A stretch of DNA of 64,000 nt, taken from the NCBI GenBank assembly GCA_947487205.1, contig CANKVU010000001.1, forward strand, positions 310,001 to 374,000, written 5' to 3'. Shown here in pieces: positions 1-64,000 of this stretch. Source of the DNA: an uncultured Paracoccaceae bacterium (GTDB lineage: Bacteria > Pseudomonadota > Alphaproteobacteria > Rhodobacterales > Rhodobacteraceae). The notes under the pieces are model-generated. The model was not told where the DNA came from. It did not search any database and saw only the letters and a program-made list of their open reading frames with translations. The position numbers and the translations under genes are program-made. Each line of letters begins with the position of its first letter. The first letter of the stretch is position 1.

Positions 1-441
1 GAGATACAATGCGTGAGTTCCGAGCGGATTTTCCGGCCCCGGGCCGATGAAGTCGGGCCATTCGGGATTGCGCGCCTTCATCTCGGGCGTGGGCGCCCAG
101 CTTGGCCCCTCGACCTTGCGAATCACCTCGGTGCGGCCGCGGCGGGTCAATTCGTCGGTCTGCGGCACGGAGGTCGGATAGAGCTTGTAGAGGCTCTCGT
201 CCTCGCCCCAGAAATGCAGGGCGCGGGACTGGATGTCGCACAGGACCGCGCCGCCGGCCAGAGTGTCGAAATGCGGCCGCCAGTCGCGCGTGCGGAAGCT
301 CGACGCGTTGCGCCGCGTTTCCTGAGAAAGGGGCGCCGTGAACTCGGTCGATCCGCTCTGCTGCGCGATCGCCGGCGCGGCCAGGGCGGTCGCGGCCCCC
401 GCGACGAACAGGCGGCGGGACAGGCGGAAGGGAGGGGTCAT
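1..441 (-). CDS. L,D-transpeptidase (YkuD family), Tat-exported, partial at window edge
   Basis: Open frame of 147 codons running off the left edge, so the C-terminal part is missing. The N-terminus has a twin-arginine style export signal (RLSRRLF, then a short Ala-rich hydrophobic stretch ending AIAQ). Later the chain shows WAPTPEM, NPEWP and GPENPLGTHALYL near residues 120-147, which is the substrate-pocket region of YkuD/ErfK L,D-transpeptidases just before the catalytic HGT and SxGC motifs. Such enzymes make 3-3 peptidoglycan crosslinks or attach proteins to the wall in the periplasm. The start is the ATG that gives a complete signal. It is divergent from the CAP lipoprotein gene, sharing a 157-bp upstream region. 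The catalytic Cys lies outside the window. Confidence 0.85.
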   Translation of the reverse strand, partial: MTPPFRLSRRLFVAGAATALAAPAIAQQSGSTEFTAPLSQETRRNASSFRTRDWRPHFDTLAGGAVLCDIQSRALHFWGEDESLYKLYPTSVPQTDELTRRGRTEVIRKVEGPSWAPTPEMKARNPEWPDFIGPGPENPLGTHALYL

Positions 442-598
442 GCTCAGCCTCTGGTCGGTGTTTTCCGCAAGGTTACGCGGTCGTGATCGGCACGGCAAAT
501 CACGCGGGCGTGCGGGCGTCGATTGAACGGCGGCGCGCGACAGGCTACTGCGCCGGGGAGCGTCCCGTGCCAGCGGACCGAACCGGAGGAAACTGCCC

Positions 599-1165
599 AT
601 GCCGCGGCCTGCCGTGCTCATCGCCCTTCTGCTCCTCTCGGCCTGCGCCTACGGGCCGCCGCCCGCCATCGGCCCCGCGGGCGGTCCGGGGCCGCGCGCC
701 TACGCGATCACGCCGCAGATGGAGGACGAGATCCAGCTTCGCTTCGCCGACGGGATGAACGCGATCCGGCGATCGGCCGGCGCCGCGCCCGTCCGGCTCG
801 ATGCGGAACTGACGGCCGCCGCCGCCACCCATGCGCGCGACATGAGCGTGCAGAACCGGCCCTGGCATTTCGGCTCCGACGGGTCGTCGCCGCTGGAGCG
901 GGTGCGGCGCGCGGGCTATTCCGGCCGGCTTCTGGGGGAGAACATCTCGGAGACCTACGAGACGGAACTGGAGACGCTGGCGGCCTGGATGCAATCGCCG
1001 GGCACGCGGGACGTGATCACCGACGCGGCCGCGCGGGACCTGGGTTTCGCCTGGTTCCAGGAGCCGGGCGGCAAGATCTGGTGGACCATGGTCACCGGCA
1101 CCCGGTCGCAGGCCGCCATCGCGGCGCAATCGAGCCCCCAGGTCCTGCCGCCGATGGGCCGCTAG
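599..1165 (+). CDS. CAP/SCP-domain lipoprotein
   Basis: 188 residues. A short hydrophobic signal ends in a lipobox (LLLLSAC, Cys16), predicting a lipid-anchored periplasmic or outer-membrane protein. Residues about 40-185 match the CAP (SCP/PR1-like) domain: MNAIRRSAG, then AAATHARDMS, WHFGSDGSSPLERVRRAGY, GENISE and the closing W-x-M-V-T-G-T strand. These resemble the His/Glu metal-site positions of the family (H of ATHARDM, E of GENI). The ATG follows an AACCGGAGGAAAC ribosome site. It sits between two L,D-transpeptidase genes, suggesting an envelope role, but the function of bacterial CAP proteins is mostly unknown. Its stop codon overlaps that of the convergent gene in a shared CTAG. Confidence 0.85.
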   Translation: MPRPAVLIALLLLSACAYGPPPAIGPAGGPGPRAYAITPQMEDEIQLRFADGMNAIRRSAGAAPVRLDAELTAAAATHARDMSVQNRPWHFGSDGSSPLERVRRAGYSGRLLGENISETYETELETLAAWMQSPGTRDVITDAAARDLGFAWFQEPGGKIWWTMVTGTRSQAAIAAQSSPQVLPPMGR

Positions 1166-1662
1166 GGATAGATGCTGATCGGCGTGCCGTCGCGCACCAT
1201 CGCGTAGATCTGCTCCATCTCTGCGTCGCTGACGGCGATGCAGCCCGCCGTCCAGTCCCGTGGGGACCCCTTGAGATAGGTCGGACCGCGGCCGTGGATG
1301 AAGATGTCGCCCCCCGGCGGACGGCCGATGCCGCGCGCGACCTCCACGTCCCGGACGTTGGGATAGGAGATCCCGACCGAGAGGTGGTAGCGGCTGTCGG
1401 GATTGCGCTTGTCGATCCAGTAATGACCTTCGGGGGTGCGGCCGTCGCCCTCGAACTGCTTGTGGCCCTCGGGCGAGAAGCCCAGCCCGACGCCGTAGGA
1501 GCGCAGGATCGTGCGGTCGTTGAGCAGGTAGAGTTGGCGCGCGCTCTTGTCGATGACGACGCGCGTCACCTCGGGGCCGTCGTATTGCCGGAACTTGGAG
1601 GATCCGCAGGCCGACAGCGCGGCCAGCACGAATCCAAGGAGGATCGTTCTGAAGATGGTCAT
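1162..1662 (-). CDS. L,D-transpeptidase family lipoprotein
   Basis: 166 residues. The signal ends in a lipobox (VLAALSAC), so it is probably lipid-anchored. The mature part is a compact YkuD domain: VVIDKSARQLYLL (first strand), a GDGRTPEGHYWI loop, DIFIHGRG (the HG motif) and DWTAGCIAVSDAEM with the catalytic Cys in S/T-x-G-C. All expected catalytic elements are present. It probably crosslinks peptidoglycan or acts on a related periplasmic substrate. It is the second YkuD protein within 1.7 kb; the two are not close copies (the other is Tat-exported, this one a lipoprotein). An AAGGAGGATCG ribosome site begins about 25 nt before the ATG, and there is no closer one. Confidence 0.9.
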   Translation of the reverse strand: MTIFRTILLGFVLAALSACGSSKFRQYDGPEVTRVVIDKSARQLYLLNDRTILRSYGVGLGFSPEGHKQFEGDGRTPEGHYWIDKRNPDSRYHLSVGISYPNVRDVEVARGIGRPPGGDIFIHGRGPTYLKGSPRDWTAGCIAVSDAEMEQIYAMVRDGTPISIYP

Positions 1663-1759
1663 GAATCTGCTCGCTGCCTCGCGGGGGTTTTCCCCCGTCT
1701 ATCGGCCTCTGAATACCCAAGAAACCCGGTATCCTGCCGTCACGAAGTCGTGAGAAAAA

Positions 1760-2971
1760 CTAACGCCGGGTGAAGGCCGCGGCGAGTTCCACGTGGTTCG
1801 ACCACCGGAACTGGTCCACGACCCGGATCCAGTCGATCCCGAACCCCGCCTCGCAGAGGATCGCCGCGTCGCGGGCGAAGGTCACGGGATTGCACGACAC
1901 CGCCGCGACGACATCCACCTGCGCGCCGGCGATCTGACGCATCTGCGCCTCGGCGCCGGCACGGGGCGGATCGACCACGACCGCGTCGAACCGCGCCAGT
2001 TCGGGAACCGAGAGCGGATCGGAGAAGAGATCCCGCCGCGCGGTGGTGAGGGGGCGGTGGCCCTTGCCCTGTCGCCACGCGGCCTCGATCGCGTCGAGCA
2101 TCTCCGCGTCGCCCTCCACCGCGTGGATGTCGGCGCGGCGGGACATCGGCAGCGCGAAGGTTCCGCAACCGGCGAAGAGGTCGGCCACGGACCGCGCCTC
2201 TCCGACCGCGCGGCTGACGCAGGCGATGAGCGCCTGCTCGCCCTGCCGCGTCGCCTGCAGGAAGGCACCGGGGGGCGGCACGACCCCCACCCCCGCGACG
2301 GACTGGCGCGGCGCGCGGGCCTGGAGGACCGGCTCGCCGTCGAGGGTCAGGCGGGCGATGCCGCCCTCGGCGGCGATGGCGGCGAGCTCGTCGCGCACAC
2401 CGCGCCCCTCGCGTCCGCCGGTGATCGCCACGTCGAGCCCCGCCGGCGCGTGGATCACGGCGAATGTCAGCTCGCCCTTGCGGGTGGCGGCCGCCTCGGT
2501 CATCCGCGCCAGGAGCGGCAGCGCCGCCTCGATCTCGGGGACGAGGACGCGGCAGCCGGCGATGTCGGTGAGCGCCTCGGACCGGCGGCCGTGGAAGCCC
2601 ACGATCGCGCCGCCCTTGCGCCGCCGCCCCGCCAGCACCGCCCGCCGCCGCGACCGCGCGGGCGAGGTCGCGATGCCCCGGATCGGCGCCTCGAGCCCGC
2701 GGGCGGCCAGGGCGTGGCGCACCACGTCCACCTTCCACCGCCCGACGAAGGGATCGGCGGCGTGCATCACCACGCAGCCGCCACAGGCCGCGTAATTGGG
2801 GCAATCGGGTACCACCCGGTCGGGCGAGTGGGTCAGGATGCGCGGCTCGGCGATCCGGCCCGCGACCGGCTCGCCCTCCACCTCCTCGCCGGGCAGGGCA
2901 CCGGCGACGAAGATCGGCCCGTCGGCGATGCCGTCGCCCAGATGGCCCAGACGGTCGATCGTCAGCCGCAT
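1760..2971 (-). CDS. 23S rRNA/tRNA uracil-C5 methyltransferase, TrmA/RlmD family
   Basis: 403 residues, typical for the RumA/TrmA family. It has an N-terminal TRAM-like region (RLTIDRLGHLGDGIAD), an iron-sulphur Cys set (DCPNYAACGGC) as in RlmC/RlmD, a SAM-binding motif (VADLFAGCGTFALPM), VVVDPPRAGA (motif IV) and the catalytic VSCNP with the nucleophilic Cys. It should transfer a methyl group from SAM to C5 of a uridine in RNA; whether the target is 23S U1939, U747 or another site cannot be told from sequence. Its start codon directly abuts the stop of the upstream ABC exporter gene, so it is probably the last gene of that operon. Confidence 0.9.
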   Translation of the reverse strand: MRLTIDRLGHLGDGIADGPIFVAGALPGEEVEGEPVAGRIAEPRILTHSPDRVVPDCPNYAACGGCVVMHAADPFVGRWKVDVVRHALAARGLEAPIRGIATSPARSRRRAVLAGRRRKGGAIVGFHGRRSEALTDIAGCRVLVPEIEAALPLLARMTEAAATRKGELTFAVIHAPAGLDVAITGGREGRGVRDELAAIAAEGGIARLTLDGEPVLQARAPRQSVAGVGVVPPPGAFLQATRQGEQALIACVSRAVGEARSVADLFAGCGTFALPMSRRADIHAVEGDAEMLDAIEAAWRQGKGHRPLTTARRDLFSDPLSVPELARFDAVVVDPPRAGAEAQMRQIAGAQVDVVAAVSCNPVTFARDAAILCEAGFGIDWIRVVDQFRWSNHVELAAAFTRR

Positions 2972-4804
2972 CTATTCCGCCGCCTGGCCGTAGGACATGA
3001 AGCCGCCCGATTGCCGCTTCCAGTAGCGGGCATAGATGCCGTCGCGGCGCAACAGGTCGTCATGGGTGCCTTCCTCGGCGATGCGGCCCTCTTCCAGCAC
3101 GATGATGCGGTCCATCTGCGCGATTGTGGAGAGCCGGTGGGCGATGGCAAGGACCGTCTTGCCCTCCATCACCCGGTCGAGCGCCGACTGGATCGACGCC
3201 TCGACCTCGGAATCGAGCGCCGAGGTCGCCTCGTCCAGCACCAGGATCGGGGCGTCCTTGAGGATCGCGCGGGCGAGCGCGATGCGCTGGCGCTGGCCGC
3301 CCGACAGCTTCACGCCGCGCTCGCCCAGATGGGCGTCGTAGCCGCTGCGGCCGCGATGATCCGAAAGCGCCAGGATGAAGTCATGCGCCTCGGCCTGCCG
3401 GGCCGCCGCGACCATCTCGGCGTCCGAGGCGTCGGGCCGGCCATAGAGGATGTTGTCGCGCGCGGAGCGGTTGAACATGGCGGTCTCCTGCGTGACCATC
3501 CCGATGCGGCGGCGCAGGCTGTGCTGGGTGACATCGCGGATATCGGTCCCGGCCACGCTGATGCGCCCCGCCTCCACGTCGTAAAGCCGCAGGAGCAAGG
3601 CCACCATCGTGGACTTGCCCGCCCCGGAGGCGCCCACGACGCCGACCTTCTCGCCCTCGGCCAGGGTCAGGGTCACGTCGCGCAGCCCGCCCGCGTTGCC
3701 GCCATAGGTGAAGGTCACGCCCTCGAAGCGCACGTCGCCGCCCCGGGGCAACGCCGGCGCGCCGTCGCCGTCGGCGAGCTGGTGGGGCGGCGTGAGGGTG
3801 TGCATCCCGTCCTCGACCTCGCCCACATTGGCGTACATCGCCATGAGCGTGAAGCTGACCCACCCCGTCATCTGCGCGATGCGGATCGAGATCGCCCCGG
3901 CGGCGGTGATGTCGCCGGGTGTGGCCAGGCCCCGCGACCAGAGCCACAGCGTGCCGCCGATCAGCAGGACCGGCAGGACCCCGGCCAGCGTCATCAGGGT
4001 GAACCGGAACCCCGCCGACAGCACGCCGTATTCCACCGTCGCCTCGCGGAAGGTGGAGATCGCGTCGAGCGCGGCGCGGTCCTCGTGATCGTCATGGGCG
4101 AAGAGCTTCACCGTCTTGATATTGGTGACGGTGTCCACCACCTGGCCCGAGACCATGGCGCGGCTGGCCGCGCGCGCCTTCGACCGGGCCCTGACGCGGG
4201 GCATGAACCATCGGATCGTCCAGAGATAGATCACGACCCAGACCAGGAGCCCGGCGGCCATCCAGCCGTTGATCGTGGTCAGCAGCAATGCCGAGCCGAT
4301 CAGGGAGGCCAGGGCGAAGCAGACCACGTTGATGAATTCCGTCGCCACGTCGGTGATCGCGCGGGAGGTCTGCATCTGCTTCTGCGCGATGCGCCCGGCA
4401 AAATCGTCGTCGAAGAACGTGACCGCCTGCCCCAGCGTCCAGCGATGCAGGCGCATCAGCACCATCGGGTTCACGTTCGGCGCCACCATGATCGCGTTCG
4501 ACGCCGAGGAGAGGCCGAACATCAGCGGCCGCAGCAGCAGGAAGAACGCCCCCACCGCGACGAGCAGGAGGAGGTTCTCGGCGAAATATCCGCGGATGCC
4601 GTGATCGACGGCCGAATCGACCACCCGTCCCAGGATCACCGCCGTCACCACCTCGGCCGTGCCGGCGATGGCCGACAGAATGCCGGCGGCGGCCATCCAG
4701 CGCCACGATCCCTGCAACGCCCAGAGGAAGAACGCCCCGAGCGTGCGTGGCGGCGGCCCGTCCGCGGGGCGGAAGGCGTCGATCAATCCCGCGATGCGTC
4801 TCAT
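2972..4804 (-). CDS. ABC exporter, fused permease/ATPase (second half-transporter)
   Basis: 610 residues: an N-terminal six-helix exporter domain (about 35-330) and an ATPase domain (about 360-600). The ATPase has Walker A GASGAGKST, the signature LSGGQRQRIALARA, Walker B ILVLDEATSALDSE and the switch His in AIAHRLSTI, so it looks catalytically intact. It overlaps the upstream ABC gene by 4 nt (ATGA), a strong sign that the two make a heterodimeric exporter. The substrate is unknown; the family (MsbA/LmrA-like, multidrug or lipid) does not settle it. Its stop abuts the start of the RNA methyltransferase. Confidence 0.92.
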   Translation of the reverse strand: MRRIAGLIDAFRPADGPPPRTLGAFFLWALQGSWRWMAAAGILSAIAGTAEVVTAVILGRVVDSAVDHGIRGYFAENLLLLVAVGAFFLLLRPLMFGLSSASNAIMVAPNVNPMVLMRLHRWTLGQAVTFFDDDFAGRIAQKQMQTSRAITDVATEFINVVCFALASLIGSALLLTTINGWMAAGLLVWVVIYLWTIRWFMPRVRARSKARAASRAMVSGQVVDTVTNIKTVKLFAHDDHEDRAALDAISTFREATVEYGVLSAGFRFTLMTLAGVLPVLLIGGTLWLWSRGLATPGDITAAGAISIRIAQMTGWVSFTLMAMYANVGEVEDGMHTLTPPHQLADGDGAPALPRGGDVRFEGVTFTYGGNAGGLRDVTLTLAEGEKVGVVGASGAGKSTMVALLLRLYDVEAGRISVAGTDIRDVTQHSLRRRIGMVTQETAMFNRSARDNILYGRPDASDAEMVAAARQAEAHDFILALSDHRGRSGYDAHLGERGVKLSGGQRQRIALARAILKDAPILVLDEATSALDSEVEASIQSALDRVMEGKTVLAIAHRLSTIAQMDRIIVLEEGRIAEEGTHDDLLRRDGIYARYWKRQSGGFMSYGQAAE

Positions 4805-6660
4805 TCCGCAGCCTCCGTTCCAAGATCGCGGCCGAGGTCGAGGAACCCGCCCGATTGGCGGGCCCAGAGCCGCGCATAGAGGCCGCCCCGCGCGATCAGC
4901 GCGTCGTGGGGCCCGTCCTCGACCACGCGGCCCGCATCGAGCACGACGATCCGGTCCATCGCCGCGATGGTGGAGAGGCGATGCGCGATGGCGATCACCG
5001 TCTTGCCCTGCATCACACCGTAGAGGGTGCCCTGGATCGCCTCCTCGACCTCGGAATCAAGCGCCGAGGTCGCCTCGTCCAGCACCAGGATCGGCGCGTC
5101 CTTGAGGATCACGCGGGCCAGCACGATGCGCTGCCGCTGCCCGCCCGAGAGCTTCACGCCCCGCTCGCCCACATGGGCGTCGTAGCCGCGCCGGCCGGCG
5201 GCATCCTCGAGGTCGAGGATAAAGGCGTGCGCCTCGGCCCGCCGGGCGGCCGCCACCATCTCCTCCTCCGAGGCGTCGGGGCGCCCGTAGAGGATGTTGT
5301 CGCGCACCGAACGGTGGAGGAGGGAGGCATCCTGGCCGACCATGCCGATCTCCTGCCGGAGGCTCTGCTGCGTGACGCCGCGGATGTCCTGCCCGTCGAT
5401 CCGGATGCGCCCCGCCTCGGCGTCGTAGAAGCGCAGGAGCAGCTTGACCAAGGTCGACTTGCCCGCCCCCGAGCGGCCGACCAGCCCGACCTTCTCTCCC
5501 GGCGCAACGCGGAGAGAGACGGCGTCGAGCCCGCCCCGCGACCGGCCGTAATGGTGCGACACCGCCTCGAACGCGACGTCGCCGCGGGACAGGCGGAGCG
5601 CGCCCGCCCCGGGCCTGTCGGTGAGGGCGATCGGCTGGGCGATGGTTTCCATGCCTTCGGCGACGATGCCGAGATTGCGGAAGAACGAGCTGACCGCCCA
5701 CATGATCCAGCCGGTCATCCCGTTCAGGCGGATGGCGAGCGCGGTGGCGGTGGCCACCACGCCCACGCTGGCCGCGCCCGCGAACCACAGCCCGATGGCC
5801 CAACCCGTGACGCCCACCATCAGCGCCCCGTTCAGGCCGACGAGCGCGACGTCCATGATGGTGTAGAGCCGCATCTCCCGCTGGAAGGTGGTCCGGGCCC
5901 GCTCGATCGCCTCGCGTCCATATTCGAGTTCCCGGTCGTGATGGGCGAAGAGCTTGACCGAGTGGATGTTGGTGTAGGTGTCCACCACGCGGCCCGTGAC
6001 GAGGCTGCGCGCCTCGGCGGCGGCCTGGCTGGCCGGGCCGATGCGCCGCACCACCCAGCGCACCAGGAGCGCATAGAGCGCCGCCCACAGGATCAGCGGC
6101 ACGGCCAGCCAGGGATTCGCTCCCGACATCAGGATCAACGCCCCCGCGACATAGGCGACCGCGTAGGTCAGCGCGTCGAAGATCTGGAACACCGCCTCGC
6201 CGGCGGCGGGGGGCGCCTGCATGATCCGGTTGGCGATGCGGCCCGCGAAATCGTTCTCGAACCAGCCGACCGATTGCCGCATCACGTGCTTGTGGGCCCG
6301 CCAGCGGAACACGGTGCCGTAATTCGGCATGATCGCGTTGTTGAGGATCAGGACGTTGAGCGCCTGCAGCGCGGGCCTGAGGAAGAGGATCGCCGCGGCG
6401 ACGGCCAGCAATTCCAGCCCGTGCGTGGCCCAGACCGCCTCCCGGTCGGCATCGGACAGAAGGTCCACGACCCGTCCCATGTAGCCCAGGAGCCAGACCT
6501 CCACCGCCGCGACGAGAATCGAGGTGATCGCGGCGGTCGCGAAGACGGCGCGGAACGGCCCCGAATAGGACCGGATGAACGACCACAGCCGGCGCGGCGG
6601 GGCGTCGGCCTCCTCATGCGGGGCATAAGGATCCACCAGATTTTCGAAATACCGGAACAT
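4801..6660 (-). CDS. ABC exporter, fused permease/ATPase (first half-transporter)
   Basis: 619 residues with the same layout as its downstream neighbour: transmembrane domain about 25-340, then an ATPase with Walker A GRSGAGKST, LSGGQRQRIVLARV, ILVLDEATSALDSE and AIAHRLSTI. Start chosen at MFRYFENLVDPY, a common beginning for this Rhodobacterales exporter pair; the frame stays open upstream only as antisense noise. Both ATPase sites look canonical, so this is not the degenerate-site type of heterodimer. A 77-nt gap separates it from the CCA-adding enzyme gene upstream. The protein is in the inner membrane. Confidence 0.92.
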   Translation of the reverse strand: MFRYFENLVDPYAPHEEADAPPRRLWSFIRSYSGPFRAVFATAAITSILVAAVEVWLLGYMGRVVDLLSDADREAVWATHGLELLAVAAAILFLRPALQALNVLILNNAIMPNYGTVFRWRAHKHVMRQSVGWFENDFAGRIANRIMQAPPAAGEAVFQIFDALTYAVAYVAGALILMSGANPWLAVPLILWAALYALLVRWVVRRIGPASQAAAEARSLVTGRVVDTYTNIHSVKLFAHHDRELEYGREAIERARTTFQREMRLYTIMDVALVGLNGALMVGVTGWAIGLWFAGAASVGVVATATALAIRLNGMTGWIMWAVSSFFRNLGIVAEGMETIAQPIALTDRPGAGALRLSRGDVAFEAVSHHYGRSRGGLDAVSLRVAPGEKVGLVGRSGAGKSTLVKLLLRFYDAEAGRIRIDGQDIRGVTQQSLRQEIGMVGQDASLLHRSVRDNILYGRPDASEEEMVAAARRAEAHAFILDLEDAAGRRGYDAHVGERGVKLSGGQRQRIVLARVILKDAPILVLDEATSALDSEVEEAIQGTLYGVMQGKTVIAIAHRLSTIAAMDRIVVLDAGRVVEDGPHDALIARGGLYARLWARQSGGFLDLGRDLGTEAAE

Positions 6661-6737
6661 GCGGGCCTTTCGGGCGTCGCTGCCGAAGATAAGCCATGCC
6701 GGCCCGAATGGAACCACCCGCTCGCGGTGACGCGATC

Positions 6738-7886
6738 TCAGCCCAGGAGGTCGTCGCGCGTCAGGGTGAAGCCCGAGGCGATCCAGTCGCGTTCCAGTTC
6801 CCGCAGCCGCCGTCCGATCGCGGCGCCCCGGTGGCGCGGCGCCAGATCGGCCCCGCGCACGGGAAAGACGGCCCGCGCCCCCCGGTCGAGTTGCGATTGC
6901 AGGTCGGCGGGGAGCGGGGCGGAGAAGGCGGCGGCGCGCAGCAGCTCGACCTCCCGCGCGGTCTCGAGCCCGAGCCGCCAGGCGTTCTCCGCCGCGCCGG
7001 CCTCGCTGCGGGTCGCCTCGCGCAGGGTGGCGAGGCGGCGGGCCGTCCGGCGCGACAGCCGCAGCCGCCCCGCGACCTCCTCGCCGCCGAGGCAGGCCAG
7101 GCGCCGCACGGCATCGGGCGCCAGTGAAAGGACCCCCTCCAGATGGACGAGCGGGGCCAGGGCCGCGGCGTCCGCGCCCGGCAGGATCCGCGCCAGGATC
7201 CCCGCCCCGGCCATGGAAGATGCGGAGGGGGCGGGATCGGGCGCCGCGAGAAGCTTCAGCATTTCGCGCCCGACCCGCTCGGACGAGAGCCGCTCCAGCC
7301 CCTCGGCGCCCTCGGCGCAGGCGGCGAGCGCCTCGGCGTCGATGCCGCCCTCGGGGTCGCCGTACCAGGCGTGGAACCTGAAATAGCGCAGGATCCGCAG
7401 GTAATCCTCGGCGATGCGCGCGGCCGCCCGGCCCACGAAGCGGACCCGGCGCGCCTCCAGGTCCGACCAGCCGCCCAGCGGGTCGACCACCTGTCCGTCG
7501 GCCTCGGCATAGAGGGCGTTCATCGTGAAGTCGCGCCGGGCCGCGTCCTCGGCCACGTCGGTCGCGAAGGCGACGACGGCGTGCCGCCCGTCCGTTTCCA
7601 CGTCGCGGCGGAAGGTCGTGACCTCGAGCGGGCGGTGATCGGCGACGACGGTCAGGGTGCCGTGCGCGATGCCCGTCGGCACGGTCCGAAGGCCGGCCCG
7701 CGCGGCGATGTCCGCCACCCGGTCCGGGACCGCGTCGGTCGCGATGTCGATGTCGTCCACGGGCGCGCCCAGCGCGGCGTTCCGCACGCAACCGCCCACG
7801 AAGAGCGCGCGATGCCCGGCCGCCGTCAGCGCCGCCATCAGCCGCTGCGCGCCCGGATCGTGCCGCCACGGGCCGTCGACCCTCAT
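6738..7886 (-). CDS. cca: CCA tRNA nucleotidyltransferase (bacterial class II)
   Basis: 382 residues. The N-terminal nucleotidyltransferase domain has GGCVRNAALG, the paired metal-binding carboxylates DDIDIATDA and the RRDFTMNAL motif. EDYLRILRYFRFH marks the RNA-binding helical region. The enzyme adds or repairs the CCA end of tRNAs (or may be only a poly(A) polymerase-like relative; the two are hard to separate by eye). Start set at the ATG giving MRVDGPWRHD, which overlaps the TGA of the upstream Nudix gene (ATGA). This Nudix-CCA pairing is common in Rhodobacterales. The C-terminal third is Arg/Ala-rich and less conserved, as usual. Confidence 0.92.
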   Translation of the reverse strand: MRVDGPWRHDPGAQRLMAALTAAGHRALFVGGCVRNAALGAPVDDIDIATDAVPDRVADIAARAGLRTVPTGIAHGTLTVVADHRPLEVTTFRRDVETDGRHAVVAFATDVAEDAARRDFTMNALYAEADGQVVDPLGGWSDLEARRVRFVGRAAARIAEDYLRILRYFRFHAWYGDPEGGIDAEALAACAEGAEGLERLSSERVGREMLKLLAAPDPAPSASSMAGAGILARILPGADAAALAPLVHLEGVLSLAPDAVRRLACLGGEEVAGRLRLSRRTARRLATLREATRSEAGAAENAWRLGLETAREVELLRAAAFSAPLPADLQSQLDRGARAVFPVRGADLAPRHRGAAIGRRLRELERDWIASGFTLTRDDLLG

Positions 7887-8467
7887 GCCAGTCCCTCCGC
7901 CAGCGCCCGCAGGATCCGGGCGGTCGCGCCCCAGATGTAATAGGGCCCCCAGGGGACGACATAGTACCGGCGCACCGTGCCGCGCCACGGGCGCGCCTCG
8001 ACCCGGTAGCGGGACGGATCGGCCAGATGCGCGAGGGGCACCTCGAAGATCTCGGCCACCTCGCCGGCCTCGGGGCGCAGGTCGACATCGCCGCGCACCA
8101 GCCCCAGCACGGGCACCATCCGGAAGCCGGTCACCGTCTCGTGGCCCGGCAGCTCGCCCAGCACGTCGACCGCGCCGGGCGGCAGGGCCGTCTCCTCCCA
8201 GGCCTCGCGCAGGGCGGCGGCGGTGGCATCGGTGTCGCGGGGCTCGATCTTGCCCCCCGGGAAGGCGATCTGGCCGGGATGCTGGCTGAGCGCCGAGGAC
8301 CGCTTCGTCAGGATCACGCGGCCGGTTTCGCGCACCCCCACGAGGACCCCGGCGCCGCGCAGGGACCGGGGGCCCGACCCGGCCGCGGCGGCGTTCAGGT
8401 CGAAATCGGAGGTGCGGCCGGCCATCCGCGCGCGGGCGCGGACCAGCCGGTCGCGCAGATCACTCAC
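7883..8467 (-). CDS. Nudix hydrolase, CoA pyrophosphatase type (NudL-like)
   Basis: 194 residues. Contains the Nudix box (GGKIEPRDTDATAAALREAW followed by EET) preceded by LTKRSSALSQHPGQIAFPGG, the extra UPF0035 motif that separates CoA diphosphatases from other Nudix enzymes. It would cleave CoA or its derivatives to phosphopantetheine and 3',5'-ADP. The start overlaps the end of hslO by 8 nt and its stop overlaps the cca start, so the three are almost certainly co-transcribed. Length and motif order are normal. Substrate choice within the family is inferred only from the UPF0035 signature. Confidence 0.9.
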   Translation of the reverse strand: MSDLRDRLVRARARMAGRTSDFDLNAAAAGSGPRSLRGAGVLVGVRETGRVILTKRSSALSQHPGQIAFPGGKIEPRDTDATAAALREAWEETALPPGAVDVLGELPGHETVTGFRMVPVLGLVRGDVDLRPEAGEVAEIFEVPLAHLADPSRYRVEARPWRGTVRRYYVVPWGPYYIWGATARILRALAEGLA

Positions 8468-9461
8468 CCCCGCCCGCGGCGCCCTCCGCCTCGAAGCCGA
8501 GCGTCCTGGGGTCGAATTCGTAATGCGCGCCGCAGAACTGGCAATCCGCGGTCACCATCCCGCTTTCCGTGGTCATCGTCGCGATGTCCTTTTGCGAATA
8601 GATCGACAGGGACTGGCGCACCTTGTCGGGGCCGCAGGTGCAGCCGAAGGTCAGCGGCTGGGCGTCGAAGACGCGCGGCGTCTCTTCGTGGAAGAGGCGG
8701 ACGAGAAGGTCGGTGGGCTGCACGTGCGGGCCGATGAGCTCGGTCTCCTCGACGGTGTCGAGCAGGGTGTTGGCGCGATTCCAGTGCTCCGCCTCGTCTC
8801 CGTCGAGCACGTCGCCGGCCGCCATCAGCCCGCCCTCGCCGGAGCCGCCCTCGCCCGACCTGAGCGGCGAGGCCTTGGGCATGTGCTGCAGCATGACGCC
8901 GCCGGCCCGCCAGCGCGCGGCGGCCTTCGGCTCCTGCGCCTGGCCGAAGCTCATCGCGAACCGGGTCGGAAGCTGCTCGGACTGGGCGAAATACGTCTCG
9001 GCGCAGGCCGAGAGCGATCCGCCGGCCAGCGGGGTGATCCCCGAATAGGGTTTCATCCCGTCGCCCTGGTCGAGCAGCAGCGCGAAATAGCCCTTGCCGA
9101 TCTGGTCGAACGGTTCGCTCCCCCCCTCCAGCCGGTCGGCGTCGAAACTGGCATAGGCGCGCACCCAGGCGGGACGCCCGTCGGCGCCGGGGGCGTAGTA
9201 ATCGGTGGCGATCAGGCGGATGGGCCCCTCGCCCCGGACCTGGAGGGAGAGCTTCCACCGCAGCTTGATGGCCTGGCCGATCAGCGCCGTCAGTGTCACC
9301 GCCTCGGCCACCAGCGCCTCGATCTCGGGGGGGTAGTCGTGCTGGGCCAGCACGTCGTCCAGAACCCCGTCGAGGCGCGCTACCCGGCCGCGGATATCGG
9401 ACCGGTCGAGCTGGAAGGGCAGGACGGTGTCGTCCCAGGCGATGGTCGATCCTAGGGTCAT
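8460..9461 (-). CDS. hslO: Hsp33 redox-activated holdase chaperone
   Basis: 333 residues, slightly long for Hsp33. The C-terminal redox switch is complete: GCTCGPDK (C-x-C) and CQFCGAH (C-x-x-C), the four Cys that bind zinc when reduced and form disulphides on oxidation. The N-terminal fold shows LIATDYYAPG and GYFALLLDQ; the linker around SPLRSGEGGSGEGG is a likely insertion accounting for the extra length. It protects unfolded cytoplasmic proteins during oxidative and heat stress. Start set at MTLGSTIAWDD; longer frames upstream overlap the divergent promoter. A CATATATGGT stretch in the 83-bp intergenic region is a possible -10. Confidence 0.92.
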   Translation of the reverse strand: MTLGSTIAWDDTVLPFQLDRSDIRGRVARLDGVLDDVLAQHDYPPEIEALVAEAVTLTALIGQAIKLRWKLSLQVRGEGPIRLIATDYYAPGADGRPAWVRAYASFDADRLEGGSEPFDQIGKGYFALLLDQGDGMKPYSGITPLAGGSLSACAETYFAQSEQLPTRFAMSFGQAQEPKAAARWRAGGVMLQHMPKASPLRSGEGGSGEGGLMAAGDVLDGDEAEHWNRANTLLDTVEETELIGPHVQPTDLLVRLFHEETPRVFDAQPLTFGCTCGPDKVRQSLSIYSQKDIATMTTESGMVTADCQFCGAHYEFDPRTLGFEAEGAAGGGE

Positions 9462-9544
9462 GGGCTTCCTCGGCTGGCCGCGAATTGGCATACCGCGACC
9501 ATATATGCGCCCCTGCGCCACCTTGAACCCCGGGAAGCGACCCC

Positions 9545-10054
9545 ATGATCCGACGCTACGGCCCACCCCCCGACTACCGCCGCCATGTCGCCCGACCGGG
9601 GGCCTATGCGGTGATCCTGTCCGGCCGCGACGTGCTCGTGACCCTGCAGGAGGCGCCGCGCCGCGAATTGCAGCTGCCCGGCGGCGGCATCGACCCGGGC
9701 GAATCGCCCCTGCGCGCGCTGCACCGGGAGGTGCGGGAGGAGACGGGATGGACGATTTCCGCGCCCCGCCGCCTGGGCGCGTTCCGCCGCTTCGTCTGGA
9801 TGCCGGAATACCGCATCCACGCCGAGAAGATCTGCACGGTCTACGTCGCCCGGGCTGGGCTGCGGATCGGCCCGCCGAGCGAACCCGACCACCGCGCGCT
9901 GTGGCTGGGGGTGGAGGAGGCCGTGGCGCATCTGGGTAATGCGGGGGACGCCGCGTTCCTGGCCGCAGCGGTCACGCCCGATGCTCCACCAGGATCGCCG
10001 ACAGGTCGTCCGGTATCTCGCCGTCGTCGACGAGGGCGCTCAATTCCCAGCTGA
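9545..10054 (+). CDS. Nudix hydrolase
   Basis: 169 residues with a full Nudix box (GGGIDPGESPLRALHREV followed by REETG), so it should hydrolyse a nucleoside diphosphate linked to some moiety X; the substrate is unknown. The conserved fold ends near residue 140. The last 27 residues (ending in SRRRRRGRSIPS) are encoded antisense to the final codons of the neighbouring phosphatase gene, and their composition looks accidental, as if an original stop had been lost. It is divergent from hslO with only 83 bp between starts. Confidence 0.85.
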   Translation: MIRRYGPPPDYRRHVARPGAYAVILSGRDVLVTLQEAPRRELQLPGGGIDPGESPLRALHREVREETGWTISAPRRLGAFRRFVWMPEYRIHAEKICTVYVARAGLRIGPPSEPDHRALWLGVEEAVAHLGNAGDAAFLAAAVTPDAPPGSPTGRPVSRRRRRGRSIPS

Positions 10055-11225
10055 GCGCGGCCAGGAGCGCCTCTCCGCCGATGTCGCGCCGCGACCGCAT
10101 CAGCCGCGCCAGACCCTCCTCCTCGAGCATGCTTCCGCCCGGATCGGGACATTCGGTGATGCCGTCGGAATAGAGCAACAGGCGCGATCCCGGCGGCATG
10201 ATTACCTCCTCCACGGTGAATTCGGCGTCCTCCAGCAGGCCGATCGGGGGGCCGCCGGCGCCGGTGAACGACACCGTGCCGTCCGCCACCTGGACCAGCG
10301 GATGCGGATGGCCCGCCTGGCAGAAGACGAAGCGCCCCGTCGCAAGATCGAGTTCTCCGATCACGATGGTGAAGTAGTGGTCGGTGCCGATATCGCCCAG
10401 GAAGCGGCCGTTCAGACGCCGGCAGACCTCGTCGGGGGCCATCATGCGCGGTCCCGCGTCGCTGCGCGCGAGCGCGATGTTGCCGTCGGGCTCGGCCCCC
10501 GACAGCCACGAGGACAGGCGCGCCGTGATCAGCGCCGAGGCGATCCCATGCCCCGACACGTCGAGCGCGTAGATGCCGATCCGCCCCGGTTCGGTGGGGA
10601 AAGCCCCGATCATGTCGCCGCCGATATGGCCCGATGGCTGGAGCGCGAAGCTGATCCGCCACGCCCCCTGCTCCACCGGGCGGCGGGGCACGAGCGACAT
10701 CTGCAGTTTGCGCGCCTCCACCAGGTCGCGGTCGAGCGCGGCATTGAGGTCGCGCACCTTTTCCAGCGTCGTGGAGATGAGCCGGTTCTTCTGCCGCAGC
10801 TCGCCGCTCATCTTCAGGAGCCGCTCGCCGGCCGCGATCCGCGCGCGCAGCTCCTCCGCCGAGAGCGGCTTGGACAGGAAGTCGTCGGCCCCCTCGCGCA
10901 GCGCCGTCGCCAGATCCTCCTTGTCCGACTTGGAGGTCAGGATGATGAAGTAGATGTAATCGTCGTCGATCCCGCGCAGGCGGCGGCACAGGTCGAGCCC
11001 GCTCATCCCCGGCATCATCCAGTCGCTGATCACGATCCGGGGCCGGGCGGCGTGGCATACCTCGAGCGCCTCCTCGGCGGAGCCGGCCTCCAGCACGTCG
11101 TATCCGCTGTCGGACAGGGCCGAGATCAGGATGCGCCGCTGCAGGCGGCTGTCGTCGACAACCAGCAGCCGGCCGCTGGCTGCGGGCCAGATCTGGTCCG
11201 AGCACGTGGAAGAAATGACCGTCAC
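9972..11225 (-). CDS. Response regulator with PP2C (SpoIIE/RsbU-type) phosphatase output, RbaY-like
   Basis: 417 residues. The receiver domain (about 18-135) has the acidic pair VVDDS, the phospho-acceptor Asp68 in VISDWMMPG and the Lys of DFLSKPLS. A helical linker (about 135-180) leads to a PP2C phosphatase domain with metal-site motifs HIGGDMIGAF, ALDVSGHG, AGHPHPL, LLLYSDGITE and DDLSAILV. Proteins of this design dephosphorylate an anti-sigma-factor antagonist (STAS) in partner-switching systems; in Rhodobacter capsulatus the similar RbaY acts with RbaV/RbaW and is CtrA-dependent. No STAS/anti-sigma pair is visible beside it. Divergent from the Hpt gene, which could feed it phosphoryl groups. 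The RbaY assignment is inference from architecture. Confidence 0.85.
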   Translation of the reverse strand: MTVISSTCSDQIWPAASGRLLVVDDSRLQRRILISALSDSGYDVLEAGSAEEALEVCHAARPRIVISDWMMPGMSGLDLCRRLRGIDDDYIYFIILTSKSDKEDLATALREGADDFLSKPLSAEELRARIAAGERLLKMSGELRQKNRLISTTLEKVRDLNAALDRDLVEARKLQMSLVPRRPVEQGAWRISFALQPSGHIGGDMIGAFPTEPGRIGIYALDVSGHGIASALITARLSSWLSGAEPDGNIALARSDAGPRMMAPDEVCRRLNGRFLGDIGTDHYFTIVIGELDLATGRFVFCQAGHPHPLVQVADGTVSFTGAGGPPIGLLEDAEFTVEEVIMPPGSRLLLYSDGITECPDPGGSMLEEEGLARLMRSRRDIGGEALLAALSWELSALVDDGEIPDDLSAILVEHRA

Positions 11226-11265
11226 GAAATGCGCCTCACCGGAATGGTCCCCTCAGTACGGCGGG

Positions 11266-11289
11266 GGCGTTAAACGGCGGTAAAACGCC
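11266..11289. promoter_or_regulatory. CtrA-like half-sites within an inverted repeat
   Basis: The divergent region between the RbaY-like and Hpt genes holds TTAA-N7-TAAA (11270-11284), one mismatch from the CtrA consensus TTAA-N7-TTAA. It is framed by the inverted repeat GGCGTT (11266-11271) and AACGCC (11284-11289). The AT-rich core stands out in a GC-rich background. A further TTAA lies at 11325-11328. CtrA control of rbaY-like genes is known in Rhodobacter; binding here is inferred. Confidence 0.35.
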
Positions 11290-11370
11290 GAACCTGCCGT
11301 GCAGGCGGCGCGGCGAACCCTTTGTTAAGCCACCCCCCCTAGACCGGAGGCGCGACGGAGGGAGGCGAAC

Positions 11371-11679
11371 GTGATCGACTGGATGCGCATATCCGATCTG
11401 AAGACCGAGTTCGGGACCGACGGTTTCGAGGAGATCCTGGCGATCTTCTTCGAGGAGACGGAACCGGCGATCGAGCGGCTGTCCCGGGGCCATAGCGGCG
11501 ATCCGGCCGCCGACCTGCACTTCGTCCGGGGCAGCGCCGACAACATGGGGCTGTCCGATCTGGTGGCGGCCTGCCGCCGGGGCGAGGCGGCCGTCGCGGC
11601 GGGGGCGCCCCCCGACATCAGCGGTGTGCGCCATGCCTTCGACGGGGCGCGCCGCGCCCTCCTGCGGATGGCGGCCTGA
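11371..11679 (+). CDS. Histidine phosphotransfer (Hpt) protein
   Basis: 102 residues, the size of a stand-alone Hpt domain. It has the phospho-accepting His50 in LHFVRGSADNMGL, matching the HxLKGSAxxxG signature, flanked by helices FEEILAIFFEETEPAIERL and LVAACRRGEAAV that would build the four-helix bundle. It would shuttle phosphoryl groups between a hybrid sensor kinase and a receiver domain. The divergent receiver-PP2C protein next door is the obvious partner. No kinase is nearby. The ATG-initiated alternative is absent just upstream: MIDWMRIS begins with GTG, preceded by a GGAGGGAGGCGAAC ribosome site. Confidence 0.85.
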   Translation: MIDWMRISDLKTEFGTDGFEEILAIFFEETEPAIERLSRGHSGDPAADLHFVRGSADNMGLSDLVAACRRGEAAVAAGAPPDISGVRHAFDGARRALLRMAA

Positions 11680-11683
11680 TCGG

Positions 11684-12931
11684 TCAGATCAGGAATTCGG
11701 CCAAGATCGGATCGCTGGTGATGTCGCGGTAGGTGAAGTCGGCGGCGTCGAGACGCGAGAAGAGAGTGTCGAAATTGGCAGCGTCGTCGGTCTCGATCCC
11801 GATCAGGACCGACCCGAAGTTGCGCGCCGATTTCTTGAGGTACTCGAACCGGGCGATGTCGTCCGACGGGCCCAGCATCTCGAGGAAATCGCGCAACGCC
11901 CCCGGCCGCTGCGGCAAGCGCAGGATGAAGTACTTCTTGATGCCGGAGAAGCGCTGCGCGCGCTCCTTGACCTCCGGCAGCCGCTCGAAGTCGAAATTGC
12001 CGCCCGAGGTGACGCAGACCACCTTCTTGCCGCGGATCCGGTCCGCGATCAGCGGCAGAACGTCGACCGACAGGGCGCCGGCGGGCTCCAGGACGATCCC
12101 CTCCACGTTCAACATGTCGAGCATGGTGGCGCAGATCCGGTCCTCGGGCGCGAGAAGCACGTCGCCGGGCGGCACGTCGCGCAGGACATCGAAGGTCCGC
12201 TGCCCGATCCGGGCGACCGAAGCGCCGTCGACGAAGGAATCCACCCGCCCGAGGGTCGTGGGCTCTCCCCTGGCGAGGGCCTCGGTCAGGCTCGCCCCGC
12301 CGACGGGTTCCACGAGGATCAGCGGCACCTCGGGCGCCATGGCGTCGAAATAGCGCTTCATCCCCGAGGACAGCCCGCCGCCGCCCACCGGCAGGATGAC
12401 CATGTCCGGCGGCCCACCCAGTTCCTCCAGCATCTCAACCGCGACGCTCGACTGGCCCTCGATGACGTGGGGATCGTCGAAGGGGGCCAGGAAATGGCCG
12501 CCCCGCTCGGCGCAGAATTCCTGCGCGACGCGCAGCGTCTCGTCGAAATAATCGCCGATCAGCCGGATCTCGACCGCGGTGCCGCCGAAGGCACGGGTCT
12601 TCTCGACCTTCTGGCGGGGCGTCGTGACGGGCATGAAGATCACCCCCCGGACGCCGAAATGCGCGCAATTGAACGCGACCCCCTGGGCGTGGTTGCCCGC
12701 GCTCGCGGCGACGAACAGGTCCTGGTCGGGATCGCTCTCCCGGGCCTTTCGCATCGCGTTGAAGGCGCCGCGGATCTTGTAGGAGCGGACGGGCGTCAGA
12801 TCCTCGCGCTTCAGCCAGATGTCGGCGTCGTGCTTCTGGCTGAGATAGGCGTTGCGCTGCAAGGGCGTGGCCGGGAACAGCGAGCGGAGCCGCGCGGTCA
12901 CGGCAAGGGCGGTATCTGCGAAATCGCTCAT
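11684..12931 (-). CDS. ilvA: Threonine ammonia-lyase (threonine dehydratase)
   Basis: 415 residues. PLP enzyme with Lys52 in RSYKIRGAF forming the internal aldimine, [12 protein letters not shown], and the phosphate-binding glycine loop [10 protein letters not shown]. The C-terminal region (about 325-415, [15 protein letters not shown]) is a single ACT-like regulatory domain, as in the shorter IlvA form. It makes 2-oxobutanoate and ammonia from L-threonine, the first committed step of isoleucine synthesis, and is likely allosterically controlled. Start at [11 protein letters not shown]; upstream codons in frame belong to the promoter region shared with argG. The stop lies 4 bp beyond the Hpt stop (convergent). 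Confidence 0.95.
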
Positions 12932-12977
12932 GGTCCTGCCATGGCGCGTCGGGCGCGCGGTGGCAAGGGTCGCGACC

Positions 12978-13006
12978 TTGTCGGCCCTGCCCTTTCCCGG
13001 TATCGC
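12978..13006 (+). promoter_or_regulatory. Putative sigma-70 promoter of argG
   Basis: TTGTCG (12978-12983) and TATCGC (13001-13006) are separated by 17 bp, placing a transcript start near 13013 and a 20-nt leader before the argG ATG. The leader contains AAGGAGGG, a strong ribosome site. Matched by eye only. Confidence 0.4.
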
Positions 13007-13032
13007 CCACCCGTCACGCCAAGGAGGGCCCG

Positions 13033-14250
13033 ATGTCCGCACCGAAGAAAGTCGTCCTCGCCTATTCCGGCGGTCTGGACACGTCGATCATCCTGAAATG
13101 GCTGCAGACCGAATATCGCTGCGAGGTCGTGACGTTCACCGCCGATCTGGGCCAGGGCGAGGAGCTGGAACCGGCGCGGAAGAAGGCGGAGCAGATGGGC
13201 GCCTCCGCCATCTACGTCGAGGATCTGCGCGAGGAATTCGTGCGCGACTTCGTGTTTCCGATGTTCCGGGCCAACGCGGTCTACGAGGGGCTCTACCTCC
13301 TCGGCACCTCCATCGCCCGGCCCCTGATCTCCAAGCGGCTGGTGGAGATCGCCGAGGAGACCGGCGCCGACGCCGTCGCCCACGGCGCCACCGGCAAAGG
13401 CAACGACCAGGTGCGGTTCGAACTGGCCGCCTACGCGCTGAACCCCGAGATCCGTGTGATCGCGCCCTGGCGGGAATGGGACCTGACGAGCCGCACGAAG
13501 CTCATCGACTTCGCAGAGAAGCACCAGATCCAAATCGCCAAAGACAAGCGTGGCGAGGCCCCGTTCTCGGTCGACGCGAATCTCCTGCACACCTCCTCCG
13601 AGGGCAAGGTGCTCGAAGACCCCGCCGAGGACGCGCCCGATTACGTCTACCAGCGCACGGTGAACCCCGAGGACGCCCCCGACCAGCCGCAATTCGTCGA
13701 GGTCGGGTTCGAGAAGGGCGATGCCGTCTCCATCGACGGGCAGGCCATGTCCCCCGCCGAGGTGCTGACGAAGCTGAACGAGCTGGGCGGCGCCCACGGG
13801 ATCGGCCGTCTGGACTTGGTGGAAGGCCGATTCGTCGGCATGAAGTCCCGCGGCATCTACGAGACGCCGGGCGGCACGATCCTGTTGGAGGCGCATCGCG
13901 GGATCGAGCAGATTACCCTCGACCGCGGCGCGGGCCACCTGAAGGACGAGTTGATGCCCCGCTATGCGGAGCTGATCTACAACGGCTTCTGGTTCAGCCC
14001 CGAGCGCGAGATGCTGCAGGCCGCGATCGACCGCTCCCAGGCCCACGTGACCGGCACGGTGCGCGTCAAGCTCTACAAGGGATCGGTCCGGACCGTCGGC
14101 CGCTGGTCGGATCACAGCCTCTATTCCGAGGCACACGTCACCTTCGAGGACGATGCCGGCGCCTACGACCAGAAGGACGCTCAGGGCTTCATCCAGCTGA
14201 ACGCGCTGCGCCTAAAGCTACTCGCGGCGCGGAAGCGTCGCCTGGGCTGA
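13033..14250 (+). CDS. argG: Argininosuccinate synthase
   Basis: 405 residues, the usual length. The N-terminal PP-loop ATP pyrophosphatase motif is [13 protein letters not shown]; further family motifs include [29 protein letters not shown] and [17 protein letters not shown]. It condenses citrulline and aspartate with ATP to argininosuccinate in arginine synthesis (cytoplasm). Divergent from ilvA, so two amino-acid biosynthetic genes share a 101-bp control region. An AAGGAGGGCCCG ribosome site precedes the ATG. Nothing unusual. Confidence 0.97.
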
Positions 14251-14259
14251 AGACCAGGA

Positions 14260-14323
14260 CGCCCGCCGCGACAGGCGGCGGGCGGATCGACAAGATAGGC
14301 GGGACCGTGCACGGGCCCCGCCT
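14260..14323. terminator. Two hairpins between convergent argG and the hsp20 gene
   Basis: Hairpin 1 pairs CGCCCGCCG (14260-14268) with CGGCGGGCG (14276-14284), a perfect 9-bp stem. Hairpin 2 pairs AGGCGGG (14297-14303) with CCCGCCT (14317-14323), with an inner CCGTGCACGG palindrome. There is no T-run on either side, so intrinsic termination is uncertain; they may serve one gene each. Confidence 0.45.
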
Positions 14324-14335
14324 GCCCCGCGGCGA

Positions 14336-14794
14336 TCAGGCCGCGGCGCTGTCGTGCTCGACCGTCTCGGACGCCTTGCCGATGGCGATCCGGCGCGGCT
14401 TCAGCGCCTCGGGCACCTCGCGCTTCAGTTCGACGATCAGCATGCCGTTGACATGGCGCGCCGCCTCCACCCGGACATGATCGGCGAGGTGGAAACGCCG
14501 CTCGAAGGCGCGGGTGGCGATGCCGCGATGGAGGTAGGTGCGGCCCTTGTCGTCATCGGCCTTGCGGGCGGAGACGACGAGCGCGTTCTCGCGCTGCTCG
14601 ACGGTCAGCTCGTCCTCGGTGAAGCCCGCCGCGGCGATCTCGATCGACCAGGCGTCGTCGCCCGTGCGCTCGATGTTGTAGGGCGGGTAGGTCTGGCCCC
14701 CGGACGGGTCGCTGAGGACACGGTCCATCAGGTCGGCCATCTGGTCGAAGCCGACGGTGGCACGATAGAGGGGGGCAAGGTCGAAGGTTCTCAT
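14336..14794 (-). CDS. Small heat-shock protein (Hsp20/IbpA family)
   Basis: 152 residues. N-terminal MRTFDLAPLYRATVGFDQM is typical of IbpA-type proteins in alphaproteobacteria. The alpha-crystallin domain spans about 35-130 (YNIERTGDDAWSIEIAAAGF, and FERRFHLADHV), and the short C-terminal tail carries RRIAIG, the I-x-I motif that bridges oligomers. It binds unfolding proteins in the cytoplasm to keep them refoldable. The start follows GAAAGGATC at good spacing; an upstream ATG has no such site. An RpoH-like promoter lies about 100 bp upstream. Monocistronic, with convergent argG. Confidence 0.92.
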   Translation of the reverse strand: MRTFDLAPLYRATVGFDQMADLMDRVLSDPSGGQTYPPYNIERTGDDAWSIEIAAAGFTEDELTVEQRENALVVSARKADDDKGRTYLHRGIATRAFERRFHLADHVRVEAARHVNGMLIVELKREVPEALKPRRIAIGKASETVEHDSAAA

Positions 14795-14890
14795 CGGATG
14801 ATCCTTTCGCGAAGCGATTACCAATGTTTGCGCCCTCCCGCTGGCGGGACGGGCCGGTGCCGGACCCTAAGGCGGCGTCCGGCTTGGTGG

Positions 14891-14919
14891 ATCTGGGAAT
14901 TGGACGGCACCCCGTCAAG
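14891..14919 (-). promoter_or_regulatory. RpoH (sigma-32)-like promoter of the hsp20 gene
   Basis: Reading the minus strand, CTTGAC (14914-14919) and CCAGAT (14891-14896) are spaced by 17 bp. CTTG at -35 with a CC-rich -10 is the alphaproteobacterial RpoH pattern. The site sits just past the protease stop and implies a leader of roughly 90 nt. The -10 match is weak. Confidence 0.35.
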
Positions 14920-14936
14920 ATCCCGGCAGGGCCGGA

Positions 14937-15773
14937 TCACGGCGCGATGATCGGCCCTGGAATGCTGCCGTCCGCCCCCGCCGCGACGGGGACGCGCGGC
15001 CCCCCGGACGGGTCGGCGGCCGGGCCTCCGGCCGCCTCGATATGCGCGCGCAGGGCGGCGAGCGCCGCCAGGTCCGCGCCGATCGAGACGTGCCGCCCGT
15101 CGGCCTCCGCCATGGCCGAGACCACCGACACCACCTGCAGGCCGCTCTCCCCCCGGTGCAGGACCGGCGCGCCCGAGGTTCCGAAATCGGCCGCGCAGGA
15201 CAGGATCAGCGCCCCCTCGCGGCGGTCGAGCACCTCGCAGGCATCCTGGATCGATGGCCCCTGGGGCCGGTCATGCGCGTAGGAGACCACCCCGACCCGG
15301 CGACCCGGCGCGGGGCGGGCCGGGATCGGCACGATCCGCACCGGATCGATCGCCCGGTCGAGTTCGATCAGCGCGAGATCGGCGGCCAGATCGCCAAGCC
15401 CGGTGCCGGCGGGGTCGTAGCCGGGCGGGATGGCCACGCGCATGCCGCGGCGATGCGCTTCGGCCCGGCCGTCCAGCAACCCGGCGCGGAAGGTCAGGCG
15501 CCGCGCCTCGGCCACGCGGCCATCCGGCTCCAGCACGCAATGCGCCGCGGTGAGGACCAGCCGGTCGGTCAGGAGCGTGGCGGTGCAGAAGCCCCGTCCG
15601 TCATTGTCGAGCCGCCCCACCGCCAGGAAGGGTGCGCTGTCCGCCCCGGCGGAGAGGAACCGCGGCACGCTGTCCGCCGCCGCCGTCCCCGTCCCGAGCG
15701 CGAGAAGGGCGGCGAGCGCCGCCGCCCGGAGCCGCCTCGTCGCCCATCCCTTCGGCGCGGCCGCCCCCGTCAC
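14937..15773 (-). CDS. Secreted trypsin-like serine protease
   Basis: 278 residues. A signal peptide (RRLRAAALAALLALGTGTAAA) predicts export. The S1 catalytic triad is complete: His in LTAAHCV, Asp in DLALIELD and Ser in GTSGAPVLH. The fold is small with a Pro/Gly-rich C-terminal tail after about residue 245. It probably acts in the periplasm or outside the cell; the target is unknown. Its start codon overlaps the glcF stop by 4 nt (ATGA), so it is likely translated as the last gene of the glycolate oxidase operon, an odd partner for metabolic subunits. Confidence 0.88.
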   Translation of the reverse strand: MTGAAAPKGWATRRLRAAALAALLALGTGTAAADSVPRFLSAGADSAPFLAVGRLDNDGRGFCTATLLTDRLVLTAAHCVLEPDGRVAEARRLTFRAGLLDGRAEAHRRGMRVAIPPGYDPAGTGLGDLAADLALIELDRAIDPVRIVPIPARPAPGRRVGVVSYAHDRPQGPSIQDACEVLDRREGALILSCAADFGTSGAPVLHRGESGLQVVSVVSAMAEADGRHVSIGADLAALAALRAHIEAAGGPAADPSGGPRVPVAAGADGSIPGPIIAP

Positions 15774-17173
15774 GATACCGGCGCGGCCGCGCGGTCCGCC
15801 CGCTCTGCGGGGACGAGGTCGGCCGGCAGCTTCGCCGGTCGCGGCCCGCCGGTGGCCCAGTCGAGAAGCTCCACCGTGTGCAGGACCGGCAAGGCCGTCC
15901 CCGAGGCGATCTGCGTCAGGCAGCCGATATTGCCGGCGGCGATCACTTGCGGGTCCTTCGCCTCGATGGTCCTGATCTTGCGCTCCTTCAACTGGCCCGC
16001 GATTTCGGGCTGCATCAGGTTGTAGGTCCCGGCCGAGCCGCAGCAGAGGTGACTGTCCGCCGGCTCCACCACCTCGAATCCCGCCCGGGTCAGGAGGGTC
16101 TTGGGCGCCGCGCGCACCTTCTGCCCGTGCTGGAGCGAGCAGGCCGCGTGGTAGGCGACGCGGATCCGCCCCGTGCCCGCGGTCGTGGGCTGGCGGGCGT
16201 CGATCCCGGCGATGTCCTCGGCCGCCTCGTTCGGGGTGTGGAGCGGCTCCCCGCCCGGCAGAAGGCGCTCCAGCAGTTCCGACACGTCCACGGCCAGATC
16301 ACTGATCTCCTGCGCCGCCTCGGCGAGGTCCGTGGTCCGCATCATGTGGCCGTAATCCTTGACCGTGGTGCCGCAGCCCGACGTGTTCACCACCACCGCG
16401 TCCAGCCCGCCCTCGCGCCGTACCCGTTGCCAGGCGCGGATATTGGCCCCGGCCTGGGCGTGGCTCTCGCGCGTCTTGCCCATGTGATGGACGAGCGCCC
16501 CGCAGCAGCCCATCCCCTCGGCGACGACCACCTCGCAGCCCAGCCGCGTCAGAAGGCGCACGGTCGCCGCGTTGATCTCGGGATCGAGGGTGGATTGCGC
16601 GCAACCCGTCAGCAGCGCCACCCGCATCCGCGTCTCGCCCCGGGCGGGATGGGTCTGGGGCCGGTCGACATCGCTGCGCGGCGCAATGGTGGCGGGCGCC
16701 ATGTCGAGCATCGCCCTGAGCCGCCTGTCCGGCAGCCATCGGCCAAAGGGCCGCCCGAGCCGCGCCGCCCTCAGGGCCAGGCGGAACCGGCCCGGATAGG
16801 GCAGGACCATCGCCAGCACGCGGCGCAGCGCCCGGTCCTTAAGGGGCCGCCGGTAGGTCCGTTCGATATGGGCGCGGGCATGATCGACGAGGTGCATGTA
16901 ATGCACGCCCGATGGACAGGTGGTCATGCAGGCGAGACAGGACAGGCAGCGGTCGATGTGCTTGACCGTCTTCTCGTCCGCGGGGCGGTCGTTCTCCAGC
17001 ATGTCCTTGATGAGGTAGATCCGGCCGCGCGGGCTGTCGTTCTCCTCGCCCAGGACCTGGTAGGTCGGGCAGGTGGCGGTGCAGAATCCGCAATGGACGC
17101 AGGCGCGCAGGACCTCGTTCGATCGCGCGACATCGGGGTCCTGCAGTTGCGCGGCGGTGAAATGGGTCTGCAT
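15770..17173 (-). CDS. glcF: Glycolate oxidase iron-sulphur subunit
   Basis: 467 residues, slightly longer than the usual ~410-440. Two 4Fe-4S motifs lie at the N-terminus (CVHCGFCTATCPT and CLSCLACMTTCPS); two CCG-type cysteine clusters follow (GMGCCGALVHHMGK and HLCCGSAGTYNLM). It passes electrons from the flavin subunit of glycolate oxidase toward the quinone pool, at the membrane face. It lies downstream of glcE (16-nt gap) and overlaps the protease gene. With glcD and glcE it oxidises glycolate, for instance from phytoplankton exudate or phosphoglycolate salvage, to glyoxylate. Confidence 0.95.
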   Translation of the reverse strand: MQTHFTAAQLQDPDVARSNEVLRACVHCGFCTATCPTYQVLGEENDSPRGRIYLIKDMLENDRPADEKTVKHIDRCLSCLACMTTCPSGVHYMHLVDHARAHIERTYRRPLKDRALRRVLAMVLPYPGRFRLALRAARLGRPFGRWLPDRRLRAMLDMAPATIAPRSDVDRPQTHPARGETRMRVALLTGCAQSTLDPEINAATVRLLTRLGCEVVVAEGMGCCGALVHHMGKTRESHAQAGANIRAWQRVRREGGLDAVVVNTSGCGTTVKDYGHMMRTTDLAEAAQEISDLAVDVSELLERLLPGGEPLHTPNEAAEDIAGIDARQPTTAGTGRIRVAYHAACSLQHGQKVRAAPKTLLTRAGFEVVEPADSHLCCGSAGTYNLMQPEIAGQLKERKIRTIEAKDPQVIAAGNIGCLTQIASGTALPVLHTVELLDWATGGPRPAKLPADLVPAERADRAAAPVS

Positions 17174-17189
17174 GGAAACTCCGGACTGG

Positions 17190-18293
17190 TCAGGCGGGAA
17201 CGGGGCGGGCCCGGAACAGGCCCGCCGGATCGAACTTGTCCCGGATCCCGCCGCTCAGGGCGGCGATCGCGTCGGGTTCGGGGTGCAGGGTGCCGAGCCG
17301 GGAATGGGTGTCCGCGGCGGCCCGGACCAGCGTGGCGTGACCGATGCCCGGGCACGCGGCGCGCAGGTCGGTGCCCGGGGGCGCCTCGGCCCAGATCAGA
17401 CCGCCGCCCCAGTCGATCAGCGCGCGCCCCGGAAGGCGCGCCACCGTGTCCGCCGCCCGCGACGGCCGGACCGAGATCCGCCACAGGTCCGCATCGCCGG
17501 TCAGGTCGGCCGCGTCCCTGATGCGTGGCCACGGCCCCTCGCCCTCGCTCACCGACAAGGCGCCGTGGGAGGACAGCGCCCGGGTCAGCCGCTCGGCGCG
17601 ATAGGCGACCGAGGCCGCGCTGCCCTCGATCCGCAGATGGGTCCGGCCGGATTGCGGATCGTGCGCGGCGCCGGTCACCTCGAAGGGCGTGGCGAGCGCC
17701 GCCGACATCGCCCCGACCGCCGCGACCGCCGGCAATCCCTCGGCGGTCAGGGTCGCGGTCGCCGCCACGCCGGGCAGGAGCTTCAGCCCGACTTCGGTGA
17801 TCGCGCCGAGCGTCCCGCGACTGCCGCAGAGGAGCCGGACGAGGTCCAGCCCGGTGACGTTCTTCATCACCCGGCCGCCATTCTTGAGGATCGTGCCCTC
17901 GCCGTCCACGAAACGCAGCCCCAGCACCGCGTCCCGGCAGGCCCCGGCCACGACCCGGCGGGGGCCCGACGCATTGGTGGCCACGCAGCCGCCGATCGTC
18001 GGCTCTCCGCCCCGGCCGAGCACGGTCCGCGCGTCCCAGGGCTCGAAGGCCAGCCGCTGGCCCTCGGCGGCCAGCGCCGCCTCGATCTCGGCCATGGGGG
18101 TGCCGGCCCGCGCCACCATGGTCAGCGCGCCGGGCTCGTAGAGCGTGATGCCCCGGATCCCGCGGATCGAGAGGGTCGTGGCATGCTCCGCCGCCGGCGC
18201 CCGGGTGCCCCCGCCCCTGATCGCCAGCGGCCCCGTCGCCGAGCGGATGGCATCGGCCAGTTCCGCCGCGCTGCCGGGCGTCAACTCCCCCAT
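17190..18293 (-). CDS. glcE: Glycolate oxidase FAD-binding subunit
   Basis: 367 residues. FAD-linked oxidase (PCMH-type) motifs: LAIRGGGTRAP, the GGEPTIGGCVATNASGP segment and NVTGLDLVRLLCGSRGTLG. It is the shorter flavin subunit that pairs with GlcD and GlcF. Start chosen at the ATG giving MGELTPGSAAEL because AAAAAGGTGAAGAC sits directly in front; a TTG six codons earlier falls inside that ribosome site. The ribosome site is part of a repeat-like intercistronic element (18301-18363) between glcD and glcE. Confidence 0.93.
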   Translation of the reverse strand: MGELTPGSAAELADAIRSATGPLAIRGGGTRAPAAEHATTLSIRGIRGITLYEPGALTMVARAGTPMAEIEAALAAEGQRLAFEPWDARTVLGRGGEPTIGGCVATNASGPRRVVAGACRDAVLGLRFVDGEGTILKNGGRVMKNVTGLDLVRLLCGSRGTLGAITEVGLKLLPGVAATATLTAEGLPAVAAVGAMSAALATPFEVTGAAHDPQSGRTHLRIEGSAASVAYRAERLTRALSSHGALSVSEGEGPWPRIRDAADLTGDADLWRISVRPSRAADTVARLPGRALIDWGGGLIWAEAPPGTDLRAACPGIGHATLVRAAADTHSRLGTLHPEPDAIAALSGGIRDKFDPAGLFRARPVPA

Positions 18294-18300
18294 GTCTTCA

Positions 18301-18363
18301 CCTTTTTCCAAGTACCCCGGGGTGAATTGCCGCCCCCCGGGGCGGCAAGAGGGGCAGTGCCCC
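18301..18363 (-). repeat. Intercistronic hairpin/ribosome-site repeat, copy 1 (glcD-glcE)
   Basis: Read on the minus strand from the glcD stop: a perfect GGGGCA-TGCCCC hairpin (18351-18363), a second hairpin TTGCCGCC/GGCGGCAA (18327-18334 with 18341-18348), then CCCCGGGGTACTTGGAAAAA and GGTGAAG, which supplies the glcE ribosome site. The same core recurs at 24868-24906 in an unrelated operon. Similar sequences are, from memory, frequent in Rhodobacterales spacers, but I cannot verify copy number here. Confidence 0.6.
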
Positions 18364-19805
18364 TATTCCGCCGCCAGCGCCCGGCGCCCGGCGCTCGTGT
18401 CGAGCGGGAACACCTTGGCGGGATTGAGCAGCCATGCCGGGTCGAACACGTCCTTTACCCGCATCTGCGCCTCCAGGTCGGCCGGATCGAACTGGGCCGC
18501 CATCAGGTCGCGCTTCTCGACACCGACGCCGTGCTCGCCGGTCAGGCAGCCCCCGACCTCCACGCAGAGCGTCAGGATGTCGGCGCCGAGCGCCTCGGCC
18601 TTCTCCAGCTCGCCCGCTTCGTTGGCGTCGAAGAGGATGAGCGGGTGCATGTTGCCGTCGCCGGCATGGAACACGTTGGCGACCTCCAGCCCGTATCCCG
18701 CGGCCATCTCGCCGATGCGCCGCAGCACCCGGGGCAGTTCGCCCACCGGGATCGTCCCGTCGAGGCAGATGTAGTCGTTGAGCTGCCCCATCGCCCCGAA
18801 GGCCGACTTGCGCCCGAGCCAGATGCGGGAGCTTTCCTCCTCGCTCTGGGAGACGCGGACCTCCACCGGATCGAGCTTGCGCGCGATTTCGGTGATGACG
18901 CCCAGCTGTTCGTCGATCTCGGCCTCCGACCCCTCGACCTCGACGATCAGCATCGCGGCGCAATCGGGATATCCCGCGCCCGAGAACGCGTCCGTGGCGC
19001 GGATGCAGGGGCGGTCCATGAACTCGATCGCCACCGGCAGGATGCCGGCCTTGATGATGTCGCTGACGCATTGTCCCGCCACTTCGGACGAATCGAAGCC
19101 GATGAGGCAGGGGCGGGCACCCTCGGGCTTGGGCAGGATGCGCAGGGTCGCCTCGGTCACGACGCCCAGCTGCCCCTCGGATCCGCAGATCAGGCCCAGC
19201 AGGTCGAGCCCCCCGGCATCCATGTGCGCGCCGCCCAGTTCGACCACCGTCCCGTCAATCAGGACCACGGTGGCGCCCAGGAGGTTGTTCGTCGTCACCC
19301 CGTATTTCAGGCAATGGGCGCCGCCCGAATTCATCGCGATGTTGCCCGCGATCGCGCAGGCCAGCTGCGAGGAGGGATCGGGCGCGTAGAAGAAGCCGTC
19401 CGCCTCCACCGCGCCGGTGACCGAGAGGTTCGTGCGTCCCGTCTGGACCCGGATGAGCCGATCCTCGTAGCTCGTCTCCAGCACCTCGGTGAGGCGCGCG
19501 ACGCCGAGGATCACGCAATCGGCGGTCGGCAGGGCCCCGCCGGCCAGCGACGTGCCCGCCCCCCGCGGCACCACCGGGACGCGATGCTCGTGGCAGAGCC
19601 TCAGGCAGGCCGCAACTTCCTCGGTCGAGCGCGGCAGCACCACGGCGAGGGGCGGGCATGCATAGGCCGTCAGCGCGTCGCATTCGTAGGCGCGCAATTC
19701 CTCGGGGGCGTGGATCACCGTTTCGGCGGGCAGGGCCCGGACGAGGCGGCGTACGAGCTCGGCCTTGAGGGACAGGATCCGCGCGTCGGGTTCCGGCATC
19801 TGCAT
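18363..19805 (-). CDS. glcD: Glycolate oxidase FAD-linked subunit
   Basis: 480 residues, the usual size. FAD-binding features: VVPRGAGTSLAGGALP (Gly loop), GNIAMNSGGAHCLKYGVTTN and GSEGQLGVVTEATLRILP; near the C-terminus GDGNMHPLILFD and CLTGEHGVGVEKRD, hallmarks of the GlcD/D-lactate dehydrogenase family. It is the catalytic flavoprotein oxidising glycolate (possibly also D-lactate) to the 2-oxo acid. Start at MQMPEP, behind an unusually strong GGAGGAGGAGG ribosome site. First gene of glcD-glcE-glcF; divergent from the DUF599 gene with 81 bp between. Confidence 0.95.
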   Translation of the reverse strand: MQMPEPDARILSLKAELVRRLVRALPAETVIHAPEELRAYECDALTAYACPPLAVVLPRSTEEVAACLRLCHEHRVPVVPRGAGTSLAGGALPTADCVILGVARLTEVLETSYEDRLIRVQTGRTNLSVTGAVEADGFFYAPDPSSQLACAIAGNIAMNSGGAHCLKYGVTTNNLLGATVVLIDGTVVELGGAHMDAGGLDLLGLICGSEGQLGVVTEATLRILPKPEGARPCLIGFDSSEVAGQCVSDIIKAGILPVAIEFMDRPCIRATDAFSGAGYPDCAAMLIVEVEGSEAEIDEQLGVITEIARKLDPVEVRVSQSEEESSRIWLGRKSAFGAMGQLNDYICLDGTIPVGELPRVLRRIGEMAAGYGLEVANVFHAGDGNMHPLILFDANEAGELEKAEALGADILTLCVEVGGCLTGEHGVGVEKRDLMAAQFDPADLEAQMRVKDVFDPAWLLNPAKVFPLDTSAGRRALAAE

Positions 19806-19886
19806 CGTTGGCTCCTCCTCCTCCGGCAGGCTAGGTGCGCGACGGACCGCTGGCAAGCGGCTGGCCCGCGTCGTAACCTCAGGGTG

Positions 19887-20585
19887 ATGACCTTTCTCGA
19901 CCGCCTCACCATGCTCTCGCTCCTCGACGGGATCGCGGTCGCGATCCTGCTCGCGGGCTGGCAGGCGATCGGCGTCCTGATCGAGCGCGAGGGCGCGTCC
20001 TGGCCCTCCGTCGCCGCCCTGATGATGGAGCAGCGGCGGGAATGGATGCGGCAGATGGTCGCGCGCGATCCGCGGATCTTCGATGCCACGATCCTGTCGG
20101 CCCTGCGCCAGGGCACCACGTTCTTCGCCTCGACGCTGGTCATCGCCATCGGCGGGGTGCTGGCGCTGATCGGCAACGCCGAACGGCTGGCCGGAGTGGC
20201 CGGCGAGCTCGGCACCGCCGCCCCCGTCGTCGTCTACGAGCTGAAGCTCGGCCTGGTCGCGATCCTGCTGACCGACAGCTTCCTCAAGTTCGTCTGGTCG
20301 AACCGGCTCTTCGGCTATTGCGCGGTGGTCATGGCTGCGGTTCCGAACGATCCCGCCGCGCCCGATGCCGGCTTCCGCGCCCAGCAGGCGGCCGACCTCA
20401 ACATCCGCGCGGCGTGGAACTTCAACCGCGGCCTGCGGGGCACGTATGTCGCGCTGGCGGCCTTGGCCTGGCTGGCCGGTCCGGTGCCGCTGCTCGGGGC
20501 GAGCGGCTTCGTGCTCTGGACCATCTGGTCGCGCGAATACCGGTCGTACACCCGGGACATCCTGACCCGTCCACCCGGCCCCTGA
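19887..20585 (+). CDS. DUF599 family membrane protein
   Basis: 232 residues with four hydrophobic segments: LLDGIAVAILLAGWQAIGVLI, TFFASTLVIAIGGVLALI, LGLVAILLTDSFLKFVWS and TYVALAALAWLAGPVPLLG. The motif FNRGLRGTYVALA and the position of WMRQM after the first helix match DUF599, a widespread alpha/gamma-proteobacterial inner-membrane family of unknown function. Start at the ATG in CTCAGGGTGATG; the frame stays open far upstream only as antisense of glc genes. It sits divergent from glcD and upstream of a solute symporter, with no evident functional link. Confidence 0.85.
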   Translation: MTFLDRLTMLSLLDGIAVAILLAGWQAIGVLIEREGASWPSVAALMMEQRREWMRQMVARDPRIFDATILSALRQGTTFFASTLVIAIGGVLALIGNAERLAGVAGELGTAAPVVVYELKLGLVAILLTDSFLKFVWSNRLFGYCAVVMAAVPNDPAAPDAGFRAQQAADLNIRAAWNFNRGLRGTYVALAALAWLAGPVPLLGASGFVLWTIWSREYRSYTRDILTRPPGP

Positions 20586-20699
20586 CCCCTGACCCAGCGA
20601 TCTCGGGCAGGATACGGCCGTTCCCGCCTCGTGCCGCGCATTCGTGGTGGCCCCCGCGCGGCCGGCTGCTAGGCTCCGCACCGGACCAGGGAGGGTTTC

Positions 20700-22295
20700 A
20701 TGGGCGCATTCAACATCTTTGCTTTCGTCGCCTTCACGGCGCTGGTCGCCGTGCTGTCATGGCTTTGGACGCGCGGCACGGATGCCGGCTCGGGGGTCGG
20801 CTATTACCTGGGCGGACGCTCGCTGACGGCGCCGGTGATCGCCGGCTCGCTGCTGCTCACGAACCTGTCGACCGAGCAGATCGTCGGGCTGACCGGACAG
20901 GCCTATTCTTGGGGCATCCTCGTCATGGCGTGGGAGACGCTGGCGGCCATCGCGATGGTGGTGACGGCGCTGGTCCTCCTGCCCCGCTACTTGCAGCGCG
21001 GCGTGTCGACGATCCCCTCCTTCCTGGAGGACCGCTACGATTCGGGCGTGAAGACGGCCACCTCGCTCCTGTTCCTCACCGGCTACGCCGTGATCCTTTT
21101 GCCCATCGTGCTCTATTCCGGGGCGCTCGCGCTCGGCGAGATGTTCGACGTGGCGGGCGTGCTGGGCGTGGGCGAGACCGCCGCGCTCTGGATCACGGTC
21201 TGGGCCATCGGCATCATCGGGTCGATCTATGCCATCTTCGGTGGGCTGAAGGCCGTCGCGGTGTCGGACACGATCAACGCGGTGGGCCTGTTCCTGGGCG
21301 GCCTCCTGGTGCCGATCTTCGGTCTGATGGCGATCGGCGGCGGCAGCGTGACCGAGGGCCTGTCGATCCTGTGGCGCGAGAACCCCGACAAGTTCAACGT
21401 GATCGGCAGCGCCGAGAGCCCGGTCCCGTTCGCCACGATCTTCACGGGAATGATGCTCGTACAGCTGTTCTACTGGGGCACCAACCAGGCGATCATCCAG
21501 CGCGCCCTTGGGGCCCGCGACCTCAAGGAGGGGCAGAAGGGCCTGCTCTATGCCGGGATACTGAAGGTCCTGGGGCCGATCATCGTGGTCCTGCCGGGCA
21601 TCATCGCGTGGCACATGTATCCCGACCAGCTGGAGACCGGCGACAGGGCCTACGGGATGCTTGTCACGGACGTGCTGCCGTTCCCGCTCAGGGGGTTCTT
21701 CGCCGCGGTCCTGTTCGGGGCGATCCTGTCCTCGTTCAACTCGGCGCTGAACTCGTCGGTCACGCTGTTCGGCGTCGACATCTACCAGCAATACATCAAG
21801 CCGGGCGCCGGCGAACGCTCGACGATCCGGGCGGGCAAGTTTTTCGGCGCGATCCTCGCCGTCGCCTCGATGACCATCGCCCCGTTCATCGCCAACGCGC
21901 CGCAGGGCCTCTTCGGCTACCTGCAGGAGGTGAACGGCTGCTATTCGATCCCGATCCTGACGATCATCCTGGTGGGCATCTTCACCCGCCGCGTGCCGCC
22001 TCTGGCGGCCAAGGTGGGACTGGCCTCGGGGGTGGGGCTCTACATGATCAGCCAGTTCGTGCTGAAGCCGTTCGTCGTGGGGGCGGAGAATTACCCTCAC
22101 TACCTGCACGTCATGGCGATCCTCTTCGTCTTCAACGTGATCGTGATGCTGGCCATCGGCCGCATGCGCCCGCGGGAGAGCGATTTCGTGGCCACCGATT
22201 CCGGGGACGTGGCGCTGAACCGATGGCCGCTCGCGATCCCGGTGGGCGCGGCGATCGTCCTGGTCGTCGCCTCGACCTACGTGGTCTTCGCGTGA
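20700..22295 (+). CDS. Sodium/solute symporter, SSS family (SglT-like)
   Basis: 531 residues with about 14 hydrophobic segments. SSS signatures include YYLGGRSLTAPVIAGSLLLTNLSTEQIVGLTGQAY at the N-terminus (read in parts), IFGGLKAVAVSDTINAVGL and FFAAVLFGAILSSFNSALNSS. The resemblance is to SglT/SGLT-type sugar or polyol carriers rather than PutP or ActP; the substrate is not certain. Sodium-coupled uptake across the inner membrane is expected. GGGAGGGTTTC precedes the ATG. A perfect hairpin follows the stop. Confidence 0.9.
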   Translation: MGAFNIFAFVAFTALVAVLSWLWTRGTDAGSGVGYYLGGRSLTAPVIAGSLLLTNLSTEQIVGLTGQAYSWGILVMAWETLAAIAMVVTALVLLPRYLQRGVSTIPSFLEDRYDSGVKTATSLLFLTGYAVILLPIVLYSGALALGEMFDVAGVLGVGETAALWITVWAIGIIGSIYAIFGGLKAVAVSDTINAVGLFLGGLLVPIFGLMAIGGGSVTEGLSILWRENPDKFNVIGSAESPVPFATIFTGMMLVQLFYWGTNQAIIQRALGARDLKEGQKGLLYAGILKVLGPIIVVLPGIIAWHMYPDQLETGDRAYGMLVTDVLPFPLRGFFAAVLFGAILSSFNSALNSSVTLFGVDIYQQYIKPGAGERSTIRAGKFFGAILAVASMTIAPFIANAPQGLFGYLQEVNGCYSIPILTIILVGIFTRRVPPLAAKVGLASGVGLYMISQFVLKPFVVGAENYPHYLHVMAILFVFNVIVMLAIGRMRPRESDFVATDSGDVALNRWPLAIPVGAAIVLVVASTYVVFA

Positions 22296-22302
22296 CCTGA
22301 GC

Positions 22303-22324
22303 GGACGGCGCGCCGGCGCCGTCC
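22303..22324. terminator. Hairpin after the symporter gene
   Basis: GGACGGCGC (22303-22311) pairs perfectly with GCGCCGTCC (22316-22324) over a 4-nt loop, beginning 8 nt past the symporter stop and 13 nt before the stop of the convergent small gene. It could end transcription in both directions. No T-run. Confidence 0.55.
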
Positions 22325-22336
22325 GTCCCCGCGCCG

Positions 22337-22618
22337 TCAGCGCCCGTCGCGGGGGGCGGTGTCGTGGATCCGCGCGACCACGTCCCGCAGGCGCTCGGAG
22401 GTCGTCTCGCCCGCGTCGAGGGGAAAACTCGCCTCGAGGCAGGACACGACCTGCTTGCCGCCTTCCCTGCGATCACGGTTTCGCAGCGCATGGGACAGGT
22501 TGCGGCCGGCCATCTCGTTGGCTTCGAGGGCATAGCTGGTCGTGCGGGTGCGATGCCGCAAGGACCGCACGTAGCGTCGAAAGTCGCCGCATCTGGACAG
22601 GAACTTGCGGATCACCAT
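22337..22618 (-). CDS. Hypothetical small basic protein
   Basis: 93 residues (MVIRKFLSRCGDFRRYVRS...), not recognised. The N-terminal half is very basic and may be a short helix-rich nucleic-acid or membrane-surface binding segment; the second half is mixed and acidic. It has no signal peptide or membrane segment and two Cys residues. Codon use is strongly GC3-biased, which supports real coding over the opposite-strand frame, but I see no clear ribosome site before the ATG. It is flanked by a hairpin on the stop side and stands alone between the symporter and the MoxR operon. Confidence 0.5.
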   Translation of the reverse strand: MVIRKFLSRCGDFRRYVRSLRHRTRTTSYALEANEMAGRNLSHALRNRDRREGGKQVVSCLEASFPLDAGETTSERLRDVVARIHDTAPRDGR

Positions 22619-22687
22619 CGTGTCACCATTTACCGTTGATCGTCGCTCCGACCATCACGGGAGGTCTTTTACGACTTCTGAATGGTG

Positions 22688-22724
22688 CGGGCGGCCTTCA
22701 GACATCCGTCGCCCGGGCCGCCCG
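22688..22724. terminator. Hairpin downstream of the MoxR operon
   Basis: CGGGCGGCC (22688-22696) pairs with GGCCGCCCG (22716-22724) over a 19-nt loop. It is about 70 nt past the stop of the last gene of the moxR-DUF58-DUF4159 operon on the minus strand. No T-run is visible. Confidence 0.35.
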
Positions 22725-22793
22725 TCCCCGTGCCACGGTCGCGGCCCCTGACCCGGTCGACGGACCGCGAGGCAACGGCCGGCCGGGTCGCGG

Positions 22794-24848
22794 CTAGCGC
22801 CGCCCCTCCCGCAGCCAGGCGCCGACCGCGAGCCCGGCCGACAGGAGCAGCCATGCCCATGCCGGCAGGAGCGGGATCGCGGTCACGTCCGCCGTCACAT
22901 AGGCCCCGCGCGGGGTGATCCCGATCCAGCCGCGCCCCGCGGCGGGCCGGCTCGCGCGCACCTGCCGCAAACCGGGAAGGCCGTCCTCGATGGCGCGGAT
23001 ACCGCCGTTCGACGCCTCGATCACCGGCTCCAGCGCCGCGCCGCTCGCCACCGTCTCCTCGAATTCCCGGGGACTTTGCGGCCCGAGCGCGATCACCGCG
23101 CTCTGGTCCTTCTGGTCGAGGCGATAGAGCCCGATCTCCGGCCCTTCGAACGTCGCCTGGAACCGGCCGGGCGCGACCTCCTCCAGGTCCAGGACGGTGA
23201 CCTGGCCGCCGGGGCCCTCGATCTCCACCGGGCCGGTCCGCTCCGACAGGGTGCGGCGCGTGACGGTCATGGTCTGGCCCTCCGCGGTCGCGGTCAGGGC
23301 CTCCTCCTCCAGTTCGGGTTCCTTCATCGACCAATGGGCCAGCCGACGCAGCAGGTCGAGCTGCGGGCCCCCACCCTCGTAGCCGCGCGACCACAGCCAG
23401 GCATGGTCGGAGCCGAGCAGGGCAACCCGCCCCTCGCCGACGCGGTCGAGAACGAGGAGCGGGCCGTCATCGGCCCCCGTCATCACGACCTCGCCGCCGA
23501 ACGGGTCCAGTTCCACCTGCCGCAGCCAGCGGCCCCAATCGGGATCCTCGCCCGCGCCGCCGAGCCCCTGCGTCACGGGATGGCGCCGGCCGATCTCGGT
23601 CAGGCGGGGAAGGAAGGGCGCCTCGATCACCCGGCTCGTCGGCGCGGCGGGCAGGATCTCTCCCAGGGGCGAGCGGTAGAGCGAGCGGGCGGAGGCGAAA
23701 TCGGGTCCGGCCGCGACGAGGACGGCGCCGCCGTTCTCGACATACTGGCGCACGTTGTCGAGATAGATCGACGGCAGGATCCCGCGCCGCTGGTACCGGT
23801 CGAAGATGATCAGGTCGAACTCGTCGATCTTGTCGAGGAAGAGCTCCCGCGTCGGAAACGCGATCAGCGACAATTCCGTGACCGGCACGCCGTCCTGCTT
23901 CTCCGGCGGGCGCAGGATCGTGAAATGCACCAGATCGACGCTCGCGTCGGATTTCAGGAGGTTGCGCCATGTCCGCTCCCCCGGATGCGGCTCGCCCGAG
24001 ACGAGCAGCACGCGCAGGCGGTCGCGCACCCCGTTGATCTGGACGACCGCCTCGTTGTTTCGATCCGTCAGTTCGCCCGGGGCGGCGGGAACCTGGAACT
24101 GGATGACGTTCATGCCGGGATGGCTCAGGGTCACCGGCAGTTCCAGTTCCTCGCCGACCGGCACGTCGAAGCCGCGCGGCTCCTCGCCATCGACCGAGAT
24201 CAGGATCTCGACCCGCCCGGCCTCGTCCTCCGGCACGCGGCCCTGGTTCTCGATCCGCAGCCGCAGAGCCACCGGTTCGCCGAGGATGGCGAATGCCGGG
24301 GCGGTGGTGATTTCCAGACGCCGGTCCCAATCCTCCTCTCGGCCGGTCATCAGAAGGTGGAGGGGCGCGGGAAGGTCGGGCGCCAGCTCCACGTCGTGCA
24401 GCCGTCCGTCCGAGATCAGGATCGCGCCGGCGAGGCGCGCGCGCGGCTCCTCGGCCATTGCCTCCGCGAGCGTCGTCATCAAAAGCGACCCCTCGTCGTC
24501 GGGCCCGTCCCCCATCCGCACGACGCGCAGCTCCGTATTCTCCAGCCCCGCGATCCCGGCCTCGATCCGCGCCAGCGCCACCGCCGTCTGCGACGGTCGC
24601 TCGCCGATCCTCTGGCTTGCGCTCTCGTCGACGACGGCGATCACGATGTCTGTCAGGGGCGTGCGATCCTCGCTCTGCAGGGACGGCCCCGCCAGCGCGG
24701 CGAGCAGGGCCAGCGCGGCCAGGCCCCGCAGCCACCACCCCGACAGGCCGCGCCAGAGCGCCAACGCCACGACGGCCGCCGCGGCGAGGGCCAGCACCGC
24801 CAGGACCGCCCACGGGACGAGCGGATCGAAGATCACCGTTTCGCTCAC
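22794..24848 (-). CDS. Membrane protein with glutamine amidotransferase-like/vWA-like periplasmic region
   Basis: 684 residues. Two hydrophobic segments near the N-terminus (VPWAVLAVLALAAAAVVAL and [16 protein letters not shown]) and one at the C-terminus (LPAWAWLLLSAGLAVGAWL) anchor a large soluble part. That part begins DIVIAVVDESASQRIGERPS (vWA-like), and later has VLLVSGEPHPGERTWRNLL, DLIIFDRYQRRGIL and VENGGAVLVAAGPDFA, resembling a class I amidotransferase-like fold without an obvious catalytic Cys. It is the usual last member of the alphaproteobacterial moxR-DUF58-DUF4159 cluster; function unknown. The start is taken as GTG (VSETVIFDP), whose bases overlap the stop of a 6-codon leader frame (ATG at 24865); an in-frame TTG lies nine codons upstream. 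Confidence 0.8.
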   Translation of the reverse strand: MSETVIFDPLVPWAVLAVLALAAAAVVALALWRGLSGWWLRGLAALALLAALAGPSLQSEDRTPLTDIVIAVVDESASQRIGERPSQTAVALARIEAGIAGLENTELRVVRMGDGPDDEGSLLMTTLAEAMAEEPRARLAGAILISDGRLHDVELAPDLPAPLHLLMTGREEDWDRRLEITTAPAFAILGEPVALRLRIENQGRVPEDEAGRVEILISVDGEEPRGFDVPVGEELELPVTLSHPGMNVIQFQVPAAPGELTDRNNEAVVQINGVRDRLRVLLVSGEPHPGERTWRNLLKSDASVDLVHFTILRPPEKQDGVPVTELSLIAFPTRELFLDKIDEFDLIIFDRYQRRGILPSIYLDNVRQYVENGGAVLVAAGPDFASARSLYRSPLGEILPAAPTSRVIEAPFLPRLTEIGRRHPVTQGLGGAGEDPDWGRWLRQVELDPFGGEVVMTGADDGPLLVLDRVGEGRVALLGSDHAWLWSRGYEGGGPQLDLLRRLAHWSMKEPELEEEALTATAEGQTMTVTRRTLSERTGPVEIEGPGGQVTVLDLEEVAPGRFQATFEGPEIGLYRLDQKDQSAVIALGPQSPREFEETVASGAALEPVIEASNGGIRAIEDGLPGLRQVRASRPAAGRGWIGITPRGAYVTADVTAIPLLPAWAWLLLSAGLAVGAWLREGRR

Positions 24849-24867
24849 GCCACCCTGCCCTTCATCC

Positions 24868-24906
24868 TTTCGCAAGTACCCCGGGGGTCCGGGGGCTGGC
24901 CCCCGG
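24868..24906 (-). repeat. Intercistronic hairpin/ribosome-site repeat, copy 2 (DUF4159-amidotransferase-like)
   Basis: Read on the minus strand: hairpin CCGGGGGC/GCCCCCGG (24899-24906 with 24889-24896, 2-nt loop), then CCCCGGGGTACTTGCGAAAG followed by GATGAAG. The segment from CCCCGGGG to TGAAG is nearly identical to copy 1 at 18301-18363, and again lies between two genes of one operon with the AAAGG as ribosome site. Confidence 0.6.
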
Positions 24907-24917
24907 CCCTGCCCCGG

Positions 24918-27680
24918 TCAATTTCCCAGCCGGTCCAGCAGGGCGGGGACGTGCACCTGATCGGATTTGTAATTGCCCGTCAGCACGTGCATCACCAGGT
25001 TGACGCCGAAGCGCAGGGCGATCTCGCGCTGGCGCTCGCCCCCATAGCCGCGCCCGACCGGGAACATCCGGTTGCCTTCCGCGTCCACGGCCCAGGCCGC
25101 CGCCCAGTCGCCGCCACCGACCACCACCGGCGTCACGTTGTCGTTGAGGTCGCGGAACGGCATGCCCTCAACGGCGACCACGTCGGACGGCGCCGCCTCG
25201 ACCCACAACGTTCCGGCGCCGTGGCGCCCGGGGAAATCCTGCAGCAGGTAGAAGGTCCGCGTCAGGACATGGTCGGGCGGGATCGGCTCCAGCGGCGGCA
25301 CGTCCAGCGGTCGCGCCAGTTCCTGCAGCTTGCGCCCGGCGGGCGTCGTCCCGGCGCCGCCGCCCGACACGTCGGCATCGCGGGTGTCGAAGACGATCAT
25401 GCCGCCGGTCTGCAGATAGGCGTTCAGCCGGGCATAGGCCGCATCCGACGGGATCGGTTGCGCGGTGGTGACCGGCCAGTAGAGCATCGGGTAGAAGGCC
25501 AGCTCGTCGCGCTCGAGGTCCACGCCGGCCGGGGCCGCCGGCTCCACCGAGGTCCGCCGGTAGAGGGTCTGGCCCAGCCCGGCGAGCCCCGCCGCGGCGA
25601 TCCGGTCCACGCGGTCGTCCCCGGTCAGGACATGCGCGAGCGTCACCTCGCTGGCCGCCTCGACGGCCGTGGCGGTCGCCTCGGCCCCGTCCTGGGCGCG
25701 CGCCTCCACCGCCGGAAGGAGCGCCAGCGCCAGGAGAGTCGCCGCCGCGCGGGGCCCGGCGAGACGCCCGGCCAGCCAGAGCGCGGCGAGCACGTCGAGC
25801 GCCAGCATCACGATGCCCGCCGACAGGACCGGCCCGCCGAGGGGCCGCTCCCGCGCCGTTCCGAACCCCTCCACCCCGATTCGGGCGGGCCACCGGGCCG
25901 GCGCCAGCACCGTATCGGGCCCGATGACGTTCAGCGCGACCCGCCGATCGCCGCCGGTATAGAGCCCGGGCGGCGTCGCCGGGCCCAGAGCCGCCGCGGC
26001 CAGATCCGCGCCGGGGACGCCCGGCACGGTGCCCGCCTCCTCCACATCGCCGAAGGCCGTGACCGTGGCATCGATCGTCCAGGTCGTGCCCTCCAGATCC
26101 GCGGCGTCCGGCGCGGCCGGCCGGGTCGACACGGCGAGCCGTTCCAGCATCGAGACGAAGAGGCCCGACAATGGCAGCGTCGACCATTCGGCGTTGGCGG
26201 TGACGTGGAACAGGACCACCTGGCCCGATCCGATCCGCTTGCGCGTCACGAGCGGCGTGCCGTCGGCCAGGGACGCGATGGTGCGCTCCGACAGGTTCGG
26301 GTCGGGCTGCGCCAGCACCTGCGCGGCGACCGACACGTCGCCGGGCACCGGGAGCCCCGCGAAGGGCGAGGCCTCGGGGAAGGGCCGCAGCGTCTTCGGC
26401 TCTCCCCAGCTCATCGCCCCGCCGACGCTGCGCCCGCCCGCCCGCAGGCGCACCGGCATCAGGGGGTCCTCGCGCTCTTCGCTGACATCGGAGGCGGCGA
26501 GCCGCGGCCCGGCGAAGCGGACGAGCAATCCGCCGTCCTCCACCCAGTCGCGCACCGCCTCCTCCTGGGCGTCCGGGATCGTCGCCACGTCGGCCAGGAC
26601 GATCGCGTCGGGATTGGCCAGGAGCACGTCGGACAGCGCACCGTCGACCAGGTCGGCCACCGGGTCGAGCGCCTGTTCGAGGTAATGGGTTGGCGCCAGA
26701 AGCTGCAGCCCCTCGCGGCCCTCGGTCCCGGCGATCAGCGCGACCTCGCGCCGCCGCAGGGCGTCGTCGGTCAGGCTGAGCGCCCCGGCGGAGCGAATCC
26801 CGGCGATCTCGAAGCGGGTGATCCGGTTCCTGAGTTCGGGCGGCACCGACAGCGTCCCCGTCGCCGTGTCCGCTCCCGTGGCAAAGGTCAGGTCCGCCGC
26901 CGCAAGCTGCCGTTCGATCCCGTTCGGGTCGAGGCCGTGCGCCGCCACGGTGATCCCGGCCGACGCGCCCGCCTCCGCCCGGACCGCCGCGAGCGCGATG
27001 GCGCCGTCCTCGTAGGCGGGCGGCCGCAGGCCGTAGACCGGCCGCGAACTCTCGAAGACGCGCACCGTCCCGTGGCGTTCGAGCGCTGCCAGGACATCGT
27101 CCCGCCAGGCGTGGTCCAGCCCGTCCGAAAGCCACACGGTGTCGAAATCGCCCTCCAGCCCGGCGGCCCATTCCGCCGCGCCCTCGGGCGTCCAGGGGGC
27201 AGGGACGCGGCCGGGCAGCTCAGGCACCCAGGTCCCCGCCGCGCGGAACGGCAGCGGGCCCTCGGGTCGGTCCGTCAGCACCACGACCGCCGCCGGCCGG
27301 CCGGCGTCCTCGGCCTCGTCGAGCGCGCGCTCGACCCGTTCGAGCCGGCGCGGCCAGTCCCGCGCATCCGCCCAAGTGCCGTCCATGAGGACCAGCAGCG
27401 GGCCGCTGCCCCCGTCGCGCGGCGCGGGGTCGAGGACCGGCCCCGCGAATCCCACGATCAGCAGCGCCACCGCCAGGGCGCGCAGCAGCAAGAGCCACCA
27501 GGGCGTCCGGTCGCTCTGCTGCTCGGCATCCGACAGGCCGAGCAGCAGCGCGACGCCCGGAAACCGCCGCCGGATGGGAGCGGGCGGCACGGCGCGCAGC
27601 AGGACCCACAGCACCGGCAGCGCCACCAGCCCCAGAAGCAGCCACGGCGCGGTGAAGCCGATGGGGCCCAGCACCAGCAT
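24918..27680 (-). CDS. DUF4159 protein with N-terminal BatA-like membrane region
   Basis: 920 residues. The N-terminus (GFTAPWLLLGLVALPVLWVLLRAVPP and WWLLLLRALAVALLIVGFAGPVLDP) is the paired transmembrane 'BatA' region, followed by a vWA-like segment beginning LLVLMDGTWADARDW. A central amidotransferase-like stretch follows, then a further hydrophobic segment (GIVMLALDVLAALWLAGRLAG, about 635-660), and a C-terminal DUF4159 domain (about 700-910: YPMLYWPVTTAQPIP, GGMIVFDTRD, FYLLQDFPGRH). Probably an inner-membrane protein with large periplasmic parts. Its start abuts the DUF58 stop with no gap. Function unknown; the cluster is thought to relate to MoxR-dependent envelope or protein-assembly tasks. 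Confidence 0.88.
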   Translation of the reverse strand: MLVLGPIGFTAPWLLLGLVALPVLWVLLRAVPPAPIRRRFPGVALLLGLSDAEQQSDRTPWWLLLLRALAVALLIVGFAGPVLDPAPRDGGSGPLLVLMDGTWADARDWPRRLERVERALDEAEDAGRPAAVVVLTDRPEGPLPFRAAGTWVPELPGRVPAPWTPEGAAEWAAGLEGDFDTVWLSDGLDHAWRDDVLAALERHGTVRVFESSRPVYGLRPPAYEDGAIALAAVRAEAGASAGITVAAHGLDPNGIERQLAAADLTFATGADTATGTLSVPPELRNRITRFEIAGIRSAGALSLTDDALRRREVALIAGTEGREGLQLLAPTHYLEQALDPVADLVDGALSDVLLANPDAIVLADVATIPDAQEEAVRDWVEDGGLLVRFAGPRLAASDVSEEREDPLMPVRLRAGGRSVGGAMSWGEPKTLRPFPEASPFAGLPVPGDVSVAAQVLAQPDPNLSERTIASLADGTPLVTRKRIGSGQVVLFHVTANAEWSTLPLSGLFVSMLERLAVSTRPAAPDAADLEGTTWTIDATVTAFGDVEEAGTVPGVPGADLAAAALGPATPPGLYTGGDRRVALNVIGPDTVLAPARWPARIGVEGFGTARERPLGGPVLSAGIVMLALDVLAALWLAGRLAGPRAAATLLALALLPAVEARAQDGAEATATAVEAASEVTLAHVLTGDDRVDRIAAAGLAGLGQTLYRRTSVEPAAPAGVDLERDELAFYPMLYWPVTTAQPIPSDAAYARLNAYLQTGGMIVFDTRDADVSGGGAGTTPAGRKLQELARPLDVPPLEPIPPDHVLTRTFYLLQDFPGRHGAGTLWVEAAPSDVVAVEGMPFRDLNDNVTPVVVGGGDWAAAWAVDAEGNRMFPVGRGYGGERQREIALRFGVNLVMHVLTGNYKSDQVHVPALLDRLGN

Positions 27681-28553
27681 TCAGACCACCCGTTCCAGCG
27701 CGGCATAGGCCCAGAGGAGCGCCCCCGTCGCGGGACGGTCGGTATGGTGGCAATGCACCTGCCAGCCGGTGATCCGCGCCAGATCGGCCAGCTCCGCCTT
27801 CCGCTCCGCCAGCCGGGCGCGGTAGCGGTCGCGCAGGTCGCCCGCCTTCAGGGTCTCGTGCCGGATCGTGCCGCCCATGCTCTCGAAGATGGTGCGGCCG
27901 TCGAAGGGAAACGCCTCCTCCTCGGGATCGAGGACTTGGAGCAGCAGGCCGGAGACGCCCCGATCCGCCGCTTCGGTCAGGGCGTCGCGCACCGGCCCGA
28001 CATCGCCCAGGAAGTCGGACGCGAAGACCGCGCGGGAGCGCGACGGCATTTCCCGGGCCGCCGGTGCGCCGTACTCGTCCGCGTCCGCGCGACCCAGCGC
28101 CTCGGCGAGGCGCAGCAGCTGCACCTCGCCCGAGCGGGGCGGAAGGTCCGCGCCCGACAGGCCCACCCGCTCCCCGCCCCGGATCAGGAGAAGGGCCAAC
28201 GCCAGCGCCAGCTCCGCCGCGCGGTCGCGTTTTTGCGGCAGGGCGCGCCCGGAGGCGAACCCCATCGACCGCGAGGGATCGACCCAGAGCATCACCGATT
28301 GCGCCGCCTGCCATTCCCGCTGCCGCACGAAATGGGCGTCCGATCGCCCCGAACGCCGCCAGTCGATCTCGCGCGCCTCGTCGCCGGGAATCGCGGGGCG
28401 GTACTGCCAGAACTCGTCGCCCTGCCCCGGACGCCGGCGGCCGTGCTGGCCCAGCACCACCGAGGCGGCCAGATGGCGCGCCCCGGCCAGGAGCGCCGGC
28501 ATCGGCGCCCCCAGCGTCTCGGCCGCGATCCGGAGATGGGCGGGATCGCTCAC
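27681..28553 (-). CDS. DUF58 (vWA-like) protein
   Basis: 290 residues. The DUF58 signature is clear: EFWQYRPAIPGDEAREIDWRR followed by RSGRSDAHFVRQREWQ, then VMLWVDPSRSMGF, a vWA-type MIDAS start (D-x-S-x-S). This family is nearly always encoded next to a MoxR AAA+ ATPase and is believed to be its adaptor or client-binding partner. It is soluble, with no membrane segment. The GTG start overlaps the moxR TGA (GTGA) and the stop abuts the DUF4159 start, so the operon is very compact. Confidence 0.9.
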   Translation of the reverse strand: MSDPAHLRIAAETLGAPMPALLAGARHLAASVVLGQHGRRRPGQGDEFWQYRPAIPGDEAREIDWRRSGRSDAHFVRQREWQAAQSVMLWVDPSRSMGFASGRALPQKRDRAAELALALALLLIRGGERVGLSGADLPPRSGEVQLLRLAEALGRADADEYGAPAAREMPSRSRAVFASDFLGDVGPVRDALTEAADRGVSGLLLQVLDPEEEAFPFDGRTIFESMGGTIRHETLKAGDLRDRYRARLAERKAELADLARITGWQVHCHHTDRPATGALLWAYAALERVV

Positions 28554-29551
28554 GCGGCGGACCTGACGCGCAGCACACGGTCCGCCGTCTCGCCGATCAG
28601 CGGCTCCAGCCGTTCGCCCCGGGCACGGGCCGAGAAGGTCAGCGCCATCCGGTGGACGAGCACCGGCCCGGCCAGATCGGCGACATCCTCGACATTCGGG
28701 GCGAGCCGGCCCTGCAACAGCGCCCGGGCCCGCACCGTCAGCATCAGCGCCTGGGCCGCCCGCGGTCCCGGACCCCAGCCCACATGCTCCCGGATCGCCG
28801 GCGGCGCGTCGGGCTCGCCGGGGCGGCAGGCGCGGACCAGATCGAGGATCGCGTCCACCACGCCGTCGCCCACGGGCATCCGCCGCAGCAGGAGCTGCGC
28901 GGCGATCAGCTCGTGATCGGTGAAGACGGCGTGGGCCGCCTCCTCGGCGGCGCCGGTGGTCGCCAGCAGGATCTCGCGCTCGGTCTCGCGGTCGGGATAG
29001 GGCACGTCGATCTGCACGAGGAAGCGGTCGAGCTGCGCCTCGGGCAGGGGATACGTCCCCTCCTGCTCGATGGGGTTCTGGGTGGCCAGCACGTGGAAGG
29101 GGGCCGCCAGCGCGTGGGATTGTCCGGCCACCGTCACCGCCTTCTCCTGCATCGCCTGCAGGAGCGCGGATTGCGTGCGGGGACTGGCGCGGTTGATCTC
29201 GTCCGCCATCAGCAACTGGCAGAAGACCGGCCCCTCGATGAACTTGAACGCCCGACTGCCATCCGCCCCGGTTTCCAGAACCTCGGATCCCAGGATGTCC
29301 GCCGGCATCAGGTCGGGCGTGAACTGGACCCGCTTGCCGTCGAGCCCCATCACCGTCGACAGTGTCTCCACCAGCCGTGTCTTGCCCAAGCCAGGCAGCC
29401 CGATCAGCAGACCGTGGCCACCGCAGAGCAATGTCGAGAGCACCAGGTCCACGACCCGGGTCTGCCCGACGAAGCGGCGGGTGATGCTGTCGCGGGCCCG
29501 TGCGAGCCTGTCGCCCAGGGCGTCGATCTCGTCCAGGATGGGATCGGACAT
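28550..29551 (-). CDS. MoxR family AAA+ ATPase
   Basis: 333 residues. Walker A is GLPGLGKTRLVET, Walker B LLMADEINRASPRTQSALL, with sensor 1 in VLATQNPIEQEGTYPLPEAQLDRF, all typical of the MoxR/RavA clade. These ATPases act as chaperones that insert cofactors or mature protein complexes, working with vWA proteins such as the DUF58 and DUF4159 products encoded downstream. First gene of the four-gene operon, divergent from DUF1285 with 88 bp between. The client is unknown. Confidence 0.93.
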   Translation of the reverse strand: MSDPILDEIDALGDRLARARDSITRRFVGQTRVVDLVLSTLLCGGHGLLIGLPGLGKTRLVETLSTVMGLDGKRVQFTPDLMPADILGSEVLETGADGSRAFKFIEGPVFCQLLMADEINRASPRTQSALLQAMQEKAVTVAGQSHALAAPFHVLATQNPIEQEGTYPLPEAQLDRFLVQIDVPYPDRETEREILLATTGAAEEAAHAVFTDHELIAAQLLLRRMPVGDGVVDAILDLVRACRPGEPDAPPAIREHVGWGPGPRAAQALMLTVRARALLQGRLAPNVEDVADLAGPVLVHRMALTFSARARGERLEPLIGETADRVLRVRSAA

Positions 29552-29639
29552 GACAAGGCTCCTCGGCCGGCTAGATCGTGCTTCCGACGATGAACACCTA
29601 TCCCGTCACGCACAATCGGCAAAACCGGAGGTGGGACAA

Positions 29640-30206
29640 ATGGCCGTGAAGCCCGACGCCGCCGCCCTCGCGGAGGCCGTCCGCGCCGCCTCGACGGGCG
29701 GCCTGCCCCCGATCCACACGTGGGACCCCCCGTTCTGCGGCGATCTCGACATGCGGATCCGGCGGGACGGGACGTGGTTCTACGAGGGCACGCCGATCGG
29801 CCGGCACAAGCTGGTGCGGCTCTTCTCGACCATCCTCAAGCGCGAGGGCGAACGCTATTACCTCGTCACCCCGGTGGAGAAGGTGGGGATCGAGGTCGAG
29901 GACGCGCCCTTCGTCGCGGTCGATTTCACTGCCGAGGCAGGCGCGCTCACCTTCCTGACGAATGTCGGCGACCGCACCACCGCCGGCGCGGATCATCCGA
30001 TCCGCGTGACCCGCGACGCGCAGGGGGAGCCGTCCCCCTACGTTCACGTGCGCGACGATCTGGAGGCCCTGATCGACCGCAAGAGCTTCTATCGCCTGGT
30101 GGATCTGGGCGAGACGCGTCCCCACGAGGGGCGGGACTGGTTCGGCGTCAGCTCGGCCGGCGCCTTCTTTCCGATGATCCCGGCCGACGACCTTCCCGCC
30201 GACTGA
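29640..30206 (+). CDS. DUF1285 family protein
   Basis: 188 residues. Motifs of DUF1285: PPIHTWDPPFCGDLDMRI, GTWFYEGTPIGRHKLVRLFSTIL, and KREGERYYLVTPVEKVGIEVED, with a C-terminal RDWFGVSSAGAFFPM. No signal or membrane segment. Function unknown; it is often encoded beside the moxR cluster in alphaproteobacteria, as here (divergently). The ATG is preceded by CCGGAGGTGGGACAA. The stop lies 5 bp from the stop of the convergent CDF gene. Confidence 0.88.
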   Translation: MAVKPDAAALAEAVRAASTGGLPPIHTWDPPFCGDLDMRIRRDGTWFYEGTPIGRHKLVRLFSTILKREGERYYLVTPVEKVGIEVEDAPFVAVDFTAEAGALTFLTNVGDRTTAGADHPIRVTRDAQGEPSPYVHVRDDLEALIDRKSFYRLVDLGETRPHEGRDWFGVSSAGAFFPMIPADDLPAD

Positions 30207-30211
30207 GCGCT

Positions 30212-31123
30212 TCAGGCCCTCGCCTGGTCGGGTCCGGCGCAATCCCCGTCGCGATGTTCCACTTCCAGCGTGGAATGGCCGATCTCGAAGTGGCGGCCGA
30301 GCGCGTCCTTGGCGGCGCGCACGATCTCGGGGCCGCGGGCGAGGTCCAGCACGACGAGGTGCGCCTCCACCGACCGGCGCCGCTCGTCGATCTGCCACAG
30401 ATGCACGTGGTGCACGCCGTGGACGCCGTCGATCCGCGACAGGGTGCGGCGCACCTGGTCGGTGTTGGGCTCCCCCGGCGCGCCGAGCATCAAAAGCCGG
30501 ATGACAGGCGGCAGTTCCGAGCCCGCATGCCACAGGATGTAGGCGGCGATGCCGATGGTCACCAGCGGATCCACCAGCCGCCAATCGTAGAGCAGGATCA
30601 GCGTGCCCGCGACGATCACCGCGACCGAGCCCATCGCGTCGGCCACGTTGTGCAGGAACGCGGCGCGGATATTCATGCTCGACCGGGCCATCTTCACCGT
30701 CAGAAGGACGGTGGCCAGGTCCACGACCAGGGCCACGCCGGCGAGGATCACCACGATCCAGCCCTCCACCTGCGGCGGGTCCAGAAGCCGCATGAATCCC
30801 TCGTAGACGAGGAACAGTCCGATCACGACCAGCGTGGTGAGGTTCACCAGCGCCGCCACGACCTCCGCCCGGGCGTAGCCGAAGGTCATGGTATCGTCGG
30901 CCGGCCGCCGCGCGATCCGGCGCGCGGCGAAGGCGATGACCAGCGATAGGGCGTCCGAGAGGTTGTGGATCGCATCGGCGATGAGCGCGAGCGAGCCCGA
31001 CACGAGCCCGCCCACGAACTGGGCCACGGTCAGGAGCAAGTTGACCCCGACCGCGGCCACCATCCGGGCGTCGCCCGCATCGGGGTCGACATGGTGGTGG
31101 TGGTGTCCGTGATCGTGCGGCAT
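30212..31123 (-). CDS. Cation diffusion facilitator (Zn/Cd/Co-type efflux)
   Basis: 303 residues. The N-terminus is His-rich (MPHDHGHHHHHVDPD), a likely metal-sensing or delivery tail. Six membrane segments follow, with the transport-site motifs DAIHNLSDALSL and AFLHNVADAMGS (HxxxD in helices 2 and 5), typical of Zn2+/H+ antiporters of the ZitB/CzcD group. The C-terminal cytoplasmic domain (about 215-290) includes HGVHHVHLWQID. It would export zinc and perhaps cadmium from the cytoplasm. Start at the ATG opening the His tail. No metal-responsive regulator is adjacent. Confidence 0.92.
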   Translation of the reverse strand: MPHDHGHHHHHVDPDAGDARMVAAVGVNLLLTVAQFVGGLVSGSLALIADAIHNLSDALSLVIAFAARRIARRPADDTMTFGYARAEVVAALVNLTTLVVIGLFLVYEGFMRLLDPPQVEGWIVVILAGVALVVDLATVLLTVKMARSSMNIRAAFLHNVADAMGSVAVIVAGTLILLYDWRLVDPLVTIGIAAYILWHAGSELPPVIRLLMLGAPGEPNTDQVRRTLSRIDGVHGVHHVHLWQIDERRRSVEAHLVVLDLARGPEIVRAAKDALGRHFEIGHSTLEVEHRDGDCAGPDQARA

Positions 31124-31200
31124 GGCCTCTTCTGCCACAGCCGTCAGGGAACCGAAAGGTACAGCCGGCGGGCGCGATCCCGCGCTCCGGGCCGGCCGGA

Positions 31201-31725
31201 TCAGGCCGCGGCGCGGCCGCGGGCCGGATAATCGTTCTTCGTGACGAAATCGACCTTGTCCAGGAGCGTGTCGAGGTCGGGCCGCGCGAAGGGCGAATTG
31301 GAGATGGCGGCCAGATAGAGCCGTCCGTCCGGGCGCACCCAGAAAAGGCCGGGCTCGGCGAAAACGTCCGTCTCGCTGTCCTGGACCGGGTCGGAGAGGT
31401 AGAGGCCCCAATCCTTCGCCTGCGCGGCGCTCAGACCGTAGGCCATGGGGATCGGATCGAGCCCCCATTCCTCGTGCGCCTGCCGTGCGCGATCCTCGCT
31501 GTCCATCGAGACGTGGATCGTCTGCACGCCCTTGCTGCGGAAATCGTCGTAGAGCGCGCGCATCCGCGTCAGGTACTGCTTGCACATCGGGCAGTGAAGG
31601 CCGCGATAGACGACGATCTGCGTGAAGGCGCCAGGGTTCTGGTCGGCGAGGGCCCAGTCGGTGCCGATGATCAGCGGCAGGGTCAGGTCGGGCGCCCGGG
31701 CGTCGGCTTCGGGGGTGGTAGGCAT
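31201..31725 (-). CDS. Peroxiredoxin-like/thioredoxin-fold protein
   Basis: 174 residues with an AhpC/TSA-like thioredoxin fold: PDLTLPLIIG, IVVYRGLHCPMCKQYLTRM, and FLWVRPDGRLYL-like strand FWVRPDGRLYL. The active region has C-P-M-C, a redox CxxC, where classical peroxiredoxins have PVCT, so it may be a thiol-disulphide reductase or an atypical peroxiredoxin. Cytoplasmic (no signal). The ATG follows CAGGAGATTGACG; a TTG two codons upstream is less likely. It lies between the CDF transporter and an unknown membrane protein on the same strand. Confidence 0.82.
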   Translation of the reverse strand: MPTTPEADARAPDLTLPLIIGTDWALADQNPGAFTQIVVYRGLHCPMCKQYLTRMRALYDDFRSKGVQTIHVSMDSEDRARQAHEEWGLDPIPMAYGLSAAQAKDWGLYLSDPVQDSETDVFAEPGLFWVRPDGRLYLAAISNSPFARPDLDTLLDKVDFVTKNDYPARGRAAA

Positions 31726-31843
31726 CGTCAATCTCCTGGTGTCGAGTTCGCGGTGACAATGCCCGGGCCGACGGGCCGCGTTCCGGGGGCGCGTCGCGAT
31801 GCCACGCGGTCCGGTCCGCCCGGGGCCGGGGCACGTCCGCTCA

Positions 31844-32473
31844 TCACGCCCGCAATTCGGCCTGCAGGTCCCGGTTCAGGCGCTTCAGCAGGCGGCGGCG
31901 CGACAGCCGGTTGCGCAATTGCTGGGTCGACAGGTGCTCCGGGTGGAACATCGTCGCTCCCTCCTTGCGCAACACGCGGTATGTCTTCACCCCCGCCGAG
32001 ATGGCGGCGGAATGCCCGGTCGCGGCCACCACCGTCAGGGTGACCCGCTCGATCGATTCCGGATCGACCTTTGCATCGGTATGGAGCGCGATCCTGTCCA
32101 TCAGCGCGCCGAAGCTGCCCGCATCCATGTAGCTTCCCGCGCCGAGCGGACCCTCGTTCGTCCGCGCGCTGGGCGTGTCGAGGTCGTCGGCCTGGATCTC
32201 GTCGTTCTGGGTGATCGTGACGGACCGCTCCTGCCCGCCGCAGCGCACGTCGGCGATGAGCGCGGTCACGTAAAACGGTTCCGCCCCCATGTTCGAGATG
32301 AAGAGGCGGGCCTCGGGTCCCGAACCGGCGCCGCGGCTGATCATGATCATCGGCCGCCGCGTCCGCACGATCCCGTGCAGGAAGAGGTTCAGGTACACGA
32401 TCCACACCAACGTGAGGACGGCGTTGATGACGATGTTCACGAGTTCGGAATTGGTGCCGATCCATTCAATCAT
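31844..32473 (-). CDS. Hypothetical membrane-anchored protein
   Basis: 209 residues, unrecognised. A single N-terminal membrane segment (LVNIVINAVLTLVWIVYLNLFLHGIV, about 11-36) is followed by a soluble domain with beta-rich strands (RLFISNMGAEPFYVTALIADV, VTITQNDEIQ, VTLTVVAATGHSAAI) and a basic C-terminal helix (NRLSRRRLLKRLNRDL). The strand pattern suggests a small immunoglobulin-like or beta-sandwich domain, probably cytoplasmic given the basic stretch after the helix. It resembles proteins seen singly in Rhodobacterales genomes; no function is assigned. Confidence 0.75.
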   Translation of the reverse strand: MIEWIGTNSELVNIVINAVLTLVWIVYLNLFLHGIVRTRRPMIMISRGAGSGPEARLFISNMGAEPFYVTALIADVRCGGQERSVTITQNDEIQADDLDTPSARTNEGPLGAGSYMDAGSFGALMDRIALHTDAKVDPESIERVTLTVVAATGHSAAISAGVKTYRVLRKEGATMFHPEHLSTQQLRNRLSRRRLLKRLNRDLQAELRA

Positions 32474-32517
32474 GGCAGGGCAAACCGGCCGCCGCCGCGG
32501 ATGTTCCGGTATTCGCG

Positions 32518-33132
32518 TCAGGGAGTCCGGGACTGGGTCATCGGCGCCGAGGGCGACAGGTCGCGCCATTGCCCCGGCCCGAGCGATCCGAGCTCGACCG
32601 CCCCCACCGACCACCGCACGAGCCGCAGGCAGGGCAGGCCCACATGGGCGGTCATGCGGCGCACCTGGCGATTGCGCCCCTCGCGGATCGTCAGGCGGAT
32701 CCAGGCGTCGGGCACGCTCTTGCGCATCCGGATCGGCGGATCCCGCTCCCACAGGTCGGGCGGATCGATCCGGACCGCCGAAGCCGGCCGGGTGGGCCCG
32801 TCCTTCAGTTCGACGCCCGCCGCCAGGGCCGCAAGCTGGTCCGGCGCGGGATCGCCCTCCACCTGCGCCAGATAGGTCTTGTCGAGGTGATGGCGGGGAT
32901 CGGTCAGCCGCGCCTGCAACCCGCCGTCATTGGTGAGCAGCAAGAGCCCCTCGCTGTCGCGGTCGAGCCGCCCCGCCGGATAGAGGCCGGGCAGGTCCAG
33001 CCACCGCGCCAGCCCGGGCCAGTGGCCGTCGTCGGTGAATTGGCTGAGAACGTTCACGGGCTTGTTGAAGGCGACGAGCCGGACGGGCCCCGCATCGGCG
33101 CCGCGGCGCCGGGGTCGCGGGCGCCCGCTCAT
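32518..33132 (-). CDS. rluE: 23S rRNA pseudouridine synthase, RluE type
   Basis: 204 residues. RsuA-family features: FNKPVNVLSQFTDDG, the catalytic Asp in AGRLDRDSEGLLLLTNDG, KTYLAQVEGDP and EGRNRQVRRMTAHVG. The lack of an N-terminal S4 domain and the tight match of PPIRMRKSVPDAWI point to RluE, which converts U2457 of 23S rRNA to pseudouridine. Arg-rich N-terminus may help bind RNA. It stands alone between an unknown membrane protein and polA. Confidence 0.88.
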   Translation of the reverse strand: MSGRPRPRRRGADAGPVRLVAFNKPVNVLSQFTDDGHWPGLARWLDLPGLYPAGRLDRDSEGLLLLTNDGGLQARLTDPRHHLDKTYLAQVEGDPAPDQLAALAAGVELKDGPTRPASAVRIDPPDLWERDPPIRMRKSVPDAWIRLTIREGRNRQVRRMTAHVGLPCLRLVRWSVGAVELGSLGPGQWRDLSPSAPMTQSRTP

Positions 33133-33202
33133 GCGCGCGGTCCCGCCCGGACAGGACCTGCCCGCCCCGGCCGGGACCCCGCCCCGATCCCGTCGGGCGG
33201 GC

Positions 33203-36200
33203 TCAATGCGCCGCGGCCCAGTTGGCGCCCTGCCCCGCCTCGGCCAGGAGCGGAACCGACAGGTCCACGACGGGTTGCGACGCGCTCTCCATCACCTCGC
33301 GGGCGCGGTCGATCAGCGCCGCCTCGGCGCCCTGGTCGACCTCGAACAGAAGCTCGTCATGCACCTGCAGCAGCATCCGCGCCGGAAGATCGGCGATCGC
33401 CGCCTCCATCCGGATCATGGCGCGGCGGATCACGTCGGCGGCCGTGCCCTGGATCGGGGCGTTGATCGCCGCGCGGCGTGCGAAGCCGGCGCCGGGGCCC
33501 TTGGCGTCGATATCGGGCGTGTTGATCCGGCGTCCGAACAGCGTCTCCACGTACTTGTGGGTCTTGGCGAAGTCCGTCGTCTCGGACATGTAATCCCGGA
33601 TGCCCGGGAAACGCTCGAAGTAGCGGTCGATGAAGCCCTGCGCGTCCTGCCGCGGAATCCGGAGGTTCCGCGCCAGGCCGAATCCCGAAATGCCGTAGAT
33701 CACCCCGAAATTGATCGCCTTGGCCTGGCGCCGGATTTCCGGCGTCATCTCCTCCATGGGGACGTTGAACATCTCCGACGCGGTAGCCGCGTGAATGTCC
33801 TGCCCGTCCCGGAAGGCGGCCTTCAACTCGTCGATCCCGGCGATATGGGCCAGGATCCGCAATTCGATCTGGCTGTAATCGAGACTGACGAGGGTGCGGC
33901 CCTCCGGCGCGACGAAGGCCTCGCGGATGCGGCGCCCCTCCTCGGTGCGGATCGGGATGTTCTGCAGGTTGGGATCGGTCGACGCCAGCCGACCGGTATT
34001 CGCGCCGGCGATGGAATAGGAGGTGTGGACCCGGCCCGTCTCCGGGTCGATATGGTCCTGCAGCGCGTCGGTATAGGTCGATTTCAGCTTCGAGACCTGG
34101 CGCCAGTCGAGTACGCGGCGCGGCAATTCGTGCTCGGTCGCCAGATCCTCCAGCACGTCGGCGCCGGTCCCGTAGGCGCCCGTCTTGCCCTTCTTGCCGC
34201 CCGGCAGGCCCAGCCTGTCGAACAGGATCTCGCCCAGCTGCTTGGGCGATCCGACGTTGAAATCCTGGCCCGCGAGCGCCCGGATCTCGTCCTCGAGCCC
34301 CGCCATCTTCTGGGCGAAGGCACCGGACATGCGGCTCAGCACCTCCCGGTCGACCTGCACGCCCGCGCGTTCCATGCGGGCCAGAACCGGGATCAGGGGC
34401 CGTTCCAGCGTCTCGTAGACGGTGGTGACCTTCTTGCGATGAAGCTGGGGCTTGAACGCCTCCCACAGGCGGAAGGTGATGTCGGCGTCCTCGGCGGCGT
34501 AGCGCACGGCCTTCTCGACGGCGACCTTGTCGAAGGTGACCTGCGCCTTGCCCGACCCGATCAGCTCCTTGATCGGGATCGGCAGGTGGCCGAGATAGCG
34601 TTCCGACAGGGCGTCCATCCCGTGCGGATGCAGCCCCGCATGGAGCGCGTAGCTGAGCAGCATCGTGTCGTCGAGGGGTGCGAGGTCGATGCCGATGCGC
34701 GCCAGCACCTTCACGTCGTACTTGGCGTTCTGCAGGATCTTGAGGACCGAAGGGTCTTCGAGCAGCGGCTTCAGCATCTCCAGGGCGCGGTCCATGGGCA
34801 CCTGCCCCTCGGCGAGCGCGTCGGTGGCGAAGAGGTCGGCCTCGGCGCTCGCCTTGTGGCCGAGCGGGATGTAGCACGCCTCGCCCGGCCCCAGGGCGAG
34901 GGAGACGCCGACGAGGAGCGCCTGCATCTCGTTCAGCGCCGTCGTCTCGGTATCGACGGCGACATGGCCCTGATCGGTCGCCCGCGCGATCCAGTCGGCG
35001 AGCGTCGCCTCGTCCCTGACCCAGACATACTCCTCGGGGAAGGGCGGCTGTTCGGGGGCGGCCTCGTCCTCCGCTCCGGGCGCGGTCTCGGTCAGGACCG
35101 GCGTCTCCATGCCCAGATCCTCGGAGACGCGCCGCAGGATGCTGCGGAACTCCATCTCCCGCAGGAAGGCGGTCAACGTCGCGGGGTCGGGCGCGACCAC
35201 TGCCAGGTCGTCGAGCGCCACGTCGAGCGGCATGTCGCAATCGAGCGTGACGAGCTGCTTGGACAGGCGCACCTCCGCCTCGGCGGCGGCGACCTTGGGG
35301 GCGATGGTGCGGACGACCTTCAGCTTGTCGCGCGCCTCCAGCAGGGCGGCCGCGGCGGCGTTCCCGGCGCGCGCCAGCGTCTCCACGTCCTTCGGGGACA
35401 GCTCGCCCGCGGCCTGGGGGTCCTCCACGCGGACGAGGTCGCCCGCATCGGCCTTGGAGCCGAGCTTCACCTTGCGCCCGAGGCGCGTCTCGGCCTCCTC
35501 GAGATAGGCCTCGACCTCCTCGGCCAGTCGCGCGAGGGCCGCCTCGCGCGGTCCCTCGTCGAACAGCGTCTCCACCGGGCCGACATGGCGCAGCAGCAGC
35601 GCGGCTGTCGGCACGCCCACGCCCTTCACACCCGGAACGTTGTCGACCGAATCGCCGGCGATGGCCTGCAGGTCGATCATCAGATCGGGGCCGATGCCGT
35701 ACCGCTCCTCGACTCCCACCGCGTCGATCAGCTCGTCCGGCTTCGACTGGATGCCCGGCTTCAGCATGTCGATGCCGGGGCCCACCAGTTGCATCAGGTC
35801 CTTGTCGGCCGAGATGATCGTGACCCGCCCCCCCGCCGCGACGGCTCGGCGGGCCAGCGTGGCGATGATGTCGTCGGCCTCGAACCCCTCCTGCTCCAGG
35901 CAGGCGAGGTTGAAGGCGCGGGTGGCCTCGCGCGTCAGAGGGATCTGCGGCCGCAGCGGCTCCGGCATCTCGTCCCGGTTGGCCTTGTAGAGGTCGTAGA
36001 GGTCGTTGCGGAAGGTGTGCGATCCCTTGTCGAAGACCACCGCCGCATGGGTGGGCGCGTCCGTCCCCCGGTTCGACTGGATCATCTTCCACAGCATGTT
36101 GCAGAAGCCCGACACCGCGCCCACCGGCAGGCCGTCCGATTGCCGCGTGAGCGGCGGCAGCGCGTGGAAGGCGCGGAAGATGAAGGCCGACCCGTCGACC

Positions 36201-36232
36201 AGATGCAGGTGATCGCCTTTGCCGAAGCTCAT
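33203..36232 (-). CDS. polA: DNA polymerase I
   Basis: 1009 residues, longer than E. coli Pol I (928). Three domains are visible: 5'-3' exonuclease (about 1-290: HLVDGSAFIFRAFHAL, VTIISADKDLMQLV, GVKGVGVPTAALLL), 3'-5' proofreading exonuclease (about 395-590: VAVDTETTAL, QNAKYDVKVL, YAAEDADITFRLWE, all metal ligands present), and polymerase (about 600-1009: motif A LVSLDYSQIELR, motif B RRQAKAINFGVIYG, motif C LLQVHDELLFEV). It removes primers and fills gaps in replication and repair. Extra length sits mainly in a Pro/Glu-rich linker near residues 375-400 (APGAEDEAAPEQPPFPEE). Confidence 0.96.
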   Translation of the reverse strand: MSFGKGDHLHLVDGSAFIFRAFHALPPLTRQSDGLPVGAVSGFCNMLWKMIQSNRGTDAPTHAAVVFDKGSHTFRNDLYDLYKANRDEMPEPLRPQIPLTREATRAFNLACLEQEGFEADDIIATLARRAVAAGGRVTIISADKDLMQLVGPGIDMLKPGIQSKPDELIDAVGVEERYGIGPDLMIDLQAIAGDSVDNVPGVKGVGVPTAALLLRHVGPVETLFDEGPREAALARLAEEVEAYLEEAETRLGRKVKLGSKADAGDLVRVEDPQAAGELSPKDVETLARAGNAAAAALLEARDKLKVVRTIAPKVAAAEAEVRLSKQLVTLDCDMPLDVALDDLAVVAPDPATLTAFLREMEFRSILRRVSEDLGMETPVLTETAPGAEDEAAPEQPPFPEEYVWVRDEATLADWIARATDQGHVAVDTETTALNEMQALLVGVSLALGPGEACYIPLGHKASAEADLFATDALAEGQVPMDRALEMLKPLLEDPSVLKILQNAKYDVKVLARIGIDLAPLDDTMLLSYALHAGLHPHGMDALSERYLGHLPIPIKELIGSGKAQVTFDKVAVEKAVRYAAEDADITFRLWEAFKPQLHRKKVTTVYETLERPLIPVLARMERAGVQVDREVLSRMSGAFAQKMAGLEDEIRALAGQDFNVGSPKQLGEILFDRLGLPGGKKGKTGAYGTGADVLEDLATEHELPRRVLDWRQVSKLKSTYTDALQDHIDPETGRVHTSYSIAGANTGRLASTDPNLQNIPIRTEEGRRIREAFVAPEGRTLVSLDYSQIELRILAHIAGIDELKAAFRDGQDIHAATASEMFNVPMEEMTPEIRRQAKAINFGVIYGISGFGLARNLRIPRQDAQGFIDRYFERFPGIRDYMSETTDFAKTHKYVETLFGRRINTPDIDAKGPGAGFARRAAINAPIQGTAADVIRRAMIRMEAAIADLPARMLLQVHDELLFEVDQGAEAALIDRAREVMESASQPVVDLSVPLLAEAGQGANWAAAH

Positions 36233-36290
36233 GGAGAGGCCCTCTCGAAACTGGCCCGCTTGTGGCAGATCGGGGGGCGGGCTGCCACCC

Positions 36291-36998
36291 TCAGGAACAG
36301 ACCCGCTGGCGCAGGCGGCGCTCCCGGCGCGGCGGGTCGTCCGGGGTCGGCCGCGCCCGCCCCGTCTCGGCGCCGAGCCGCAGGTAGAGGGGCACGTCGG
36401 CGACCGTGTTGCCGAATTCCATGCCGAGTTCGGGACGGGCGTCGAGCGCGGGATCGCGGGGCCCGGGAGGCAGCGGCAGGCGGTAGGGGATCTCGGGCGC
36501 GATGCCGGCGCGGCGCGGCGGATCGCCCACCCGGGCCGTGGCGGTACCGCCCGGCCCGTAATACTGGCAGAGGGCGAGCGGCCGCGCGGTCACGCCGGCC
36601 ATCTCGTCGAGGCCGCGCAGGTCCACGAGGTAGCCGGTGCGGCGGTTCAGACCCGCGACCTCGAAGTTCAGCACCTCGGGGTGGTCGTAATAGCGGGTGG
36701 CGCCGCCGAACAGCGCCTCTTCTCCCTGCCAGTCGTGCCCCAGGGCGGCGTGGAGCGTGTAGGCGCCGGGCGGCATCAGCAGGCGGAAGAACCGCCCGCC
36801 CTCCACATAGGCGGTGACCGCGATCTCGTCCGTCGCCGCGTCGCGGAGGACGAGATAGGCCGACTGGCCCGTGGTGGTCCTGACCTGCAGGGGGAAGGTC
36901 AGCGGCAATCCGGTCTCGTTGCGGATCAGGCCGTGATCGGGCGGCGCGCCGAGGCAGGCGGTCGCCGTCACGAGCCAGAGCAGGGCGGCGCGGATCAA
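36291..36998 (-). CDS. Hypothetical exported protein
   Basis: 235 residues, unrecognised. With a TTG start at 36998 (overlapping the TGA of the upstream zinc-finger gene as TTGA) the protein opens with [16 protein letters not shown], a clean signal peptide and possible lipobox. An ATG 17 codons upstream would add the basic run RGRRRR and a 55-bp overlap, and is less convincing. The mature part is beta-rich ([57 protein letters not shown]), suggesting a small periplasmic sandwich domain. It is followed by polA. Confidence 0.7.
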
Positions 36999-37210
36999 TG
37001 GCCGCCGGCGCCGTCCTCGAGGACGAAACGCCTGTCGCAATAGCCGCATTCGACCCAGCCCCGCTCATCTGGGATCTGGAGCCAGACGCGCGGATGCGTC
37101 ATCTCGCCGTCGCAGGAGACGCGGTGGGTGGTCACGTATACCGTCTCGGGCTCGTCATAGATGCCGGTGGGCGTCTTTGGGCCCTGGTTGTCGACGGGCT
37201 TTTCGGACAT
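36995..37210 (-). CDS. zf-CHCC zinc-finger protein
   Basis: 71 residues. The zf-CHCC domain occupies most of the chain: the ligands are Cys33 in RVSCDGE, His39 in MTHPRVWL, and the pair in [10 protein letters not shown]. This small family resembles the NDUFS6/NUMM accessory subunit of complex I, and in alphaproteobacteria may have a role in complex I iron-sulphur maturation; that role is established for the mitochondrial relatives and inferred here. Start follows ACACCGTCC with no strong ribosome site; its stop overlaps the TTG start of the next gene. Confidence 0.88.
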
Positions 37211-37310
37211 GGACGGTGTTCCTCGCTGGCTTGCCGCGCCGCGCGGGCCGGCCTAGGTCGGGCCCATGATAATCACCGTGCCGCCCGCGGCAAGGGCAGG
37301 AGGACGACCC

Positions 37311-38258
37311 ATGGGCGGCAACGCCATCGAGATCGCGGGGCTGACCAAGACCTATGCCCCCCAAAAGGGCGAGCGGGTGCCCAAGACCGCGTTGAACGGC
37401 ATCGACCTGACGATCCCGCAGGGGTCGATCTTCGGCCTGCTGGGGCCGAACGGGGCGGGCAAGTCGACGCTCATCAACATCCTGGCCGGGCTCGTGACCA
37501 AGACCGCCGGATCGGTGAAGATCTGGGGCTTCGACCAGGACGTGAACCCGCGCCAGTCGCGCGCCGCCATCGGCGTCATGCCGCAGGAACTGAACCTCGA
37601 CCCGTTCTTCACGCCCCGCGGCAGCCTCGACGTGCAGGCGGGGCTCTACGGCGTACCGAAATCGCAGCGCCGTACCGACGAGATCCTCGACCTGATCGGG
37701 CTCGCCGACAAGGGCGACGCCTATGCCCGGGCCCTGTCCGGGGGGATGCGGCGGCGGCTCCTGCTGGGCAAGGCGCTGGTCCACGATCCGCAGATCCTGG
37801 TCCTCGACGAGCCGACGGCCGGCGTCGACATCGAGTTGCGGCAGATGCTGTGGCAGAACGTCCGCAAGCTGAACGAGGCCGGCAAGACCATCATCCTGAC
37901 CACGCACTACCTCGAGGAGGCGGAGGAGATGTGCGACGAGATCGCCATCATCCACCAGGGCGAGATGCTGGTCCGGGACACGACGCAGAGATTGATCAGC
38001 CGCATCGACACCAAGACGCTGGTGATCGAGCCCGCGGGGCCGGCACCGGCCCATATCGCCCTGCCCCCGGACGTGGACATCGACCGCCGCGGCGACGGGC
38101 GGCTGGCCTTCAACTATGCCAAGACGAAGACGAAGCCGGGCGACATCCTCGTGGCGCTGCGCGACGCGGGCGTCGAGATCGCGGACGTGTCGATCGAGGA
38201 GCCGCATCTCGAAGACGTGTTCCTCGACCTGACGCGATCGCGGCCCGACGCGGCCTGA
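37311..38258 (+). CDS. ABC transporter ATP-binding protein, ABC-2 exporter type (YadG-like)
   Basis: 315 residues: one ATPase domain (about 1-235) and a C-terminal extension typical of ABC-2 drug/polysaccharide exporter ATPases. Walker A LLGPNGAGKSTLINIL, signature LSGGMRRRLLLGKAL, Walker B ILVLDEPTAGVD and TTHYLEEAEEMCDEIA are intact. No ABC-2 permease gene is adjacent, so the partner must be encoded elsewhere. Start at MGGNAIEIAG behind GGCAGGAGGACGACCC; an in-frame ATG 15 codons earlier lacks such a site. The next gene, 56 bp on, is a SpoIIAA-like protein. Confidence 0.9.
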   Translation: MGGNAIEIAGLTKTYAPQKGERVPKTALNGIDLTIPQGSIFGLLGPNGAGKSTLINILAGLVTKTAGSVKIWGFDQDVNPRQSRAAIGVMPQELNLDPFFTPRGSLDVQAGLYGVPKSQRRTDEILDLIGLADKGDAYARALSGGMRRRLLLGKALVHDPQILVLDEPTAGVDIELRQMLWQNVRKLNEAGKTIILTTHYLEEAEEMCDEIAIIHQGEMLVRDTTQRLISRIDTKTLVIEPAGPAPAHIALPPDVDIDRRGDGRLAFNYAKTKTKPGDILVALRDAGVEIADVSIEEPHLEDVFLDLTRSRPDAA

Positions 38259-38314
38259 GCGGGGAACCGACCCGGTCCGAACGACCTGTCGATTCGACGA
38301 GAGAGGAGATCAGC

Positions 38315-38713
38315 ATGTTCGTCCGCCCCAGCATCCGAGAAGTCCCGAACGACACGAAGGGCGTCTATGCCTTCCACATCATGGGCGAGGTCGGCGCCGA
38401 CGACATGTCGGCCATGGGCGCCTACATGAACGAACGCTTTGATCAGCACGATTCCGTCTCGATGCTGCTGATCTTCGACCGCTACGAGGGGTCCGAACGC
38501 GGCGCGGGCCTCGACTGGGAGGTGATCAAGTCCCAGCTTCGCTCGCTCTCGAAGGTCGACAAATACGCCGTCGTCGGCGCGCCGGACCGCGCCGCCAAGA
38601 TGGTCGAGACCTTCGGCAGCGTGATCCCGGTCGAGGCGCGGGCCTTCGACACCGCGGCCGAAGGCTGGTCCTTCGTCGGCGCCCGTGCCGAGGACGCCGA
38701 CCTGCACAACTAG
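38315..38713 (+). CDS. SpoIIAA-like (STAS-fold) protein
   Basis: 132 residues. YAFHIMGEVGADDMSAM, SMLLIFDRYEG and KYAVVGAPDRAAKMVETFGSVIP match the SpoIIAA-like family (DUF3478), a CRAL-TRIO/STAS-related fold that binds hydrophobic ligands or partners. No Ser phosphorylation site of the true anti-anti-sigma type (DSS/SSG) is evident, so a partner-switching role is unlikely. The ATG follows GAGAGGAGATCAGC. It may be co-transcribed with the ABC ATPase. Its stop shares a CTAG with the convergent HIT gene. Confidence 0.82.
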   Translation: MFVRPSIREVPNDTKGVYAFHIMGEVGADDMSAMGAYMNERFDQHDSVSMLLIFDRYEGSERGAGLDWEVIKSQLRSLSKVDKYAVVGAPDRAAKMVETFGSVIPVEARAFDTAAEGWSFVGARAEDADLHN

Positions 38714-39090
38714 TCGGCCTGCACCATCCGTCCCAGCGGGCGCCCGCCCAGGATGTGCAGGTGGTAATGCGGCACCTCCTGCACCCCGTGATCGCCCGCG
38801 TTCGAGATGACGCGATAGCCCTCGCCGCCCTCGCCGGGCGACAGCCCCATCTCCGCGATCACCCGCGCGGTGAGGCGGGCGAGGTCCACGATCTCGGCCT
38901 CGTCGGCCTCGGCCGCGAAATGATCGTGACTGACATAGCGGCCCTTGGGGATGACCAGGACATGGACCGGCGCCTTCGGCCCGATATCGTTGAAGGCGAG
39001 GCTGTGCTCGGTCTCGGCCACGGTGTCGTTCGGGATCTCGCCGCGGAGGATCTTGGCGAAGATGTTCTGGTCGTCGTAGTGAAAGGGCAT
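38710..39090 (-). CDS. HIT family protein (purine nucleotide hydrolase/HinT-like)
   Basis: 126 residues, full length for HinT. The histidine triad HYHLHILGG near residue 110 is intact (H-x-H-x-H). N-terminal NIFAKILRGEIP and the central VLVIPKGRYVS are standard. These enzymes hydrolyse nucleoside phosphoramidates and aminoacyl adenylates, with unknown physiological role. The stop overlaps the stop of the convergent SpoIIAA-like gene in CTAG. Confidence 0.93.
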   Translation of the reverse strand: MPFHYDDQNIFAKILRGEIPNDTVAETEHSLAFNDIGPKAPVHVLVIPKGRYVSHDHFAAEADEAEIVDLARLTARVIAEMGLSPGEGGEGYRVISNAGDHGVQEVPHYHLHILGGRPLGRMVQAD

Positions 39091-39247
39091 GTGCGTCCTC
39101 CTCGGGTTCCCGTGCGCAGCTCCAGATAGGGCGGGACCGGGGGGAAACCCATGCCTCCACGGGGTCCGGCCGGCACTCCGGCTCCGGGCGGGGCCCGTCC
39201 CCGCGCCCCGGCCTTGCCCCGGACCGGCGCCGCCCCACCTGCCGGGC

Positions 39248-40237
39248 ATGCGCCCCGGACCGCTCAACACCATCGCCGATATCGCAGGGCTCCGCGTGGG
39301 CCACGCGGCGGATGCCCGCGCCCGGAGCGGCGTGACCGTCCTGACGGGGGATGCGGGGCTGACCGCCGGCGTCCATGTCATGGGCGGCGCGCCCGGCACG
39401 CGCGAGACGGACCTCCTGCAGCCCGACCGCCTGGTCGACCGGATCGACGCGCTGGTCCTGTCGGGGGGGTCGGCGTTCGGCCTGGCCGCGGCGGACGGGG
39501 TCATGACCGCGCTGGCCGCGGCCGGGCGGGGATTCGAGGTCGCGGGACGCCGGGTTCCGATCGTCCCCGCGGCGATCCTGTTCGACCTGGCCGGCGGCGG
39601 CGATCCCGATGCCCGGCCCGATTACGCCGCGCTGGGCCGCGCGGCCTTTGCCGCCGCGTCGGCGAGCATTGCGCTCGGCACGGTCGGCGCCGGGACGGGC
39701 GCGATCGCGGGCGAGTTGAAGGGCGGGGTCGGATCGGCCTCGGCGATCCTGCCGGGGGGCGTCACCGTCGGCGCGCTCGTGGCCGCCAACCCCGTGGGCG
39801 GAACCTGCTGCCCGGAAACCGGGCGGTTCTGGGCGGCCCCGTTCGAGGAGGCAAACGAATTCGGTGGCCTGGGCGTTCCCGCGCGCGCCGTGGCCCGGAC
39901 CAAGACTGCCCTGCCCGGCGGCGCGACCACCATCGCCATCGTCGCGACCGACGCGACACTGACCAAGCCGGAGGCCACGCGCCTCGCCACGATGGCCCAT
40001 GACGGCATGGCCCGCGCCATCCTGCCCGCCCATACCCCCTTCGACGGCGATCTCGTCTTCGCCGTCTCGACCGGGGCGGGCGCCCCCGCGGACCCCGCCG
40101 CGCTGGCCGGGATCGGCCACGCCGCCGCCGCCTGCCTGTCGCGCGCCATCGCCCGCGCGGTGTGGCTCGCCAGCCCCGCGCCCGGCGATCCCGCCCCGGC
40201 ATGGGTCGCGCGCTTCGGTCAGGCGCGCCAGAACTGA
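39248..40237 (+). CDS. P1 family peptidase (DmpA/beta-peptidyl aminopeptidase)
   Basis: 329 residues, normal for this self-processing Ntn-hydrolase family. Motifs: NTIADIAGLRVGHA, LVLSGGSAFGLAAADGVM, AGELKGGVGSASAIL, and the presumed cleavage/nucleophile region GGATTIAIVATDATLTKP followed by MAHDGMARAI and HTPFDGDLVFAVSTG. Members cleave between Gly and Thr/Ser to free the nucleophile; here a Thr of GGATT is likely, though family members often have Asn before it. Probable aminopeptidase on short or beta-amino peptides. Its 3' end overlaps trkH by 19 bp (convergent). Confidence 0.88.
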   Translation: MRPGPLNTIADIAGLRVGHAADARARSGVTVLTGDAGLTAGVHVMGGAPGTRETDLLQPDRLVDRIDALVLSGGSAFGLAAADGVMTALAAAGRGFEVAGRRVPIVPAAILFDLAGGGDPDARPDYAALGRAAFAAASASIALGTVGAGTGAIAGELKGGVGSASAILPGGVTVGALVAANPVGGTCCPETGRFWAAPFEEANEFGGLGVPARAVARTKTALPGGATTIAIVATDATLTKPEATRLATMAHDGMARAILPAHTPFDGDLVFAVSTGAGAPADPAALAGIGHAAAACLSRAIARAVWLASPAPGDPAPAWVARFGQARQN

Positions 40238-41667
40238 AAGGTGAAGAGCACGTAGACGGCCATCAATTCCAGCCGCCCGGCCAGCATCCCGAAGATCAGG
40301 AGCCATTTCGCGCTGTCGTTCAGCGGCCCGAAATAGCCCGACGGCCCGATCACCGGGCCCAGGCCGGGGCCGATATTGGCGATCGCCGTCGCCGCCCCCG
40401 ACAGCGCCGTCACGAAATCGAGCCCCGTCAGGCCGAGGCCGACGGCCAGCACGCCCAGCGACACGACGAAGAGGACGAAGAATGCCATGACCGACGACAG
40501 CACGTCGTCGGAGACGCGCCGATCCTCGAATCGCGGCGCGAACATGCCGTGGGGCGCGTGGATGCGCCGGACCTGCGCCCAGATCGCCGAGAGGAGGATC
40601 TGGTAGCGGAAGATCTTCACCGAGCAGCAGGTGGAGCCGGCGCAGCCGCCGATCAGGCCGACGAAGAAGAACACCACCATCGCGAAGGCGCCCCACGCCT
40701 GGTAGTCGACGCTGGCATAGCCCGTCCCGGAGATGATCGAGGTGATGTTGAACACCGCCTCGCGGAAGCTCGGCTCGAGCGCGGCGCCGTCATAGGTCAT
40801 CTGGAACAGGGCCATCACCAGCGTGGTGACCGCGATGACCCCCATATAGGCGCGGACCTGGGCATCGCGCAGGATCGGCTGCGCGGTGCCCGCGACCAAC
40901 TGGATATAGCGCACGAACGGCAGGCTCGCGAGGATCATGAAGACGCTCGCGACGTATTCCGGGGCGCCCTGGAACGCCCCGAACGACCGGTCCGTGGTGG
41001 AGAAGCCGCCGGTGGAGATCGTCGTCAGGGCATGGTTGATGGCCTCGAAGCTCGACAGGCCGAGCGACAGGTAGCTCAGGAAGCAGCCCATCGTCAGCAC
41101 GACGTAGATCCAGCTGATCTGGCTCGCGATCTCGGCGGCACGGGGCAGGATCTTGCCCATCGTGTCGAACGCCTCGGAGCGGAAGATCTGCATCCCGCCC
41201 ACGCGCAGTTCGGGCATGAAGACCATGGCGACGATGATGATCCCGATGCCGCCGAACCATTGCAGCATCGACCGCCACAACAGGATGCCGTGCGGCATCT
41301 CGTCGAGGCCGGAAAAGACGGTGGACCCCGTGGTGGTGAACCCCGACATCGCCTCGAAGAAGGCATCGGTGGCGTTGGCGCTGATCGGCGCGAAAAGGAA
41401 CGGGATCGCCCCGAAGAGGGGCAGCATCACCCAGACCGCGGTGGTCAGCAGGAAGATCTGCTGCAGCGTCAGGCGGCCCGTGCTGGCATTGGCGCAGGCC
41501 AGGGCCAGGACGCTGCCTGTCAGCATCGTCACCGCGCCGGCGTTCAGGAAGATCGGCCAATGGCCGTTGCGATAGACCAGATCGATCGCCATCGGCACCA
41601 GCATCGTCGCCCCCAGACACGCGACGAGCAGGCCGATGACGTGTCCGACGGGGCGCAGATCGATCAT
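40219..41667 (-). CDS. trkH: TrkH family potassium uptake protein
   Basis: 482 residues with about ten hydrophobic segments. The four pore-loop repeats with filter glycines are visible: FFEAMSGFTTTGSTV, INHALTTISTGGFST, ITSIISGTGYASVDY and ALSGAATAIANIGPGLG. It is the K+-translocating subunit of the Trk system in the inner membrane; a TrkA NAD-binding subunit would be needed and is not in the window. Start at MIDLRPVGH, the usual beginning; the C-terminus is FTFQFWRA, typical of TrkH. Confidence 0.93.
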   Translation of the reverse strand: MIDLRPVGHVIGLLVACLGATMLVPMAIDLVYRNGHWPIFLNAGAVTMLTGSVLALACANASTGRLTLQQIFLLTTAVWVMLPLFGAIPFLFAPISANATDAFFEAMSGFTTTGSTVFSGLDEMPHGILLWRSMLQWFGGIGIIIVAMVFMPELRVGGMQIFRSEAFDTMGKILPRAAEIASQISWIYVVLTMGCFLSYLSLGLSSFEAINHALTTISTGGFSTTDRSFGAFQGAPEYVASVFMILASLPFVRYIQLVAGTAQPILRDAQVRAYMGVIAVTTLVMALFQMTYDGAALEPSFREAVFNITSIISGTGYASVDYQAWGAFAMVVFFFVGLIGGCAGSTCCSVKIFRYQILLSAIWAQVRRIHAPHGMFAPRFEDRRVSDDVLSSVMAFFVLFVVSLGVLAVGLGLTGLDFVTALSGAATAIANIGPGLGPVIGPSGYFGPLNDSAKWLLIFGMLAGRLELMAVYVLFTFQFWRA

Positions 41668-41698
41668 GCCGCCGGCTTGGCCGGCGCCGCCGATCCTG

Positions 41699-42295
41699 TC
41701 AAGCGGCCCGGGCGTCGGGCGCCAGGGCGTAGGCGCGGCGCACGGCATCCCCGACGCTGGTCTTCGGATAATCGGCCGGGTCGGAATGCAGCGGCAGGCG
41801 AAAGATCCGGATCCCCTCCTCGATGCGCTCGGTGGACCCGAGCTTGCGCAGGATGTGGATCATGCCCTCGTTGCGGACATGGACGAGGGCGTCGAACTGG
41901 CGCACCCCGCGACCGACGGCCACATGCATGAGCCGCCCGAGCAGAACGACGCCGAGGCCCCGGCCCTGGAACCGGTCGATCACGGTGAGCGCCATCTCGG
42001 CCCGCTCGCACGCGCCCCGCGCGCGGAAGAAATGCGCGATGCCGGCCGGGATTTCCTGGCCGCGAACCTCCACCAGCGCGCCGATCGCCTCGTGATGCGG
42101 CCGGTCGACGGTGGTGTAGCGCGCCACCTCCGCGTCGCTCAGCCGCTCCACGTAGTGCAGGAACCGGAACACCCGGCTCTGGGGCGAAAGCTCGGCGAAA
42201 CCGCGCAGGAGCGCCGGGCCATCCTCCGCGCGCACGTCCCTGATCACGGCCCGGCTGCCGTCCTTCAGGGTCAGGCTGATCGTTCGCCGGTCCAC
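41699..42295 (-). CDS. GNAT family N-acetyltransferase
   Basis: 198 residues. The acetyl-CoA site is ALTVIDRFQGRGLGVVLLG (Q-x-x-G-x-G motif), preceded by FLHYVERLSDAEVARYT and followed by VRNEGMIHILRKLG; the overall order resembles the acetyltransferase domain of Pat-type protein acetyltransferases. Without a cNMP or acyl-CoA synthetase domain the substrate is open. It starts with GTG three bases past the folE2 stop, so it is probably co-transcribed with folE2. Confidence 0.85.
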   Translation of the reverse strand: MDRRTISLTLKDGSRAVIRDVRAEDGPALLRGFAELSPQSRVFRFLHYVERLSDAEVARYTTVDRPHHEAIGALVEVRGQEIPAGIAHFFRARGACERAEMALTVIDRFQGRGLGVVLLGRLMHVAVGRGVRQFDALVHVRNEGMIHILRKLGSTERIEEGIRIFRLPLHSDPADYPKTSVGDAVRRAYALAPDARAA

Positions 42296-42298
42296 GCC

Positions 42299-43396
42299 CT
42301 AGCCGGAATGGCGCAAGGACGCGAAGAATCCGGGATCGACGCTGTCGCCGGCGAATGTCCCGCCCTCGGTCAAGAGGCTGACCGCGTCGTGGCTGTGCAG
42401 GCTCTCCTGGTGGCTCGCCGCCACCCGGAAATCACCGATCCGGGGATCGGCCCGCAGCCCCTGGGCGAAAAGCCGCGCCGCATCCTCCACGAAGATGGGG
42501 TTGGCGGCGTTCAGCTCGGCGAAGGCCTGTTCGTCCTCGCGCTTCACCATCACCTGCGTCTCGGTCGGGACGGCGGCGCGGCAGATGTCGATCAGGTCCT
42601 CGAAGGGAACGTGGTCGGCGTGGTCGAGCGCCACCGAGATCCGCGCCACCGACCGCTGGGAATGCGGCGTGGCAAGCTGGCCGCGGGTGCGGCGCGCATG
42701 CTCCGACAGTTCCAGCGAGCAGGGGCACGTGGAGGAATAGACGTAGTCCAGGTGCAGGATCCGCTTCCGGCCCCCGTCCCCCGCCACGACTTCCATCGCG
42801 ATGTCGTAGAACTGGTACCCCGACAGGCCCGATCGCAGGCTCTCCACCTTCAGGGGATAGGAGACGCGCATCATGATCCGGGCGTCCGAGCTTTCGAGGT
42901 TGCCGAGATAGGCGTCGAGCGTGCGGTCGATGACCGCGAAGGACTGCGTCTCCTCGGCGGTATCGTAGAAGGTCCGCATCAGGCGGGACATGTTGATGCC
43001 CTTCTTGTCCGCCTCGAGGCTCACGGTGCCGGTCACGCCGGCCTCCAGCACCATCTCGCCCCCGTCGCGGGTGGCGAAACGCACCGGAAGTCTGAAATTC
43101 GAGATGCCGACCTGCTGGATCCGGCACCGGTCGCCCCGGATCAGGCTCTGGGGGCCGTTCTGAAGGTCGGGCAGGGTCGCCCGGTATGCCGGGTCGGCGA
43201 CGAAGTCGCGGGGATACTCCGCCGAAAGGGCCGGGTAGGTCTCCGACCGCCCCGGGATCAGCGCCCGCAAGGCGGGATCGACGCTCGAGATCTCCTCCTC
43301 CGTCGCAGTCTCGGCCCACCGGCGCAGGCGCTGCAGGAGTTCCTGGGCGTCCTCGGTCGCGAGGCCGGCGCCAGCCTCCCGCAGATGCATGTTCAT
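42299..43396 (-). CDS. folE2: GTP cyclohydrolase FolE2 (type IB)
   Basis: 365 residues, a little long for FolE2. Recognisable motifs are LVIRG-like SLIRGDRCRIQQVGISNFRLP, VSLEADKKGINMSRLMRTFYD, the YVYSSTCPCSLELSEHA segment with the catalytic/metal Cys, TPHSQRS and a C-terminal ESLHSHDAVS. It converts GTP to 7,8-dihydroneopterin triphosphate, feeding folate and queuosine pathways. FolE2 needs no zinc, so it can replace FolE under zinc shortage; no Zur site is obvious here. The start is the ATG behind AAAGGAGGGGCATC. Upstream of a GNAT gene. Confidence 0.93.
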   Translation of the reverse strand: MNMHLREAGAGLATEDAQELLQRLRRWAETATEEEISSVDPALRALIPGRSETYPALSAEYPRDFVADPAYRATLPDLQNGPQSLIRGDRCRIQQVGISNFRLPVRFATRDGGEMVLEAGVTGTVSLEADKKGINMSRLMRTFYDTAEETQSFAVIDRTLDAYLGNLESSDARIMMRVSYPLKVESLRSGLSGYQFYDIAMEVVAGDGGRKRILHLDYVYSSTCPCSLELSEHARRTRGQLATPHSQRSVARISVALDHADHVPFEDLIDICRAAVPTETQVMVKREDEQAFAELNAANPIFVEDAARLFAQGLRADPRIGDFRVAASHQESLHSHDAVSLLTEGGTFAGDSVDPGFFASLRHSG

Positions 43397-43491
43397 GATG
43401 CCCCTCCTTTGCGAACCGGACACCGGAAGTAAGGCACGACGATGCCGATTTCTACCGCATGCGTCAAATGACACCGGGCGGGCGACCGGCG

Positions 43492-43860
43492 TCAGGCGGG
43501 CGGGGCCATCCGCCGTTCCATCTCGGGCCCGGTGGCCCCCTCGCCCGTCTCCGTCCAGCCCCGGCGGGCGAGGAACGCGGCCAGATCGGCGCCGGCCGTC
43601 GTGCTCAGGCGCGCCAGGCCGCCGCGGCGCGCCTCGGCCTCGATCGCGTCATAGAGCGCCGTGGCGGCCGCGCGTCCCCGGTCGCCCGCCGCCGTCCAGA
43701 CCGGGTCGAGGCGCCCGCCCGGCCCGAGCGCCATCACGCCCGCCGTGCCCTCGCGGTCCTCGGCCAGGACGACGTGCAGGGTGGTAAGGCGGATCGCCGG
43801 CGCGCCGGTCAACTGAGACAGGTCGGCCGCGTCGACATCCCGCGCGATCCGCAGCCTCAT
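43492..43860 (-). CDS. GNAT-like acetyltransferase, short
   Basis: 122 residues. It matches the GNAT fold loosely: RLRIARDVDAADLSQL, LHVVLAEDREGTAGVMALG, and a VWTAAGDRGRAAATALYDAIEAEARRGG region where the acetyl-CoA pyrophosphate loop R/Q-x-x-G-x-G/A would be (here D-R-G-R-A-A). The final stretch FLARRGWTETGEGATGPEMERRM is typical of GNAT ends. It overlaps the metZ stop by 4 nt (ATGA) and so is probably coupled to it. Substrate unknown; link to sulphur metabolism is speculative. Confidence 0.75.
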   Translation of the reverse strand: MRLRIARDVDAADLSQLTGAPAIRLTTLHVVLAEDREGTAGVMALGPGGRLDPVWTAAGDRGRAAATALYDAIEAEARRGGLARLSTTAGADLAAFLARRGWTETGEGATGPEMERRMAPPA

Positions 43861-45038
43861 GCCGCCCCCAGGGCGGTGTCGAGATCGGCGAGCAGGTCCT
43901 CGGCGCCCTCGAGCCCCACGCTGAGGCGAATGAGCCCCGGCCCGATGCCCAGCGCGTCGCGGGTCTCCTCGGCCAGGCGTTGATGCGTCGTCGTTGCCGG
44001 ATGGGTGACGATCGACTTCGCGTCGCCCAGATTGTTCGAAATCGTGACGATCCGCAGCGCGTTCAGGACCCGGAAGGCGGCCTCTTGGCCGCCCCGCACA
44101 TCCAGCGACAGCACGGTTCCGAACCCGCCCATCTGCGCCGCCGCGACGGCGTGCTGCGGATGGCTCTCGAGCCCCGGATAGATCACACGCGACAGGGCCT
44201 TGTGCCCCTCCAGGGCCGCGGCCAGGCGTGCCGCCGTCTCGGACTGGGCTCGGACGCGCAGGTCCAGCGTCTCGAGCCCCTTCAGCATCACCCAGGCGGT
44301 GAACGGCGACATCGCCCCGCCGGTATGCTTGAGATACGGCTCCAGGGTCTTGCGGATGAAGTCCCGGCGTCCCAGCACGGCGCCGCCCAGCGCCCGGCCC
44401 TGCCCGTCGATATGCTTCGTCGCGGAATAGACGATGACATCCGCGCCGAGTTCCACCGCCCGGCTGAAGACCGGCGTCGCGAAGACGTTGTCGCAGACGA
44501 CGGTCGCGCCGGCCCGATGCGCGAGGTCCGCCACCGCCTCGAGGTCGATCACCTCGAGGGCCGGGTTCGACACCGTCTCCATGAAGACAGCCACCGTGTC
44601 GGGCCGGATCGCGGATCGCCACTGGTCGAGGTCGGTACCGTCCACAAGCGTCACCTCCACGCCGAAGCGGGGCAGGATTTCCTCGACGATATAGAGGCAC
44701 GAGCCGAACAGCGCGCGGGACGAAACGACGTGATCGCCCGACTTCACCATCGCCATCAGCGCGGCGTTGACGGCCGCCATGCCCGAGGCGGTGGCAAAGC
44801 AATCCTCGGTCCCCTCGAGCGCGGCCAGCCGCTCCTCGAACATCCGGACGGTGGGATTGCCGTACCGGGCATAGATGAACTCGTCCTCGCCCAGGTCGGC
44901 GAAACGCTGCGCGGCCTGCTCGGCGCTGTCGTAGACGAAGCCCTGCGTGAGGAAGATCGCCTCGCTCACCTCTCCGTACTGGCTGCGGCGGATGCCGCCA
45001 TGCACCGCCCGGGTGCGCGGGGTCCAGTCGTCGCTCAT
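43857..45038 (-). CDS. metZ: O-succinylhomoserine sulfhydrylase
   Basis: 393 residues, Cys/Met metabolism PLP family. PLP-Lys lies in YSATKHIDGQGR, with the preceding VVCDNVFATPVFSRA and a YARYGNPTVRMFEERLAALEG near the N-terminus. MetZ makes homocysteine directly from O-succinyl- (or acetyl-) homoserine and sulphide; other members (MetB, MetY) are less likely because of the GQGRALGG motif and length. A SAM-II riboswitch and promoter precede it, so methionine synthesis is probably shut off when SAM is abundant. AAGGAGACGG is the ribosome site. Downstream: a short GNAT gene. Confidence 0.93.
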   Translation of the reverse strand: MSDDWTPRTRAVHGGIRRSQYGEVSEAIFLTQGFVYDSAEQAAQRFADLGEDEFIYARYGNPTVRMFEERLAALEGTEDCFATASGMAAVNAALMAMVKSGDHVVSSRALFGSCLYIVEEILPRFGVEVTLVDGTDLDQWRSAIRPDTVAVFMETVSNPALEVIDLEAVADLAHRAGATVVCDNVFATPVFSRAVELGADVIVYSATKHIDGQGRALGGAVLGRRDFIRKTLEPYLKHTGGAMSPFTAWVMLKGLETLDLRVRAQSETAARLAAALEGHKALSRVIYPGLESHPQHAVAAAQMGGFGTVLSLDVRGGQEAAFRVLNALRIVTISNNLGDAKSIVTHPATTTHQRLAEETRDALGIGPGLIRLSVGLEGAEDLLADLDTALGAA

Positions 45039-45097
45039 GGGGTGCCGTCTCCTTCGTCGCCCTGCCGGGGGAGGGGCCGGGTCGCCGACAGGCTCCG

Positions 45098-45154
45098 CCC
45101 TCTTTAGCGGTATCGTTTACCGTGGCCCGCAATCCGGTTCACAAATCGCCACGG
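45098..45154 (-). promoter_or_regulatory. SAM-II riboswitch (metA/metZ motif)
   Basis: On the minus strand: stem P1 CCGTGGC (45148-45154) pairs perfectly with GCCACGG (45120-45126). The loop begins GATTT (45143-45147) and ends with ATTGC near 45129-45133; after P1 come TAAACGATACC and GCTAAAGAGGG (45098-45108). This order (P1, GAUUU, AUUGC, P1', UAAA, GCUAAAnAGGG) matches the SAM-II pseudoknot known in alphaproteobacteria. It binds S-adenosylmethionine and would lower metZ expression. The ribosome site is about 50 nt further, so control may use a different fold than direct ribosome-site masking. Confidence 0.85.
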
Positions 45155-45160
45155 GGCCGG

Positions 45161-45189
45161 TGCGTAGAAGCGTTGCGCGGAACGGTCAA
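45161..45189 (-). promoter_or_regulatory. Putative promoter of metZ riboswitch transcript
   Basis: Minus strand TTGACC (45184-45189), 17-bp spacer, TACGCA (45161-45166). A transcript would begin near 45154, exactly at the 5' side of riboswitch stem P1, which supports both calls. Confidence 0.55.
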
Positions 45190-45284
45190 GCATCGTCATG
45201 GAGGCTTTACCGTCCCGTCACGCCCGCGTCTTAGGCATGACAGACAGAGCGCCCTGTAATCGCTCGGTTTTCAGGGGACAGGGG

Positions 45285-46175
45285 ATGCCACACCTGGCCG
45301 TGAACGCGTCGCGCGAGGCCGTCCTTTCGGGGGTCGGCGCGCTTGGCCCCGCCTTCGCGTGCCTTCCCCCCCGCGCGCCCGTGATCGTGATGGTCCACGG
45401 CTACGGCTACGACCCCGCGCGCCCCGGCCGCTCGCCCCATCCCCGCCTGTTCGGGGGCCCGCGCGGATGGGCGGCCCGGCTGGGCGCGGGGACGGGCGAA
45501 AGCGCGCCGCTCTGCATCGGCTTCGGCTGGTCGTCGCGCGGGACGGTCTGGCGCGCCTGGGCCGAGGGCGCGCGCGCCGCGGCGCCGCTCGCCGGGCTGA
45601 TCAGCCGGATCGCGGCCCGGGGCCATCGCGTCCACCTGATCGCCCATTCCATGGGCGCGCGGGTGGCCCTGCACGGCCTGGCCCTCGCCCCGAGCGACTC
45701 GGTCGGACGGGCGGTGCTGATGACCGGGGCGGCGCTGCGGTCGGACGCGCGGCGCGCGCTGGCCTCGCCGGCGGGGCGGCGCGCCGAGGTGATCAACGTC
45801 ACCTCGCGCGAGAACGACATCTTCGATGCCGCGGTGGAGCTGGTCACCGGCTGGACCGGCCGCAGCATCGGCGACGGCCTGGGACGGCCGCGGGCGAACT
45901 GGCTCGACCTGCAGATCGACGCGCCCGCCGCCCGGGTGGGGATGGCGCGGCTGGGATATGCGCTGGCGGCGCCGGCGGCGCGGATCTGCCACGATTCGGC
46001 CCATGCCCGGCCGGGGATGTTCGACCTCTATCGCGACCTGCTGACCGACCCGCCGCGCCTGCCGCTTTCGGCCCTGCGCGACGTTCTGCCCCGCGAGGGC
46101 GAGCCGCGCTGGTCGCGCCTGCTGGCGCGCACCGCGCTGCCCGAGCCCGCCCCGCCGCGCGACGTGGCGACCTAG
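45285..46175 (+). CDS. Alpha/beta hydrolase (DUF900-like)
   Basis: 296 residues. The fold signature is PVIVMVHGYGYDP near the start (oxyanion HG) and the nucleophile elbow AHSMGARVALHGL (G-x-S-x-G variant H-S-M-G), followed by a histidine-bearing tail (ICHDSAHARPGM). It may be an esterase or lipase-like hydrolase; substrate unknown. The start is set at MPHLAVNASREAV behind CAGGGGACAGGGG; ATGs further upstream lie over the metZ promoter and have poor ribosome sites. Divergent from metZ. Its stop shares CTAG with the convergent YciB gene. Confidence 0.82.
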   Translation: MPHLAVNASREAVLSGVGALGPAFACLPPRAPVIVMVHGYGYDPARPGRSPHPRLFGGPRGWAARLGAGTGESAPLCIGFGWSSRGTVWRAWAEGARAAAPLAGLISRIAARGHRVHLIAHSMGARVALHGLALAPSDSVGRAVLMTGAALRSDARRALASPAGRRAEVINVTSRENDIFDAAVELVTGWTGRSIGDGLGRPRANWLDLQIDAPAARVGMARLGYALAAPAARICHDSAHARPGMFDLYRDLLTDPPRLPLSALRDVLPREGEPRWSRLLARTALPEPAPPRDVAT

Positions 46176-46759
46176 TTTCCGCCCTCGGCGCCGTGCTCGC
46201 GGAACAGCCGCCCCTGGGCGACGAAGAAGACGAAGATCGCCGCGGTCAGCCCGAAGGTCTTGAAGTTCACCCAGGCGTCGGTGGACATCGTGCGCCACAC
46301 GATCTCGTTGAGCACTGCCAGGCCGAAGAAGAAGGCGCAGAACCGGCGCGTCAGCTTCATCCACCCGGTCTCGTCCAGCGGCACCAGTTCGGACATGACC
46401 ATCCGCAGATAGCTCTTCCCCTGCAGCAGCCCCACGCCGAGGATCGCCGCGAAGATCAGATAGATCAGCGTGGGCTTCATCTTGAAGAACCGCTCGTCGT
46501 TGAACCACACCGTCAGGCCGCCGAAGACGACGACCAGGACCAGGGTTACGATCTGCATCCGGCTGACCTCGCCGGTCAGGCGCCACAACAGGAAGGTCGA
46601 GAGCGCGATCAGCGGCACGAACCCGGCCGTGATGAGGACGAAGCCGGAATATTCCGTGCCCCCGATCGCGAAGCTGCGGTCGCGCAGCAGCAGGTAGGCC
46701 GCGAAGAAGGCCAGGACCGGCCCCAGTTCGAGGATCGTCTTCAGGCTGTTCTTCGACAT
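46172..46759 (-). CDS. Inner-membrane protein YciB/IspZ family (septation protein A-like)
   Basis: 195 residues with five hydrophobic segments. Family motifs: LKTILELGPVLAFFAAYLL at the N-terminus, WFNDERFFKMKPTLIYLIFA, GKSYLRMVMSELVPLDETGW and NEIVWRTMSTDAWVNFKTFG. YciB in E. coli links to envelope and division machinery, and in Shigella to septation and spreading; here it is an inner-membrane envelope protein with no finer role certain. The ATG MSKNSLKT was chosen; the upstream GATGGGACCCAC is a weak ribosome site. Divergent from MgtC. Confidence 0.9.
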   Translation of the reverse strand: MSKNSLKTILELGPVLAFFAAYLLLRDRSFAIGGTEYSGFVLITAGFVPLIALSTFLLWRLTGEVSRMQIVTLVLVVVFGGLTVWFNDERFFKMKPTLIYLIFAAILGVGLLQGKSYLRMVMSELVPLDETGWMKLTRRFCAFFFGLAVLNEIVWRTMSTDAWVNFKTFGLTAAIFVFFVAQGRLFREHGAEGGN

Positions 46760-46983
46760 GTGGGTCCCATCCGCTGCATTCCACGATCGCGGCCCCGCAA
46801 ATGGGGGGCCCGCGGCTCCACCTTCTCGCCCGGCAGGGGGGCGGCGATCAAGGCCGCGGAACGCCGCCGGGCCGAACGGCACGGGAGCGGCGGCCCCCCC
46901 GCCGCGCCGGGCCGTCCCCCGGCGGTGGAACGCCACGCGGGAAAGTCCCGTTGACCCGGCACATCCCGCGACCCGGTTCCGCC

Positions 46984-47466
46984 ATGATCGACGCAATCCT
47001 GAACGAACTCGACGGCTCCTTCACGACCGTGCCGCCCCTCGTGGCCGCGATCCGGCTGACCTTCGCGGCACTGCTCGGCGGGGTGCTGGGATGGGAGCGG
47101 GAAAGGCGCGACAAGCCGGCCGGGCTGCGGACGCACATGCTCGTGTCCATCGCCGCATGCCTCTTCATCATCGTGGGCGCGCAACTCGGGACGATGGATT
47201 TCGGCGCGCCCGACAGCCTCCGCATCGACCCGTTGCGCCTGATCGAGGCGGTGACCGCCGGCGTGGCCTTCCTCGCGGCGGGCCTGATCTTCACCGCCGG
47301 AGGAAAGGTGCGCAACATCACCACCGGCGCCTCGCTCTGGCTGGCCGGGGCGATCGGCCTCGCCTGCGGTGCGGGGCAGATGCCGCTCGCCCTGATGGCG
47401 ACCGTGATCGTCGTCGTCGTGGTGAGCGGGCTGGGATGGCTGGAGCGGCACTGGCCCGGCCGGTAG
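46984..47466 (+). CDS. MgtC/SapB family membrane protein
   Basis: 160 residues: the hydrophobic MgtC N-terminal domain only, with RLTFAALLGGVLGWERERRDKPAGLRTHMLVSIAACL (read in parts) and FLAAGLIFTAGGKVRNITTGASLW, LAGAIGLACGAG. About four to five membrane segments. MgtC-like proteins influence magnesium starvation survival and ATP synthase activity in pathogens; here the C-terminal ACT-like domain is absent, as in many SapB homologues. I see no good ribosome site before the ATG, so initiation may be weak or leaderless. Confidence 0.88.
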   Translation: MIDAILNELDGSFTTVPPLVAAIRLTFAALLGGVLGWERERRDKPAGLRTHMLVSIAACLFIIVGAQLGTMDFGAPDSLRIDPLRLIEAVTAGVAFLAAGLIFTAGGKVRNITTGASLWLAGAIGLACGAGQMPLALMATVIVVVVVSGLGWLERHWPGR

Positions 47467-47502
47467 GCCTCCGGACCCCGAACCGGGCGGCGGACGGGAT
47501 CC

Positions 47503-48759
47503 CTACCGGTCGAGCCCGGTGAGCGCGGCGGCGAAATCCTCGGGGTCGAAGGCGTCCAGATCGTCGATCTGCTCGCCCACGCCGATGGCATGGATCGGCA
47601 GGCCGAAGCGGTCGGCCAGCGCCACGAGGACCCCGCCCCGCGCCGTCCCGTCGAGCTTCGTCATCACCAGTCCCGACACGTCGGCGAGCTTCTGGAAGAT
47701 CTCGACCTGGTTCAGCGCGTTCTGCCCCGTCGTCGCATCCAGCACCAGCACCGTGTTGTGCGGCGCGTCCGGGTCCTTCTTGCGGATTACGCGGACGATC
47801 TTGGCCAGTTCCTCCATCAGGTCGGCACGGTTCTGCAGCCGCCCGGCCGTGTCGATCATCAGCAGGTCGGCGCCGTCCCGTTCGGCCTTCGTCATGGCGT
47901 CGAAGGCAAGGCTCGCGGGGTCCGACCCCTGCGGCGCGGTCATCACCGGCACCCCGGCGCGCTCGCCCCAGACCTGGAGCTGCTCGACGGCCGCCGCGCG
48001 GAACGTGTCGCCGGCGGCGATGACGACGGACTTGCCCGCGGCGCGGAACTGGCTTGCCAGCTTGCCGATCGTCGTGGTCTTGCCCGAACCGTTGACGCCG
48101 ACCACCAGCACGACCTGGGGCTTCTTGGCATAGAGCGGCAGCGGCTTGGCCACCGGTTCCATGACCCGGGCGATCTCGCGGGCCAGCAATTCCTTGATCT
48201 CGCGCGAGGACATGCGGCGGCCGAGCCGGCCCTCGGCCATGTTGGCGGTGACGCGGGCCGCCGTCTCCACCCCCATGTCGGCGGTGATCAGCAGATCCTC
48301 CAGATCCTCGAGCATCTCGTCGTCGAGGGGGCGGCGCATCACCGCGCCCTCCCCCGCCCCGCCGCGCCGGAAGAGGCGGCCCATGATCCCGCCCCTCGGC
48401 TGTCCGGTTCCCGGCGGCGTGTCGTCCGGAACCTCGATCGGCGCGGGATCGCCCGGCGCCTCGGGCGGGGCCTCCGCCGGCACCTCCTGCGGCGGCGGCG
48501 CGGGCCGCGGATCCTGCGGGGCGGGGAACGGCTCGGGCGCCGGCGGCGGGCCCGGATCGGGGTGGGGCTGCGGCGGCTCGGGCCGGGCGGGGTCCGGCAC
48601 GGACGGCGCCTCCGGTCCGGCCGGATCGGGCGGCATGTCCGGGTCCCCGGGATCGGCCCCGGACACCGAGCCGCCCTCCCCGACGATGGCGTCGAGTCCC
48701 TCGTCGAGTTTCGAGGAGGACTTGAAGAGCCGCGATTTCAGCTTGTTGAAGAACGACAT
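47503..48759 (-). CDS. ftsY: Signal recognition particle receptor FtsY
   Basis: 418 residues. The C-terminal NG domain (about 120-418) has G1 GVNGSGKTTTIGKLA, IAAGDTFRAAAVEQL, IDTAGRLQN and TKLDGTARGG, ending in DLDAFDPEDFAAALTG. The N-terminal A region (about 30-120) is unusually rich in Pro, Glu and Asp, with repeated PDP/PEP runs, whereas typical FtsY A domains are acidic without so much Pro. It docks SRP-ribosome complexes at the inner membrane for co-translational insertion. Start: MSFFNKLKSRLF, with an amphipathic membrane-binding start. Confidence 0.95.
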   Translation of the reverse strand: MSFFNKLKSRLFKSSSKLDEGLDAIVGEGGSVSGADPGDPDMPPDPAGPEAPSVPDPARPEPPQPHPDPGPPPAPEPFPAPQDPRPAPPPQEVPAEAPPEAPGDPAPIEVPDDTPPGTGQPRGGIMGRLFRRGGAGEGAVMRRPLDDEMLEDLEDLLITADMGVETAARVTANMAEGRLGRRMSSREIKELLAREIARVMEPVAKPLPLYAKKPQVVLVVGVNGSGKTTTIGKLASQFRAAGKSVVIAAGDTFRAAAVEQLQVWGERAGVPVMTAPQGSDPASLAFDAMTKAERDGADLLMIDTAGRLQNRADLMEELAKIVRVIRKKDPDAPHNTVLVLDATTGQNALNQVEIFQKLADVSGLVMTKLDGTARGGVLVALADRFGLPIHAIGVGEQIDDLDAFDPEDFAAALTGLDR

Positions 48760-48868
48760 GGGTGCATCCGGGCCTGACCTTTGACGACGACTTAGGACGA
48801 ATGGCGCGGCTGTGAAAGCCGCCCGCGGGATCTGGCGTCCGCCTGCCGCCCGTGGCAGCATCGCGGCC

Positions 48869-49264
48869 ATGCGTGTCGCCGTCCTCTGCCTGACCCTGTT
48901 CGCCCAGCCCCTGGCCGCCCAGACCCCCATGGGGGCGGAGGCGTTCCGGACCTATACCGAAGGCCGGACGCTGACCTTCTCGGCCAACGGAGAACCCTAC
49001 GGGGCGGAGGAATACGGGGCCGACCGGCGGGTACGCTGGTCGTTCCTCGACGGCACGTGCCGCGAGGGGCGGTGGTATCCGGAGGGCGACCGGATCTGCT
49101 TCGTCTACGAGGACATGGACGGCGGACCGCGCTGCTGGACGTTCTGGCGCGAGGGCGGCGGATTGCGCGCCCGCTTCGCCGACGATCCGGACGGCTCGGT
49201 CCTCTACGAGACCGCCGCCTCGGACGAACCGCTGGAATGCCTCGGCCCCGAGGTCGGCGTCTGA
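48869..49264 (+). CDS. Hypothetical periplasmic protein
   Basis: 131 residues. A signal peptide ([16 protein letters not shown]) precedes a small domain with [53 protein letters not shown] and [10 protein letters not shown]. The pattern of W, G and Cys (four Cys, likely two disulphides) resembles DUF995-type or other small secreted beta proteins common in Rhodobacterales, but I do not recognise it firmly. Start at MRVAVLCL, the first ATG that gives a signal. Convergent with xseA; a short hairpin CGCCAC/GTGGCG (49277-49291) lies between. Confidence 0.78.
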
Positions 49265-49276
49265 TCCGCCCGCCAT

Positions 49277-49291
49277 CGCCACACGGTGGCG
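49277..49291. terminator. Short hairpin between convergent genes
   Basis: CGCCAC (49277-49282) and GTGGCG (49286-49291) pair over a 3-nt loop, 13 nt past the stop of the periplasmic protein gene and 16 nt before the xseA stop. Small stem, no T-run. Confidence 0.3.
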
Positions 49292-49306
49292 CCGAGCCGC
49301 GAAGCG

Positions 49307-50848
49307 TCAGAGCAGGGATCCCTGCCCCGGCGGGTCCTCTGGCGGCTTTCGCGGCTTCTTCGGGGCGGCGCCCCCCAGGGTGAGGATCCCGTCGGCGAAT
49401 TCGAGGGACAGGCGCGAGGCCTGCTCGGCCCGCGCCCGGCTTTCCACCACCGCGTCGCCGTCGCGGACGACCGCGTAACCCCGCGACAGGGTCGCCTTGT
49501 ATCCCAGCGTCGCGTGCAGCCGATCGAGCGCGCCGAACCGATCCCGCGCGGTGTCGAGCCGGGCGGCGAAGGCCCGGTCGAGGCGCCGCGCCTCCCGGTC
49601 GAGATCCGCCCGGCCCCGCAGAACCGCCCGGGCGATGGGGCGCGGGTCGGGCCGGCGGTCGGCCAACGCCTGGCGGCGGCGGTGGATCAAACGCTCCAGC
49701 GCCGGGACGAGGCGGAGGCTCGCCCCCTCCAGCCGGCGCCGCGCGGCACGGATCAGGTCGCGGATGCGGGCGGGACGCACTCCGGCCGCGATCTCGGCCA
49801 GACGCGCCCGCCGGGCGGCGAGGCCGGCCTCGAGCGCCATCGGCAACCGTGCCTCGGCCCAGTCGAATCGCTGCCGGGCGGCGCCGGTCAGCGCTTCGGG
49901 GCGCGGCAGGGCGCGGGACAGGTCGGCCAGCCGCTGGCGCCGCTGCCCGATCGCCTGACCCAGGCCGCGCGACAGCCGCGCCGCCTGCCCGTCGAGCCAG
50001 GCACGCAGTTCCAGCCTGACCGGCACGGCCAGTTCGGCGGCGGCGGTGGGGGTCGGCGCCCGGCGGTCGGACACGTGGTCGATCAGCGTCGTGTCGGTCT
50101 CGTGCCCCACGGCGGAGATCAGGGGGATCTCGCTCTCGGCCGCGGCGCGGGCCACGATCTCCTCGTTGAACCCCCACAGGTCCTCGATGGAGCCGCCGCC
50201 GCGCGCGACGATCAGCAGGTCGGGCCGGGGTACGGCGCCGCCGGGCGCGATGGCGTTGAAGCCGCGGATCGCGGCGGCCACCTGGGGCGCGCAATCGCGG
50301 CCCTGGACCGCCACCGGCCAGACCAGGACCTGCCGGGGAAAGCGGTCCTGCAGGCGATGCAGGATGTCGCGGATCACCGCCCCGGACGGCGACGTGACGA
50401 CGCCGATCACGTCGGGCAGGTAGGGCAGCGGCCGCTTGCGCTCGGGCGCGAACAGCCCCTCGGCCTCCAGGGCCTTCCTGCGCTTCTCCAGCATCGCCAT
50501 CAGGGCGCCGACGCCGGCGGGGCGCACGTCGTCGGCGTTCAGCTGGTATTTCGACTGGCTGCCGAAGGTGGTGAGCTTGCCCGCGGCGACCACCTCCATC
50601 CCCTCCTCGGGAACCTGGCTCAGGCCCGCGACCTGCCCCTTCCAGGCGACGGCGGCCAGCACGTTGCGATCGTCCTTGATGTCGAAATAGAGATGGCCGG
50701 ACCGGGCGCGGAACACCCGGCCGACCTCGCCGCGCACCTTTACCCGGCCGAATTCGCCTTCCACCACGCGCTTCACCGCCCCCGAGATCTCGGAAACGGT
50801 GTATTCGTGGGCGTTGGCTCCGGGGCCGTCGTCTTCGAAAAGCTCCAT
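49307..50848 (-). CDS. xseA: Exodeoxyribonuclease VII large subunit
   Basis: 513 residues. The N-terminal OB fold ([27 protein letters not shown]) is followed by the catalytic core with [38 protein letters not shown], and [29 protein letters not shown], then a long helical coiled coil (about 290-440) that carries XseB copies. It degrades single-stranded DNA in both directions during repair. xseB is not in the window. The C-terminus (about 470-513) is a glycine/proline tail. Divergent from purD. Confidence 0.94.
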
Positions 50849-50961
50849 GGGGCGGCAGACTAGACCGCCACGCGGGCGGGCGAAAGGCCCGCGCCCGCTT
50901 CACAATGCGGGCATCCGCCTCTATCAGCCGTGCGGACCGGAGCGGAGCGGAAGGCGGCGCG

Positions 50962-52227
50962 ATGAACATCCTGATCCTCGGCGGCGGCGGACGCGAGCAC
51001 GCGCTCGCCTGGGCGGTTCTGCAGAACCCCAAATGCGACCGCCTGATCGTGGCACCGGGCAATGCCGGGATCGCCGGCATCGCCGAGACGGCGACGCTCG
51101 ATATCGCGGATGGCGGCGCGGTGACCGAATTCGCCGGCGAAAATGCCGTCGACCTCGTGGTGATCGGCCCCGAGGCGCCGTTGGCCGCGGGCGTGGCCGA
51201 TGCCTGCCGCGCCGCCGGCATCGCGGTCTTCGGCCCCGACCGCGCCGCGGCGATGGTCGAGACCTCGAAGAGTTTCACCAAGGAATTGTGCGACGCCGCC
51301 CATGCCCCCACCGCGCGCTATGCCCGGTTCGAGGCGGCCGGGCCGGCGAAGGACCACGTCCGCGCCCGGGGCGCGCCCATCGTGGTCAAGGCCGACGGGC
51401 TGGCCGCGGGCAAGGGCGTTGTCGTGGCCGAGAGCGCGGCCGAGGCCTGCGCGGCCATCGACGACATCTTCGCCGGGCAGTTCGGCGCGGCGGGCGCCGC
51501 GGTCGTGATCGAGGAGATGATGACCGGCGAGGAGGCCTCGTTCTTCGTCCTCGTCGACGGGGAGGAGCTCCTGCCCATCGGCACCGCGCAAGACCACAAG
51601 CGCCTCGGCGAGGGCGATACCGGCCCCAACACGGGCGGCATGGGCGCCTATTCGCCCGCGCCGATCATGGATGCCGCCGTGACCGAGCGCGCGCTGGAGC
51701 GGATCGTGCGGCCCTGCATGGCCGAACTGGCACGCCGCGGCACGCCCTATTCGGGCGTGCTCTATGTCGGCCTGATGATCGAGGACGGCGAGCCGCGGCT
51801 GGTGGAGTTCAACGCCCGTTTCGGGGATCCCGAATGCCAGTGCCTGATGATCCGCCTGGGCGCGCAGGCGCTGGACCTGATGCAGGCCTGCGCCGAGGGG
51901 CGGCTGGCCGACGCGCGGGTCAACTGGGCCGACGACCACGCCATGTGCGTGGTGATGGCGGCCGAGGGCTATCCCGGCGCCTACCGGAAGGGCGCGGAGA
52001 TCCGCGGCCTGGAACGGCTCGTCGCCTCGTCCGGGCAGGTCGTGTTCCACGCCGGCACGGCGTTCGAGAACGGCGCGCTGGTCGCGGCGGGGGGCCGCGT
52101 CCTGGGCATCACCGCGCGCGGCGACGACCTGAAGCAGGCCCGCGAACGCGCCTATGCCATGGTCGACGCGGTGGACTGGCCGGGGGGCGTCTGCCGGCGC
52201 GACATCGGCTGGCGGGCCCTGCGCTAG
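50962..52227 (+). CDS. purD: Phosphoribosylamine-glycine ligase
   Basis: 421 residues, ATP-grasp family. N-terminal [16 protein letters not shown] (Rossmann), ATP-grasp segments [59 protein letters not shown] and [12 protein letters not shown]. It forms glycinamide ribonucleotide in purine synthesis. Only a weak ribosome site (GGAAGGCGGCGCG) precedes the ATG. Its stop shares CTAG with the convergent zinc peptidase gene. Confidence 0.96.
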
Positions 52228-53201
52228 GCCTGGGCCACCCCCGCGCCGCCCCGGCGCAGGTGCCGATGGGCGAAGGACAGCTTCTGGCGGATCCCGCCGG
52301 TCAGCACGAAGGGATAGAGGTCCGGCAGGTCCAGTGCCCGGTTGACGTGGTTCACCGCGATCGACAGCGCCACGGCGCCGCTGATCAGGCGGTCGGTATC
52401 CTCCTCGGCATAGGCGTCGTAGCCCGGCGCCGGCCCGTCCATCAGCGCCAGCCCGCTGACCGCTGAACTGTCCAGCAGGTCGACGAGGTGCAGGAGGTGC
52501 GCCACCGTCTCGGCCCAGTCCTCGTGCGGATGCGCGGTGGCATACCCCGTGATGTGGTGCTCGTCCGCGGGTTTGGGATCGGCGTAGTGGCGCTTGAGCG
52601 CGGCGCCGTAATCCTCCCGTTCGTCGCCGAACCGGTCGCGGAATTCCGTCAGGAACCCGTCATCCACCTTCAGCCGCTCGAACAGGAAATGGGCCATCTC
52701 GTGCCGCATGTGGCCGAGCATCGTGCGGTAGAGCTCGCCCATCTTCGCCTGCCGATCGGCCAGGACGGCGTCGCTCGCCTCCGAGACGTTGATCGTGATC
52801 GTGCCGCTCGCATGGCCCATGATCACCTTGGCCGCGCCGCCGGCGGTCCGTTCCGACAGCAGGCGGAAGACGGGGCGGTCGCCGGGGTCGTCCGACCCGA
52901 ACCACCCCCACCGGGCGAGGTTGGCCAGCATCCAGCGCTTGGCCAGCTCGGTCCGCGTCCAGAGCGGCAGGTTGTCGGGCTCCCGCAGGTCCGGCACCGT
53001 CTCCGTCATCGAGCAGGACCGGCAATACTGGCCGCCCTCGGCGATCCAGTTGCATCCGATGTCGGCACGGTTTCCGCAGGTGCGGGCCTCGATCAGCATG
53101 CATTGTTCGTCGGGGTCGAACGCGACCTCCCGCCCGCAGGAGCAGACGGTGTTGTGGAAGTAGAGCGGCGCCGAACAGACGGGACAGTGGAACACTTGCA
53201 T
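52224..53201 (-). CDS. Zinc-ribbon metallopeptidase (Mx1-like)
   Basis: 325 residues. The N-terminus has paired zinc-ribbon motifs FHCPVCSAPLYFHNTVCSCG, CGNRADIGCNW and YCRSCSMT; the catalytic domain has HEMAHFLFERL (H-E-x-x-H) and a downstream HEDWAETVAHLLH that would supply the third ligand or Glu. This is the putative zinc-binding peptidase family (zinc-ribbon plus Mx1) found widely in proteobacteria, target unknown. Cytoplasmic, since it has no signal peptide. It lies upstream of no obvious partner; the ferredoxin gene is upstream on the same strand. Confidence 0.88.
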   Translation of the reverse strand: MQVFHCPVCSAPLYFHNTVCSCGREVAFDPDEQCMLIEARTCGNRADIGCNWIAEGGQYCRSCSMTETVPDLREPDNLPLWTRTELAKRWMLANLARWGWFGSDDPGDRPVFRLLSERTAGGAAKVIMGHASGTITINVSEASDAVLADRQAKMGELYRTMLGHMRHEMAHFLFERLKVDDGFLTEFRDRFGDEREDYGAALKRHYADPKPADEHHITGYATAHPHEDWAETVAHLLHLVDLLDSSAVSGLALMDGPAPGYDAYAEEDTDRLISGAVALSIAVNHVNRALDLPDLYPFVLTGGIRQKLSFAHRHLRRGGAGVAQA

Positions 53202-53273
53202 GGAGACGGCCTTTTTCGCGGGAACGCGGGCTGCGAACCGTTGCGTGGCCGTTCGGGTTCCCGCCCGATCGGC

Positions 53274-53295
53274 GGCGCCGGCCGCGGCCGGCGCC
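53274..53295 (-). terminator. Perfect 10-bp inverted repeat after the ferredoxin gene
   Basis: GGCGCCGGCC (53274-53283) pairs with GGCCGGCGCC (53286-53295) around a 2-nt loop, 12 nt past the ferredoxin stop on the minus strand. Strong terminator-like hairpin without a T-run; it could also be a protein-binding palindrome. Confidence 0.45.
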
Positions 53296-53307
53296 CGGCC
53301 CGGCGGA

Positions 53308-53652
<345 letters not shown>

Positions 53653-53697
53653 TTATGCGCCCAGCTAGTCGCTCGTCTTCCCGGATGCCAGCGGGTG

Positions 53698-53726
53698 TTG
53701 GCGCAGAGCTGGGGATGTTCTATATT
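53698..53726 (+). promoter_or_regulatory. Sigma-70-type promoter of the OB-fold gene
   Basis: TTGGCG (53698-53703) and TATATT (53721-53726) with a 17-bp spacer. The -10 lies inside the LexA box. The expected transcript start (about 53733) is at or just before the ATG at 53735, implying a leaderless mRNA. Confidence 0.6.
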
Positions 53727-53731
53727 TGTTC
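53717..53731 (+). promoter_or_regulatory. LexA (SOS) box, alphaproteobacterial type
   Basis: GTTC-TATATTT-GTTC, an exact match to the GTTC-N7-GTTC direct repeat bound by LexA in Rhodobacter and relatives. It overlaps the -10 and ends 3 nt before the start codon, an ideal spot for repression. Confidence 0.8.
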
Positions 53732-53734
53732 CTT

Positions 53735-54109
53735 ATGACGCCCCGCTCTCCCTTCTGGCCGCGGCCGCCCTCGGCCCTGCCCCATGGCTGGCTCGACCGC
53801 CCGCCCGACGGCGCGCGCGTGACCGTGGCGGGGCTCGTGCTGCTGCGGCAGCGGCCGGGCACCGCGAAGGGGGTCGTGTTCCTGACGCTCGAGGACGAGA
53901 CCGCGACCTGCAACGTCATCGTCTGGCGCAAGGTCTACGAGCGGTTCCGCCGCGCAGTGATCGCCGGACGCTGCCTGCGTGTGACGGGACGGGTGCAGCG
54001 CGGCGGCGGCACCACCCATGTCATCGCGGAGGAGGTGGAGGATATCAGCACGATGCTGGACGACCTGCTGCGGGACGGGACGCCCCGTCCGGACCAAGCC
54101 CCGTCCTAG
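53735..54109 (+). CDS. Stand-alone OB-fold protein resembling the C-terminus of DnaE2 (ImuC)
   Basis: 124 residues. VTVAGLVLLRQRPGTAKGVVFLTLEDET followed by VIVWRKVYERFRRAVIAGRCLRVTGRVQRGGG and VEDISTMLDDLL (read in parts) matches the C-terminal OB-fold of error-prone polymerase DnaE2, down to the fold's VAGLV-RQRPGTAKG-LEDET run. None of the polymerase, PHP or thumb domains is present, and the usual C-terminal SRDFH end is also missing. A LexA box and a -10 sit immediately upstream, so it is probably DNA-damage induced and leaderless. It may be a remnant of a deleted imuA-imuB-dnaE2 cassette or a small single-stranded DNA binding helper. The stop shares CTAG with the convergent transporter gene. 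Confidence 0.78.
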   Translation: MTPRSPFWPRPPSALPHGWLDRPPDGARVTVAGLVLLRQRPGTAKGVVFLTLEDETATCNVIVWRKVYERFRRAVIAGRCLRVTGRVQRGGGTTHVIAEEVEDISTMLDDLLRDGTPRPDQAPS

Positions 54110-55023
54110 TAGAGCCCCTTGGCGCGGAGCTTGCGCCGCGCGGTCCCGCCGCGGGCGGTCTGGCGTTCGCGCACGACGATCATGACGCCGGACCCGATCA
54201 CCAGGCCCGCGCCGGCCAGCGTCTGCCATGTCGGCACCTCGCCGAACCAGACGAACCCGATCCCCACCGCCCAGAGCATCGAGACATAGGTGAAGGGCGC
54301 CAGCGCCGAGGCGTCGGCGTACCTGTAGCTGGCCGTCAGGAGCATCTGCCCCACCGCGCCGAAGACGCCGCATCCCGCCAGTAGCATTGCCTGGCGCGGC
54401 GTCGGCCACACCCAACCGAAGGGCGCGGTCAGAAGCGCGCAGCCGCTCGCCGTGGCCAGGAAGTAGAACGCGATGGCCTCGCTCCGCTCCGTGCCCGACA
54501 TCGCCTTGATGATGGTCTGCGCCGCCGCGGCCAGCGCCGCCGAGCCGAGCGCCATGCCCGCCCCGACCAGGGCCAGCCCGCGCAGTTCGGTCGCCCCGAA
54601 GCGCGGCGCCACGATCACCAGCACCCCGCCCAGGCCCAGCGCGACCGCCCCCAGCCGGATCAGCCGGAACCGCTCGCCCAGGAAGACCGCCGCGAAGACG
54701 ACGAGGAAGACGGGCGTGGCGAAGCGGATCGCCTGCACCTCGGCCAGCGGCAGAAGCGTGATCGCGGCGAAGCCCAGCCCCATCGACACGCTGCCGACCA
54801 GCCCGCGCAGGGCGTGCCCCTTCCAGTTCGCCACGTGAAGACCGTCCTGCAGGTCCCCCCGGGCCCAGAGCCACGCCGTGATGATGGGCAGCGACAGGGC
54901 GGCGCGAAAGAACACCACCTCCCCCGTCGGCACGCCGACGGAGGCCGCCTTCACGAAGGCGGACATGATCGTCAGGACGGAGAAGGCCGCCAGGATCAGG
55001 AGGATGCCGCGCAGGGGAGCCAT
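54106..55023 (-). CDS. DMT superfamily transporter (EamA)
   Basis: 305 residues with ten predicted membrane segments in two EamA repeats: ILLILAAFSVLTIMSAFVKAAS at the start, GLGFAAITLLPLAEVQAIRFATPVFLVVFAAVFLGE (read in parts) ending repeat one, and ASALAPFTYVSMLWAVGIGFVWFGEVPTW in repeat two. The C-terminal tail is basic. Substrate unknown (metabolite exporters are frequent in this family). Start at MAPLRGI. Confidence 0.9.
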   Translation of the reverse strand: MAPLRGILLILAAFSVLTIMSAFVKAASVGVPTGEVVFFRAALSLPIITAWLWARGDLQDGLHVANWKGHALRGLVGSVSMGLGFAAITLLPLAEVQAIRFATPVFLVVFAAVFLGERFRLIRLGAVALGLGGVLVIVAPRFGATELRGLALVGAGMALGSAALAAAAQTIIKAMSGTERSEAIAFYFLATASGCALLTAPFGWVWPTPRQAMLLAGCGVFGAVGQMLLTASYRYADASALAPFTYVSMLWAVGIGFVWFGEVPTWQTLAGAGLVIGSGVMIVVRERQTARGGTARRKLRAKGLY

Positions 55024-55105
55024 CGGCCCCGCCCTACTCCCATTGCGCGCCGGGCGCCATACGGGTGGCGAGAGTCGCAAGGGCCGAAGGCGGGGCGGTC
55101 GCCGC

Positions 55106-55732
55106 TCAGGCCTCCCGGCCGATCCGGGCCGCCAGGCGCAGCGCATGGCTGGGATCCGCGGCCGCCGCGGGCAGCACGGGATCGTAGGCGGCGCGGATCA
55201 GGGCCCCGATCTCGGGGCGCAGGATCACGCTCCCCTCCGGCGCCCGCGCCAGGGGCGACCGGTCGGTGAAGGCGGTGTCGGACCACAGGAGCGCGGTCTG
55301 CACCGCCTGGTTCAGCGCCACCGTATGCGCCGGCACCTGCGCCATCTCCGCATCCATGCGGATGAAGGCGAAGCTCGCGCGGATCGCCCCCGCCTCGTCG
55401 AACCGGAAGATGCGGTACTGGTTCGCCCCCGCCGCCTCCAGCCGGTCGAGCAGCGGCGCGAGGTCGGGGATCAACCGGTCGAGGTCGGGGATCGCGCGCA
55501 ATTCGTCCCATTCGCGGAATACGAAGACCATGACGTTGACGCCCAGTTCGGGGTCCGTCTCGGCCATGCCCTGCCCGGTCAACCCGGCCACGGCCTCGAG
55601 CGCGCCCTTCATGATCGCCAGCGTGGCGTCGTCCACCCCGAAGACCACCGGCGCCATCGGCCGGCCCCACCGCGCGAAGGCGTAGCTGTCGTCGGAGCGG
55701 GTGAACAGGGCGGTGATCTCTTCGGGGCTCAT
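55106..55732 (-). CDS. Conserved hypothetical protein
   Basis: 208 residues, not recognised by name. ITALFTRSDDSYAFARWGRPMAPVVFGVDD at the start, LGVNVMVFVFREWDELRAIPDLDRL, QYRIFRFDEAGAIRASFAFIRMD and DTAFTDRSPLA suggest an alpha/beta fold without a signal or membrane helix. Composition and codon use match the neighbours, so it is a resident gene, not a transfer. It is followed by the DMT transporter on the same strand (82 bp). No functional assignment is possible from sequence. Confidence 0.75.
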   Translation of the reverse strand: MSPEEITALFTRSDDSYAFARWGRPMAPVVFGVDDATLAIMKGALEAVAGLTGQGMAETDPELGVNVMVFVFREWDELRAIPDLDRLIPDLAPLLDRLEAAGANQYRIFRFDEAGAIRASFAFIRMDAEMAQVPAHTVALNQAVQTALLWSDTAFTDRSPLARAPEGSVILRPEIGALIRAAYDPVLPAAAADPSHALRLAARIGREA

Positions 55733-55911
55733 GGCCCCGCGTGGTAGGCCCGCGCCGGGCCGAGGACAAGCCCGGCTTCGCCCCTCCGGCCACGCCGCCC
55801 GTGACGCAAGGTCACGAGCCGCGCATGCCGGGCGCGGACGGCGCGAAACCTCCCCTCAACCTCCTCCGTGCATGTCCGGTCGACGGGAACCGGTCCCACG
55901 CGGAGGGGATG

Positions 55912-57153
55912 ATGCGGCAGGACGACCAGATCGAGAGATCCCGCGCGACCGGCCCGGGGCCGTCGCGGCCCGGACATCGGGGCCGCCACGCCCCGGCCCG
56001 CTTGCATCCCGGCGGCGATCGCGATCCCGAACGCCTGGCCGCGCTCCGCCGCTGGACGATCACGGCACCCGATCATCGCGCCCGACCCCGACCGCTCGGC
56101 GACGAACCCGTCGCCCTCCTTCTTCCCTGGCTCGGGCGGCTGCGCCGCCACCTTGCGGGCGAACCGGGAGCGGCGCTCCTCTTGGACCACCTGGACCGGG
56201 CGATGGCGCCGCTGGCCGGCCTTTCCCGGCGCCGCCGCCTTCCGCCCCCGGTCGCGCGGGATCTGGAGGATCCGGTGGCGCGGGCCGAGGCGATGCTCGG
56301 CCGGCCCTTCGTCCGCCACGCCGAGCGGGCCCTCGACTCCGTGGGCCGGATCGCCCCCCGCGGCGCGAACGGCTCCGCGGGATGCGGCGTCCTAGTGGCG
56401 CCGGGGGTGCTTCTGACGGCCCGGACGGTCCTGTCGGACATGCTCGCCGCGGCGCGATGCACCCTGTCGCTGCGCTTCGGGACCGGGGCGGGTGTGCGGA
56501 CCTTCCGCCTGCGGCCCGGTCGCCTGTTCCACACCGATGCGCGGCTGGGCGTCACCCTCGTCGCGGTGGATCCTGCCGCCTCGGACGGCACGCCGCTGGC
56601 CGCGTTCGGCCACCTGGCGCTCGTCGGAGAGGTCGGCAAGATCCGCCCCGGATACCCGGTGCACGTCGCCGGGCACCGTGCGGACAGGCTCGTGCGGATC
56701 GTCACGGACGACGCGATCCTGCTCGCCCTGCCCCCCGATCCGGGCCACCTGGCCCAGTATGGCGGCGACACGACGCCCGGCTCGGCCGGCGCTCCGGTTC
56801 TGAGTGACCGAGGGGAGATGGTGGCCCTGCATCTTCGTGGCGTGCCCGCCACGGACACGAACGGGCGCATCCTGACGCTCGACGGCGGCGTCTGGGATCG
56901 CGCCCGCGATCCCCGCATGCAGGGCGTGCGCTGGATCGGCAACGAGGGCGTGCGCGTCTCGGCCCTGGTGCGGCACCTGCGTGGCGTCCGGACCCGGATC
57001 GCCGCGCACGACCCCTCGGCCGCCGCCCTTCTCGGTGCCGTGCTGGCGGTGGGGGATGGCGCCGACCGGGCCGCGCCCCTGCGGCCGGACCCGGCGGCGC
57101 CGTCGCCCTGCGCGCGCCCGGCCGGGCGACCGATGACGCCACCCCGCCCTTAG
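55912..57153 (+). CDS. Trypsin/V8-like serine protease homologue lacking catalytic His and Asp
   Basis: 413 residues. The C-terminal part (about 140-380) follows the V8-like fold of Rhodobacterales proteins ending NEGVRVSALVRHL, and keeps the nucleophile Ser291 in TTPGSAGAPVL. At the His position it has LLTARTVLSD (Thr172 instead of His), and at the Asp position RLGVTLVAVD (Gly213 instead of Asp), so two of the three triad residues are gone and it is probably not a protease. No signal peptide is evident. The start is the second of two adjacent ATGs after GGAGGGG (5-nt spacing). Convergent with ruvB, 16 bp apart. The first 130 residues are Arg/Pro-rich and unmatched. Confidence 0.7.
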   Translation: MRQDDQIERSRATGPGPSRPGHRGRHAPARLHPGGDRDPERLAALRRWTITAPDHRARPRPLGDEPVALLLPWLGRLRRHLAGEPGAALLLDHLDRAMAPLAGLSRRRRLPPPVARDLEDPVARAEAMLGRPFVRHAERALDSVGRIAPRGANGSAGCGVLVAPGVLLTARTVLSDMLAAARCTLSLRFGTGAGVRTFRLRPGRLFHTDARLGVTLVAVDPAASDGTPLAAFGHLALVGEVGKIRPGYPVHVAGHRADRLVRIVTDDAILLALPPDPGHLAQYGGDTTPGSAGAPVLSDRGEMVALHLRGVPATDTNGRILTLDGGVWDRARDPRMQGVRWIGNEGVRVSALVRHLRGVRTRIAAHDPSAAALLGAVLAVGDGADRAAPLRPDPAAPSPCARPAGRPMTPPRP

Positions 57154-57169
57154 CGCCGCGCGCCCGGGA

Positions 57170-58198
57170 TCAGATGTCGAAGAGGTCCCCGCCCCGATCG
57201 GGACGCGGCGGCGCCAGACCCAGATGGGTCCAGGCCTTCTGCGCCAGCATGCGCCCCCGCGGGGTCCGCTGGATCAGACCCTGTTGCAGCAGGTAGGGCT
57301 CGATCACTTCCTCCAGCGCGTCGCGGCTCTCCGAAAGGGCGGCGGCGATGGTTTCGATCCCCACGGGGCCGCCCTGGTAATTCTCCGCCACCAGGGTCAG
57401 GTAGCGCCGGTCGGCCCCGTCAAGGCCGATCTCGTCCACCCCGAGCCGCGTCAAGGCGCGGTCGGCCAGGGATCGGGTCAGCTGGCCGTCGCCCTCGACC
57501 AGCGCGAAATCCACCACCCGGCGCAGCAGGCGACCGGCGATCCGCGGCGTGCCCCGCGCCCGGGCCGCGATCTCGCGCACCCCCTCGGGCTCGGCCGCCA
57601 CCCCGAGCAGGCGCGCGCCGCGCGCGACGATGTCCGACAATTCCCCGATCGTGTAGAATTGCAGGCGGATCGGGATGCCGAACCGGTCCCTGAGCGGCGT
57701 GGTCAGCAGGCCCAGCCGCGTCGTCGCGCCGACCAGCGTGAAGGGCTGCAGCTCGATGCGCACGGTGCGCGCCGCCGGTCCCTCGCCGATCACGAGGTCC
57801 AGCTCGAAATCCTCCAGCGCCGGATACAGCACCTCCTCGACCACCGGGTTCAGGCGATGGATCTCGTCGATGAAGAGGACGTCGTTGCGCTCCAGGTTGG
57901 TCAGGATCGCGGCCAGGTCCCCCGCCTTGGCCAGCACCGGCCCGGATGTCATGCGGAAATTGACGCCCAGTTCCCGCGCGACGATCTGCGCCAGCGTGGT
58001 CTTGCCCAGCCCCGGCGGGCCGTGGAACAGCGCATGGTCCATCGCGCGGCCGCGCATCCGGGCGCTCTCGATGAAGACCTTGAGGTTCGCCCGCGCCTCC
58101 GCCTGCCCGGTGAAGGCGTCGAGCGTCTGCGGCCTCAGCGCCGGCCCGTCATCCTCGGGCAGCGGTTCTGGCCTTAAGGTGGGGTCGGGCTGGCTCAT
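57170..58198 (-). CDS. ruvB: Holliday junction DNA helicase RuvB
   Basis: 342 residues, canonical. Walker [16 protein letters not shown], Walker [10 protein letters not shown], sensor [21 protein letters not shown] and the C-terminal winged-helix [17 protein letters not shown]. It drives branch migration of Holliday junctions with RuvA. It is the last gene of ruvC-ruvA-ruvB; a 4-nt gap separates it from ruvA. No LexA box is seen before the operon. Confidence 0.97.
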
Positions 58199-58202
58199 CG
58201 GC

Positions 58203-58874
58203 TCATCCCCTGGGCGCCCGGGATCTCAGCGCCGCGCGGATCAGCGCCGCCGTCTCGGCGCCCGGCTCGGCCTGCGCGGCCTCGGCCACGGCGCGCGACG
58301 CCTCCGCCGGACCGTAGCCCAGGTTGCCCAGCGCCGACATCGCCTCCGCCTCGGCCCCGGGGCTGGCGGCGGGCGGGGTCGCGGGCCGCGGCGCCGGTCC
58401 GGTGGGGGCGGAATCGTCCCCATCCCCCGCAGGCAGGATCACCGGCGCCTCCCGCACCCCCATCGCCATGACCCCCGGCGCCTTCTCCTTCAATTCGTTG
58501 ACCACGCGCTGCGCGATCTTCGGGCCCACGCCCGGTGCGGCCCGGATCGCCCCGGCATCGCCGAGCGCGATCGCGCGGCCCACCCCGTCGGGGCCGAGCG
58601 CGCCGAGGATCGCCAGCGAGGCCCTGGCCCCGATCCCCTGCACGCTCATCAGCAGGCGGTGCCATTCCTTCTCCGCCAGCGTCTGGAAGCCGTAAAGCTG
58701 CAGCAGGTCCTCCCGCACCAGCAGGTCGGTATGGAGCGAGACCGCCTCCCCCGGGCCGGGCATCGTCAGGCGGGTGCGCTCCGATACGTGCACGACATAG
58801 CCCACGCCGCCCACGTCGATCAGCACGTGATCGGGGCCGATATGGCCCACCCGCCCCGTCAGCCGCCCGATCAT
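58203..58874 (-). CDS. ruvA: Holliday junction branch-migration protein RuvA
   Basis: 223 residues. N-terminal OB-fold [26 protein letters not shown], the helix-hairpin-helix pair [17 protein letters not shown] and [18 protein letters not shown], a Pro-rich linker (about 145-175), and the C-terminal RuvB-binding domain ([18 protein letters not shown]). It binds the four-way junction. The ATG overlaps the ruvC stop by 4 nt. Confidence 0.96.
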
Positions 58875-59365
58875 GCCTTGATCCGGTGCGCCATGGGCCG
58901 CCCCGCGCAGTGGAAGGCGTGGCACATGGCGATGGCCAGCGCGTCCGCCGCATCGGGGCCCACCGGGTCGGCGCCAGGCAGCTGCATCCGCACCATGTGG
59001 TCGATCTGGCGCTTGTCGGCATGGCCCACCCCGACGACGGTCTTCTTCACCGCGTTGGGGGCGTATTCCCCGATCGACAGACCTGCCTGCGCCAATGCCA
59101 GCAGCGCCACCCCGCGCGCCTGGCCGAGCTTCAGCGTGCCGGCCCCGTCCCGGTTGACGAAGGTCTGCTCGATCGCCGCGGCGGCCGGCGCATATGCCGC
59201 GATCAGCTCGACCAGCTGGCCGTGCAGGCTGAGAAGGCGCGGCGCAAGATCCCCCGCGCCGGAACCGATCTGCCCGTTGGCCACGTGGGACAGACGGTTG
59301 CCCTCGGCCTCGATCACGCCCCAGCCGAGAATCCGCAATCCCGGATCGATCCCCAATACCCGCAT
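58871..59365 (-). CDS. ruvC: Holliday junction resolvase RuvC
   Basis: 164 residues. Catalytic acids appear in [15 protein letters not shown] (Asp7), [10 protein letters not shown] (Glu) and [14 protein letters not shown] (two Asp), the standard RuvC set. It cuts Holliday junctions. Start at MRVLGIDPG; an upstream ATG in frame adds 12 unrelated residues. First gene of ruvCAB. GAAC motifs in the 69-bp upstream gap are spaced by 3 bp, not the 7 of a LexA box. Confidence 0.96.
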
Positions 59366-59434
59366 CGGCCTGCCCGTTCGTTGTTTTCCAAGCCCTAGCA
59401 CGAACGGAGAACATCCGCCAAGGACCGGCCCCGC

Positions 59435-60307
59435 TCAGGCCCCGCGCCGCAGCGTCAGCGTGGTCCAGTCCCCGATCACGTCGCGTTCCACGGTCTCGAA
59501 CCCCGCCCGGGCATAGGCGGCCTCGACCTCCGCGGCCTGGGGGGTCAGTAGACCCGACAGGATCGCGTGGCCGCCGCCGGCCGCATGGGCGGCCATCGCG
59601 GGGGCGAGGTCGACGAGCGGCCCCTTCAGGATATTGGCGAAGATCAGGTCGTAGGGCCCCCCGGCCGCGAGGCGTGGATGATCGAAACCCGCCGCCTCCA
59701 GACAGACGACCCGGTCGGCGAGCCCGTTCAGGCGGACGTTCGCCTCGGCGACCTCCACCGCGACCGCGTCGATGTCCGACGCCAGGATCGCGCCGTCTAG
59801 GACGCGTGCCGCCGCCATCGCCAGGACCGCGGTTCCGCAGCCCACATCCGCGACGCGTTGCGGTCGGACGCCCTGCTCCAGAAGCCGGTCGAAGGCCACC
59901 AGGCACCCCTTGGTGGTGCCGTGATGGCCGGTCCCGAAGGCCATCGCCGCATCGACGAGAAGCGCCACGGCATCCGCCGGCACCCAGTCCGCGTCATGAC
60001 TGCCGTAGAGGAAGAAGCGGCCGGCCTCGACCGGGGCCAGCTCGCGGCGCACCTTGTCGACCCAATCGATCTCGGGCAATTCGCTGACCGCGAAGGGCCG
60101 CGCCCCGAACGCCGCCGCCAGGAGCGCCAGCGCCGCCTCGTCGGGCGGCGCGGTGAAATAGCCCCCGATCTCCCACAGGGCGGAGCCGTCCTCCATCTCG
60201 AAGACGCCGACGCCGTCGGGCTCGGGGTCCAGCCGTTCCATCGCGTCGCCGAGCGCGCGCGCGGAGGCCTCGTCGGGGGCCAGTGTCAGGGCGGTGTAGG
60301 TGGGCAT
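59435..60307 (-). CDS. prmA: Ribosomal protein L11 methyltransferase
   Basis: 290 residues. N-terminal substrate-recognition part about 1-105, then a SAM-binding methyltransferase domain with motif [30 protein letters not shown] upstream of it, and [16 protein letters not shown]. It trimethylates lysines and the N-terminus of L11. Start MPTYTALTL. It lies upstream of ruvCAB on the same strand with a 69-bp gap, probably a separate transcript. Confidence 0.93.
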
Positions 60308-60330
60308 GAGCGGGTCTCCGACGCAAGCGG

Positions 60331-60364
60331 GGGCGCGGTCCGGAACGGGCCGGACATCGCGCCC
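60331..60364. terminator. Two-part hairpin between prmA and the second symporter gene
   Basis: GGGCGCG (60331-60337) pairs with CGCGCCC (60358-60364), and the inner GTCCGG (60338-60343) with CCGGAC (60350-60355); the loop is 6 nt and there is a 2-nt bulge. It lies about 45 nt past the symporter stop on the minus strand. No T-run. Confidence 0.5.
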
Positions 60365-60408
60365 CGCGGCCCCGGCCTCGTCTCATGCCGGCCGGGTGCG
60401 CGCAAGCC

Positions 60409-62016
60409 TCACCAGAAGATCACCAGGACCGCGAGCATCGACAGCGCCAGGACCGTCCCCTGGATGCGGACATCCTTGTACCATTCCATGCCCCAGGCCG
60501 CGTCCTCTAGCGCCTTCTCGCGCTGCCAGATGACCTCGTCCTCGACCTCGCGCCGCTCGGTCACGGCACTGACGGCGACGTAGAACACCGCGCAGATCAC
60601 CGTGACGATGGCCACGTTGATGGTGAAGTGCACCGGCCAGACCGGGTCCATCCCGATCACCCCCATCACGCCCGCATTGCCCAGGCAGAACAGGATGGCG
60701 CCAAGGCCGTGGCCGAAGATCAGGGTATAGAAGCCGCCCTTCTCGGTGCCTTGCCGCGACAGGGCGCCGAACACGAACAGCACCACGAGCGGCGGCACCA
60801 GGACCGAGAACATCTGCTGCAGATAGGCCCAGAGGCCGCCCGCGAACTGGATCATCGGCGCCCAGATGATCGCCAGCACCATGAAGCCCAGCGTGGCCAT
60901 GGTCCCGTAGCGCTTGCGCCGATGCTCCTCGAGCTTCTGTTCGGGGCGGGTCACGAAATCATGCACGAGCAGCGTCGAAGACGAGTTCAGCGTCGAATCG
61001 ACGCTCGACATGATCGCGGCGATCAGCCCCGCCATGACGAGCCCGGTCAGCCCCGCCGGCAGCAATTGGGTGATCATGATCGGGAACACGCGGTCCGCGG
61101 TCTCGATATCGGGCAGCAGCGCCGCGGCCATCGCGCCCGGAAACACCATGATGAAGAGCGGCAGGATCTTCAGCATGCCGCCCAGGATCGCGCCCCATTG
61201 CGCGTCGGGCAGGGATTTCGCCCCCAGCACCCGCTGGACGATGTACTGGTTCGTCACCCAGTACCAGAAGCCCAGCAGCGACACGCCGAAGAAGAGGCCC
61301 GGCCAGGGCAGCGTCTCGTTGTCGAGCGGCAGGACCATGGAGAGGTGGTTCTCGTTCGGCACCGCCTCCCGGATCGCGGCGAAGGAGAAGTTCAAATCGG
61401 CGAACATTACGTAGGCCAGGATCGCCGAGCCCCCGATCAGGACGACGGCCTGGAGAACGTCGGTAAAGACCACGGCCTTCAGGCCCCCTGCCGCGGTGTA
61501 GATCCCGGCGAAGAGACCGATGGCGATGGCACTCTGCCAGAGCGAAATCCCCGGGAAGAACGTGTTGAGCACGAGCCCCCCGGCATAGAGCCCGCCCGCG
61601 CAATCCACGATGATGGTGAAGAAGATCGTCAGCCCCGAGAAATACAGCCGCGTGCGGCGCGAGAATCGCTTGTCGAGGTATTCGGGCGTCGTGGTGATCC
61701 GCGACTTGAGGAAGATCGGCGCGAAGATGAACGCCATCAGCAGCAGCGGCACGCCCGCCAGCCATTCGTAGGCCGACGGTGCGATCCCCGTCGTGTAGGC
61801 CGACCCGGTCAGTCCGATCAGCGTCGAAGAAGATATATTGGACGCGAACAGCGAAAAGCCGATCGCGGCCCACCCCAACGACCGGCCGGCGAGGAACAGG
61901 TCCTCGCCGGATTCCGTGCGTAACGACACCCAGATGCCGATCCCCACGATGACGGCGAAATATGCCGCGATGACCCACAGATCGAGCGCGGTGATCGCGT
62001 TCTGCACCTCCTCCAC
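60409..62016 (-). CDS. Sodium/solute symporter, SSS family (SGLT-like)
   Basis: 535 residues, about 14 membrane segments. SSS signatures: GEDLFLAGRSLGWAAIGFSLFASNISSSTLIGLTGSAY (in parts), YTAAGGLKAVVFTDVLQAVVL and AGLIAAIMSSVDSTLNSSSTLLVHD. Closer to SGLT/vSGLT sugar-type carriers than to the other symporter in this window (20700-22295), though both are sodium-coupled; the substrate is unknown. It begins with GTG (GTGGAGGAGGTGCAG) after GAGGGGAGGGAC. A cytoplasmic loop near residue 470 (RREVEDEVIWQREKALEDA) is charged. Confidence 0.9.
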   Translation of the reverse strand: MEEVQNAITALDLWVIAAYFAVIVGIGIWVSLRTESGEDLFLAGRSLGWAAIGFSLFASNISSSTLIGLTGSAYTTGIAPSAYEWLAGVPLLLMAFIFAPIFLKSRITTTPEYLDKRFSRRTRLYFSGLTIFFTIIVDCAGGLYAGGLVLNTFFPGISLWQSAIAIGLFAGIYTAAGGLKAVVFTDVLQAVVLIGGSAILAYVMFADLNFSFAAIREAVPNENHLSMVLPLDNETLPWPGLFFGVSLLGFWYWVTNQYIVQRVLGAKSLPDAQWGAILGGMLKILPLFIMVFPGAMAAALLPDIETADRVFPIMITQLLPAGLTGLVMAGLIAAIMSSVDSTLNSSSTLLVHDFVTRPEQKLEEHRRKRYGTMATLGFMVLAIIWAPMIQFAGGLWAYLQQMFSVLVPPLVVLFVFGALSRQGTEKGGFYTLIFGHGLGAILFCLGNAGVMGVIGMDPVWPVHFTINVAIVTVICAVFYVAVSAVTERREVEDEVIWQREKALEDAAWGMEWYKDVRIQGTVLALSMLAVLVIFW

Positions 62017-62112
62017 GAAAGTCCCTCCCCTCTTTCGTTCCTCAAGGGAGGACTCGGACAGGGGGGGGTCGGTTCCGGACTAATCCTGGAGGGGACTGGC
62101 GCGGGGCCGCTC

Positions 62113-62766
62113 TCAGGCGGCGCCGACCCCCACCGGGCAGGTCACGCCGGTGCCGCCGAGGCCGCAATACCCGCCCGGATTCTTCGCCAGGTATTGCTGG
62201 TGGTAATCCTCGGCGAAATAGAAGGCCGGCGCGTCGCGGATCTCGGTCGTGATCTCGCCGTAGCCCGCGGCGCGGAGCCGTTCCTGCATGGCCGCGCGGG
62301 TCGTCTCGGCCGCCTCGCGCTGCGCGGCGTCGAAGACGTAGATGCCCGACCGGTACTGGGTTCCCCGATCGTTTCCCTGCCGCATGCCCTGCGTGGGGTC
62401 GTGCCCCTCCCAGAACACCTTGAGGAGCGCCTCGAAGGACACGATCGCGGGGTCGTAGACCACGCGCACCACCTCGTTGTGGCCCGTCCGCCCGGAACAG
62501 ACCTCCTCGTAGGTCGGGTTCGGGGTATGGCCGCCGGCATAGCCCACGGCGGTGTTCACCACCCCGTCGACCTGCCAGAACATGCGCTCCACGCCCCAGA
62601 AGCATCCCATGCCGAAGATTGCCTCGCGCAGGTTGGCGGGCATCTCGCCCTTCAGGGGTCGGTCGAGGACGGCGTGGCGCTCGGCGGTGGGGATGGGGCG
62701 GTCGCGGCCGGGCAGCGCGGCATCGGCGGCGGGAATTTCGGTCGACTTGCGTAGAAGGTTGAACAT
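62113..62766 (-). CDS. msrA: Peptide methionine (S)-S-oxide reductase
   Basis: 217 residues. Catalytic Cys55 in [14 protein letters not shown]; also [31 protein letters not shown] (read in parts) and a C-terminal [16 protein letters not shown] with two Cys that likely resolve the sulphenate. It reduces Met-S-sulphoxide in proteins with thioredoxin. No signal is apparent, so probably cytoplasmic. Start at MFNLLRKS behind CCGGAGGACGCG; the frame upstream stays open but codes nothing typical. Confidence 0.95.
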
Positions 62767-63154
62767 CGCGTCCTCCGGATCAGGCTCGAGGCGCGATATA
62801 GGTACGGCGCGCCGCGGGCGCCATGGCCGCGACCCGCTACGCCGCAGACGCGCGCGACAGGCCCGGGCCACGTACGCCCCGGTGATCCGCCGCCGATCCG
62901 CCGGCGGCACCCTGCCGACCCATGCCTGTCCGGCGGTCACGAAATCGTTGAGCGGTGAAACGGCCCGGCCCGTTTCGGCCGCGGCGGCCTCCACCCGCGG
63001 GACGCCGCGGCCGCCCGACCGGGCGTCTGGTTTCGCGGGACGAATTGTCAAGACCCGCCCGGCGGCTCCGGTCCGGCCGGTTGCGGAGATGGAACAGGCC
63101 CCCTAGCTCACGGTTCCTCAACTGAGCACTGAAACTGGCTTGGAGACGACGACG
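62767..63154. other. 388-bp gene-free region between msrA and the SurA-like gene
   Basis: Divergent intergenic region, no convincing gene. On the msrA side TATATC (minus strand, about 62795-62800) may be a -10. Near the right end TTGCGG...TAGCTC with about 17 bp spacing, just before the SurA-like gene, is a weak promoter candidate. The middle is a GC-rich stretch containing several imperfect inverted repeats (for example GCCGCCGATCCGCCGGCGG near 62890) but no RNA family I recognise. Frames left open here have atypical amino acid composition. Confidence 0.5.
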
Positions 63155-63982
63155 ATGAAGACCACCCCCCTCACCCGCGTGATCGCCCTTGTACTGGCCG
63201 CGCCGCTTGCCGTCACGCCCGCCCTCGCGCAGGACGATGGCACTCAGCCGCAGAGCGAAGAGAGCAGTCAAGGCGGCGAGGCTTCGGGCCAGTCGCAGGG
63301 CGCGCAATCCGGCGACGCAGGATCGGGTCAGATGTCCTCGCCCGATGCGATGGACCCCGAACAGCTCATTGCCACCGTCGACGGCACCGAGATCACGGCC
63401 GGTGACGTGCAGACCGCGATCGACGGCCTGCCGCAGCAGATGCGTCAACAGATGCCGCCCGAGATGCTCGCCTCCATGGCCGTGGACCAGCTGGTCCTGC
63501 GCCAGCTCATCCTGCAGGAAGCCGAGGCGCAGAACCTCTCCGAGGACGAGGAGGTCCAGCAGCTGATCGAGGAGAACCAGCGCGCCAGCGAGGAGGATGC
63601 GATCCTTCAGGTCTACGTGCAGCGGCAGCTCGAAGGCGCGGTGACCGACGAGAAGGTGCAGGAAACCTACGACGAGATCTCCTCGCAGACCGAGGAAGAG
63701 GTCCCGCCGCTCGACGCCGTGCGCCCGCAGATCGAGCAGCAATTGCGTCAGCAGCGCCTGGGCGAGGTGCGCGACGACCTGATGCAAGATGTCGAGATCG
63801 TCTATTACGGCCCCGACGGCGAACCGATGGAGGCCTCGGCCCAACCCGGCGGCACCTCCGGCCAGGGCGAGTCCGCCAGCGGATCCGACAGCGAGGGGTC
63901 GAGCGCGTCCGACAGCCAGGACGCCGAGGGCGACGCGTCCGGCGGCGAAGGCAGCGAAGACGGCACGTCCACCGAAAACTGA
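63155..63982 (+). CDS. Exported SurA/PrsA N-terminal-type chaperone, no PPIase domain
   Basis: 275 residues. Signal peptide (VIALVLAAPLAVTPALAQ), then an acidic Gln/Ser/Gly-rich linker (about 29-70), a SurA N-terminal-like helical domain (about 70-215: IATVDGTEITAGDVQTAIDGLPQQ, MAVDQLVLRQLILQEAEAQNLSEDEEVQQLIEENQ in parts, and LDAVRPQIEQQLRQQRLGEV), and a Ser/Gly/Asp/Glu-rich tail (about 225-275). No rotamase (parvulin) domain is inserted where SurA/PrsA have it. Probably a periplasmic holdase or outer-membrane biogenesis helper. ATG chosen over a TTG five codons upstream, which lies in the signal lead. Right neighbour is outside the window. Confidence 0.75.
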   Translation: MKTTPLTRVIALVLAAPLAVTPALAQDDGTQPQSEESSQGGEASGQSQGAQSGDAGSGQMSSPDAMDPEQLIATVDGTEITAGDVQTAIDGLPQQMRQQMPPEMLASMAVDQLVLRQLILQEAEAQNLSEDEEVQQLIEENQRASEEDAILQVYVQRQLEGAVTDEKVQETYDEISSQTEEEVPPLDAVRPQIEQQLRQQRLGEVRDDLMQDVEIVYYGPDGEPMEASAQPGGTSGQGESASGSDSEGSSASDSQDAEGDASGGEGSEDGTSTEN

Positions 63983-64000
63983 TCGCGCCAGCGGCGCGCC

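What the first reader, a model, noticed from the sequence alone, without database searches (positions are those of the whole stretch)
53698..54109. SOS-controlled, probably leaderless gene encoding only the OB fold of error-prone polymerase DnaE2
An exact LexA box (GTTC-N7-GTTC, 53717-53731) overlaps a -10 (TATATT) that has a -35 (TTGGCG) 17 bp upstream; the predicted transcript start is at or next to the ATG (53735), so there is no room for a ribosome site. The product is a 124-residue protein matching only the C-terminal OB-fold of DnaE2/ImuC, without any polymerase domain. In alphaproteobacteria the imuA-imuB-dnaE2 cassette is LexA-controlled, so this looks either like a deletion that joined the cassette's operator to its last segment, or a repurposed small SOS protein (single-stranded DNA binding, decoy, or regulator of another translesion polymerase). 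The rest of the reading frame is intact and lacks the canonical end of DnaE2, arguing against a very fresh truncation.
Basis: partly seen in the sequence, partly recalled or inferred. Interest (0 to 1): 0.75.

Follow-up and report, generated by a model that had tools for sequence, protein, structure and literature searches.

The report
Error-prone polymerase split into two genes
In many Rhodobacter-like bacteria the damage-induced, mutation-making DNA polymerase DnaE2 is encoded in two separate pieces at distant places in the genome; this small gene is the missing last piece and carries its own DNA-damage switch.

Summary
In detail: window 53735-54109 encodes 124 residues, the OB fold of DnaE2, with a LexA box on the -10, 3 nt before the ATG.

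The window gene supplies exactly the absent part, so DnaE2 here is a naturally split polymerase. imuA, imuB, DnaE2 body and OB lie on four contigs, each with a LexA box.

Of 198 family genomes, 82 have both halves. Six have a body without OB, each with the OB site missing from or cut in the assembly; one nearly closed genome has the OB without a body. Split bodies form one clade, and the OB sits at one conserved site. On a species-tree proxy the split state changed at least 8 times, and both halves went together in 8 of 8 independent pairs. One genome with fused DnaE2s keeps a decayed OB at that site.

Best explanation (0.82): the OB works in trans as a small SOS-induced subunit of DnaE2. Binding, LexA control and leaderless start are inferred. 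Six full-text searches showed no description; one paper notes OB-less DnaE2s without saying where the OB went.

The parts
53735..54109 (+). stand-alone DnaE2 OB-fold gene (124 aa), proposed separate C-terminal subunit of split DnaE2
   Evidence: body half at G000:C14:71732-74629 minus
53717..53731 (+). LexA box GTTC-N7-GTTC, 3 nt before the ATG, overlapping the -10
   Evidence: exact in 15 of 16 split-genome OB genes at 1-3 nt from the ATG
53698..53703 (+). -35 element TTGGCG
   Evidence: TTGGCN 17 bp before the -10 is the best-scoring site in 7 of 16
53721..53726 (+). -10 element TATATT inside the LexA box; predicted start of transcription at or next to the ATG
53756..53785 (+). residues 8-17, WPRPP..LP segment, proposed docking segment replacing the covalent linker (inference)
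   Evidence: W8, P11, P12 invariant in 15 aligned split OBs; not seen before the OB in the 21 of 27 fused rows printed
53308..53631 (-). 2Fe-2S ferredoxin gene, divergent conserved neighbour marking the OB locus (not part of the machine)
   Evidence: divergent neighbour in 16 of 16 split genomes, gap 99-138 nt, 400 nt in G033; best model fdx_isc at 64 bits, below its cut-off of 132

Best explanation
The window gene is one half of a naturally split DnaE2 (ImuC). An ancestor of many lineages of this alphaproteobacterial family came to encode the polymerase body (PHP, polymerase core, clamp motif) and the OB domain as two unlinked genes, each with its own LexA box. On DNA damage, LexA is cleaved and both genes, with imuB and imuA at two further loci, are derepressed; the OB gene is probably read from a leaderless transcript. 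The OB protein then docks in trans on the end of the OB-less body, perhaps through its WPRPP segment, and does what the tethered OB does in fused relatives (helping to hold clamp, template or polymerase conformation during translesion synthesis). SHOWN HERE: complementary halves in one genome, one clade of split bodies, one conserved OB site, co-retention and co-loss, LexA-box sequences, purifying selection. INFERRED: LexA control and leaderless start (from sequence), physical association, role in synthesis, docking segment.
For: Own genome: DnaE2 body matches NF004225 5-939 of 1047 with 1201 bits, the window gene 949-1039. The body keeps PPDIDVDF, the second Asp motif and an xLPLF clamp motif in 16 of 16 (PLPLF in 13). 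Survey of 60 genomes (own included): 16 split genomes have both halves; other DnaE2s carry the OB inside a large frame, apart from contig-edge fragments such as G034 and G035; G022 looked split only because a contig is cut inside a fused gene. 198 family genomes: both 82, body only 6, OB only 2, neither 108. Body-only cases: no close ferredoxin orthologue in the assembly (G081, G198, G216, G178) or its contig ends there (G101, G134). Split bodies are one clade (43 rows, support 100). OB site: beside the same ferredoxin in 16 of 16. DnaE1 species proxy (37 genomes): the split state changes 9 times, at least 8 on supported branches; body and OB go together in 8 of 8 independent pairs, sign test p 0.008. 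Fossil OB (53% over 51 residues, E 8e-13 against this locus, 1.5e-11 among 22 loci) beside the ferredoxin in G015, which has fused DnaE2s and whose sister G033 is split; reversed queries gave nothing there. dN/dS of OB and body alike. LexA boxes: OB 15 of 16 exact; body 10 of 16 exact plus 6 with GAAC-N7-GAAT; imuB 14 of 16 exact. No room for an intein: at most 42 residues before VAGLV in the OB, and the body ends 15-73 residues from the thumb motif.
Against: No physical or genetic interaction data. G088 (about 100% complete, 7 contigs) keeps an open OB frame with a LexA box but no body, so the OB can outlive its partner, at least for a while; it is not among the 37 genomes. G072 has a split pair plus a fused DnaE2. 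The OB tree is weak: with 14 of 27 fused rows the split OBs were one clade (99/97), but with all 27 they were not (0% of bootstrap trees); 14 of 16 group together (93/89) and G014 and G027 fall just outside on unstarred branches. One clade is not rejected (p-AU 0.17), but it is not shown by the OB alone. Split OBs lack the SRDFH C-terminus that ends 21 of 27 fused proteins read, so the pair does not restore the whole of DnaE2. Much raw co-occurrence reflects shared ancestry; only 8 contrasts are independent, and the OB trait was entered as equal to the body trait because searches showed identical sets.
Confidence: 0.82

Rival explanations
1. The two halves have gone separate ways: the body works alone, and the OB is now an independent SOS-induced single-strand-binding or regulatory protein.
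For: The body is retained OB-less; OB-less DnaE2s and DnaE3s are noted in PMC3919608 (passages). G088 keeps the OB without the body. The fold model resembles RPA/CST and tRNA-synthetase OBs.
Against: OB and body go together in 8 of 8 contrasts; the OB is decayed in G015, which has fused DnaE2s; every body-without-OB genome found has the OB site missing or cut in the assembly.
Confidence: 0.11
2. The OB acts mainly with another partner (ImuB, the clamp, or replicative DnaE1) as a polymerase-switching factor, and co-occurs with the OB-less body because the whole mutasome is inherited together.
For: In 16 of 16 split genomes the ImuB match breaks in two near residue 160; in the 5 split rows printed this is an insert of roughly 35-45 residues, absent from fused G017, G030, G022 and G001. 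In E. coli Pol III alpha the OB contacts the clamp (PMC4703070, passages).
Against: Only the body lacks an OB; the DnaE1 match runs on into the OB part of the model. The OB sequence is most like DnaE2.
Confidence: 0.05
3. A decaying leftover of a truncated cassette without function.
Against: Stand-alone OB present in 84 of 198 genomes, dN/dS 0.15-0.39, conserved promoter geometry.
Confidence: 0.01

Closest known systems
DnaE2/ImuC of ImuA-ImuB-DnaE2 mutasomes (NF004225, PRK05672)
   Same: Body carries the polymerase core, Asp motifs and xLPLF clamp motif; OB is the matching C-terminal domain; LexA boxes; imuA and imuB present
   Different: Two polypeptides from two unlinked genes; no SRDFH end; parts on four contigs in the window's genome
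OB-less DnaE2 sequences noted by Timinskas et al. 2013 (PMC3919608, passages read)
   Same: DnaE2 lacking CTD and OB
   Different: The passages read do not say which organisms or that the OB survives as a separate gene
Split-intein cyanobacterial C-family polymerase (mentioned in PMC3919608, passage read)
   Same: C-family polymerase encoded in two pieces
   Different: No room for intein halves here; the split is at the OB boundary, in DnaE2, so the product should stay two chains
Split imuA'-imuB/dnaE2 cassettes (PMC6511836, PMC3919608, passages read)
   Same: Mutasome genes at separate loci, LexA-regulated
   Different: There whole genes are separated; here a gene itself is divided
iPolY plus ImuB-C as a 'split ImuB' in DnaE2X systems (PMC12926913, passages read)
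   Same: A mutasome protein divided into separate domains
   Different: Another protein is divided; DnaE2 fission not mentioned in the passages read

Membership tests
DnaE2/ImuC error-prone polymerase (NF004225) | Whole-protein score above the curated cut-off of 939 bits | tested here: not met
   Window protein 100.2 bits over positions 948-1039; the C14 body alone 1202.1 bits, met
DnaE2/ImuC error-prone polymerase (NF004225) | Catalytic Asp motifs in the body | tested here: met
   PPDIDVDF and KxDxLxLGML in 16 of 16 split bodies; that these are the catalytic motifs is recalled
DnaE2/ImuC error-prone polymerase (NF004225) | OB domain in the same chain as the core | tested here: not met
   Body ends at profile 939; OB on another contig
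ImuA-ImuB-DnaE2 SOS mutasome | imuA and imuB present in the genome | tested here: met
   imuB C16:25556-27154, 49% identical to the Y-family-like gene directly upstream of dnaE2 in fused G011 (named ImuB from that position, since NCBIfam gives only sub-cut-off Pol IV matches); imuA-like C9:25009-25332, NF033429 E 2.9e-11 but 43.6 bits, below its cut-off of 150
ImuA-ImuB-DnaE2 SOS mutasome | LexA box upstream of each part | tested here: met
   Own genome: OB 53717-53731, body C14:74640-74654, imuB C16:25511-25525, imuA C9:24749-24763
ImuA-ImuB-DnaE2 SOS mutasome | Contiguous cassette | tested here: not met
   Four contigs of the draft: C1, C9, C14, C16
ImuA-ImuB-DnaE2 SOS mutasome | DNA-damage induction and requirement for mutagenesis | not testable with these tools
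   needs expression and mutation assays
Split-intein DnaE | N- and C-intein at the break | tested here: not met
   Body tails of 15-73 aa and OB leaders of 26-42 aa leave no room for recognisable intein halves; no intein model was run separately
Single-strand binding protein (SSB, PF00436) | Score above the gathering cut-off of 26 | tested here: not met
   12.6 bits
Leaderless gene | Transcript starts at the start codon | tested here: inconclusive
   -10 ends 6-8 nt before the ATG in 14 of 16 by best score; no 5'-end data

The most novel reading that the evidence does not exclude
The detached OB is a regulated, exchangeable subunit: a separate leaderless SOS gene lets the cell set, through its dose and timing, when the body becomes fully active, so that mutagenesis needs two independently induced halves to meet (a two-key gate), with the ImuB insert as a co-evolved part of the split complex.
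Probability: 0.22. Interest if true: 0.87.

Novelty: new variant of a known kind. Interest (0 to 1): 0.75.

Why it matters
What the OB domain does in C-family polymerases is disputed: ssDNA binding versus clamp contact, as discussed in PMC4703070 (passages). A polymerase that nature has cut exactly at the OB boundary, in about 80 of 198 sampled genomes (nearly one per genus), lets the domain be added, removed, titrated or swapped without engineering. It also means that genome surveys which discard truncated DnaE2s or overlook small OB genes may misjudge translesion capacity in this family, and the relatives offer a series (fused, dispersed cassette, split, replaced) for how a multi-subunit mutasome is taken apart.

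Tried and rejected
Structure: only one of five AlphaFold models was good (mean pLDDT 81; others 46-56), and fold search gives generic OB folds (tRNA synthetases, RPA, CST), which does not discriminate; the PDB sequence search is weak too (archaeal RPA14 E 0.006, Pol III alpha E 0.15). G022 looked split; rejected, because its contig of 217,585 bases is cut inside a fused gene. G121 looked truncated; rejected, fused in one frame. G508, outside the family, has a 183-aa OB frame; rejected as a decayed remnant that still ends in SRDFH. The DnaE1 tree had the wrong strand for G000 and G006; discarded and redone. ImuB picking failed; redone by coordinates, where fused rows G011, G029, G023, G009 and G005 were still read on the wrong strand and G015 gave only 32 residues; none of these six was used. 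Split-intein idea rejected. Class-wide search (385 genomes, listing cut): short-frame OBs with E below 1e-50 only in the window's family (G000, G234); weaker short frames lie mostly near contig ends, of which only G508 was examined. My notes say 9 of 16 bodies with exact boxes; the recount is 10. Family counts were transcribed by hand, whose listings are cut; five truncated bodies are contig-edge fragments, and searches scored only the best candidates per genome. A few OB matches list a stop inside the matched stretch (e.g. G187, G196, G093, G177, G172), not examined one by one. Plasmid search: the 15 records shown carry fused, annotated error-prone polymerases or no annotation; 646 more were not listed.

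Full report
WHAT IS THERE. The window stretch reads as described: LexA box 53717-53731, TTGGCG-17-TATATT promoter at 53698-53726, ATG 53735, 124 codons, stop 54107-54109. Sequence similarity is to the end of the error-prone polymerase model NF004225 (positions 948-1039 of 1047). Pfam calls it a generic nucleic-acid-binding OB fold. AlphaFold gives a five-stranded OB with a C-terminal helix (best of five models pLDDT 81, the others 46-56); fold comparison cannot tell the OB families apart.

THE OTHER HALF. A search of the window's own genome (4.18 Mb, 82 contigs) with the whole NF004225 model found, besides the DnaE1-like match on C13, the window gene and a weak fourth match, a DnaE2 on contig C14 (71732-74629, minus strand, 965 aa) that matches positions 5-939 with 1201 bits and stops there. 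It lacks exactly the part that the window gene encodes. It keeps both Asp motifs and the PLPLF clamp motif that PMC3919608 reports for alphaproteobacterial DnaE2. Its own LexA box (C14:74640-74654) ends 10 nt before its ATG. imuB lies on C16 (box C16:25511-25525) and an imuA-like gene on C9 (box C9:24749-24763). The mutasome is thus spread over four contigs, with a LexA box at each part. I named ImuB from its position directly upstream of dnaE2 in fused relatives and its Y-family similarity; no ImuB model was matched, and the ImuA match is below its cut-off.

HOW GENERAL. In 60 genomes the same pattern appears in 16 including the window's: a body ending at about position 937-962 plus a short-frame OB elsewhere. 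A seventeenth, G022, is a fused gene cut by the end of a contig. In 198 genomes of the family, nearly one per genus, 82 have both halves, 6 a body without OB, 2 an OB without body, and at least 82 a fused DnaE2 (one, G072, has both arrangements) (transcribed by hand). The OB gene is the divergent neighbour of the same 2Fe-2S ferredoxin gene in 16 of 16 split genomes, 99-138 nt away (400 nt in G033). Of the five named loci, three are stand-alone OBs with that ferredoxin and a LexA box (Ca. Rhodobacter lobularis NZ_LFTY01000002.1, a Planktomarina MAG JAPKEA010000035.1, Tropicimonas sediminicola NZ_FZOY01000001.1), one is fused (Gemmobacter caeruleus NZ_VKKX01000015.1) and one is cut by a contig end. 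The fixed site let me check the exceptions. In G198, G216 and G178 no ferredoxin match is in the assembly and in G081 only a distant one (43%); in G134 the contig starts inside it and in G101 ends 222 nt beyond it. Of the OB-only genomes, G098 has a body fragment at a contig edge. G088, in 7 contigs, is the one genuine exception: OB and box, no body. In 385 genomes of the class, strong short-frame OBs occur only in the window's family (cut listing); one candidate elsewhere, G508, is a decayed remnant.

HISTORY. Split bodies form one clade (43 rows, support 100), with G017 and G030 as the nearest fused relatives. The OB alone (108 columns) is too short to settle the same question: with all 27 fused rows, 14 of 16 split OBs group together (93/89), while G014 and G027 fall just outside on unstarred branches; a single clade is not rejected (p-AU 0.17) (the earlier tree, with 14 fused rows, did show one clade). 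Inside the split set, body, OB and DnaE1 trees share the groups G000+G002, G003+G008+G012 (in DnaE1 with G001, G009 and the first pair inside) and G004+G007+G013. With the shared site, the simplest reading is one fission with both halves descending together although unlinked. In G017 imuB is on a different contig from the still-fused dnaE2, and in G030 it lies beside it in opposite orientation, which suggests that the cassette came apart before the gene did (inference). On a DnaE1 tree of 37 genomes the split state changes 9 times, at least 8 on supported branches. Since the body tree needs only one change, this means repeated loss of the split pair or replacement by fused dnaE2 genes. In 8 of 8 independent pairs body and OB go together (sign test p 0.008); the OB trait was entered as equal to the body trait because searches gave identical sets, and G088 is not in this set. 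Of 18 fused or DnaE2-less genomes with 1.5 kb readable beyond the ferredoxin, none has a box within 400 nt or an intact OB there, but G015, sister to split G033, keeps a fossil: 53% identity over the last 51 residues (E 8e-13 against that locus, 1.5e-11 among 22 loci); reversed queries gave no match there. The OB seems to be discarded when its OB-less partner is gone or replaced. Both halves are under similar purifying selection (dN/dS 0.15-0.39 for OB, 0.15-0.28 for body, leaving out the near-identical pair G007/G013).

DETAILS THAT BEAR ON MECHANISM. The box-to-ATG gap is 1-3 nt in 15 of 16 OB genes, and the best -10 ends 6-8 nt before the ATG in 14 of 16, so a leaderless transcript is likely but unproven. 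The OB boxes are GTTC-GTTC in gene direction (15 of 15); exact boxes near the starts of bodies (10) and imuB (14), and that of the own imuA, are GAAC-GAAC, so the OB operator was not simply copied from the body. Split OBs share an N-terminal WPRPP..LP segment (invariant W and two P in 15 aligned), and both halves retain part of the junction (body ..HPxxLLRxxLTP, OB ..LPHxxL), which suggests duplication followed by complementary loss (inference). Split OBs lack the SRDFH end that closes 21 of 27 fused proteins read. In 16 of 16 split genomes the ImuB match is interrupted near residue 160; in the five rows printed this is an insert. In E. coli Pol III the OB bridges fingers, thumb and exonuclease and contacts the clamp, and OB mutations reduce synthesis (PMC4703070, passages).

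LITERATURE. Searches for DnaE2 with OB fold, OB domain, split, LexA/imuABC and Rhodobacterales terms showed, in their listings and in the passages I then read, no description of an OB supplied in trans. PMC3919608 states that several DnaE2 sequences lack the OB domain (passages). The 2026 survey PMC12926913 discarded strongly diverged or truncated sequences before building trees (passages). Subscription papers and preprints were not searched.

VERDICT. A new variant of a known kind: an SOS mutasome whose polymerase is itself split at the OB boundary. That the two genes are the complementary halves of one DnaE2 is close to certain; that they act together in trans is strongly supported by co-loss and decay but awaits a binding or genetic test.

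Noticed in passing
L145:5551-7161 (own imuB) and other split genomes: ImuB of split genomes has an extra segment after about residue 160 (SGDAIDQEARATRSRA..-like), absent from the four fused relatives compared; possible co-evolved contact.
   Followed up: partly
L077, L078, L079, L080, L081, L082, L083 (split bodies): Seven same-genus split bodies share a C-terminal tail (GR.F..A.GL.RS.AW...KC.S.R-like) of unknown role; the window's own genome and G002 lack it.
   Followed up: no
L204:2139-2291 (G015): Decayed remnant of the OB gene beside the ferredoxin in a genome with fused DnaE2s.
   Followed up: yes
L216 and L232 (G088): Genome in 7 contigs with an open OB frame and LexA box but no DnaE2 body; possible recent loss or independent OB function.
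   Followed up: partly
L229 (G508): Decayed mutasome remnant: short imuB-like and dnaE2-like frames in pieces, ending in SRDFH, in a single-contig genome outside the family.
   Followed up: partly
G000:C5:22589-22614 and C5:76819-76844: Overlapping tandem GTTC-N7-GTTC-N7-GTTC arrays, possible double LexA sites; target genes not assigned.
   Followed up: no
window 53632-53734: Short divergent intergenic region between the ferredoxin and the OB gene; whether LexA also affects the ferredoxin is unknown.
   Followed up: no
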